A stretch of DNA of 34,851 nt from Flavobacteriales bacterium. GTDB taxonomy: Bacteria; Bacteroidota; Bacteroidia; Flavobacteriales_D; Sanyastnellaceae. The notes below the pieces were generated by a model. The model was not told the origin of the DNA and did no database searches. It was given only the letters and a program-made list of their open reading frames with translations. The position numbers were made by a program, and so were the translations under genes. The stretch covers positions 1 through 34,851 of the forward strand of contig JAQWQB010000019.1 of NCBI GenBank assembly GCA_029245065.1, given 5' to 3'. Shown here piece by piece: positions 1-34,851 of the stretch. Position 1 is the stretch's first letter; every line of letters begins with the position of its first letter.

Positions 1-735
1 CAGGATGAAGCAGGGCACGGACTGTATTTATATTCAGCGGCAGAGACATTAGGTGTTGATAGGGATGATCTTTTGGCAGACCTTCACTCAGGAAAAGCAA
101 AATACTCTTCAATCTTTAACTACCCTACCCTCACATGGGCCGATATTGGCGCAGTAGGCTGGCTAGTAGATGGTGCAGCCATCATGAATCAAGTCCCACT
201 TTGTAAATGTTCTTATGGACCTTACGCAAGAGCCATGGTGCGCGTTTGTAAAGAAGAAAGCTTCCATCAGCGTCAGGGATTCCAGATCATGTTGGACATG
301 GCCAAAGGAACGCCTGAGCAAAAAGAAATGGCTCAAGATGCATTGAACAGGTGGTGGTGGCCTTCATTAATGATGTTCGGCCCAACAGACGCTGATTCAC
401 CGAATAGTGCTGATTCCATGCGTTGGAAAATCAAGCATTTCAGCAATGATGAACTTCGACAGCGCTTCATTGATATGACCGTTCCGCAAGCGGAGATTCT
501 CGGTCTCACCCTTCCCGATCCAGATTTGAAATGGAATGCGGAAAGAGGTCATTATGACTTTGGCGAAATCCATTGGGAAGAATTCTACAACGTTATCAAA
601 GGCAATGGCCCTTGCAATAAAGAACGTCTTGCTGCGCGAAACAAAGCGTATGACGATGGGAAATGGGTTCGTGATGCAGCAGTTGCACATGCCGACAAGC
701 GCACAGAACGAAGAAAGAAAACCAACGCAGCTTAA
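1..735 (+). CDS. paaA: Phenylacetyl-CoA 1,2-epoxidase subunit PaaA (5' end outside the window)
   Basis: This is the catalytic diiron subunit of the ring-1,2-phenylacetyl-CoA epoxidase, which in the known pathway inserts oxygen into the aromatic ring of phenylacetyl-CoA in the cytoplasm. The frame is open from base 1, so the first roughly 70 residues lie upstream; 244 residues are visible against about 310-330 in the family. Metal-binding ExxH signatures are visible as QDEAGHG at the very start of the window and EESFHQRQG in the middle of the fragment. The Trp-rich segment [12 protein letters not shown] and the C-terminal half also fit PaaA. A TTG at 73 could be mistaken for a start, but the family sequence clearly continues upstream of it. 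The gene is followed after 20 bases by paaB, in the order usual for the operon. Identification is firm; only the true start is unknown. Confidence 0.95.
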
Positions 736-755
736 TTACACCTCACCTTACGAAC

Positions 756-1043
756 ATGAGTAATAAGAATTGGCCTTTATTCGAAATTTTCATTCGAAGC
801 AGACAAGGACTCAGCCACAAACACGTTGGGAGCTTGCATGCTGCCGATGCCGAAATGGCTATTGAAAACGCACGTGACGTATACACACGTCGTCAAGAAG
901 GAGAAAGTATTTGGGTAGTACCCGCATCTGAAATCACGGCTTCTTCGCCTGATAAAAAGGATTCGATGTACGACCCGGCAAATGACAAAATTTACCGTCA
1001 TCCTACTTTCTATGACCTACCTGACGAATTGAAGCACATGTAA
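756..1043 (+). CDS. paaB: Phenylacetyl-CoA epoxidase subunit PaaB
   Basis: This is the small bridging subunit of the phenylacetyl-CoA epoxidase complex; in the known enzyme PaaB connects PaaAC heterodimers and has no catalytic site. The 95-residue length is normal. The N-terminal half shows the family pattern WPLFEIFIRSRQGLSHKHVG, followed by the segment around ENARDVYTRRQEGESIWVVP that is conserved in PaaB. It starts at an ATG 20 bases after paaA. Its TAA stop shares bases with the ATG of paaC (TAATG), so the two are probably translationally coupled. The residues and the neighbours agree, so there is little room for another identification. Confidence 0.96.
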   Translation: MSNKNWPLFEIFIRSRQGLSHKHVGSLHAADAEMAIENARDVYTRRQEGESIWVVPASEITASSPDKKDSMYDPANDKIYRHPTFYDLPDELKHM

Positions 1044-1798
1044 TGGAGCAACACGAAAAATTTGAATACATCCTTCGACTTGGTGACAATGCGTTGGTAT
1101 TGGGCCAACGTCTTGGTGAATGGTGCGGACATGGTCCGGCATTGGAGGAAGATATTGCTTTGACCAATATTTCATTGGACCTCATTGGCCAAGCACGTTC
1201 GCTTTTGGACTATGCAGGGCAAGTGGAAGGAGCCGGAAGGGACGAAGACAAACTTGCTTTCTTCAGAGATGTTCGTCAGTATAGAAATGTCATTCTTCTT
1301 GAACAACCAAATGGTCATTTTGGAGACACCATCGTACGTCAGTTTCTGTATGATCATTTCGCATGGCTCTTTTACAACGAGTTGATGAAAAGCAACGATG
1401 ATCAACTTGTTGCCATTGCTGCAAAATCCATCAAAGAGGTGACCTACCATCGTAGACACAGCTCTGAGTGGATCATTCGTCTTGGAGATGGAACAGCTGA
1501 AAGTAAGGAGAAAGTACAAGATAGTTTAGATCGATTGTGGGTGTATTCAGGCGAAATGCTCACACCTGATAGCCTTGATAAAAAAGCACAAGAAGCAGGA
1601 ATTGGTGTTGACTTGGACGTCTTGAAAAAAGACTGGCATGTCAACGTAAAAGGCGTAATTGAGCAAGCTACCCTGACGCTTCCAGAGGACGGCTGGATGC
1701 ATTCTGGCGGAAAGAAAGGAATGCACAGTGAGCACCTGGGATACATTCTTGCTGAGATGCAACACATCCCAAGAGCATACCCTGACGCAAAGTGGTAA
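1043..1798 (+). CDS. paaC: Phenylacetyl-CoA epoxidase subunit PaaC
   Basis: This is the structural ferritin-like partner of PaaA. In the characterised enzyme PaaC holds PaaA in an active dimer and does not itself bind the diiron centre. The 251-residue length is typical. Family segments visible are LVLGQRLGEWCGHGPALEED near residue 20, ALTNISLDLIGQARSLLDYA near 35-55, DHFAWLFYNEL near 105, and KEVTYHRRHSSEWIIRLGDG near 130. The C-terminal HSEHLGYILAEMQHIPRAYP is also diagnostic. The start overlaps the stop of paaB. paaD begins two bases after the stop, so paaABCD is a tight co-transcribed block. Confidence 0.96.
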   Translation: MEQHEKFEYILRLGDNALVLGQRLGEWCGHGPALEEDIALTNISLDLIGQARSLLDYAGQVEGAGRDEDKLAFFRDVRQYRNVILLEQPNGHFGDTIVRQFLYDHFAWLFYNELMKSNDDQLVAIAAKSIKEVTYHRRHSSEWIIRLGDGTAESKEKVQDSLDRLWVYSGEMLTPDSLDKKAQEAGIGVDLDVLKKDWHVNVKGVIEQATLTLPEDGWMHSGGKKGMHSEHLGYILAEMQHIPRAYPDAKW

Positions 1799-1799
1799 T

Positions 1800-2294
1800 A
1801 TGACTAGCACGTTGTCCATTGAAGATATTTGGAAGCTTCTTACCGAAGTGAAAGACCCTGAAATACCCGTTCTAAATGTGGTGGACATGGGAATTGTTCG
1901 CAATATCCAATGGAATGATGATGTGCTTGAAGTGACCATTACTCCAACCTACAGTGGATGTCCGGCGATGGACGTTATTTCTTTGAACATCAAAAGCATT
2001 CTGCACAAACATTTCGCGGAAAATGTCGCTGTCAAGAGTGCGCTGTTCCCTCCTTGGACAACTGATTGGCTTACAGATGACGCACGTGAAAAACTGCGCA
2101 ACTACGGCATTGCACCTCCTGAAAAAGGCACCTCAGACAAGTCTGCTCTTTTTGCGGAACAGAAAGTTATTGAATGTCCGAAGTGCGGCGCTAAAGAAAC
2201 CACTAAAGTCAGTGAGTTCGGCAGCACCAGTTGCAAGGCACACTACAAGTGCAATGTTTGTCTTGAGCCTTTTGATTATTTCAAGTGTATTTGA
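1800..2294 (+). CDS. paaD: Phenylacetate degradation protein PaaD (MIP18 domain plus zinc ribbon)
   Basis: PaaD is thought to act in iron-sulfur or metal maturation of the epoxidase system rather than in catalysis. Residues 10-90 form the MIP18/DUF59 domain, with DPEIPVLNVVDMGIVRNI and the YSGCPAMDVI segment carrying the conserved cysteine. The C-terminal 45 residues hold a four-cysteine zinc ribbon (CPKCGAKET near the middle, then CKAHYKCNVC), which separates PaaD from plain SufT/MIP18 proteins. The reading frame is open further upstream to 1728, but that stretch lies inside paaC. The ATG at 1800, just past the paaC stop, gives a 164-residue protein of normal length. The reductase gene paaE does not follow; it may lie upstream of the window or elsewhere. 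Confidence 0.94.
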   Translation: MTSTLSIEDIWKLLTEVKDPEIPVLNVVDMGIVRNIQWNDDVLEVTITPTYSGCPAMDVISLNIKSILHKHFAENVAVKSALFPPWTTDWLTDDAREKLRNYGIAPPEKGTSDKSALFAEQKVIECPKCGAKETTKVSEFGSTSCKAHYKCNVCLEPFDYFKCI

Positions 2295-2310
2295 TTGAGC
2301 GAACCAAGGG

Positions 2311-2796
2311 ATGAATGCTGAAGATCGCTGCCCATGTCAATCGGGGAATATCTACTTAAACTGCTGCTCACCCTACCATAAAGGCCTGCCAGCTCCTACC
2401 GCTGAAAAGCTCATGCGATCGCGCTACAGTGCATACGCCCTGCGAAATGTTCAATATTTGGTAGATACTACGCATTCTTCAACTCGCAAAGACCATCCGT
2501 ACGAAGCCATTGAAAAGTGGGCAGAACAAACCACATGGAAACGATTGGAAATTGTGCGCACGGAAAAAGGTACCTTGGAAGACTCGTCTGGAATCGTGGA
2601 ATTCAAGGCCACTTACAACGATGGCAGTTCAAGCGATGAAATACTGCATGAATCATCTCATTTCTTAAAGGAAAATGCCCGTTGGTATTATGTTGATGGG
2701 AAGCATTCACGCATTGCCATTCCCCGTCATCGAATTGGTCGGAATGACCCATGCACATGCGGAAGTGGTAAGAAATTCAAGAAATGTTGCGGGTAG
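2311..2796 (+). CDS. YchJ-family protein with two SEC-C motifs
   Basis: This 161-residue protein has a SEC-C zinc-binding motif at each end: [17 protein letters not shown] near residue 8 and [15 protein letters not shown] at the C-terminus. The middle region contains [20 protein letters not shown], the signature of the YchJ/UPF0225 family, and has the fold size of an NTF2-like domain. The molecular role of YchJ proteins is not settled; the SEC-C motif binds zinc, as in SecA, where it contacts SecB. It starts 16 bases after paaD on the same strand and could be the last gene of the paa transcript. That link is positional only. Family assignment is secure, function unknown. Confidence 0.88.
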
Positions 2797-2798
2797 GA

Positions 2799-2835
2799 TA
2801 CGTTGGTGAAATAAGGCCGTACGTTGGTGAAATAA
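2799..2835 (+). repeat. Two direct copies of a 16-base word with 21-base period
   Basis: The 16-base word TACGTTGGTGAAATAA occurs at 2799-2814 and again at 2820-2835, a perfect repeat with a 21-base period. It lies between the stop of the YchJ-type gene and the convergent beta-barrel gene. It has no inverted arms and no T-tract, so it does not look like a terminator. Replication slippage or a small regulatory site are both possible; only the repetition itself is visible. Confidence 0.75.
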
Positions 2836-2932
2836 TGGTCTATTTCGGGGTGGAAAGAGTTGGAGAATATTTTGGGAACCACGACCTTTAATCCGGGGAG
2901 GAGGAGTGGTGGCCCCCATGAGCAATAGACCT

Positions 2933-4009
2933 TTACGGACTCACCCAATTGATAGAAACATTAAAATAAGCCGGGTTTGTCAAGTCTGTTTCAGTGTAAA
3001 AAGGAGTATCATCTCCGAAGGGTCTGAAAAAATCTCCCCTGTCAATGTCATACGACCAATTATACCGGTAGCCTGCTTGAGCTGAAATCCAGAACTGCTT
3101 TGAAATAGCGTGTTCCCACGTGACACGAAATCGTAATTCTGAACGACGTAATTCCAAGTCATCGAATCCCAACTGATACTGATCATCGGTATTATTCAAA
3201 CGGAACGTATTCCCTTCAACCTCCCATCCAACAAGCAGCAAATTCTTATCGTTGATGTTTCGTCGGTAATTGAATCTTGCCGGCAAGAGCATTTCCAAGC
3301 CCCATTTTTTATTCGCAGCGGTATAAAGCATGTAGTAGACCGGCACATAGTTCAACGCGCCACCTAAGTATGTTCTACTTAAACCAACTCCCCATATTTT
3401 ACGGTCATTGGATTTCAATCCATAGATCAACGCTCCAGTGAACCTTGTGTACTCCAAAGACTGAATGTTTGACATGGCATAATCTCCATTCAAATTTGCT
3501 CCGAACTGAGCAATAATATAATGTTTGCTATTCAATGGCTTGAATCCTGTAGCTGTAAAACCCATTGAACGCAACGCGTTATTATTTAGCGCAGTGATTA
3601 ATGGGTCTTGGCTAGAAATAGCAGCATTCTTAAAATCGTAATTGGTTTCTGAGTAGGTCAACCCGAGATTCAACAGAAACGAATTCTTTGAATATACAGG
3701 GTAATTGAGCGCGAAACGTGTACCATGTGCTGCATTGATGTCCTCGTTTTGAGGTTGATTCTCAATTCCACCTATGGATGGGTTAAGCGTATGAGCCGTT
3801 TGAAAGTCATATCCAACAGACAATAGTTTTATGGGCGCTTGTCCAAGAACTCGGGAAGAGCAAAACGCTTTGTTCTTCTCCGTTTGCACTAGATTTGAAT
3901 AATCAAATTCCTCTTCTCCTTCTTCTTCCATTGGCGGGTCTTCTTGAGACACCACCGAAAAAGGCAGAAAAAAGAATAGAACAAAAAACGCTAGCAATAC
4001 TCCTCTCAT
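2933..4009 (-). CDS. Secreted beta-barrel-like protein, possibly DUF6268
   Basis: This 358-residue protein begins with a clear Sec signal peptide (hydrophobic residues 4-20, then VVSQEDPP). An acidic stretch, roughly residues 24-40, follows. The rest is built of alternating polar and aromatic strands with Tyr, Phe and Asn at strand ends and short glycine turns, as in outer-membrane beta-barrels (for example YIIAQFGANLNGDYAMSNI and SISINWVSP-like ending VSINWVSP). The pattern resembles the DUF6268 family of Bacteroidota outer-membrane proteins, which I recognise only from general style. It lies 9 bases downstream of the DUF2147 gene on the same strand and probably shares its transcript. Function is unknown. 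Confidence 0.72.
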   Translation of the reverse strand: MRGVLLAFFVLFFFLPFSVVSQEDPPMEEEGEEEFDYSNLVQTEKNKAFCSSRVLGQAPIKLLSVGYDFQTAHTLNPSIGGIENQPQNEDINAAHGTRFALNYPVYSKNSFLLNLGLTYSETNYDFKNAAISSQDPLITALNNNALRSMGFTATGFKPLNSKHYIIAQFGANLNGDYAMSNIQSLEYTRFTGALIYGLKSNDRKIWGVGLSRTYLGGALNYVPVYYMLYTAANKKWGLEMLLPARFNYRRNINDKNLLLVGWEVEGNTFRLNNTDDQYQLGFDDLELRRSELRFRVTWEHAISKQFWISAQAGYRYNWSYDIDRGDFFRPFGDDTPFYTETDLTNPAYFNVSINWVSP

Positions 4010-4018
4010 GTCTGTGGC

Positions 4019-4471
4019 TTAATTGAGTTTCATTCTAACCCAAGTATCTGTTCTTCCTACCAATCCAAATGGATCAAGAGAACCTCGCACTTCTAGCTTA
4101 TTCTTATTAGGCATCTCAATGCTACAGTAATAGGTGCTACCCACTTTCGGATCGTATATGGTACCATCAATCCATTCGTCTTCATCAAAAACAAAATCAC
4201 GAAGGTTGATCATATTCATGATTGGCTTTCCCTCTGGGTCGGTTTTCGGCTTTCCATTTTCATCGTTCGGCTCTTTCAGCCAAACAATTTTTCCGTGGTA
4301 AACATCCTTCCCTTTTTCTTTGAAAATCTTAACGTACGCTGTTCCCTCGCTTGGTTTCCAAATCCCTACGATGTCTCCCGCTTCTGGTTTTTTATCTTCA
4401 AAGGCTTCTAGACCGAAGGCAGTTGAAAAAAATACTACTGCCAGCCCTAATGCGAATTTTCCTAATGTCAT
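4019..4471 (-). CDS. DUF2147 family secreted protein
   Basis: This is a 150-residue exported protein. Residues 1-24 form a signal peptide (MTLGKFALGLAVVFFSTAFG). The mature part shows the DUF2147 layout: DIVGIWKPSEGTAYVKIF near the start, then GKIVWLKEPNDENGKPKTD, the MINLRDFVFDEDEWIDGTIYDPKVG segment seen in pieces across residues 85-110, and a C-terminal GLVGRTDTWVRM. DUF2147 proteins are small periplasmic lipocalin-like beta proteins of unknown role, common in Bacteroidota. It is the first gene of a two-gene minus-strand unit with the beta-barrel-like gene 9 bases downstream, which suggests a shared envelope role. Confidence 0.85.
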   Translation of the reverse strand: MTLGKFALGLAVVFFSTAFGLEAFEDKKPEAGDIVGIWKPSEGTAYVKIFKEKGKDVYHGKIVWLKEPNDENGKPKTDPEGKPIMNMINLRDFVFDEDEWIDGTIYDPKVGSTYYCSIEMPNKNKLEVRGSLDPFGLVGRTDTWVRMKLN

Positions 4472-4881
4472 ATTTACTGCTTTACTGTTTTGTCTTTTCA
4501 GAAGGAATAATCATGCCAAAGACGAATGATCATTTCTTCAGGAACCACAACGATTCTCTGGATGAACACCATTTATTCCGAGAGAAAAATACAACATAAA
4601 TTGAAACAATTTGTTCCAAAGCGCAGCTAGCAGTGAAATAGAAGTCAACGACAAAAGAACTTACTACGACCAGAACTTAAAACCATTTAACTCCTCAAGA
4701 ACCTTGGATAACTTCGATCTGAGAACGACCTTTAACCTTCGGCAAAGGAACGTTTTGCCATTAGAGGAACAAAGAGGACTGTTCATTCAGTACTCATCCT
4801 AGAACTAGTAACAAGATGGTAAAAGTTAAACTGTTCGAACATTACTTTCATTTCATAAAAGGGTCGAAAACGAAGTAATAA
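4472..4881. other. 410-base intergenic region between divergent genes
   Basis: The stretch separates the minus-strand DUF2147 gene from the plus-strand membrane protein and should hold both promoters. A 63-codon open frame at 4611-4802 has no family likeness, no signal peptide and no credible start context, so I do not call it a gene. Seven GAAC tetramers occur between 4657 and 4805, four of them (4673, 4699, 4723, 4748) about 25 bases apart; this may be chance. No terminator is visible. Confidence 0.6.
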
Positions 4882-5292
4882 ATGACCAATACCTTTACTA
4901 TCCACGTCTTCACCACCCTCTTCATGACTGGCTTATGCTGGTTCGTTCAAGTGGTTCACTACCCATTATTCAAGTCAATTAAACTCGACGATTTCCCCCC
5001 TTATGAAGCCAAAAACTTTCGCACGGGTTTCGTTACCATCCCAGTGATGATTATTGAGCTGTGTTCTGGATTGGTTTTGCTGTATCACGACCTGTCGTTC
5101 CTTTTGCTTCTTAATATTGGATTGATTGGAATTACTGGATTAAGCACCGTCATTTTTCAAGTCCCAATTCACCTTAAACTAAGGACAAAAGCCACTACTC
5201 CATTGATCAACAAGCTGATTACCACCAATTGGATTCGCACAATTAGCTGGACCATCCGCACCATTATTTTAGCCTTCCTCCATTCAGTTTGA
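4882..5292 (+). CDS. Small integral membrane protein, four predicted helices
   Basis: This 136-residue protein is almost entirely membrane-embedded. Predicted helices lie near residues 5-25, 50-68, 71-96 and 118-134. The first helix carries WFVQVVHYPLF, a motif I recognise from uncharacterised membrane proteins of Bacteroidota. A short charged loop follows (KSIKLDDFPPYEAKNFR). Arg/Lys residues between helices 3 and 4 (HLKLRTKATT) suggest a cytoplasmic loop there. The ATG at 4882 is the only start that keeps the first helix. No enzyme motif is visible and the function is unknown. Confidence 0.78.
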   Translation: MTNTFTIHVFTTLFMTGLCWFVQVVHYPLFKSIKLDDFPPYEAKNFRTGFVTIPVMIIELCSGLVLLYHDLSFLLLLNIGLIGITGLSTVIFQVPIHLKLRTKATTPLINKLITTNWIRTISWTIRTIILAFLHSV

Positions 5293-5383
5293 AGTCAACG
5301 TTAGGTGCTCTTAATATCTTTTGAAAACTCCATTTCTCAGTGACTTTCGCCTTTCGTAAATTGCTTTTTGCTTAAAGAGAACC

Positions 5384-7699
5384 ATGAAAGTCTGTATTGC
5401 AGAGAAACCAAGCGTTGCCAAGGAAATTGCCAAAGTCATTGGAGCCAATAGCCGAAAAGAAGGATACTTCGAAGGCAATGGCTACCAAGTGACCTGGACC
5501 TTTGGTCACTTTTGTACCCTCTACACTCCCGAAGACTACAAACCACATTGGAAAAGGTGGGACCTCAATTCCCTCCCTATGCTGCCCGAACGTTTTGAAA
5601 CCAAGGTGATGGACGACGGCGGGGTGAAAAAGCAATTCAACATCATTGAGAAGCTGTTCAAAGAAGCAGAAGTGGTTATCAACTGCGGGGACGCCGGACA
5701 AGAAGGAGAACTCATTCAACGATGGGTCATTAAAAAGGCCAACTACGAAGGCCCCGTGCAACGTCTATGGATTTCTTCGCTGACATCGGAAGCCATCAAA
5801 ACCGGATTTCAAGATCTAAAACCTGCAGAAGAATTCGACAACCTCTATTATGCCGGAAGTTCCAGGGCAATCGGAGACTGGCTCTTGGGCATGAATGCCA
5901 CAAGACTTTACACGTTGAAATACGGGGGATTCAAACAAGTGCTTTCCATTGGTCGTGTGCAAACCCCTACCCTAGCTATGCTAGTGAATAGGCACCACGA
6001 AATTGAAAACTTCGTCCCACAACCTTATTGGGAACTTCAAACCAAGTATCGGGACACCATGTTCAGCCATACAGAGGGGAAGTTTTTGAAGAAAGAGGAA
6101 GGCGAAAAATTACTTAACGTCGTCAAGGAAAAAGACCTGGAAGTCAAGAATGTCGAGAAGAAAGACGGTAAAGAATACGCACCGAAACTCTTCGACCTGA
6201 CAGCCATTCAAGTATACTGTAACAACAAGTTTGGCTTTACTGCAGAGGACACGCTTAAACACGTTCAAAAGCTTTATGAAAAGAAGGTAGTTACTTATCC
6301 ACGTGTTGATACCACGTTCCTTCCAAACGACATGTACCCAAAAATCCTGGGCATACTCAAAGGGTTAACCGAATACAGCAATTTCACCGAATCACTCCTC
6401 GGGAAGAAAATTCGCAAATCAACCAAAGTCTTCAATGACAAAAAGGTGACTGATCACCACGCTATCATACCTACTGGTGAGCAGATGATATTGCCCTTTG
6501 ACGAGCAAAAGGTCTACGACATCATTACCCGTCGGTTCATTGCGGTTTTCTACCCAGATTGTAAAGTGGCCAAAACGCAAGTAGATGCCGAAGTTGAATC
6601 GGTGAAATTCGTCGCAAAAGGAAAAGAAATTCTCGACCCGGGTTGGCGCGTGTTGTTCATGGCTGAATCAAAAGACGACCACGACAAGAAAGGTGACGAC
6701 GATAAGGTACTTCCCTCTTTTAAAGAAGGCGAAAGCGGTCCGCATGAACCAGAATTCATTGAGAAAACAACCAAGGCTCCAAGTTACTACACCGAAGCTT
6801 CTCTTCTAAGAGCAATGGAAACCGCTGGAAAGCAAGTGGAAGATGAAGAGCTTCGCGACCTCATGAAAGCCAATGGAATCGGACGGCCATCGACCAGGGC
6901 CAACATCATTGAAACGCTCTTCAAGCGAAAGTACTCTGTCCGTAGAAAGAAACAAGTGCTCCCAACGGAGATGGGCATTCAACTGATCAATACCATTCAA
7001 AATCAGCTCCTCAAGTCTGCTGAGCTCACAGGTATGTGGGAAAAGCAGTTGAAGGAAATTGAAGACGGTGAATTTGGTGCGCGGCAATTCATCGCTAACA
7101 TGAAGAAGATGGTTGACGACTTGGTAGTGGAAGTGCGCATGGAGCGGAACAAGCCCCGACTCGTTAGTGCGAATACGATGGCTCCAAAGAAAAAGGCTGC
7201 TCCTAGTAAAAACAACGCAGATTTGTCTTGCCCAAAATGCAACAAAGGCACGGTTATAAAGGGAAAATCGAGTTTTGGTTGCAACAACTGGAAAGCAGGG
7301 TGCGATTTGCGAATCCCCTTTAAATACTTGGACAAAAAGTTCACAGATAAACAAGTTGAACGCTTGGTGAAAAAAGGAGCTACGACCAAGCTGAAAGGCT
7401 TTAAAATAGAAGGTGAGAAAGTAGAAGGAATCGTATTACTTTCCACGGATGGAACCCTCTCTTTTGAAGCTTCAAGTGGGGCGAATAAAAAAGAAACATC
7501 CACTCCTTCTGGCAAAACCACTTCCATGCCTACTTGTCCAAAATGCGGCAAAGGTTCATTGATCAAAGGGAAAACGGCATACGGTTGCAGCGATTGGAAA
7601 TCGGGATGTGACTTTCGTTTTGCCTTCGACACCATCAAAGAACGTGCAAACGGAAAACCATTGACGAAAGAACTGGTATTGGAGATTATTGCGAGTTAA
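5384..7699 (+). CDS. topB: DNA topoisomerase III (type IA)
   Basis: Type IA topoisomerases cut one DNA strand through a tyrosine and pass the other through the gap; topoisomerase III mainly resolves replication and recombination intermediates. The 771-residue protein opens with the TOPRIM domain (MKVCIAEKPSVAKEIAKVIG; acidic triad region CGDAGQEGE with D103, E107). It continues with GRVQTPTLAML, then YPRVDTTFLP with the catalytic tyrosine at residue 305, and NGIGRPSTRANIIETLF near 510. The C-terminal 165 residues carry two similar four-cysteine modules, CPKCNKGTVIKGKSSFGC and CPKCGKGSLIKGKTAYGC, each ending in WK(A/S)GCD(L/F)R; this duplication is probably the DNA-binding tail. The start is the ATG at 5384. 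A pseudouridine synthase gene follows after 15 bases. Confidence 0.96.
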   Translation: MKVCIAEKPSVAKEIAKVIGANSRKEGYFEGNGYQVTWTFGHFCTLYTPEDYKPHWKRWDLNSLPMLPERFETKVMDDGGVKKQFNIIEKLFKEAEVVINCGDAGQEGELIQRWVIKKANYEGPVQRLWISSLTSEAIKTGFQDLKPAEEFDNLYYAGSSRAIGDWLLGMNATRLYTLKYGGFKQVLSIGRVQTPTLAMLVNRHHEIENFVPQPYWELQTKYRDTMFSHTEGKFLKKEEGEKLLNVVKEKDLEVKNVEKKDGKEYAPKLFDLTAIQVYCNNKFGFTAEDTLKHVQKLYEKKVVTYPRVDTTFLPNDMYPKILGILKGLTEYSNFTESLLGKKIRKSTKVFNDKKVTDHHAIIPTGEQMILPFDEQKVYDIITRRFIAVFYPDCKVAKTQVDAEVESVKFVAKGKEILDPGWRVLFMAESKDDHDKKGDDDKVLPSFKEGESGPHEPEFIEKTTKAPSYYTEASLLRAMETAGKQVEDEELRDLMKANGIGRPSTRANIIETLFKRKYSVRRKKQVLPTEMGIQLINTIQNQLLKSAELTGMWEKQLKEIEDGEFGARQFIANMKKMVDDLVVEVRMERNKPRLVSANTMAPKKKAAPSKNNADLSCPKCNKGTVIKGKSSFGCNNWKAGCDLRIPFKYLDKKFTDKQVERLVKKGATTKLKGFKIEGEKVEGIVLLSTDGTLSFEASSGANKKETSTPSGKTTSMPTCPKCGKGSLIKGKTAYGCSDWKSGCDFRFAFDTIKERANGKPLTKELVLEIIAS

Positions 7700-7714
7700 A
7701 TTCATCAAAAAGTA

Positions 7715-8293
7715 ATGAATCACCAGCACTTCATCCTCCACAAGCCTTACGGGTACCTTTCCCAATTCATTACGAACCAAACAAAAGGTACAAGCAAGAA
7801 AAAAATGCTTGGTGAACTGCACCCTTTTCCTGAAGGGACAATGTCCATTGGCAGATTGGATGAAGCTTCGGAAGGACTTCTTTTTTTGACCACCGACGGT
7901 GTTGTTAGTGAGCAAGTACGAAGTGCTCAATATGAGAAAGAGTACTACGCGCAGGTAGACGGACTAGTGACAGAAGAAGCCATTCAGTTGTTGCGCCAAG
8001 GGGTTGAAATTGGTGTGTATGACAAGAAGTACATCACCAAACCCTGTAAAGCACATTTGCTTTCTTCGTCTCCCAACTTCCCTCCCCGAAGCAGACCTGT
8101 TAGAGATGACCGCCACGGACCAACTTCATGGGTTTCAATTACACTCAAAGAAGGCAAATTCAGACAGGTTAGAAAAATGACTGCCGCAGTGGGTTTTCCA
8201 ACGTTGAGGTTGGTACGCGTGCGCATTGGCAAGGTGCTGTTAGGTGATTTATCGTCCGGAGAAGTACTGCCCGTTGAACGTTTTGAAGCCTAG
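7715..8293 (+). CDS. rluE: RsuA/RluE-family pseudouridine synthase
   Basis: The enzyme isomerises a uridine in rRNA to pseudouridine. The 192-residue length, with no S4 domain, fits the RluE subgroup (23S rRNA U2457 in E. coli). The catalytic motif SIGRLDEASEGLLFLTTDG is intact with the nucleophile Asp at residue 49. HKPYGYLSQF near the N-terminus and EGKFRQVRKMTAAVGFPTLRL near residue 150 are the other family blocks. It begins 15 bases after topB and may be co-transcribed. Target-site assignment comes from family likeness only; the general activity is secure. Confidence 0.9.
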   Translation: MNHQHFILHKPYGYLSQFITNQTKGTSKKKMLGELHPFPEGTMSIGRLDEASEGLLFLTTDGVVSEQVRSAQYEKEYYAQVDGLVTEEAIQLLRQGVEIGVYDKKYITKPCKAHLLSSSPNFPPRSRPVRDDRHGPTSWVSITLKEGKFRQVRKMTAAVGFPTLRLVRVRIGKVLLGDLSSGEVLPVERFEA

Positions 8294-8424
8294 TTCCTCT
8301 GACTTCTGTTAGCCCAGAAAAAACCCATGCAATAAGATTATGATTTCCGTAATAAACATAAATAAAACCTTATAATCTTTCGGTTTGATTTTTGTGTTCT
8401 TCTTGTAAACATAAATTCATAGTT

Positions 8425-9183
8425 ATGAGAGCACTCCTTGTTATTTTTGCCGCAACACTTTTGTCAAGCTGAACCATCGTACGTCCGGGTCAAGTTGGCG
8501 TAAAACAGAAACTCGGTAAACTTTCTGAAGACGTCAAAACGGAAGGATCTATTTGGTTCAATCCGTTCATAACGAAAGTGTTGATTACTGATGTTCAAAT
8601 CAACGATTTAGAACTTACGTTGAGTCTTCCAAGTAAAGAAGGATTGAGTGTTACTTCTCAAATCTCTATCCTCTACCGAATTGACGCCAATATGTTGATT
8701 GATTTCCTCGAAAACATCGGGCCCGATCACGAAACAATTATCTCTAATGTATTTCGCTCTGCCAGTGCAGATATATGTGCCCAATGCTTCGCGAAAGACA
8801 TGCACTCAGGAATGCGTTCAGAAATTGAAGCCGCTATTCTAGCTCGGATGAATGAACTTTTACAGAAACAAGGCATCGTGATCGAAGCGGTCCTAATGAA
8901 AAGCATTAAACTCCCAAATGGTTTATCCAATAGTATTGAACAAAAACTGCAAGCAGAACAAGATGTGATGCGCATGGAATTCATTCTAGAGCAAGAGAAG
9001 CTTGAAGCAGAAAGAAAAGTGATAGAAGCCAACGGTACAAGAGATGCCAAGCTCATTCTTTCAGAAGGATTGACGGAAGAAATCATCCGAATCAGAAGCA
9101 TAGAGGCCTTCAGAGAGCTCGCCAACTCTGTGAACGCAAAAATTATCATCACCGACGGAAATTCGCCCATGATTGTTGAATAA
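8425..9183 (+). pseudogene. SPFH/prohibitin-like lipoprotein with TGA in place of the lipobox cysteine
   Basis: The frame from the ATG at 8425 reads MRALLVIFAATLLSS, then TGA (8470-8472), then TIVRPGQVGVKQKLGK and an uninterrupted prohibitin-like protein to 9183. The TGA occupies exactly the lipobox cysteine position (LLSS-C), so the ancestral codon was almost surely TGC or TGT, one base away. Without it the protein would be 252 residues: lipoprotein signal peptide, SPFH/Band 7 domain (about 20-170) and a coiled-coil tail rich in Glu/Lys (EQKLQAEQDVMRMEFILEQE). Prohibitin-family proteins scaffold membranes. After the TGA the next ATG is far inside the domain, with only a GTG or TTG near 8575, so a restart product would lack export and lipidation. 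It is a recent nonsense mutation or a sequencing error. Confidence 0.85.
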
Positions 9184-9528
9184 CTCATTGGCATTACACC
9201 TACCACCGACTGAGCCACGAAGCAAGGGAAAGAACGAAATCTCAATGGCTTTGGTAACTCACCTTTCCTTTCACTCTCGTGTGCTTGGTCGGTTAACAAT
9301 TTTCACATTGCCGTTTCCTTCCTTCTACTTTAAAGCTTTAAAACCCAAATTCTTCGAAGCATCAGATCGAAGCAGTTATGGATGGGGCAATCTTCAAGTT
9401 AACCGCTGCACAGACAATGCTTGTAAAACGCTCTTCGTTGAATTGGAAGACAACGTTGTAGGCCCTTCTCCGAAGGAATAATCGTGCCCCACCTTTTTCT
9501 TATCTTCGGTATCCCTAAAACGATTGCA
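9184..9528. other. 345-base region without a convincing gene
   Basis: An open frame covers much of this stretch (to 9481) but its predicted product resembles no family, has no coherent hydrophobic or charge pattern, and overlaps the end of the SPFH frame. The region probably carries the leader and promoter of the AlkD-like gene. A short inverted word CCTTC-TCC-GAAGG lies near 9460, too weak to call a terminator. Confidence 0.55.
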
Positions 9529-10230
9529 ATGACTACTCAGGAAGTAATGGCCCAACTTGAATCAATGGGCGACGCCAGCACCAAAAAAACACTCATGAAA
9601 CACGGGGCGAAAGAACCGTTTTTTGGAGTGAAAGTAGCTGAGCTAAAAAAGATTCTTAAAAAGACGAAGAAGAATCACGACCTTTCCTTGGAACTGTTCA
9701 AAACAGGGAACTCTGATGCGATGTACTTGGCCGGACTTATGGCCGATGAGAAGCAAATTACAGAGGCCCAACTTGACCAATGGGCTGACCAGGCATACTG
9801 GTATTATTTAAGCGAGTTTGCGGTTGCTTGGGTAGCTGCTGAAACCCCTTTTGCGTTTGATCTTGGTTTGAAATGGATCGAATCAGATGAGGAGCGAATT
9901 GCTTGCGCGGGGTGGAGTACACTTTCCAATTTCGCTTCTATCAACGAAGAATTAGATACAGCCAAGTACAGTGCATTACTTGATCGTGTTAATGAAACAT
10001 TGCATGACAGCAAGAACCGCGAACGGCATGTTATGAACGGGTTCGTGATCGCGGTAGGGTCGTACATCCCCGAGCTGACGTCCAAAGCACAAAAAGTGGC
10101 TGCGCATATTGGAAAAGTAAGTGTTGAAATGGGAGGCACTGCTTGCAAAGTTCCTTTGGCAATAGATTACATCCAAAAAATCATCGATAAGGATAGAATT
10201 GGAAAGAAACGTAAACAAGCGCGTTGCTAA
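9529..10230 (+). CDS. DNA alkylation repair protein, AlkD-like HEAT-repeat fold
   Basis: This 233-residue protein belongs to the DNA alkylation repair family, whose AlkD members remove alkylated bases as glycosylases using stacked HEAT-like helices. Family features are the N-terminal MAQLESMGDASTKKTLMKHG, GVKVAELKKILKKTKKNHDL near 35-55, and the paired segments AGLMADEKQ and WYYLSEFAVAWVA. The tail is Lys/Arg-rich (KKRKQARC). A GTG at 9484 would add 15 residues, but the ATG at 9529 starts the family-like sequence and is preferred. The next gene starts 6 bases after the stop, so this gene and the dihydrouridine synthase are probably one transcript. Many family members differ from AlkD at catalytic positions, so substrate is unproven. 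Confidence 0.86.
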   Translation: MTTQEVMAQLESMGDASTKKTLMKHGAKEPFFGVKVAELKKILKKTKKNHDLSLELFKTGNSDAMYLAGLMADEKQITEAQLDQWADQAYWYYLSEFAVAWVAAETPFAFDLGLKWIESDEERIACAGWSTLSNFASINEELDTAKYSALLDRVNETLHDSKNRERHVMNGFVIAVGSYIPELTSKAQKVAAHIGKVSVEMGGTACKVPLAIDYIQKIIDKDRIGKKRKQARC

Positions 10231-10236
10231 CCTACT

Positions 10237-11196
10237 ATGAGCATCACACTGCTTTCCTCTCCTCTTCAAGGATTTACCGATTTTCGATTTCGAAATGCAT
10301 TCCAGGAATATTTCGGGGGAATTGACACGTTCTTTGCTCCGTACATTCGCTTGAACGGAAAAATGGTCATTAAACCGGCTTATGAGCGGGATTTACTGCC
10401 GAAGCACAACACCACGTTGACCGTCATTCCTCAGGTCATGACCAACGACCCTGATGAGTTCGTTTTCGTAGCAAAATACGTACAATCATTGGGCTACAAC
10501 GAACTCAACTGGAACCTCGGTTGTCCGTACCCGATGGTAGTGAATAGGTGCATGGGCTCTGGTTTGATCAATGACCCTGAACGCATAGATCGCGTATTGG
10601 AAAAGGCGCATGCCGAAACAGACCTCATCATCTCCATGAAAGTTCGCATGGGCTATGAACACAGCGGAGAAATCCTAGATGTATTTCCAGTACTCGAAAA
10701 ATACCCATTGAAGAATGTGGCCATACACGCTCGAATCGGTAAACAGCTCTACAAGGGCGGTGTAGACCTGGATTCATTCCAGCGCTGTTTGGATCACAGT
10801 CCGCACAAAATCTACTACAATGGCGATATCACCACGGTAGAAAGCTATCGAAAGCTGCAAGAGCGTTTTCCTTCAATAGACCATTGGATGATAGGACGCG
10901 GATTGATTGCTGACCCCTTTTTACCTGGCATGATCAAGGCGAATACCACCGTCTATCCCGAAGATCGAATTGAACGTTTCAGCAGGTTCCACGATACCTT
11001 GTTTGATCAATTCCAGCAAGCATTATCTGGCCCCAAGCACATCACCATGAAGATGCATTCCTTTTGGGAATATTTCTCTTCCACCTTCGAAAACCCGCGT
11101 AAAACGCTAAAGAAAATCACCAAAGCGAAGACCTTAGAAGCATACGAAGATGCGGTAGAATATGTATTAGACGCTGAAAGTAATTTCATTCAATAA
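10237..11196 (+). CDS. tRNA-dihydrouridine synthase family protein
   Basis: This FMN-dependent enzyme reduces uridines in the tRNA D-loop. The 319-residue length is standard. Visible features are SSPLQGFTDFRFRNAF at the N-terminus (FMN-binding barrel start), VIPQVMTNDPDEF near 65, NWNLGCPYPMVVNRCMGSGL near 90-110 holding the catalytic cysteine region, SMKVRMGYE near 135, HARIGKQLYKGGVD near 165 and MIGRGLIADPFLPGMI near 225. The sequence is closer to the DusC-like Bacteroidota group than to DusB, but the position modified cannot be read from sequence. The gene starts 6 bases after the AlkD-like gene. Confidence 0.93.
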   Translation: MSITLLSSPLQGFTDFRFRNAFQEYFGGIDTFFAPYIRLNGKMVIKPAYERDLLPKHNTTLTVIPQVMTNDPDEFVFVAKYVQSLGYNELNWNLGCPYPMVVNRCMGSGLINDPERIDRVLEKAHAETDLIISMKVRMGYEHSGEILDVFPVLEKYPLKNVAIHARIGKQLYKGGVDLDSFQRCLDHSPHKIYYNGDITTVESYRKLQERFPSIDHWMIGRGLIADPFLPGMIKANTTVYPEDRIERFSRFHDTLFDQFQQALSGPKHITMKMHSFWEYFSSTFENPRKTLKKITKAKTLEAYEDAVEYVLDAESNFIQ

Positions 11197-11222
11197 CTCC
11201 TGTATAACTGCGTTTGATAACC

Positions 11223-11903
11223 ATGCTGGCTTTTTTTGACTTCTACCCCATTATCACACAAAACGACTCATTCTTTGAATTGTATCGTGAAGCATTCTTT
11301 TGGATGGGATTCAACAGGTGGAACTACCTCCTCTTACTCATCGCCGTGTTCGCAGCGAAGCCTTTTGCTCGCCTAGTGCCTTTGAAAACGGCTGTTCGCA
11401 GTTTCGTCATCAGCTTGGGCGTCTTAGGTACATGGATTACGCTTGAATACTTCTTACGTCTGCAAATGGGGTTGACATCCTTGTACGGGAAACTATCGGA
11501 CCATTACTATCAGTTTACTGAAAGTGTGGTGCTGACTTTTCTAATTCATATTCCCTTTGCATTGGCTTATGCATTTAGCAGAAGAGCAGCAGAAAAAACT
11601 CCTTTTCGCAGCAGATTTGCTGGAACTTCATCCGTGTCACAAACAACCCTTTTAACTGCTGTATGGATCACAATCCTTGGCTTTCCATTTGTCATATCCA
11701 TTATTTCTCTTGGAATATGTTGTTTCGGATTATATTATGTTTCGAAGGCCAAAACAGCCGTTCTTTCTCCAGTCTTTTTGAAAGACACTTGGCCAATTGT
11801 TGTACTTCTCGGCGTGCTTGTTCTTCTGAGCTTTTTTCGCATTGGCGACTTGGCATGTAATCTCCCGCTCTTGAAAGAGTGTTTTACCTGCCGTTATTAC
11901 TGA
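11223..11903 (+). CDS. Hypothetical membrane protein
   Basis: I do not recognise this protein. It has 226 residues from the ATG at 11223; a TTG three codons upstream is the only alternative. Hydrophobic segments suggest four or five helices: near residues 30-45 (YLLLLIAVFAA), 58-75, 100-120 (VVLTFLIHIPFALAYAF), 140-165 (TTLLTAVWITILGFPFVISI) and 185-205. It ends in a Cys-containing tail (DLACNLPLLKECFTC). It follows the dihydrouridine synthase after 26 bases on the same strand. No catalytic motif is visible. Confidence 0.68.
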   Translation: MLAFFDFYPIITQNDSFFELYREAFFWMGFNRWNYLLLLIAVFAAKPFARLVPLKTAVRSFVISLGVLGTWITLEYFLRLQMGLTSLYGKLSDHYYQFTESVVLTFLIHIPFALAYAFSRRAAEKTPFRSRFAGTSSVSQTTLLTAVWITILGFPFVISIISLGICCFGLYYVSKAKTAVLSPVFLKDTWPIVVLLGVLVLLSFFRIGDLACNLPLLKECFTCRYY

Positions 11904-11992
11904 GGTCATTATATGTGAAACATTGGTTACACTGAAGTCTCGCTTAAATCATTACTTTACGGGTTTCTATTCCACATTTCACCCATTATCAA

Positions 11993-12451
11993 ATGACCAC
12001 TCGCATTGTACTTTTTCTCCTAATCAACTTTGCTGCACTTGGCATTGGAGGTTATTTCACGGGCCCTGGGGTTGCATCCGATTGGTTTCAAAATTTCAAC
12101 CAAGCTCCATGGAACCCGCCAGGGTGGGTTTTCGGCACTGCGTGGACTTTCATCATGATCTGCTTCTCATTCTTCATGGCTTCTCTGTGGGGAGCTCCTG
12201 AAAACAAGACAGCCATCACGTCATTGTTTGTGGTGCAGTGGCTATTGAATGTTGGCTGGAATGTGGTCTTTTTTCACTTCCGATCTACTGAAATTGGATT
12301 GGTGGTCATCTCACTCTTGACGATCGTGGTAGCTATTTTCTTATTCGCTTACACCAAGGAACTCAAAGCGAAAGCACTACTTGTGCTCCCCTATTTCATT
12401 TGGCTTTTGATTGCCACTTCATTGAACACCTACATTGTATTGAATAACTAG
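11993..12451 (+). CDS. tspO: TspO/MBR family protein
   Basis: TspO proteins are five-helix membrane proteins that bind porphyrins and other hydrophobic ligands; bacterial members are linked to tetrapyrrole handling and stress. The 152-residue length is typical. The signature loops are present: QAPWNPPGWVFGTAWTFI near residues 37-55, which matches the PxWxPPxWxFGPxW pattern with A for P at one place, and WLLNVGWNVVFFHFRS near 85-100. Five helices are predicted. The stop lies 3 bases from the end of the convergent CotH gene, with no terminator between them, so the two transcripts may overlap. Confidence 0.93.
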   Translation: MTTRIVLFLLINFAALGIGGYFTGPGVASDWFQNFNQAPWNPPGWVFGTAWTFIMICFSFFMASLWGAPENKTAITSLFVVQWLLNVGWNVVFFHFRSTEIGLVVISLLTIVVAIFLFAYTKELKAKALLVLPYFIWLLIATSLNTYIVLNN

Positions 12452-12454
12452 TGA

Positions 12455-14770
12455 CTACTGAATCACAACACGTTCAATCGCAACACCTTCAGCTGTCATA
12501 ATTTTACAAAGGAATACGCCTTGTTCTAGCAATTCGATTTGTGTTGAATAAGTGCTTGCCACAGCCCACTGTTTCAACAATCTACCGTCTAAACCGCGCA
12601 CTTCAACTCCTGTTATTGGAAAAGATGCGGAAACGGTCAATTGTCCGTTCGATGGATTTGGAAATACTTCCGTTCTGATGGAATGCTCCTCGTCTACGTT
12701 AATCGGAATACCATTGCAATCTTCAGGTAAGTTATCATCCAGCCAGTTGAGGCGTAATTCAATCCACTCCTTTAAAAATTCAAGTTCGGCTAAGTACGTT
12801 TCTGGAATTGGTTCCAACTCTGGAGATGCGGTTGCCACCCCTAGGAAAGGCCATTTTTGGTAGTGTCTCTCCTTCACGTTTACTAACAAGGCACCGATGC
12901 TATCAACGTAATTGCCAATGTAATCCATATTTAAAAAGTCTTCGCGGTATTCGTCGTATCTACAGCGTAAATGGCTTTCAAACGTCGTGTCTTGAAGCAG
13001 CCTAACATACCAATCAGGAGAGTAGTTATCAGTTGGACAATCATTGATAAGATGCGCCCATCCTTCGCCTTGTTCACTTTCAAAGATTTCACATGAGGCT
13101 AAGTTTTTCCATCCCCAATCAAAATCCCAAGGCGGTCCTGCATGAAATTTACCCCCATTGGAGAATTTGTCTTTGTAGAAGAAGCGGCTCTTTTTAAAGC
13201 CATCGTTGTTTCTACTTAGTTCATTGAGCAGGAAGTAATCGATGAAGGATTCCACATCGAGGTATTCACGGTATCCTGTTTCAAGGTCGGCAAAATCATC
13301 GGCATAAATAGCTGTTTCCATTGAATCAACGAATGCTGCTATGTACGTTTTTTGATCGTCGGTTATTTCATCCACTTTTGGATATTCATACCGAAGGTGT
13401 ACATCAAAGTCGGGATGATTCAGCGAGGTATACCCCAACTCCCAGCTATTTTCTGGGTTGTGGTAATTCAATTGAAGGATGTAGCCTCCAGTAAGGTCAT
13501 CTCCTGTATTTTCTTCAGGGTTCAATGTTGCAATATCAACCCTTCCAGCGTCCCGTTTGATTTTTTCACCGAATACATAAACGCCTTGGTAATCTCCGTT
13601 TAGTTGCACTTCACATAGGGTCGAACGCGGAGCATAGTTCCCCATCTTTTCGTACAAATGTTGGGCGAGTGTGTTGCGAATGAAAGAACGGTCATTGAAA
13701 TTGCTCAACAACACCCAATCATTCTCTACCGGCATATCCAATAGGCTGACGTTGTTATTCGTCCCGTCTAGGTTTCTTGTTTCAATTCCATATGGTTTTT
13801 GAGGATAGCCAGAAGACGTTGCCCCTCGAATCTCAATCCCGATTAGGCCATCGTAATCTGTTGGCTCGTCGGTCATAAAGTTCATTTCACCTAGCCCATT
13901 ATAAAGCACTTGTAAGTCAGCAGTAATCTTTTCTTCGTCCTCAATTGTTTGTCCGTTCGTCTCAATCAATAGAATGGGAAGCACTGAAGATTCTAGTTCC
14001 ACTGTTCCCGGATCAGCTGCGCAAAAATTAAACACACCCGTTTGTCCGCCGTAACCCCACAGTTGGATGAAAATGGTTGAGCCTGGCTCCAGGTCAAAGG
14101 CAGGAACCAACGACATATAACCCGGACCAGAATCATCATCACAATACACAATGGAAATGTCGTTGCATGTTTCACCTACCCAAACAGCTATTCCTGAGTC
14201 GTTCAGGTCACCAATGTTTTCTGTTGAAAGAATGAGACTCCCTGATTCAGGCACTTCGATCGAAAGCCAAAGATCCCCTCCTTCAAAGTTGCTGCAATTC
14301 GGACTGTAAGCAGATCCTGGCGCCGTAGAATTATCTACTTCCATGCATTCGTCGGTCATGGGCAGGGCGAAGCAAGGGTTCGATCCTGGATCAGGTTCAA
14401 TACTGCAATCAACAACAATCACTTCTGTTAATCCCACCTCTGGCTCAGGGCCATCGGAAATCACCAGGTTTCCAGCCCCTCCAAGTAAAAACCACGAGTT
14501 CTCATTCTCGTACATTCCAGAAAAGTATTCGAACTGGATTTCATCACCATCGCACACTTCGAATACAAAAGAACTCCCTTGATCTTGGGCGATAAAATTT
14601 TGAATTAAGTCACCATTGACATAGATATCAAGAGAGGCGCCATTCCATCCATCACCGTAGGTATCTATTCCATGCATGGAATAATCACAACATTGAGCTG
14701 AAGAGGTCGAAAAGGCAAAGCATAATATACCTGTGATCACAGGCAATATGAAGCGCTGAAGATTGTTCAT
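12455..14770 (-). CDS. Secreted CotH-type kinase with T9SS type A sorting domain
   Basis: CotH proteins are atypical protein kinases, first shown for the Bacillus spore coat, and are often secreted in Bacteroidota. The 771-residue protein (ATG at 14770) has a signal peptide ending near SAQCCDYSM. An N-terminal domain begins with GIDTYGDGWNGASLDIYVNG and a second beta region follows (about 115-270). The CotH fold follows: IRGATSSGYPQKPYGIET, NDWVLLSNFNDRSFIRN, GDYQGVYVFGEKIKRD, and the metal-binding motif PPWDFDWGW with Asp 549 and Asp 551. The last 75 residues are a T9SS type A tail: VFPNPSNGQLTVSASF, then GVEVRGLDGRLLK and ERVVIQ. The protein should therefore be exported to the cell surface or medium. 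Kinase activity and substrate are inferred from family only. Confidence 0.9.
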   Translation of the reverse strand: MNNLQRFILPVITGILCFAFSTSSAQCCDYSMHGIDTYGDGWNGASLDIYVNGDLIQNFIAQDQGSSFVFEVCDGDEIQFEYFSGMYENENSWFLLGGAGNLVISDGPEPEVGLTEVIVVDCSIEPDPGSNPCFALPMTDECMEVDNSTAPGSAYSPNCSNFEGGDLWLSIEVPESGSLILSTENIGDLNDSGIAVWVGETCNDISIVYCDDDSGPGYMSLVPAFDLEPGSTIFIQLWGYGGQTGVFNFCAADPGTVELESSVLPILLIETNGQTIEDEEKITADLQVLYNGLGEMNFMTDEPTDYDGLIGIEIRGATSSGYPQKPYGIETRNLDGTNNNVSLLDMPVENDWVLLSNFNDRSFIRNTLAQHLYEKMGNYAPRSTLCEVQLNGDYQGVYVFGEKIKRDAGRVDIATLNPEENTGDDLTGGYILQLNYHNPENSWELGYTSLNHPDFDVHLRYEYPKVDEITDDQKTYIAAFVDSMETAIYADDFADLETGYREYLDVESFIDYFLLNELSRNNDGFKKSRFFYKDKFSNGGKFHAGPPWDFDWGWKNLASCEIFESEQGEGWAHLINDCPTDNYSPDWYVRLLQDTTFESHLRCRYDEYREDFLNMDYIGNYVDSIGALLVNVKERHYQKWPFLGVATASPELEPIPETYLAELEFLKEWIELRLNWLDDNLPEDCNGIPINVDEEHSIRTEVFPNPSNGQLTVSASFPITGVEVRGLDGRLLKQWAVASTYSTQIELLEQGVFLCKIMTAEGVAIERVVIQ

Positions 14771-14843
14771 ATAAAGAAGTTCTATTGGCAAGATACATCA
14801 TTGTGTGGATTAGAACTTATGTTCATCCTGTAAGTCATTTTAA

Positions 14844-14851
14844 TATATTTG
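14844..14851 (+). promoter_or_regulatory. Candidate Bacteroidota -7 box (TATATTTG) next to a start codon
   Basis: TATATTTG matches the Bacteroidota -7 consensus TAnnTTTG. The predicted transcription start, 6-8 bases downstream, would fall on or beside the ATG at 14858, which would give a leaderless message. No good -33 TTG box is seen at the usual distance, so the call is weak. Confidence 0.35.
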
Positions 14852-14857
14852 GTTACT

Positions 14858-15298
14858 ATGATACTCTTACTCGTTATTGGTTTTCTTTGTTGGTCGTTTC
14901 AATCTGTTCACGCAATCGATTACGACACAACAGAACTTGATCAGCTGATTGAAAACGCTCATCTCATAGTACATGGAGAAATCATAGCCGTTGATTCAGA
15001 ATTTGTTGACGTTAAGATTCATGAAATCGTCAAAGCAACTTTTGCAGAACAACGCATTCGAATAACCAAATTTGAAAATTGGACATGCGCTTGGCGCTGG
15101 AGTGAATACACGCTTGGACAAACCGTATTGTTCTTTTTGAATAAAAGCGAGTTAACCGGACAATGGCACCCTATGGGAGCGGGTAACGAAGGTGAAATGC
15201 CTATTGAAGGCGGTCGCGTATTTTACAAGTCCTTTGGTTCTAAGCCCTTTTGTGAAAACGAAAAACATGAGCTAAGAGATGGTGACATATATGGCTGA
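14858..15298 (+). CDS. Small secreted hypothetical protein
   Basis: I do not recognise a named family. The 146-residue product has a signal peptide (MILLLVIGFLCWSFQSVHA). The mature part has a beta-rich pattern seen in small Bacteroidota exported proteins: LIENAHLIVHGEIIAVDSEF, DVKIHEIVKATFAEQRIRI, and YTLGQTVLFFLNKSEL. Two cysteines remain after export, in NWTCAW and KPFCEN. The ATG at 14858 is preferred to the TTG at 14849. The stop is overlapped by a 36-codon frame starting at 15291, which could be a separate gene or the shifted C-terminus of this protein. Confidence 0.68.
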   Translation: MILLLVIGFLCWSFQSVHAIDYDTTELDQLIENAHLIVHGEIIAVDSEFVDVKIHEIVKATFAEQRIRITKFENWTCAWRWSEYTLGQTVLFFLNKSELTGQWHPMGAGNEGEMPIEGGRVFYKSFGSKPFCENEKHELRDGDIYG

Positions 15299-15401
15299 AT
15301 CTAAACAGGTTGACATTTTTGAGACCGAGAATCCATTCTTAGCTTTAGCACTTTACGAGTTAGACCGGAGATACCAAAATACACGAAGAAGAAATGAATA
15401 A
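15291..15401 (+). CDS. 36-residue small ORF overlapping both neighbours
   Basis: The frame reads MAESKQVDIFETENPFLALA and continues LYELDRRYQNTRRRNE before TAA. It overlaps the end of the secreted protein gene by 8 bases and the start of the next gene by 8 bases, the layout of a translationally coupled operon. Alternatively, the junction contains CATATATGG, a dinucleotide run prone to indel errors, and this frame may be the true C-terminus of the upstream protein after a one-base shift. It resembles no family I know. Confidence 0.45.
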   Translation: MAESKQVDIFETENPFLALALYELDRRYQNTRRRNE

Positions 15402-15663
15402 CCTACACGACATTGTTCCACCAAAAGAGTTGGAGGCAGATAGCCGCATTGGGAAACGCTACACACAGTTGGAAGCGCTCCTTCAGGAATTGGATCGTCG
15501 GGATTTAAAGGAGCCTTTCCTATCTAATTTGAACGGGATTATTGACTCGTTCAATGCTGCTTCTTCTGCCAACTGGAAGAAAAACGTGCGAACTGCACAC
15601 GCCGCTGTCATCAAAACGATGTCGAAAGACTCTGACCTGCATACCATCAATCAAAACCGTTGA
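15394..15663 (+). CDS. Hypothetical soluble helical protein
   Basis: This 89-residue protein has no signal peptide. It starts with MNNLHDIVPPKELEADSRIG and continues as long amphipathic helices (KRYTQLEALLQELDRRDLKE), a style found in Bacteroidota proteins that carry a membrane anchor further downstream. Here it stops at INQNR without any hydrophobic segment. A partly coding-like stretch follows in another frame (KSQNYYDFVFDDTRVKSEE, up to 15745), so a frameshifted tail is possible but not shown. It overlaps the 36-residue ORF by 8 bases. Function unknown. Confidence 0.6.
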   Translation: MNNLHDIVPPKELEADSRIGKRYTQLEALLQELDRRDLKEPFLSNLNGIIDSFNAASSANWKKNVRTAHAAVIKTMSKDSDLHTINQNR

Positions 15664-15741
15664 TGGTAAAAGTCAAAATTATTACGATTTCGTTTTTGAT
15701 GATACGCGGGTGAAGTCAGAAGAAGTTCTTGACGCCGATGT

Positions 15742-16278
15742 ATGAGTTCCATGTTGTTATCGCCTTTTAAAGTTGAACACTTTCCCCTCCTCTCCTCCTG
15801 GTTTGAAACAGCCAAGAATTTGTACGTCTTTGGTGGGCCTCAGTTTACGTTTCCACTGGACGAACAACAATTACAAGCCTATTCAGCAGATCAAGACAAG
15901 CACGCTTATTGCGCAGTAGACAAAACAAGCAACGAAACAGTTGGTCATTGCGAATTCAATTATTCAGAAGAAATCCCAACGCTTTCTAGGCTATTCATTA
16001 CCGCAAAACGAAGAGGTGAAGGATTGGGTGAAGAACTAGTGCGCATGATGAGTCAGATGCTATTCGAAAAGGAACAAATTCACGAAATACAGCTGTATGT
16101 TTTTGAATTCAATACCGCAGCGCGAAAGTGCTATGAAAAAGTAGGCTTCACCATTCGTCAAAAAGAAACGACTTACCTCAAAGTGGAAGGAGAAGTTTGG
16201 ACTCGGCTGAAGATGAAATTAACACGAAAGGAGTTTGAAATGAGCCAAGCGGAATTGAGCGAACCGAGTTTTACATGA
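15742..16278 (+). CDS. GNAT family N-acetyltransferase
   Basis: GNAT enzymes transfer an acetyl group from acetyl-CoA to an amine. The 178-residue protein shows the fold in order: an N-terminal KVEHFPLLSSWFETAKNLYV region, central strands with VGHCEFNYSEEIPTLSRLFI, the acetyl-CoA pyrophosphate-binding loop KRRGEGLGEELVRMM near residue 95, and the C-terminal FNTAARKCYEKVGFTIRQKE. The substrate cannot be predicted. The ATG at 15742 overlaps the stop of a short frame that I do not call as a gene. The last 20 residues are Glu-rich and probably lie outside the fold. Confidence 0.88.
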   Translation: MSSMLLSPFKVEHFPLLSSWFETAKNLYVFGGPQFTFPLDEQQLQAYSADQDKHAYCAVDKTSNETVGHCEFNYSEEIPTLSRLFITAKRRGEGLGEELVRMMSQMLFEKEQIHEIQLYVFEFNTAARKCYEKVGFTIRQKETTYLKVEGEVWTRLKMKLTRKEFEMSQAELSEPSFT

Positions 16279-16334
16279 ATTCAAATCCACTTTTCCATGC
16301 ACAATTAAACCTTGAAAGTAATTATTCGTCTGAA

Positions 16335-16365
16335 TTGGCGAGGCCAGTTAGAATCTCTAACTTGC
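16335..16365 (+). promoter_or_regulatory. Candidate Bacteroidota promoter upstream of the monooxygenase-like gene
   Basis: TTGG at 16335-16338 and TAACTTGC at 16358-16365 are separated by 19 bases, close to the Bacteroidota -33/-7 arrangement (TTG, about 19-20 bases, TAnnTTTG). The -7 box differs from consensus at two places. The start codon lies at 16384, which gives a leader of roughly 12 bases. Confidence 0.4.
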
Positions 16366-16383
16366 TGACTTACAATCTCAATT

Positions 16384-17934
16384 ATGAAACGTATATCTCT
16401 CTTAGTTCTTCTTCTTTGCGCCTTTCAACTTTCAAATTCGCAAAACACGTGGTCTGATGATGTAGCGCTCATTTTATATGACAACTGCACCAGCTGCCAC
16501 AGACAAGGTGGAATAGCGCCATTTACTTTGATGGACTATGAATCTGCATCGAATAATGCCTATCCTATTGTGGAGGCCGTTACCTCAGGCTACATGCCTC
16601 CATGGAGTCCTGACCCTTCTTACCAGAATTATGCACATGAGCGTTTGCTTAGCGCTGGCGAGATTCAAACATTAGTAGATTGGCTTGCCGCAGGAAGTCC
16701 TGAAGGAAATACCGACATCGCTCCTCCTCCCCCTGTTTACCCAGAAGACGGTTTCATACTGAATGCTCCAGATCTTGAAGTTCAAATGGAAGAATACACG
16801 AGTCAGGCTACAGCCTTCTCTGACGATTACATTTGTGTTTCGCTACCATTAGGGCTAACCTCAACTAAAAAATTACGTGCGTTTGAAGTGATTCCTGGAA
16901 ACACTCAAATTGTGCACCACTGCCTTCTTTTCGTAGACGAATCTGGAAACTACGAGAGTGATTTTGGTGGCAACTGCGTAGGCCCAACAGACGGTTTAAT
17001 TGGTGGATACACACCTGGAGCCGTTCCTACTATTTTTCCTAGTGACGGGGCAGACTTGAACATGGGTGTGACCATTCCCCCGGGATCCAACTTAGTTCTG
17101 GCGATGCATTTCCCCGAAGGAAGTGCCGGTGAAACAGACGCCACCAAAGTGAGATTGTATTTCTACGAGGACGAAGTAGCGATTCGTGAAATCACAACCG
17201 ATCCAATCCTCCAAAATTGGAGCTTCGATTTACCTGCAGATGAAATTACTCCGGTAGATGCGAACTACAACCTAATTCCACAGGACGTTTCTTTACTGAG
17301 CGTTTTCCCGCACATGCACTTACTTGGACATAAAATTAAGTCCTACGGTGTGACGCTGGCTGATGACACCATTCCCTTCATAGATATTCCTCACTGGGAT
17401 TTCGAATGGCAGCAGTTTTATGCGTTCGAATCCATTCAAGTAGTTCCGGCCTGGACCAGCTTGATTGCCGAAGGTGAATTTGACAATACTCCATTCAATT
17501 CGCACAACCCCAACGACCCGCCTATTGACGTCTACCCCGGATTAAATACGGCAGATGAAATGTTCATTGTATACTTTCAATTCTTGCCGTATGAGTCTGG
17601 AGATGAAGACCTGGACATCAATGATTTGACTAGTTTGCCGTCGTTTATTGAAGAGACGAATGCGAACCAAGGGTTGATTGAAGTAAACGCTTATCCGAAT
17701 CCATTTACATCCACTGTAAACCTAGAAATGTACTTGGAAAACAGTGCTACTGTTAGCCTTCACATCTATGACCATCAAGGAAAAAGAGTGGCGGAAGTAG
17801 CGAATCAAGAGAACCATCCTACTGGAGATCTTCTGTTGACTTGGACACCAGAGATTGGATTGAGCAAAGGAAACTATTATTATTCCCTCATGATCAACGG
17901 ACAAGCTTCGTCAGGAATCATTCAACTCCAGTAA
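16384..17934 (+). CDS. Secreted heme c and copper type II monooxygenase-like protein with T9SS tail
   Basis: This 516-residue exported protein joins three parts. After a signal peptide (to about residue 20), a heme c site CTSCH sits at residues 35-39, followed by segments such as GYMPPWSPDP and LVDWLAAGSPEG that are usual in this cytochrome-like domain. Residues about 140-420 resemble the copper type II ascorbate-dependent monooxygenases (peptidylglycine hydroxylating enzyme): VHH (H178, H179) and AMHFP (H242) match the CuH ligands, and HMHLLGH (H310, H312) and DEMF (M393) match the CuM ligands. All expected ligands are visible. The last 75 residues are a T9SS type A tail (NAYPNPFTSTVNLEMYL). 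Oxidation of a surface or extracellular substrate is inferred; the real substrate is unknown. Confidence 0.88.
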   Translation: MKRISLLVLLLCAFQLSNSQNTWSDDVALILYDNCTSCHRQGGIAPFTLMDYESASNNAYPIVEAVTSGYMPPWSPDPSYQNYAHERLLSAGEIQTLVDWLAAGSPEGNTDIAPPPPVYPEDGFILNAPDLEVQMEEYTSQATAFSDDYICVSLPLGLTSTKKLRAFEVIPGNTQIVHHCLLFVDESGNYESDFGGNCVGPTDGLIGGYTPGAVPTIFPSDGADLNMGVTIPPGSNLVLAMHFPEGSAGETDATKVRLYFYEDEVAIREITTDPILQNWSFDLPADEITPVDANYNLIPQDVSLLSVFPHMHLLGHKIKSYGVTLADDTIPFIDIPHWDFEWQQFYAFESIQVVPAWTSLIAEGEFDNTPFNSHNPNDPPIDVYPGLNTADEMFIVYFQFLPYESGDEDLDINDLTSLPSFIEETNANQGLIEVNAYPNPFTSTVNLEMYLENSATVSLHIYDHQGKRVAEVANQENHPTGDLLLTWTPEIGLSKGNYYYSLMINGQASSGIIQLQ

Positions 17935-17949
17935 GCGCAAGTTCTTTCG

Positions 17950-17957
17950 TAAGTTTG
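17950..17957 (+). promoter_or_regulatory. Candidate -7 box (TAAGTTTG) upstream of trmL
   Basis: TAAGTTTG matches TAnnTTTG exactly and lies 17 bases before the trmL start codon, so the leader would be about 10 bases. No clear -33 TTG box was found about 20 bases upstream. Confidence 0.4.
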
Positions 17958-17973
17958 GGCGAAACGCATCTGC

Positions 17974-18435
17974 ATGGCACTGAACATTGTTCTTTTTGAA
18001 CCCGAAATCCCTAATAATACCGGAAATATTGGGCGTCTCAGTTTGGCTTCTGGAAGTCATCTTCATTTGGTCAAACCATATGGTTTTGAATTAACCGATT
18101 CACGTGTTAAACGAGCGGGGCTTGACTATTGGAAGCACCTTTCTCTTTTCGAGTATGACAGCGTTGAGTCTTTTTTCGAACAACATCATGACAAGCCATT
18201 GGCCTTTTTATCTAGCCACGGCAAACAGCATTACACGGCTATTCCATTCGAAGAAGATCAGTTTCTAATTTTCGGTAAAGAATCTTCTGGGTTGGGCGAA
18301 GAAATTCGTGAAAAACACCGCGATCAACTGTATAAAATCCCTTTATTCAGCGAGCATATTCGGAGCTTAAATCTTGGCAATTCAGTTGGTATAGTAGTGT
18401 ATGAAGGGTTAAGGCAACTAAACCGTACCTTGTAA
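17974..18435 (+). CDS. trmL: tRNA (cytidine/uridine-34-2'-O)-methyltransferase TrmL
   Basis: TrmL methylates the ribose at the wobble position of certain leucine tRNAs with S-adenosylmethionine. The 153-residue length is that of a stand-alone SPOUT methyltransferase. The motifs are complete: LFEPEIPNNTGNIGRLSLAS at the N-terminus, FGKESSGLGEEI near 110, and IPLFSEHIRSLNLGNSVGIV near 130, which forms the trefoil knot that binds SAM. It follows the T9SS monooxygenase-like gene after 39 bases and has its own promoter candidate. Confidence 0.95.
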   Translation: MALNIVLFEPEIPNNTGNIGRLSLASGSHLHLVKPYGFELTDSRVKRAGLDYWKHLSLFEYDSVESFFEQHHDKPLAFLSSHGKQHYTAIPFEEDQFLIFGKESSGLGEEIREKHRDQLYKIPLFSEHIRSLNLGNSVGIVVYEGLRQLNRTL

Positions 18436-18451
18436 TATCGAATAATTACTA

Positions 18452-18482
18452 TTGCACCCCTCCTAGGATGTACCTACATTCG
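18452..18482 (+). promoter_or_regulatory. Candidate Bacteroidota promoter for the tiny basic protein
   Basis: TTG at 18452-18454 is followed after 20 bases by TACATTCG at 18475-18482, close to the TAnnTTTG -7 box with one change. The small ORF begins 25 bases further on. Spacing and both boxes fit the Bacteroidota primary-sigma pattern. Confidence 0.5.
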
Positions 18483-18506
18483 TGCGAACACAATAAAACA
18501 AGTACC

Positions 18507-18608
18507 ATGGCAAAAGGACAAGATCAAAAAAAGAACGTCAAAAAAGAGGCGACCAAGTCAATCAAAGAAAAGCGCGCTGAAAAGAAAGCGAAGAAAAAAG
18601 ATCATTAA
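18507..18608 (+). CDS. 33-residue Lys-rich small protein
   Basis: The short frame encodes MAKGQDQKKNVKKEATKSIK followed by EKRAEKKAKKKDH. Nearly half of its residues are Lys or Arg, balanced partly by Glu and Asp. Similar short MAKGQDKKK-type proteins are widespread in Bacteroidota and are annotated as hypothetical; I recognise the pattern but know of no function. Nucleic-acid or ribosome association is a guess from charge. The promoter candidate at 18452-18482 supports expression. The VF530 gene follows 17 bases later. Confidence 0.72.
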   Translation: MAKGQDQKKNVKKEATKSIKEKRAEKKAKKKDH

Positions 18609-18625
18609 ACGATTGGTTTAGCCGG

Positions 18626-18865
18626 ATGAAAAGGAATTCCAATCCACCTGAACAACAACCGAATAACCCCATGCATGGCATCAAATTAAAAGATGTCATG
18701 TATTTTCTGGTTGAAGAGTACGGCTGGGAATACATGGGTACGCATGTAGACATTAGGTGCTTTCAAAACAATCAGACCATTAAATCGAGTTTAAAATTCT
18801 TGCGTGAGCATCAATGGGCGCGTGATCAGGTTGAAGCGTTGTACTTGAAACTCAAAAAAGATTGA
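18626..18865 (+). CDS. VF530 family DNA-binding protein (DUF2132)
   Basis: This 79-residue protein matches the VF530/DUF2132 family: NPMHGIKLKDVMYFLVEEYG, then DIRCFQNNQTIKSSLKFL, then WARDQVEALYLKLKK. Family members are small helical proteins reported to bind double-stranded DNA; the cellular role is unclear. The Cys in RCF and the Trp in QWAR are family-conserved. The short polar N-terminus (KRNSNPPEQQPNN) is variable in the family. It is followed directly by the DUF5655-like gene. Confidence 0.9.
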   Translation: MKRNSNPPEQQPNNPMHGIKLKDVMYFLVEEYGWEYMGTHVDIRCFQNNQTIKSSLKFLREHQWARDQVEALYLKLKKD

Positions 18866-18867
18866 GC

Positions 18868-19272
18868 ATGTGGACTTGCCCCAAGTGTGAACGCAATTTC
18901 AAGACAACGAATCAATCGCACACTTGCTCAAACGTTGACATGGGCGAACTTTTCCTTGGCAAACCAGACAATCTTGTGCTGGCATTTGACGCACTCTTAA
19001 TGGAGGTATCAAAATGGACACCCTGTTCAGCAGGTACCGCCAAGAACAGCATCGTTTTCGCTTCCAAGAAGGCTTGGCTGATTGTGAAGCCAATGACCAA
19101 AGAGTTGGACTTAAAATTCTACAACGACGAGCCGTTGGATTCGTATCGCTTGAAAAAAGTAAGTGCTTCATTTGGTAAATACGCCCATCACATCCGTGTC
19201 AAATCTGAAGTTGAATTAGATCAAGAACTGTATGCCATATTGCGCATTGGCTTTAACCACTCGTTGAAATAG
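18868..19272 (+). CDS. DUF5655-like protein with N-terminal zinc knuckle
   Basis: The 134-residue protein opens with a small zinc-binding pattern, CPKCERNFKTTNQSHTC (two CxxC cysteines, then His and Cys). The rest resembles the DUF5655 fold: FDALLMEVSKWTPCSAGTAK, then IVFASKKAWLIVKPMTKELD and a closing KYAHHIRVKSEVELDQELYA. The function of this domain is unknown. A TTG at 18862 overlaps the VF530 stop; the ATG at 18868 is preferred because family-like sequence begins with MWTCPKC. The gene is probably co-transcribed with VF530. Confidence 0.8.
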   Translation: MWTCPKCERNFKTTNQSHTCSNVDMGELFLGKPDNLVLAFDALLMEVSKWTPCSAGTAKNSIVFASKKAWLIVKPMTKELDLKFYNDEPLDSYRLKKVSASFGKYAHHIRVKSEVELDQELYAILRIGFNHSLK

Positions 19273-19310
19273 GCCTCATTTTTGTGTCGAATTTGCTAAA
19301 CCTCATTTCA

Positions 19311-20030
19311 ATGTTTCTCAAGGCTATTCCATTTTTCTCGATTATCAGTATTTCATTTTTGCTCACAGTCAGTTTTACCACAAAAGAAGAAGTCTATGTT
19401 ACTTTCGAGGCAAACAGCAAGGATCATACGATTCAGCTATTCTACAAAGACGGAGCTGGTGAACGCTATGGCAGTCTAGGGAAATTGCAGAGTTCCCTTC
19501 GAGAAGATTCCATGGAGCTGGTGTTCGCCATGAATGCAGGGATGTACATGGAAGACAGACAGCCATTAGGGCTCTACATTGAATCTGGAAAAGAAATACG
19601 TCCACTTAATCAACGTAACAGTTCATCTGGTAACTTCTACCTCATGCCAAATGGCGTGTTTGCAATTGATAAACAAGGTAAAATGTCCGTCTGCCAAACG
19701 GAAGATTTCCATCTTCTTCAAGACATTGCTTTTGCCACTCAATCTGGCCCCATGCTTTTGATTAACGGGGAAATGCACCCTGCCTTTAACAAGGGATCAA
19801 GTAACCTCAATATAAGAAATGGAGTAGGCATCCTTCCCAATGGCAATTTACTTTGTGTTATGTCTAAACAGCCCGGCAACTTCTATGATTTTGCCTCGCT
19901 CTTTGCGTCCAAAGGTTGCCAAAACGCATTGTATTTAGATGGATTTGTATCGAAAGTCTATTATCCAGAGGGAGAATGGGTCCAAAAAGGCGGTAATTTC
20001 GGAGCTATCATTGCCATTACCGCCAAATAA
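19311..20030 (+). CDS. Phosphodiester glycosidase family protein (NAGPA-like)
   Basis: The protein resembles the phosphodiester glycosidase domain of the mammalian uncovering enzyme NAGPA and its bacterial relatives (also called DUF2233), which cleave sugar-phosphodiester bonds. The ATG at 19311 gives 239 residues with an N-terminal membrane-spanning or signal segment (FFSIISISFLLTVSF). Core motifs are FAMNAGMYMEDRQPLGLYIE, SGNFYLMPNGVFAI, FATQSGPMLLINGEMHPAF, RNGVGILPNG, and near the end NALYLDGFVSKVYYPEG. A GTG at 19284 would add nine residues. The protein probably acts outside the cytoplasm. The family fit is good; the substrate is unknown. Confidence 0.88.
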   Translation: MFLKAIPFFSIISISFLLTVSFTTKEEVYVTFEANSKDHTIQLFYKDGAGERYGSLGKLQSSLREDSMELVFAMNAGMYMEDRQPLGLYIESGKEIRPLNQRNSSSGNFYLMPNGVFAIDKQGKMSVCQTEDFHLLQDIAFATQSGPMLLINGEMHPAFNKGSSNLNIRNGVGILPNGNLLCVMSKQPGNFYDFASLFASKGCQNALYLDGFVSKVYYPEGEWVQKGGNFGAIIAITAK

Positions 20031-20335
20031 ACGCTGATGAAATACATTACGTACTCCGATTGTTGCTGCCCGTGCCCCTTATATGTTATCATTGCTGAAC
20101 GAATTTTGAAAGTCACGATTTAACTCCTACCTTCAGAAGGTGTGATTACTACACTTAATAAGAATGATCTTTTTTATGGGATTTTCACAAAGGGAGTGTA
20201 GACCCGTTGTTTAATAACCATACGTGCATTTGGTGAGTGAAATACCGTTTCAAAAAAGTAACCTACCACACAGCATATTTAGCATTCCATTCGCCCGAAT
20301 TTCAATACACATTATTGAATTTGATGTTATACTAA
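20031..20335. other. 305-base AT-rich intergenic region
   Basis: No frame here has a credible product. A short inverted word ACCTTC-AGAAGGT lies near 20130 without a T-tract. The region ends in the terminator-like hairpin at 20336-20366, so a short transcript, perhaps a small RNA or a leader, could come from here. Confidence 0.5.
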
Positions 20336-20366
20336 AGAGAGCCTCTATCCAAGGTTCTCTTTTTTT
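20336..20366 (+). terminator. Rho-independent terminator-like hairpin abutting a start codon
   Basis: Left arm AGAGAGCCT (20336-20344), loop of 7, right arm AGGTTCTCT (20352-20360) with one G-T pair, then a run of T to 20366. The ATG of the next gene begins at the next base. Either it ends a short upstream transcript or it works as an attenuator of the gene at 20367. Confidence 0.7.
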
Positions 20367-20876
20367 ATGACTCATTTTTATCCAGATTCGTCTTATTCAA
20401 GTTTTCAATATGTGAAAGCACTCATTTTTGGGCTGTTCTTTTTCCTCCTTTTTCTGGGTTTAAGTCATTGGTCTCTCCTTATTCCAATGGTGTACCTTCC
20501 GGTTATAATTTTCAAAAAAGAAGGAATAGAAATTGACGACTTTAAACAACGCTTCCGTCGAACTTCTCGGCCTCGCGCTAGCAAAAAGCCCTGGGAAAAG
20601 GCGAATGATTTCGAAGGAGTCGTGATCAAAAAATTCTTGGGAAAGAAAATTGTTCGAGGCGGTGTAACAATGCCTAGTGCCGGAATAACTGCGCAGACTG
20701 AAAGCTATAATGTTTTCATTATGGATTCAACACACCGTCAACAGGTGTTTATTACTGAATGCAAAACCTATTCAAACGCATTGGAAAAAGCTAAGACAAT
20801 TAGTAAGCAAACCGGACTCCCCATACAAGCCTTTAATCCAAAGGTAATTTCGAAGCATCCCAGAAGAAGACGATAA
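20367..20876 (+). CDS. Hypothetical membrane-anchored protein with basic soluble domain
   Basis: I recognise no family. The 169-residue protein has an N-terminal hydrophobic region (residues 15-50: VKALIFGLFFFLLFLGL, then WSLLIPMVYLPVIIF), probably two short helices. A basic linker follows (RFRRTSRPRASKKP), then a soluble beta/alpha part with FEGVVIKKFLGKKIVRGGVT and YNVFIMDSTHRQQVFITECK. It ends in HPRRRR. The ATG at 20367 leaves no room for a ribosome site because the terminator T-run touches it; a GTG near 20412, just before the hydrophobic region, is an alternative start. The stop overlaps the ATG at 20876 of the next frame. Confidence 0.65.
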   Translation: MTHFYPDSSYSSFQYVKALIFGLFFFLLFLGLSHWSLLIPMVYLPVIIFKKEGIEIDDFKQRFRRTSRPRASKKPWEKANDFEGVVIKKFLGKKIVRGGVTMPSAGITAQTESYNVFIMDSTHRQQVFITECKTYSNALEKAKTISKQTGLPIQAFNPKVISKHPRRRR

Positions 20877-20920
20877 TGGTTTGGCTCGAAAGTTGCTTAG
20901 CTTTAGGCAAAACAAGCCCT

Positions 20921-21463
20921 ATGCTTCAACGCTTTCTCTTCATTCTAGCCGTTTGCTCTTCCTTAGCAGCATACGCACAAAATGACCGCATAGACACGGT
21001 TTGGGTAGAACCTTACAAAAGCGTGAGCTACCAAGCCTTTTTTAAGACCTTAAACATCAATTCAAGGCCTTATTCAGAATACATTCAAGGGTTTGAATTC
21101 GAATGGGGAAATACCTACGAACTTGTAGTGCAAGTGACCGTTCTTGAAAATCCTCCTATGGATGGTTCATCTATTGAATACAAACTACTGGAAGTACTTG
21201 AAAAAAACAGCGTCCCTCAAGCCTATACTTTTCAGCTTAGCTTGCATCACGAGGTGTACCTTGGACCGCCGATGGACGGAGAAGAGACCAGTCCTTTCAA
21301 GCTGATTGAACCAGGTCTATTCAGCTATTTTGATGACGTCGAAATGGTCATACCAGAAGAGAAAATGGCGGAATTTGAGGCGTTCTTAAAAAAGAAAATC
21401 GACCGAAAAGGAATCTTCCATTTTGATGATGGAGGACGAATCGTATTTGAAAATTTTAAATGA
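20921..21463 (+). CDS. Secreted DUF4377-domain protein
   Basis: The 180-residue product starts with a clean signal peptide (MLQRFLFILAVCSSLAAYAQ). It carries the DUF4377 pattern: YIQGFEFEWGNTYELVVQVT, then NPPMDGSSIEYKLLEVLEKN. The domain is known from small secreted or lipoproteins related to heat-shock protein HslJ regions; no activity is established. An ATG at 20876 overlaps the previous stop and would add 15 residues before the signal peptide, so the ATG at 20921 is preferred. A strong terminator follows the stop directly. Confidence 0.82.
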   Translation: MLQRFLFILAVCSSLAAYAQNDRIDTVWVEPYKSVSYQAFFKTLNINSRPYSEYIQGFEFEWGNTYELVVQVTVLENPPMDGSSIEYKLLEVLEKNSVPQAYTFQLSLHHEVYLGPPMDGEETSPFKLIEPGLFSYFDDVEMVIPEEKMAEFEAFLKKKIDRKGIFHFDDGGRIVFENFK

Positions 21464-21491
21464 AAAAAGGGAGCACACAGCTCCCTTTTTT
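21463..21491. terminator. Bidirectional rho-independent terminator
   Basis: GGGAGC and GCTCCC form a hairpin with loop ACACA, flanked by six A on the left and six T on the right (21463-21491). The symmetric A and T runs let it end both the plus-strand DUF4377 gene and the minus-strand isocitrate dehydrogenase remnant. Confidence 0.92.
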
Positions 21492-21508
21492 AATATCCTT
21501 TATTAGGA

Positions 21509-21811
21509 TTATTGACCTTGTCCTAACGAGTAGCCTCTTTTTCCGTCAAAATCGTACAGGTTTTCCGTTTTGATGGCATCAATGTTCTTGTCCAAAGCAT
21601 TGGCAAGTATCTCAACTACTTCTTTCTTTTGGACAACAGATGTGTCTTTCTTCTGATACCTGCATCTCCAGTGATCAGTGCAAAAGGTCTCATCAAATCC
21701 ATTCGGCCAAACCTTCACTCCTCTATTGGTAATCATTTTGAGTTCCAAATCACTGCTGAGTGTTTGAAGTACTTCAGCCAAATCTTCAGCTTGACATAAG
21801 AGATTTAGCAA
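21509..21811 (-). pseudogene. Orphan C-terminal piece of NADP-isocitrate dehydrogenase
   Basis: The 100-residue frame reads like the C-terminal extension domain of the Bacteroidota/Thermus type NADP-dependent isocitrate dehydrogenase: KMITNRGVKVWPNGFDETFC, DHWRCRYQ, and the closing ENLYDFDGKRGYSLGQGQ. A complete enzyme would have about 480 residues; the catalytic isocitrate-binding part is missing. There is no ATG: the frame can be opened only from TTG codons at 21811 or 21828, and an in-frame TAA lies at 21838-21840. It is most simply a remnant of a duplicated or broken icd gene. A stand-alone regulatory domain is possible, since the visible part has no internal damage. It shares a terminator with the convergent neighbour. 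Confidence 0.72.
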
Positions 21812-21878
21812 GTGGCACCTACATCCTTCAAATTACGTTAGACCAATTTGCATTTTCCGAACGAATTGTAATAGCAAG

Positions 21879-22313
21879 ATGAGCAAGAAACTATCTATGA
21901 CGTTGCTTTCCGCGTCTGATTCGGAAGTTATCATTCCTCTAATTTCTCAATTAAACCCATCTCTTTCGGAAAAGGAGATTTCATCCATGCAGCAGCGCAT
22001 GTTTGAAATGGAAAACTACCGCTGTTTTGGTTTGTATTCCGATGAAAAATTAGTGGGCGTATCTAGCGGTTGGATCACACTTCGTTTTTACAGCGGACTT
22101 CAACTAGAAGTGGATAACATAATCATTGACCAAACCTATCATTCCAATGGTTTCGGAAAGGTTCTTTTTAAGGAAATTGAATCTTGGGCGAAGGAAAATA
22201 AGTGCGAATCTGTTGAGCTAAACACTTACGTGGAAAACAGGAAGTCTCATAAATTTTACCACATGAATGGGTATTCAATATTTGGGTATCATTTCTTGAA
22301 ACGCTTGGACTGA
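21879..22313 (+). CDS. GNAT family N-acetyltransferase
   Basis: This 144-residue protein has the compact GNAT fold: an N-terminal TLLSASDSEVIIPLISQLNP, the strand pair CFGLYSDEKLVGVSSGWITL, then LEVDNIIIDQTYHSNGFGKV with the acetyl-CoA loop HSNGFGKVL, and the C-terminal NRKSHKFYHMNGYSIFGYHF. The substrate is unknown. It starts 67 bases from the isocitrate dehydrogenase remnant on the other strand and ends 5 bases from the convergent AddB gene. Confidence 0.88.
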   Translation: MSKKLSMTLLSASDSEVIIPLISQLNPSLSEKEISSMQQRMFEMENYRCFGLYSDEKLVGVSSGWITLRFYSGLQLEVDNIIIDQTYHSNGFGKVLFKEIESWAKENKCESVELNTYVENRKSHKFYHMNGYSIFGYHFLKRLD

Positions 22314-22317
22314 GGCA

Positions 22318-25104
22318 TTAATCCAAATGAACGCAGTATTCACAGAACCGACTGCTTTCGTCGTGAGCTAAAGGTTTACTTCCGGACACCATCTCCTGTA
22401 ATCTTTCCTGAAGCCAAGTCGTAAACTCAGCAGCGAATTGAAGATCCATTTTGATTACTTCATTTTGCGGTTTTGCTTTTTTGACCACAGGCATAAATCC
22501 TGGAGAAAAATTTCGCGTCGAAATAATCCCCGCAACAGCATCTTCTTGGTACATCATTCGCGCAAGGAAAGCATAGATTAACGTTTGCAACGCCTTGTGT
22601 TTATCCGATTGACCCAACTGATCATGCCAGTCTTCCTTCAACGTTAAATCGTCTTGACTTACTTTTCCAGATTTGTAGTCTACGATTCTAAGTTGGCCAT
22701 TGATCCTATCTATTCGATCGGCACTTCCTTTAATTCTAATAGGCTCAGCATATGATGGAATACGCACATTTCCACTCAGTTTTTCTTCCAGTTTAATCAA
22801 CTCAACCTCAGAAGTCTCCACCACCTCTAACTCTTTATCAATCAATTTCTCTAAGTAGCGTATGGCCACTTTTTTACTTAAATAATTCACCCCCGAAGTG
22901 GTCATATGGCGGTACCTCACTTCATCCAGCGCTTCCTCCATCAATGGAACAATTTGTGCCTTCAACTGCAAGAGTGCTTCCTTGCTCAACACCTGCCCTT
23001 CTACTTGTTTAAGTCCGTCTTCAAGCACCTTGTGAATCATGCTCCCAAAAGTCGAACTTTCCATTTCCTCTTCTACATCAGCCTGTTCTCTGAGCCCAAG
23101 AATGTAGCGGTAATAGAAATCGGCAGGACAAGCGATCCACTTGTTCATAGCGGACGGAGACAAACCAGCTTCCAACAATTCTTTGAGTCGGTTGTCTGCC
23201 CAATCAGAATGAGCAATAACAGGTATTTTAGGCATTCCACTTGGCGTCTTAGAACGAATGCTGAAAGAAGTTGGAGCTGAGCCGGCATCTAACAGGAGTT
23301 TACAACTCTCGAGTTGTTGGATATACCTGCTTTTTTCACCTGTGTTGTGGCTGGATTCTCCCGCCGTGTATAGTAAATGAACTTCATCTGCTCGTTGAAT
23401 GAGTCGGTAAAAGTAATAGGCGAAAATAGCGTCTCGATCGAAGCGTGTAGGCATCCCATTGCCGTACCTAATTTCACTTGGAATCATAGACTCAGCGAAC
23501 GACTGCTTCGGCAGAACCCCTTCGTTTCCGCTGAGAATAAATACTTTCTTAAAATCAAGTGAACGGGACTCCAAAAGTCCCATAATTTGGAGCCCTTCAA
23601 GAGGTTCTCCTTTGAGATCGATTTGCATTTTACCAAGCAATTTCATGGTAATACGCTCCAACTCCCGCACTGATTCTAACATGGGGTATTGTGTAATCAA
23701 TCTGCCCATGCGCACCACCAATGATTGCATCAAGTTCCAAGATTGCAATTTTCGGTCTTGCCAACCTTTTCGCCCCGCTTCCTTTTCTTCTTCATTGATA
23801 ATAGGCCGAATACACTCCAATAAATTCGAAAGTGCTTCAATAACATCTACTACTTTTCGGCTTCTCGCAGCCACGTACAGTTGTCGAAAAAAGGCATCGT
23901 ACCGGCGCCCAAGTGAGTTCCCTTTTGCGGTATTTATATCTTCTTCGCCAACAAAAACGATGTTGTTTTTATTGATGTATTCCTGAATGTTCGCTAAGGT
24001 GTTTTTACCCTGTTGATTGAGCAGAGGGTGGCGAAGAAAAGCCATTAAACTGACATATCGAAGTCGCTTTCCATTTACATCAAACAAGCGAAAAAAGCCA
24101 TCACACAGTGATTTATACTGGGTATGCGACATGGATTCCCCCATGGTCACATTGATGCTTTCATATTTCGCAGGAACTGATGGCAACAGTGAAGGTAGCA
24201 CCCCATTGTCAGGAAGAACAAGCCCAATTTCAGTCTGATCACCTTCAATACCCTTGAGTTCCTGGTGGATGTATTGCATTTGGTTTACAGTACTACTGCT
24301 TCCTACAACTACCACTTTCTTGGGCGAAGCGAGAAAATGAGATGGGAGCTTCTTCGCATTCCCGAGATGCCTCATTTGTCGAATAAAATGACCAGCTTCT
24401 AAATTTTTTCTATCCACAAAGTAGCTATCGGCATCCCATATGACCGTGCACATTTCACGCTCTTGTAGCTTGGTGAGTAATTTCTGTTCAGCTTTGGTGA
24501 GGGCATTCAAACCGGCAACAACTAGATGTGACGCCCCAGTAGATTGGAAGAACCCGATAGGGTCTTCTGCTACTTTACGTGCAATGGCACCCCCATAAAA
24601 CAGCCCAATTTTCCGCATGTGTTCCTGAAAGGAAGTATAGAGCGGCAGCAATTGATCCCAAAAACCAGCGAACCTCTTTTGCGTAGTTGTCCACTCTTCT
24701 TCCCCAAAACTCCATTCATCAATTTCTTTGAAGTCGCGAATGTTCTTGAAAAGGTGTTTCGGATTAATGAGGTAGTGATCAATTTCATTGAAATCGGTCA
24801 GCAAGGTGCTTCCCCATTGCAAGAAATACTCAAAAGTGTCTGAGTTATTCGTTGTGTTTTTGTGGCAAATGTAAAGTTCAAAGGTGAGGTCCAATGAATC
24901 ACCTCTTTTCAGTTTAGACATGTCTGTCATGAGCTCTGAAAGCGTAGTGATTTTCGGAAGCCAGCCATGATAGCCTTTTCTTTTCAGCTCGCGCTTAAGA
25001 AATATCCCAGCTCGTTTTCCGGGAAGCACAACTGTCACCTTTCGAAGGTGATCTCTATGATCTTCTAATAATTGGTCAGCTAAATCAGCTAGAAAACTAC
25101 TCAC
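22318..25104 (-). CDS. AddB-like PD-(D/E)XK nuclease/helicase-like subunit
   Basis: AddB works with AddA in double-strand break processing; its C-terminal nuclease cuts DNA and its N-terminal helicase-like region is mostly inactive. The 928-residue protein starts with VTVVLPGKRAGIFLKRELKR, a degenerate P-loop region. Further blocks are QTEIGLVLPDN near 290 and SLDFKKVFILSGNEGVLP near 520. The nuclease domain begins at LSPSAMNKWIACPADFYYRY, followed by FGSMIHKVLEDGL, Asp 796 in IKGSADRIDR, and the core IVDYKSGK with Asp 809 and Lys 811. The expected Fe-S set is one early cysteine (in WIACPADF) plus CxxCx5C at the end, but the protein stops at CEYCVHLD, before the last cysteine. It overlaps the TPR gene by 8 bases. 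No AddA is visible in the window. Confidence 0.85.
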   Translation of the reverse strand: MSSFLADLADQLLEDHRDHLRKVTVVLPGKRAGIFLKRELKRKGYHGWLPKITTLSELMTDMSKLKRGDSLDLTFELYICHKNTTNNSDTFEYFLQWGSTLLTDFNEIDHYLINPKHLFKNIRDFKEIDEWSFGEEEWTTTQKRFAGFWDQLLPLYTSFQEHMRKIGLFYGGAIARKVAEDPIGFFQSTGASHLVVAGLNALTKAEQKLLTKLQEREMCTVIWDADSYFVDRKNLEAGHFIRQMRHLGNAKKLPSHFLASPKKVVVVGSSSTVNQMQYIHQELKGIEGDQTEIGLVLPDNGVLPSLLPSVPAKYESINVTMGESMSHTQYKSLCDGFFRLFDVNGKRLRYVSLMAFLRHPLLNQQGKNTLANIQEYINKNNIVFVGEEDINTAKGNSLGRRYDAFFRQLYVAARSRKVVDVIEALSNLLECIRPIINEEEKEAGRKGWQDRKLQSWNLMQSLVVRMGRLITQYPMLESVRELERITMKLLGKMQIDLKGEPLEGLQIMGLLESRSLDFKKVFILSGNEGVLPKQSFAESMIPSEIRYGNGMPTRFDRDAIFAYYFYRLIQRADEVHLLYTAGESSHNTGEKSRYIQQLESCKLLLDAGSAPTSFSIRSKTPSGMPKIPVIAHSDWADNRLKELLEAGLSPSAMNKWIACPADFYYRYILGLREQADVEEEMESSTFGSMIHKVLEDGLKQVEGQVLSKEALLQLKAQIVPLMEEALDEVRYRHMTTSGVNYLSKKVAIRYLEKLIDKELEVVETSEVELIKLEEKLSGNVRIPSYAEPIRIKGSADRIDRINGQLRIVDYKSGKVSQDDLTLKEDWHDQLGQSDKHKALQTLIYAFLARMMYQEDAVAGIISTRNFSPGFMPVVKKAKPQNEVIKMDLQFAAEFTTWLQERLQEMVSGSKPLAHDESSRFCEYCVHLD

Positions 25105-25747
25105 GTTGGTCAGACTTGGAATCGTCTAATTTAAATCCATTACGTATAAATCCAATGAATTCTTTGAACCCTTTTTTTGTAAAGATGGAAGACAGTACAT
25201 TCCCAACAGATTCCTTTGTCTCCTCTGAGGCAGAAACCACTTGTTCCACTGGTGTTGGCGCTGCAATTGTGTTCTCAGATGGAGGTGGCAAAATAAGATC
25301 TTCTTCTGCAACTGGAGCGGCAATCCCATTTTTATGAAGGATTCCCTGCAGCTCATCTGCCACTTGAAATCGTTCTTTGGCTTCTTTGTGGTATCCGAGT
25401 TGCTCTTCGAGCATTCCCAAATTATTCATGGCAATGGCATCTTCTGGATCCAATTCAATGGCTTTTTTGTAGTCTGCTAATGCACCTTCGTAGTCCTTCA
25501 AGGCCGTTTTAATCCAAGCTCGTGAAGAGTATCTGTAGCTGTAATCTGGCTGATATAGCGCTGCTTTGTTCAACTCATTCATGGCTTCAAAGCCCCTACC
25601 AAGTTGAAATAAGCAAACACCGTGATCATGCAACAGGTCAGGGTTTTCAGGAAGCTCTTTCAGCGCCTTTCCATAAAGCTCGAGTGCTTCAGCCCATTTC
25701 TGTTCCTTTCCAAATTCGAGTGCTTGTTTCCAGTGAATATTTTCCAT
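25097..25747 (-). CDS. TPR-repeat protein, first gene of the AddB operon
   Basis: The 216-residue protein has three to four tetratricopeptide repeats in its first 130 residues: WKQALEFGKEQKWAEALELY, GVCLFQLGRGFEAMNELNKA, YSSRAWIKTALKDYEGALAD and AMNNLGMLEEQLGYHKEAKE. A low-complexity linker rich in Pro, Ala and Glu follows. A basic-hydrophobic C-terminal segment (KKGFKEFIGFIRNGFKLDDS) closes it. TPR domains bind partner proteins. The 8-base overlap with the AddB-like gene makes coupled translation likely and suggests, but does not prove, a linked role. A -7-like box (TAACTTTA on the minus strand, 25762-25755) lies just upstream. Confidence 0.82.
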   Translation of the reverse strand: MENIHWKQALEFGKEQKWAEALELYGKALKELPENPDLLHDHGVCLFQLGRGFEAMNELNKAALYQPDYSYRYSSRAWIKTALKDYEGALADYKKAIELDPEDAIAMNNLGMLEEQLGYHKEAKERFQVADELQGILHKNGIAAPVAEEDLILPPPSENTIAAPTPVEQVVSASEETKESVGNVLSSIFTKKGFKEFIGFIRNGFKLDDSKSDQRE

Positions 25748-25768
25748 CTTTCGGTAAAGTTACGACCT

Positions 25769-26014
25769 GTGAGCGAATTGACCTTTCCTATTTATTGTGA
25801 AATCAATGGTGGAGCCTCCATTTTCATCATCCACTCTCCTTCAGAATTAACCGAATTTCAACGTATAGGTTCACGCTTTATGGAGCATAAATTAGTCGCT
25901 AAGATTTTACCTGAACGAAACTTGTTGAATGATATGATAGAAAACCTTGAGAACAGGTGGCCTAGAATTTCCGAAACGGACTTCAAACAGCAACTTGAAG
26001 AAGCGAAACAATAA
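25769..26014 (+). CDS. Hypothetical protein of about 81 residues
   Basis: I do not recognise a named family, but short Bacteroidota proteins with a similar central pattern exist. The part outside the divergent TPR gene begins at a GTG (25769) and reads SELTFPIYCEINGGASIFII, then SELTEFQRIGSRFMEHKLVA, then LPERNLLNDMIENLENRW. The frame is open further upstream, but that part is antisense to the TPR gene and has no family look. The start codon is therefore uncertain. The product looks soluble and mixed alpha/beta. Confidence 0.55.
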   Translation: MSELTFPIYCEINGGASIFIIHSPSELTEFQRIGSRFMEHKLVAKILPERNLLNDMIENLENRWPRISETDFKQQLEEAKQ

Positions 26015-26272
26015 CCCTTTCTCGCCTAACAATATCTCACAGCAAGCGAGTTCGTTTACTTGATGTGATCTCTTAGATTCTCCTTGGTTTGTTCTGGTAG
26101 ATCAGTCAGATCAAGAAGCATTAGGCCGTCAGTGTTGGCGACTTGATCGTTTCACTACAACTAACTGATGAACACAACTGTGTTTTGACTGTCAGAGAAA
26201 GGAAGAGCAATTTGTAGGTAAAATCTTCTCTTTCTAGTAGTGTCGGTAGCTTGAATTTTATAATTTCATCCT

Positions 26273-27193
26273 ATGAAGAAGAAGTTGATTTATGCCATCC
26301 TGCCGCTACTACTACTCGGATGCACAAATTCACATTCTCCGTTTGCACCGTGCGAACAATTTGACATCCAAGGGCACCGAGGTGCTCGAGGTTATTTGCC
26401 TGAAAATAGTATCCCCGGATTCGTTCTTGCTCTTGAACAAGGGGCAACCACATTGGAAATGGACCTTGTTGTATCAGCAGATGCTGAATTGGTCTTGAGC
26501 CATGAACCTTGGCTTAATGAGAAAATCTGCAATGATACGGAAGGAAGCGATCTTGAGGCTGGACAAGTGAAGAACTTGTACGAAATGTCTATGGACGAAA
26601 TTCGAAGTTGCGATTGCGGAACGAAAGGAAATCCCGATTTTCCAGAACAATCTCCAATGGCAACCTCAAAACCAGCGTTGTGGGAAGTCATAAGCGTAAC
26701 TGAAAAGCTCAGAACCAAAGGAGACTCCATACTACCCAACTACAACATTGAGCTAAAGTTTAAAGATGAGTGGGTCAACACCTACCATCCTGAAGCTGCA
26801 CAGTTTGCCTCTTTGGTTATCGGCGAGCTGCGGGAATTGGGAATTGTTGATCGAACATGTATCCAATCGTTCAATCAGAATGCTTTGGAAGCTGTGCATG
26901 CAATAGCACCTGAGATTTGTACTACTTGGTTGATTGACGAAGAGCAGGACTTTGCCACGAACGCCACGGCATTGTCTTTCATCCCTTCCATTGTAAGCCC
27001 CTACTATTCCGACCTAACCCAAGAACACGTTTCATTTGCCCACGCTAAGGGAATGAAGGTTATTCCCTGGACTGTCAATACTGAATTGGAAATGACGAGA
27101 CTCATCGGAATTGGCGTGGATGGAATCATTACTGATTATCCGGACAAACTATTTGATTTGATCACACAAGAAGAGGGAAAGAAAACCTCTTAA
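26273..27193 (+). CDS. Glycerophosphodiester phosphodiesterase lipoprotein
   Basis: GDPD enzymes hydrolyse glycerophosphodiesters to glycerol-3-phosphate and an alcohol. The 306-residue protein starts with a lipoprotein signal ending in LLLLGC (Cys 17), so it should be anchored in the envelope. The GDPD motifs are complete: QGHRGARGYLPENSIPGF with the catalytic-type His 35 and the Glu-Asn pair, LEMDLVVSADAELVLSHEP with metal-binding Glu and Asp and the second His, YNIELKFK near 155, CIQSFNQNALEAV near 195, and GVDGIITDYPDKL at the end. The insertion rich in Cys and Asp (residues 80-130) is common in the group. Confidence 0.92.
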   Translation: MKKKLIYAILPLLLLGCTNSHSPFAPCEQFDIQGHRGARGYLPENSIPGFVLALEQGATTLEMDLVVSADAELVLSHEPWLNEKICNDTEGSDLEAGQVKNLYEMSMDEIRSCDCGTKGNPDFPEQSPMATSKPALWEVISVTEKLRTKGDSILPNYNIELKFKDEWVNTYHPEAAQFASLVIGELRELGIVDRTCIQSFNQNALEAVHAIAPEICTTWLIDEEQDFATNATALSFIPSIVSPYYSDLTQEHVSFAHAKGMKVIPWTVNTELEMTRLIGIGVDGIITDYPDKLFDLITQEEGKKTS

Positions 27194-27200
27194 ACGGAAA

Positions 27201-27219
27201 AAGCGTGCAATGCACGCTT
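27201..27219 (+). terminator. Perfect inverted repeat after the GDPD gene, weak terminator
   Basis: AAGCGTGCA and TGCACGCTT form a 9-base inverted repeat around a single A, 8 bases after the GDPD stop. No T-run follows (CAAGTCC), so termination by this hairpin alone is doubtful; it could also stabilise the message end. Confidence 0.35.
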
Positions 27220-27323
27220 CAAGTCCGTATTTTGGTTAAGGAAGAAAGGTCTTACTCTTTATTCGTCGACTAATATACGACATTTATTTACATTTTAACG
27301 CGTTTCGACGAAATTATTCACTT

Positions 27324-27932
27324 ATAAAAACTACCTTCTCTACTTTCAGTGCCTTCATTCTTCTCTTCGTGATTCTCTTTTCCTCGTGCAAAACTTCGTC
27401 TGATGTTGTGTCAAACAATTGGATCCAAAAGCGGAAATACACGAAAGGCTATTTTGTAGCAAACAAGGCTAAGAAGAAAAGCGATAAAGTTCAACATGCA
27501 GTCAAAGCAAACGAGACAGTGCAACTAGCACACGATCCGATAATTGCCGAAATCACTCCACTTCCGCTCACACCCTTGAAAACGTTCAACTCCGTTAATT
27601 CGAACCATTCCACTCCAAGTGAATCGAACGAAGCCAATACGAAGGAGGCGCGAAAAGCACTCGAAAATCAATGGCACAATTCAGCATTCATTGGCGATGA
27701 AACAGTGAACCTTGCTTCAGAAGCTACCGTCTTCAAACCATTGGATAAGGCGAAAAGGATGGACGACACAGAATTTATCCTTATTGTTATTCTGTGTGTT
27801 GTTTTACCTCCTTTAGCTGTCTTTTTGATGTACGACATAAGCACGTAGTTTTGGATTTCTTTTTTATTGACGCTTCTATTCTGGGTTCCGGGAGTCATCT
27901 ACGCGTTGATCTTGGCTTTCGATATTTATTAA
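27324..27932 (+). pseudogene. Pmp3/YqaE-type lipoprotein with ATA start and internal TAG
   Basis: The frame from 27324 reads IKTTFSTFSAFILLFVILFS, then SCKTSSDVV, a textbook lipoprotein signal except that the first codon is ATA instead of ATG. The mature part carries NWIQKRKYTKGYFV, a motif of Bacteroidota lipoproteins that end in a Pmp3/YqaE membrane domain. That domain starts with FILIVILCVVLPPLAVFLMY, is cut by TAG at 27846-27848, and resumes in the same frame as FWISFLLTLLFWVPGVIYAL to a TAA at 27930. Intact, it would have 202 residues with a lipid anchor and a two-helix C-terminus. A GTG at 27369 would lose the signal peptide. The two lesions together favour a decaying gene; assembly error is the alternative. 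Confidence 0.82.
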
Positions 27933-27963
27933 GCGGAAAACCAGCAAAGTAAAAGCATTCAAT

Positions 27964-27971
27964 TACCTTTG
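27964..27971 (+). promoter_or_regulatory. -7 box (TACCTTTG) of the SlyD gene
   Basis: TACCTTTG matches the Bacteroidota -7 consensus TAnnTTTG exactly and lies 56 bases before the start codon at 28028. A clear -33 TTG is not seen at the right distance. The call is otherwise well placed, in the gap between a broken gene and an expressed housekeeping-type gene. Confidence 0.55.
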
Positions 27972-28027
27972 CACCGCCGAACAAGGTTCGATGTGCGAAC
28001 AATGAAGGCAATTGAAAATATAATTTA

Positions 28028-28456
28028 ATGAAAGTACAGGAAAACCACACGATTCGCGTGCATTACAAAGGCACCCTGAATGATGGAGAAATGTTTGATT
28101 CTAGTGAAGGCCGCGAGCCACTTGAGTTCACTGTTGGAGCTGGACAAGTAATCCCAGGTTTTGATGCTGCCGTTCTAGGCATGGAAGTAGGTGAAGACAA
28201 AACGTTTGACATCCCTGCAGATGAGGCATATGGTCAAATGGATGAACGTCTTGTTCAGAAAGTTGAGCGTAGCCAGCTTCCACCTGAATTGAACCCTGAA
28301 CCAGGAATGATGCTTTCTTCAACGATGCCTGACGGTCAGCAGATCCCAGTTAAAGTTGCTGAAGTAACTGAAGAGCACGTAATGATCGATGCCAACCATC
28401 CACTTGCTGGAAAAGACTTGACATTCGCTATCTCTCTTGTAGAGATCGTGAAATAA
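28028..28456 (+). CDS. slyD: FKBP-type peptidyl-prolyl isomerase, SlyD-like
   Basis: The enzyme speeds cis-trans isomerisation of Xaa-Pro bonds and acts as a folding helper. The 142-residue protein has the FKBP core with its SlyD-type insert: IRVHYKGTLNDGEMFDSSEG, then VGAGQVIPGFDAAVLGMEVG, then FDIPADEAYGQMDERLVQKV. The insert-in-flap region spans about residues 70-120 (QLPPELNPEPGMMLS), and the core closes with AGKDLTFAISLVEI. The His/Cys-rich metal-binding tail of E. coli SlyD is absent. A promoter candidate and a strong terminator suggest a single-gene transcript. Confidence 0.92.
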   Translation: MKVQENHTIRVHYKGTLNDGEMFDSSEGREPLEFTVGAGQVIPGFDAAVLGMEVGEDKTFDIPADEAYGQMDERLVQKVERSQLPPELNPEPGMMLSSTMPDGQQIPVKVAEVTEEHVMIDANHPLAGKDLTFAISLVEIVK

Positions 28457-28469
28457 GAAAACCCATAGT

Positions 28470-28506
28470 AAAAAGCGTCTTTACTCGTGTAAGGACGCTT
28501 TTTTTA
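28470..28506 (+). terminator. Rho-independent terminator of the SlyD gene
   Basis: AAAAGCGTCTTTAC pairs with GTAAGGACGCTTTT (one G-T pair) around the loop TCGT and is followed by a T-run to 28506. It lies 14 bases after the stop codon. Confidence 0.93.
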
Positions 28507-28578
28507 CGTCCATACATTTATTCTGAACGGCTATAAATCAATTGTTTCATGGAATCAATCCATGGCTAACTTGACCAC

Positions 28579-29067
28579 ATGACCGTTTATTCCATTGCTC
28601 CAAAAGCAGACCTTACAGCACACGAAATGTGTTGTATTGTTCGGGCCTGTTACCATCCTCAACTCCAATTGGCGCTTGAAATGATTTCTCAATTGGGAAT
28701 TCATCCATCTGAATGCCTGCGCTTGAAAGCAACAGATATTTCCATTGAGCTCGCATTAATAACCATAACCAATGCTTCAGGAATGGTGCGTATACTTCCG
28801 TTACCTCCCGCATTGCTGAGCCGCATCCCTTCCTTTCTTTCGTCGAATTACCTTTTCAGCAACAAAAATGGCCAACCTTTTTCCATGCGAAGTTTGCAAC
28901 TAGAAGCGCAAAAAGCTTCCAAGAGGTGCAGCATTCATTTGCGTTATGGTGTGTGCACCTTCAGACACGCTTTTGCTGAAAACCTTGTCAAACAAGGGGT
29001 CTCAGATGAAATCATTATGGATTGGCTTGGAATAGTTCACCGTAAATCGGTTAAACGGTATCATTGA
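28579..29067 (+). CDS. Short tyrosine-recombinase-like protein with degenerate active site
   Basis: The 162-residue protein matches only the catalytic half of tyrosine recombinases (XerC/D, phage integrases). ALEMISQLGIHPSECLRLKA corresponds to the block with the first catalytic Arg (usually GLRxSELLxL), which here is His. CTFRHAFAENLVKQG matches HxLRHTFATHLL: the second Arg is kept but the His is Cys. DWLGIVHRKSVKRYH matches LGHxxxxTTxxY: the LGH His is Ile, while the Tyr (residue 161) is kept as the second-last residue. The N-terminal core-binding domain is missing. It may be a non-catalytic DNA-binding remnant or a domesticated protein. No integration repeats were noticed around it. Confidence 0.72.
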   Translation: MTVYSIAPKADLTAHEMCCIVRACYHPQLQLALEMISQLGIHPSECLRLKATDISIELALITITNASGMVRILPLPPALLSRIPSFLSSNYLFSNKNGQPFSMRSLQLEAQKASKRCSIHLRYGVCTFRHAFAENLVKQGVSDEIIMDWLGIVHRKSVKRYH

Positions 29068-29128
29068 ATTTCCAACCTTTACATGAAACGTCTCCCGCGA
29101 ACTGGATTTAATTATCGAAATTGAAATC

Positions 29129-29374
29129 ATGAAATACCTCATCGCAAGTTTACTCATTGCTTTTTGTTTCAGCGCCCACGCCCAAACACAGGAGGCCCCT
29201 TCCGCCCCTAAAGGCAAAGAAGCTATTTACGCCAAAGATAAAAGAGGCGATAACGTCTGTACTTACCAGAAAGGCACGAAATTAACACCGAAAAATTTTC
29301 ACAAGAAGCAACGAAGACGCAGAAAAGCGTTGCGAAAATCTGGCTATTACTTTTTCGGTTGTCCTTCATTCTAA
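29129..29374 (+). CDS. Small secreted Arg/Lys-rich protein, paralogue A
   Basis: This 81-residue product has a signal peptide (MKYLIASLLIAFCFSAHAQ) and a mature part of about 60 residues. The core IYAKDKRGDNVCTYQKGTKL holds one cysteine. A strongly basic stretch follows (KKQRRRRKALRKSGYYFFGC) and ends near the second cysteine, four residues from the C-terminus. The next gene encodes a clear paralogue with the same layout (GDNVC, QRRR, aromatic residues and Cys near the end). The two cysteines could form one disulfide that loops the basic segment. No family is known to me. Together with the deiminase gene downstream it forms a three-gene, same-strand group. Confidence 0.75.
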   Translation: MKYLIASLLIAFCFSAHAQTQEAPSAPKGKEAIYAKDKRGDNVCTYQKGTKLTPKNFHKKQRRRRKALRKSGYYFFGCPSF

Positions 29375-29385
29375 CTAAGTGAATC

Positions 29386-29628
29386 ATGAAGCACCTTATC
29401 TTATTATTCATGCTCTTCTTTTCGTTGAACGCAGCAGCGCAATCGGCTAGCAATTCGTCAGAGACGGTGGCTACAGAACACGCAATCATACAAGATTCCC
29501 ACGGAGACAATGTCTGTTCGAAAGATGAAAAAGTCTTGCCCAAAGAGGCCGTCCAGAAACCTTCAAAACAACGGAGAAGATATAAGAGAAGACGGTTGAA
29601 GCGCTACCGTTGTATTTACTTCTACTAA
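29386..29628 (+). CDS. Small secreted Arg/Lys-rich protein, paralogue B
   Basis: The 80-residue product has a signal peptide (MKHLILLFMLFFSLNAAAQ). The mature part includes AIIQDSHGDNVCSKDEKVLP and the basic tail SKQRRRYKRRRLKRYRCIYF. It shares with its upstream neighbour the signal peptide style, the GDNVC motif, the (K)QRRR cluster, and a final Cys among aromatic residues, though most other positions differ. That points to an old tandem duplication held by selection on these features. It begins 11 bases after paralogue A and ends 44 bases before the deiminase gene. Function is unknown. Confidence 0.75.
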   Translation: MKHLILLFMLFFSLNAAAQSASNSSETVATEHAIIQDSHGDNVCSKDEKVLPKEAVQKPSKQRRRYKRRRLKRYRCIYFY

Positions 29629-29672
29629 ACTTTAACCGTTTCTTCGTATTTTAGGGCTTCACAACCTAACCA

Positions 29673-32426
29673 ATGAAGAAGCTTTTTATACTCTTGCTGT
29701 GCACAGCATTTTCCCTTGTCTCATTTAGCCAAGAACTCGTTCAAGGACTTCCAAAGCAGGCTACAAGACAGGAAATTCAAACGGCCTTACACGACGGATA
29801 TGTTACTCCATCTGCTCGAGGCATTGAAACACCACCTGATTTCCCGAACATTCGAGCAGCAGCTGAATGGGAAGAGATTCAAGCCCTCACCATCGCCTGG
29901 CAGGGGTATTCTGGCATCTTGAAGCAAATTGTTGCTGCTGCAGTGAACGAATGCGAGGTTATTGTACTGACCGAAAATGCCACAACTACACAAAACTATC
30001 TTTTGAATGGAGACTTTGGAGGCCCAGTTGACTTGACCAACGTGACCCTCATTACTACTCCATTAAACTCCATTTGGATGCGCGACTATGGCGCTAACAC
30101 CGTTTATGGAGATGAAGTTGATGACTTGTTCCTGGTTGACTGGATTTACAACAGACCGCGACCAGACGATGATGTTTCTCCTGAAGCCGTTGCTGACTAT
30201 TTAGGACTAGACCTTTACAGCACCACCGCTGACCCCAACGACTTGATGAATACCGGAGGAAATTATATGTCTGACGGATTTGGGACTGCCTTTGCTTCTG
30301 AGTTAGTCATTGAAGAGAATCAGGGTGGAAACACCGGTTGGGGAACCCAATACCCAAATCAAAATGAAACGGAAATTGATGGTATCATGAATAGCTTCAT
30401 GGGAATTGATACCTACATCAAAATGCCTAACCTTCCTTTCGATGGTATCCATCACATCGACATGCACATGAAGCTTATCAATGAGGAAACCATATTGGTG
30501 AGTGATTACCCGGAAGGAGTAGCTGATGGACCTCAAATTGAAGCGAACATTAACTACGTACTGAACAACTTCACCACGAAGTTCGGAACACCATTTAACA
30601 TTGTGAAGCTCCCTGTACCTCCCCAAGCTTCGAATGGAAACTACCCTGATCAAGGAGGATGGTATTGCACTTACACGAACTCTGTTTTCGTGAACAATAC
30701 CGTTTTGGTTCCAACGTACTACACCGAATATGACACCACTGCCCTTCGTATCTACCAAGAGCAGCTGCCTGGTTACAACATTGTACCAATCGACTGTGAC
30801 AATTCTGGAAACGCCATTATTTCTGCCAGTGGAGCCATCCATTGCATTACACAAAGTGTTGGGGTTGAAGATCCCTTTTTGATTAGTTATGCGTGTCTTC
30901 CACTTTCGGATGATGAAGCGCAAGATTATACCCTCGAGGCCTATATTAACCACAGAACGGGTGTGGCCAACGCTACGCTTTTCTACACAACTGATTTGGA
31001 TGACCCATATGTTGCGCTGCCCATGACGAATACCATGGACAATAACTGGGAAGCGACCATCCCTGCTTTTCCTTTCGGCACTACAGTATATTATTATGTC
31101 GAAGGAGTTGCTGTAAGTGGCAAGGTTCAAAACAACCCAATGCCTGCACCCCTTGGCTACAAGTCGTTCCAAATCGTAAATGAAGTGCTTGGATGCACAG
31201 ATCCTACTGCCTGCAACTACGATGAAACAGCCACACTAGATGATGGTAGCTGTGTTCTTCCTGACGGATGTACAGATGTTGCCGCGTGTAATTACAACCC
31301 AGCAGCAATTTGCGATGACGGCTCTTGCATCATAGGTGAATTGAACACGCTGATCATAGAAACTGATTGTTGGGGCAACGAAACATCTTGGAACATTCAG
31401 GACGAATTCGGAACGGTGCTGGCCAACGGAAACGGATACAATGATCAAACAACTTACACCATTGATGTTTGCCTCGGAACAGGGTGTTACGACTTCTTCA
31501 TTTTCGATAGTTTTGGAGACGGTATGGCTGGAACAGCATCGGGTTGTGATGTAGATGGTTATTACCAATTCTTGGATGCAGAAGGGACTCAGCTTTTCGA
31601 AATGACGCAAGTCAATTTCGGGGACGGAACTTCTCATAGCTTTTGCATCACGCAGGCAATTCTTGGGTGTACCGATGTGACTGCTTGCAACTACAACGAC
31701 TTGGCAACCGACGATGACGGAAGTTGTGTACTTCCAGATGGTTGTACAGATAGCGCTGCCTGTAACTACGACGCTTCAGCTACCTGTGACGATGGTTCGT
31801 GTATTCTTCCGGACGGCTGCACGGATAGTGCTGCGTGTAACTACAACGCTGCGGCTGTATGCGATGACGGAAGTTGTCTTCTTCCAGATGGATGCACCAA
31901 CTCAGAAGCATGCAATTATGATCCAGAGGCTACGTGCAATGACGGCTCGTGTGACTTCATGAGTTGTCTTGGGTGCACCATTCCGGAAGCATGCAACTAC
32001 GACCCGCTGTATACCATTGAAGACGGAAGTTGCCTGTTCCCTACTGTTTGGTATGTTGATGCAGATGAAGACGGCTTTGGAGATCCTCTTTTCCCAATCT
32101 CATTCTGCGATAATGCACCAGCTGGTGCGGTGAATAATAGTTTAGACTGTGATGACACGAATCCAGATATGTACTTTGGTGCTCCTGGTACCTTTGAAGG
32201 AATAGACAACGATTGCAACGGAACTATTGAAGGCAACGAACTCTTACCTTCAACTTGTTTAGGAGACATAGACGACAATGGAATAATCAATACAGGAGAT
32301 TTGTTGATGCTTTTAGCAGATTACGGATGCCTTGAAAATTGTTCGGCCGATCTCAACGACGACTCCATTGTGAACACCGCCGACCTGCTAATTCTACTTG
32401 GCGTTTACGGCGAATTTTGTCCTTAG
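29673..32426 (+). CDS. Secreted agmatine deiminase/PPAD-like protein with repeat tail
   Basis: The 917-residue protein has a signal peptide (to about residue 19). Residues 45-410 form a guanidino-group-modifying domain of the agmatine deiminase/Porphyromonas peptidylarginine deiminase type. Catalytic residues are in place: Asp 138 in SIWMRDYG, His 261 and Asp 263 in GIHHIDMHMK, and Cys 391 in GAIHCITQ. MNTGGNYMSDGFG near 190 is also diagnostic. Residues about 507 onward carry seven Cys-rich GCTDxxACNY units split 2 and 5 around a beta domain (about 555-660). Next come a MopE-like DxDxDG segment (DADEDGFGDP, DCDDTNPDMY, IDNDCNG) and two dockerin-like EF-hand units (GDIDDNGIINTGDLLMLLAD; DLNDDSIVNTADLLILLGVY). 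No standard T9SS type A tail is seen. Agmatine deiminases are normally cytoplasmic, so export points toward a protein- or peptide-arginine role, as in PPAD. Confidence 0.88.
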   Translation: MKKLFILLLCTAFSLVSFSQELVQGLPKQATRQEIQTALHDGYVTPSARGIETPPDFPNIRAAAEWEEIQALTIAWQGYSGILKQIVAAAVNECEVIVLTENATTTQNYLLNGDFGGPVDLTNVTLITTPLNSIWMRDYGANTVYGDEVDDLFLVDWIYNRPRPDDDVSPEAVADYLGLDLYSTTADPNDLMNTGGNYMSDGFGTAFASELVIEENQGGNTGWGTQYPNQNETEIDGIMNSFMGIDTYIKMPNLPFDGIHHIDMHMKLINEETILVSDYPEGVADGPQIEANINYVLNNFTTKFGTPFNIVKLPVPPQASNGNYPDQGGWYCTYTNSVFVNNTVLVPTYYTEYDTTALRIYQEQLPGYNIVPIDCDNSGNAIISASGAIHCITQSVGVEDPFLISYACLPLSDDEAQDYTLEAYINHRTGVANATLFYTTDLDDPYVALPMTNTMDNNWEATIPAFPFGTTVYYYVEGVAVSGKVQNNPMPAPLGYKSFQIVNEVLGCTDPTACNYDETATLDDGSCVLPDGCTDVAACNYNPAAICDDGSCIIGELNTLIIETDCWGNETSWNIQDEFGTVLANGNGYNDQTTYTIDVCLGTGCYDFFIFDSFGDGMAGTASGCDVDGYYQFLDAEGTQLFEMTQVNFGDGTSHSFCITQAILGCTDVTACNYNDLATDDDGSCVLPDGCTDSAACNYDASATCDDGSCILPDGCTDSAACNYNAAAVCDDGSCLLPDGCTNSEACNYDPEATCNDGSCDFMSCLGCTIPEACNYDPLYTIEDGSCLFPTVWYVDADEDGFGDPLFPISFCDNAPAGAVNNSLDCDDTNPDMYFGAPGTFEGIDNDCNGTIEGNELLPSTCLGDIDDNGIINTGDLLMLLADYGCLENCSADLNDDSIVNTADLLILLGVYGEFCP
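31191..31328 (+). repeat. Two Cys-rich GCTDxxACNY coding repeats
   Basis: Two tandem units of about 23-25 codons, GCTDPTACNYDETATLDDGS and GCTDVAACNYNPAAICDDGS, each with Cys at the GCT, ACN and GSC positions. They lie inside the deiminase gene, before its inserted beta domain. Confidence 0.88.
31665..32033 (+). repeat. Five Cys-rich GCTDxxACNY coding repeats
   Basis: Five further units with period near 75 bases follow the inserted domain. Three of them share almost the same protein text (GCTDSAACNYDASATCDDGS style, joined by LPD). Synonymous differences at the DNA level show the units are not a very recent copy event. The last unit (GCTIPEACNYDPLYTIEDGS) is most divergent. Confidence 0.88.
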
Positions 32427-32432
32427 AAAATT

Positions 32433-32465
32433 AAAAAGCCCTGAAGATTTTCTTCAGGGCTTTTT
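32433..32465. terminator. Bidirectional terminator between deiminase and SPFH genes
   Basis: AAAAAGCCCTGAAGA pairs with TCTTCAGGGCTTTTT around a loop of three T. It lies 6 bases after the deiminase stop and 22 bases from the end of the convergent SPFH gene, and the A/T flanks suit both directions. Confidence 0.95.
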
Positions 32466-32487
32466 CGTTATCAATTCTACTTACCGG

Positions 32488-33819
32488 TTAGTTTCCTAAC
32501 ATCTTTCTGGCAACATCAGCACCAAGCAGTTCCGTGAGGATACCATTGTTCCCTTTCTGTTCTCCCGAGATGTATACTTCAGGCAAGGTCAAAGCAGAGA
32601 TGGCTTGTGCCACTCCAATGGCTACTTCCTTATCAATTTGAGCTCTATCCTGCGGTGAAAGTCCGGCTGCCACGAGCTTCGAGTTTTCGTAGTACGATGC
32701 GTCGGCGGCCACTTTCTTACGAGCGGCTCTTAATTGTTCCGCCTCGAGGTTTAACTTTTCTTCTTCTACAATGTAGACAGCTGCTTTTGCTTTTGTTTCA
32801 GCGGCAATGGTTTCCTTGATCTGCATTTTCTCCAATCTAGCTCGTTCCTCTGCCTTCTCACGCTCTCCTTTCTGGATAGCCTTTTGAGTTGCATAGTATT
32901 CCTTTTCTGCTTCTTGTTTTTCCAACTGAGTTTGCGCTACCTGTTCTTTCTGAAGTTGTAGTCTCGTATCGAAGCTTGGCTCCCAGTCAATGTTGGTTAC
33001 TGCCGCTTGAATTACGGTCAGTCCGTACTTTTTCAATGAGTTCGAAGTATCACGCATTGGGTCTCCTGCAGCATTTTTACGGATTCGATAAGCGCGTTGT
33101 TTTTCAAGGCTAGCGGCTCCGCTAACAACGGTTCGCTTGACCGTTGAATCTCCAATGACATCCACTTTGGCAGAATCAATGTCCTCCTCTGTCAAGTACA
33201 TTCCGTTTTCAAGTTGATCACGCAAGTAGTAATCAAATTGCGCCGAGGCTCCTGAGATGTATTCCTGGGCACTCATTAGCTTGCATGTATTCTTCAACGC
33301 TTGTTCGTACACAGGAATAATTCTTCCGTAAACGAGGCGCTCTTCTGAACGGTTTTTGTCTGCCATATCGAGGAATTTCGCTTTGTCTTTGTAGTTGATG
33401 CCAATCACAAGCGATGTAGCAATATCTGCCTTGATGGCGTCGGAAAATTCACGCTGTTTTGCGCGTTGGTAGTAGATTCCCTCTTCCCGTGGAGATTCTT
33501 CATTCAAGATATCTTGAATAGGAATTTCGAAACTCATTGGAATCAATCGTCCCCAATACTTGAATTTAATTCCTTGTGAAGTGATGGCTTGGTCTCCACC
33601 CCATAGGTATTGGACTGCATAAGCCGTACCCGGCTTGGCATAGAATGTTAATCCGTTCAAACCAGCGACGATAATACCGGCAAAAATAAGCAGCACAGCT
33701 CGGCTTGTTGTAATTCCTTTGAGTACAGGAATCTTTTGTTTGACTGAATCTGGTAGTAAAAATACTGCCACGGCGATGGCGAAAAGAATAGCGGCTATAA
33801 GCCCTAGAATAAAGTTCAT
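32488..33819 (-). CDS. SPFH/prohibitin-flotillin-like membrane protein
   Basis: The 443-residue protein has two N-terminal hydrophobic segments (residues 3-22 and 41-60). A Band 7/SPFH domain follows (about 65-275: AKPGTAYAVQYLWGGDQAIT, DAIKADIATSLVIGINYKDK, YGLTVIQAAVTNIDW). A long charged coiled coil runs over about 285-390 (EKQEAEKEYYATQKAIQKGE). The ending VAIGVAQAISALTLPEVYIS recalls flotillin and prohibitin C-termini. Such proteins form membrane rings or microdomains that control proteases and transport. It is unrelated in position to the interrupted SPFH lipoprotein at 8425 and much longer, so it is probably not a simple replacement for it. Confidence 0.86.
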   Translation of the reverse strand: MNFILGLIAAILFAIAVAVFLLPDSVKQKIPVLKGITTSRAVLLIFAGIIVAGLNGLTFYAKPGTAYAVQYLWGGDQAITSQGIKFKYWGRLIPMSFEIPIQDILNEESPREEGIYYQRAKQREFSDAIKADIATSLVIGINYKDKAKFLDMADKNRSEERLVYGRIIPVYEQALKNTCKLMSAQEYISGASAQFDYYLRDQLENGMYLTEEDIDSAKVDVIGDSTVKRTVVSGAASLEKQRAYRIRKNAAGDPMRDTSNSLKKYGLTVIQAAVTNIDWEPSFDTRLQLQKEQVAQTQLEKQEAEKEYYATQKAIQKGEREKAEERARLEKMQIKETIAAETKAKAAVYIVEEEKLNLEAEQLRAARKKVAADASYYENSKLVAAGLSPQDRAQIDKEVAIGVAQAISALTLPEVYISGEQKGNNGILTELLGADVARKMLGN

Positions 33820-34080
33820 AGATGATTATTTGGTTTATCTACTCATAGTAAATGAAAAGAGGCTTCGAAATCCCAACGAAATGACGAACGGATAAAAAAC
33901 CACTCCAGGCGATCAAAAATAATTCTGGAGGAGGAAAATAGGATTGTAATCTGCGTTTGAGTTGAGCACAAAACGCTTCAAATCATTCACTTTTAATCGG
34001 AATGGAGGGAATCGGTGAAGAAAAATGTATCTTTGTTGGCTCGCTTTTTGCGAGAAATAGTACAACGATCTTTGATTTCT
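33820..34080. other. 261-base region upstream of tmRNA
   Basis: No gene is visible. It contains the divergent upstream parts of the SPFH gene and tmRNA, including the promoter box at 34028-34035. A frame on the minus strand crosses into tmRNA and is not credible. Confidence 0.6.
34028..34035 (+). promoter_or_regulatory. -7 box (TATCTTTG) of the tmRNA gene
   Basis: TATCTTTG matches TAnnTTTG exactly and lies 45 bases before the mature tmRNA 5' end, leaving a precursor of about 38 bases for RNase P removal. A clear -33 box is not seen. Confidence 0.6.
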
Positions 34081-34479
34081 GGGGCTGATTATGGCTTTGA
34101 CAGCAAGATGACTGGATAAGCAAGCATGTCGAGCATGTGTACTTTCGCTCGTTAATATGAGGGTACAACGTCAGAAATGACAACACTTCTTTTGCGCTCG
34201 CGGCGTAATCAACTAAGTTGATTACCCTAATTCGTCGTCCCTAGGGGACCGAACGAGCTGTCTCTTTTATAGGTTCGGATCTTATCCTATAATCTTGAGG
34301 CATCGATAAATAGATCTAGCGATGGTAGGACCCGACTGCCTTAGCGAAATCTACTGGGATAAGCTTTTGAAGGGGCGCTGATGTCCATTCACTTGCCGAA
34401 AACTAATCATCAGCTAAGCATGTAGAAACCTTATACTTTCCTTGTTTGGACGCGGGTTCGACTCCCGCCAGCTCCACCA
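34081..34479 (+). ncRNA. ssrA: Transfer-messenger RNA (tmRNA)
   Basis: tmRNA rescues stalled ribosomes and tags the unfinished protein. The tRNA-like ends are clear: GGGGCTG at 34081 pairs with CAGCTCC, followed by A and an encoded CCA at 34477-34479. GCGGGTTCGACTCCCGC forms the T arm. The tag frame at 34170-34208 reads VRNDNTSFALAA and then TAA; the resume codon (here GTC) is inferred, while the ALAA end is the expected protease signal. The hairpin ATCAACTAAGTTGAT right after the tag matches helix 5. Length is 399 bases, in one piece (not permuted). A terminator follows 5 bases later. Confidence 0.96.
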
Positions 34480-34484
34480 AAAAT

Positions 34485-34510
34485 AAACCCGCTCAATTGA
34501 GTGGGTTTTT
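34485..34510 (+). terminator. Rho-independent terminator of tmRNA
   Basis: AAACCCGCTC and GAGTGGGTTT form a stem (one G-T pair) around AATT and are followed by T residues. It sits directly after the tmRNA CCA. Confidence 0.9.
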
Positions 34511-34533
34511 GTATTATCGTAAAAAATAAAATT

Positions 34534-34851
34534 ATGAAAACAAAATTATCCTTATCTATTCTTGGTGTATATAACACATTAATGGGTTTAATTATGTTGT
34601 TCTTTGCTGCGGCACTTGCAAATAAGATTGTTATTTCAGAAAACGCTGATGTATTAAGAATGGGAGAATTATTCCACTACGGCCTGTCACCAGCTCTCTT
34701 AATCATTGGGCTAATGTTATTTCTTTCAAGAGACTGTTCAATTGAAACAGCTAAAAAACTTTTACTGGCATACATTATTGGTACAGTCGTTCTTATGTAT
34801 GTATTCTTTGGAATAATGGCAGATGAATCGTTAATGAATTTTAGTATTGAA
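34534..34851 (+). CDS. Hypothetical membrane protein (3' end outside the window)
   Basis: The frame starts at the ATG at 34534 and is open for 106 codons to the window edge. It begins MKTKLSLSILGVYNTLMGLI and has hydrophobic segments near residues 8-30, 50-66 (LSPALLIIGLMLFLS) and 78-98 (LLAYIIGTVVLMYVFFGIMA). I recognise no family. Its base composition looks more AT-rich than most neighbours, and it lies directly downstream of tmRNA, a common site for integrated elements; the window ends too soon to test that. Confidence 0.65.
   Translation, partial: MKTKLSLSILGVYNTLMGLIMLFFAAALANKIVISENADVLRMGELFHYGLSPALLIIGLMLFLSRDCSIETAKKLLLAYIIGTVVLMYVFFGIMADESLMNFSIE

Follow-up and report, generated by a model that had tools for sequence, protein, structure and literature searches.

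An SPFH gene interrupted by one in-frame stop

The window, i.e., the whole stretch of 34,851 nucleotides that was analysed, is contig JAQWQB010000019.1 of a Flavobacteriales bacterium (assembly GCA_029245065.1; 3.19 Mb, 143 contigs, 98.35% complete). On its plus strand lies a reading frame that starts at ATG 8425, ends at a regular TAA terminator at 9181-9183 and is interrupted once, by an in-frame TGA at 8470-8472. The 15 codons upstream of the TGA (8425-8469, MRALLVIFAATLLSS) read as a lipoprotein signal peptide, and relatives carry a similar hydrophobic stretch, in which SS, AS or TS often immediately precedes a cysteine. The 236 open codons downstream (8473-9180, plus strand) encode the mature part of a prohibitin-like SPFH (Band_7) protein. 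Translation of 8425-9183 therefore confirmed the original prediction of a frame open for 15 codons and then open to 9183, with a single TGA as its defect. Since the frame is open on either side of the lone stop, with a signal peptide before it and a conserved domain after it in the same register, the arrangement far exceeds coincidence. The first in-frame start codon farther downstream is GTG 8578, which in the list of open reading frames is the putative start of a 201-aa frame (8578-9183, plus strand) that would lack the signal peptide along with 35 residues at the start of the SPFH part. Scanning the surroundings of the gene for promoters and terminators gave no signal above shuffles.

The 236-residue part matches the Pfam profile Band_7/SPFH (PF01145) at E 4.8e-29, with 102.1 bits against a cut-off of 23.6, and the nearest solved chains by sequence are prohibitins (9urz_B, 2.3e-15; 8rrh_B, 6.7e-12). 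The NCBIfam hflC match is weak (17.8 bits vs a cut-off of 134.4). A single-chain structure model (m222d954f1afb; window protein plus 33 relatives; mean pLDDT 84.8) has an SPFH domain followed by a long C-terminal coiled-coil helix (149-199), and Foldseek matched it to human PHB1/2 at 7e-15 and to HflK/C assemblies at 3e-13, and also to stomatin. The protein thus resembles the prohibitin/stomatin/HflC-type SPFH proteins in its Pfam match, its prohibitin chain matches and its domain followed by a long helix, whereas its relatives differ from that type in having a lipobox signal peptide instead of an N-terminal transmembrane anchor. In the named collection, the closest match (74% identity) comes from an uncultured Flavobacteriales bacterium. 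The window also encodes another, distant Band_7 protein at 32488-33819 on the minus strand, and the genome has five Band_7 matches in total.

In the two nearest genomes, synteny beyond the SPFH gene was found neither in 60 kb of a 105 kb contig of G033 nor in a 25 kb contig of G015. Relatives of the window reading frame 28028-28456 (plus strand), whose product resembles an FKBP-type isomerase, are direct neighbours of the SPFH gene in the two sister genomes (L128 near 18746-19908; L131/L132 near G015:C20 20086-21170); in the window this frame lies about 19 kb away. Close to it, the adjacent small reading frames 29129-29374 and 29386-29628 (plus strand) are of similar length, both with a signal-peptide-like start, and are possibly tandem copies.

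The lipobox cysteine among relatives

The codon aligned to the TGA was compared among 104 loci, of which 29 came from 60 relatives (the window's own locus excluded), 65 from named genomes and 10 more from 114 genomes of the family. Twenty-two loci were left out: four duplicates, five with a match that is cut or short of the site (L004, L016, L052, L060 and L089), one without a match at 1e-20 (L109) and 12 distant SPFH loci. L098 was counted from a separate alignment because its best piece in the main comparison begins further downstream. All the remaining 82 distinct subfamily relatives in view, down to 26% identity, have TGC or TGT at this codon, and their cysteine stands immediately before the SPFH part, so that the signal peptide of this gene family ends at an invariant Cys. 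The window copy is the sole one seen with TGA there. The TGA was thus confirmed to stand where an SPFH lipoprotein has its lipobox Cys, and a family alignment devoid of the cysteine, which the original prediction had named as evidence against itself, was looked for among the same relatives with the opposite result.

In the 12 distant SPFH loci (L019-L030), the N terminus carries a transmembrane-like stretch and the aligned position lacks Cys; L019 aligns from residue 2 and has Phe, and the other 11 align from residue 19 or later only. Judging from these alignments, the lipobox Cys is a mark of this Bacteroidota prohibitin-like SPFH subfamily. The subfamily copies are found at loci L046-L110, L002-L018 and L118-L127, with Cys in all distinct copies in view; Polaribacter irgensii has an intact relative. 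Since every copy seen has the cysteine, the membrane anchor would be a lipid and the scaffold would face the envelope, unlike in transmembrane-anchored SPFH proteins; a lipid anchor thus seems to replace the transmembrane anchor in this subfamily. The parts consulted of a survey of SPFH evolution describe most subfamilies as having N-terminal transmembrane regions and two as soluble (2009, PMC2636767), and no use of the word "lipoprotein" was counted in the paper. SPFH lipoproteins of Bacteroidota are described in none of the open-licence papers listed by the literature searches.

The invariant cysteine also bears on what could still be made from the interrupted gene. The GTG at 8578 opens a frame of 201 codons, and an internal restart at this codon would yield a cytosolic, anchor-free SPFH protein retaining part of the function. 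Such a product would, however, lack the first 35 SPFH residues, including the model strands E7-13 and E16-22, as well as export to the envelope, whereas all relatives in view have Cys directly before the SPFH part. We regard an internal restart as highly improbable.

The TGA as a stop codon

A TGA at an invariant Cys followed by conserved sequence is what a selenocysteine codon typically looks like, and bacterial selenoproteins likewise have TGA where homologues have Cys. If the TGA were decoded, either as selenocysteine or as cysteine or tryptophan via a suppressor or leaky read-through, a full-length protein would result; with tryptophan, the SPFH protein would remain uncleaved and signal-anchored. 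We know of no lipid-modified lipobox selenocysteine.

The searches argue against decoding and set this gene apart from known selenoprotein genes. SelA has no match in the genome at its 98.35% completeness, and SelB and tRNA-Sec have none above the cut-off. The tRNA-Sec model gave nine matches below the cut-off, which sit on ordinary tRNAs: eight are at loci where ARAGORN finds ordinary tRNAs, and the ninth, C110:4552, is a tRNA-Ser(gga). There is no UCA anticodon among the 32 genome tRNAs above the cut-off, and tRNA-Cys occurs only with GCA; all of these tRNAs were typed by ARAGORN, with 26 of 30 loci given and the remainder inside those, and since 150 of the 194 first-look candidates were scored, a very odd tRNA could escape. 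The RNA past the stop forms no SECIS-like hairpin, with a z of 0.31 and 123 of 200 shuffles folding equally well. No homologue in view has TGA at the site.

The ordinary use of TGA as a terminator is evident in the same genome. The gene for release factor 2, prfB, is intact (471.6 bits), and TGA terminates nine of the 36 listed reading frames of the window, hypothetical ones included; a GNAT gene (15742-16278) and a DUF4377 gene (20876-21463) are among the nine. In-frame stops are also absent from the genome's 44 ABC-transporter (ABC_tran) matches. Selenocysteine, cysteine and tryptophan were each rejected as the meaning of this TGA by the genome searches and by the absence of TGA from every relative in view. 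The TGA is accordingly read as a stop, and recoding is very unlikely; we give decoding to a full-length protein even less credence than internal restart. The least probable reading of all is a real, maintained TGA with low-level read-through, which would give a little SPFH protein whose lipobox carries a different residue. If that were true, the uncleaved signal peptide would anchor the protein at the inner membrane, a one-base switch of anchor type.

The position of the stop calls for no mechanism of its own, since 80 of the 251 other codons of the gene are also one base away from a stop (81 when the lipobox codon is included). Given any nonsense mutation, the lipobox would be struck in about 1 of 81 cases, a figure to be read with the fact that this TGA was noticed because it is striking. 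The original prediction stressed the loss of the residue needed for lipidation. The Cys codon is indeed gone from the window copy, but this is a secondary effect, because termination after 15 codons abolishes the entire mature protein.

Age, reality and likely cause of the break

If the gene has been broken for long, then the sequence downstream of the stop would be expected to have decayed. The window protein retains 41 of the 42 columns that are invariant in 43 relatives, and no second stop occurs in the 236 codons. When neutral mutation was simulated, this outcome had a probability of 0.28 at 0.02 substitutions per site, 0.056 at 0.04 and 0.015 at 0.05, in simulations without indels, whose absence from the gene would tighten the limit. 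Neutral drift since the break thus amounts to at most roughly 0.05 substitutions per site. With the conserved columns kept and these low probabilities, the break is young relative to the divergence from the sister genus, or it is unreal, which fits the original description of the event as recent or false.

Branch-specific measures add little to this estimate. A home-made codon model put dS at 11 or higher on the majority of the branches tried; with synonymous sites saturated in comparisons with the relatives, branch dN/dS is uninformative. In the protein tree, the window's branch is longer (0.307) than those of its sister pair (about 0.19-0.20), which could mean slightly relaxed constraint before the break. 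Change in invariant columns per branch length is 3.26 for the window vs 0.88 pooled over the 43 others, a difference that carries no weight as it stems from one event. At columns with 90% identity the window differs at 4 of 73, which is unremarkable.

The gene is patchily distributed in the family, and other copies are broken as well. A match at E <= 1e-30 was found in 22 of the 114 family genomes, the window's own included, and in 15 of the 50 with a completeness of 90% or more and a contamination of 5% or less. The window's genus (g1) is represented among the compared genomes by its own genome alone. In the sister genus, the copy L003 (G015:C20:19297-20004, 71% identity) has a normal lipobox Cys and its own in-frame TAA later, and is otherwise intact; G033, a congener of G015, has an intact copy (L002). 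A further copy, L098 (a MAG record, match at 2501-3207), has a frameshift after about 133 codons with the remainder in another frame, and is intact otherwise. The tree groups the window copy with L003 and L046, and two of these three are broken, by different lesions. With close matches in so few genomes, an own stop in L003 and a frameshift in L098, the SPFH lipoprotein gene looks dispensable in this family. The separate lesions fit repeated loss, but they also fit errors, as L098 is a MAG record.

If the consensus or the assembly is wrong, the organism's gene is intact, and the TGA is confined to the deposited sequence or to a minority strain within a mixed population. Such an error would alter a single base and leave everything else intact, as is the case here, and the only other broken relatives seen, L003 and the MAG record L098, are likewise single lesions in otherwise intact genes; 14 loci with non-MAG titles (of 65 titles) have no stop in the matched stretch. 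Against an error, there is no homopolymer at the site, and no in-frame stop occurs in the ABC_tran matches of the window's genome (0 in 44), nor in those of G015 (41) and G033 (42), so that false stops are not widespread in these three genomes. The matched stretches in the searches for SelB-like (7), prfB-like (2) and Band_7 (5) proteins are likewise free of stops. In most genomes, real recent pseudogenes are commoner than consensus errors from short reads. On these points we consider an error unlikely, in a weighing against a real mutation that rests on assumed prior rates of base errors and of pseudogenes.

In all likelihood, the break reflects either a recent gene-breaking mutation of an ordinary kind or a mistake in base calling, and not a novel mode of decoding. 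Of these two, the probable explanation is a nonsense allele that arose recently in a dispensable SPFH lipoprotein gene. On this account, the lipobox of a prohibitin-like SPFH lipoprotein gene of Bacteroidota would have lost its cysteine codon to a point mutation that created a stop, and translation from ATG 8425 would be terminated by release factor 2 after 15 codons. The product would be a signal-peptide fragment only, with no lipid-anchored SPFH protein. This would be a fresh loss of function, with a downstream frame too young to have decayed, and such losses would be tolerable if the gene is dispensable in the family. We infer both the reality of the base and the absence of a protein product. 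Like an ordinary nonsense pseudogene, the window copy has a single stop, while the gene, patchy in the family, is otherwise collinear and conserved, and the lesion disrupts a site conserved in homologues; it differs in that further decay is so far absent.

By itself, a further nonsense allele or base error is of minor importance. The locus is a clean case of a selenocysteine-like pattern, with TGA at an invariant Cys and conserved sequence downstream, arising where no selenocysteine machinery was found. The more useful by-product, and the better lead, is a Bacteroidota prohibitin-like SPFH subfamily with a conserved lipobox Cys, which is predicted to be lipid-anchored.
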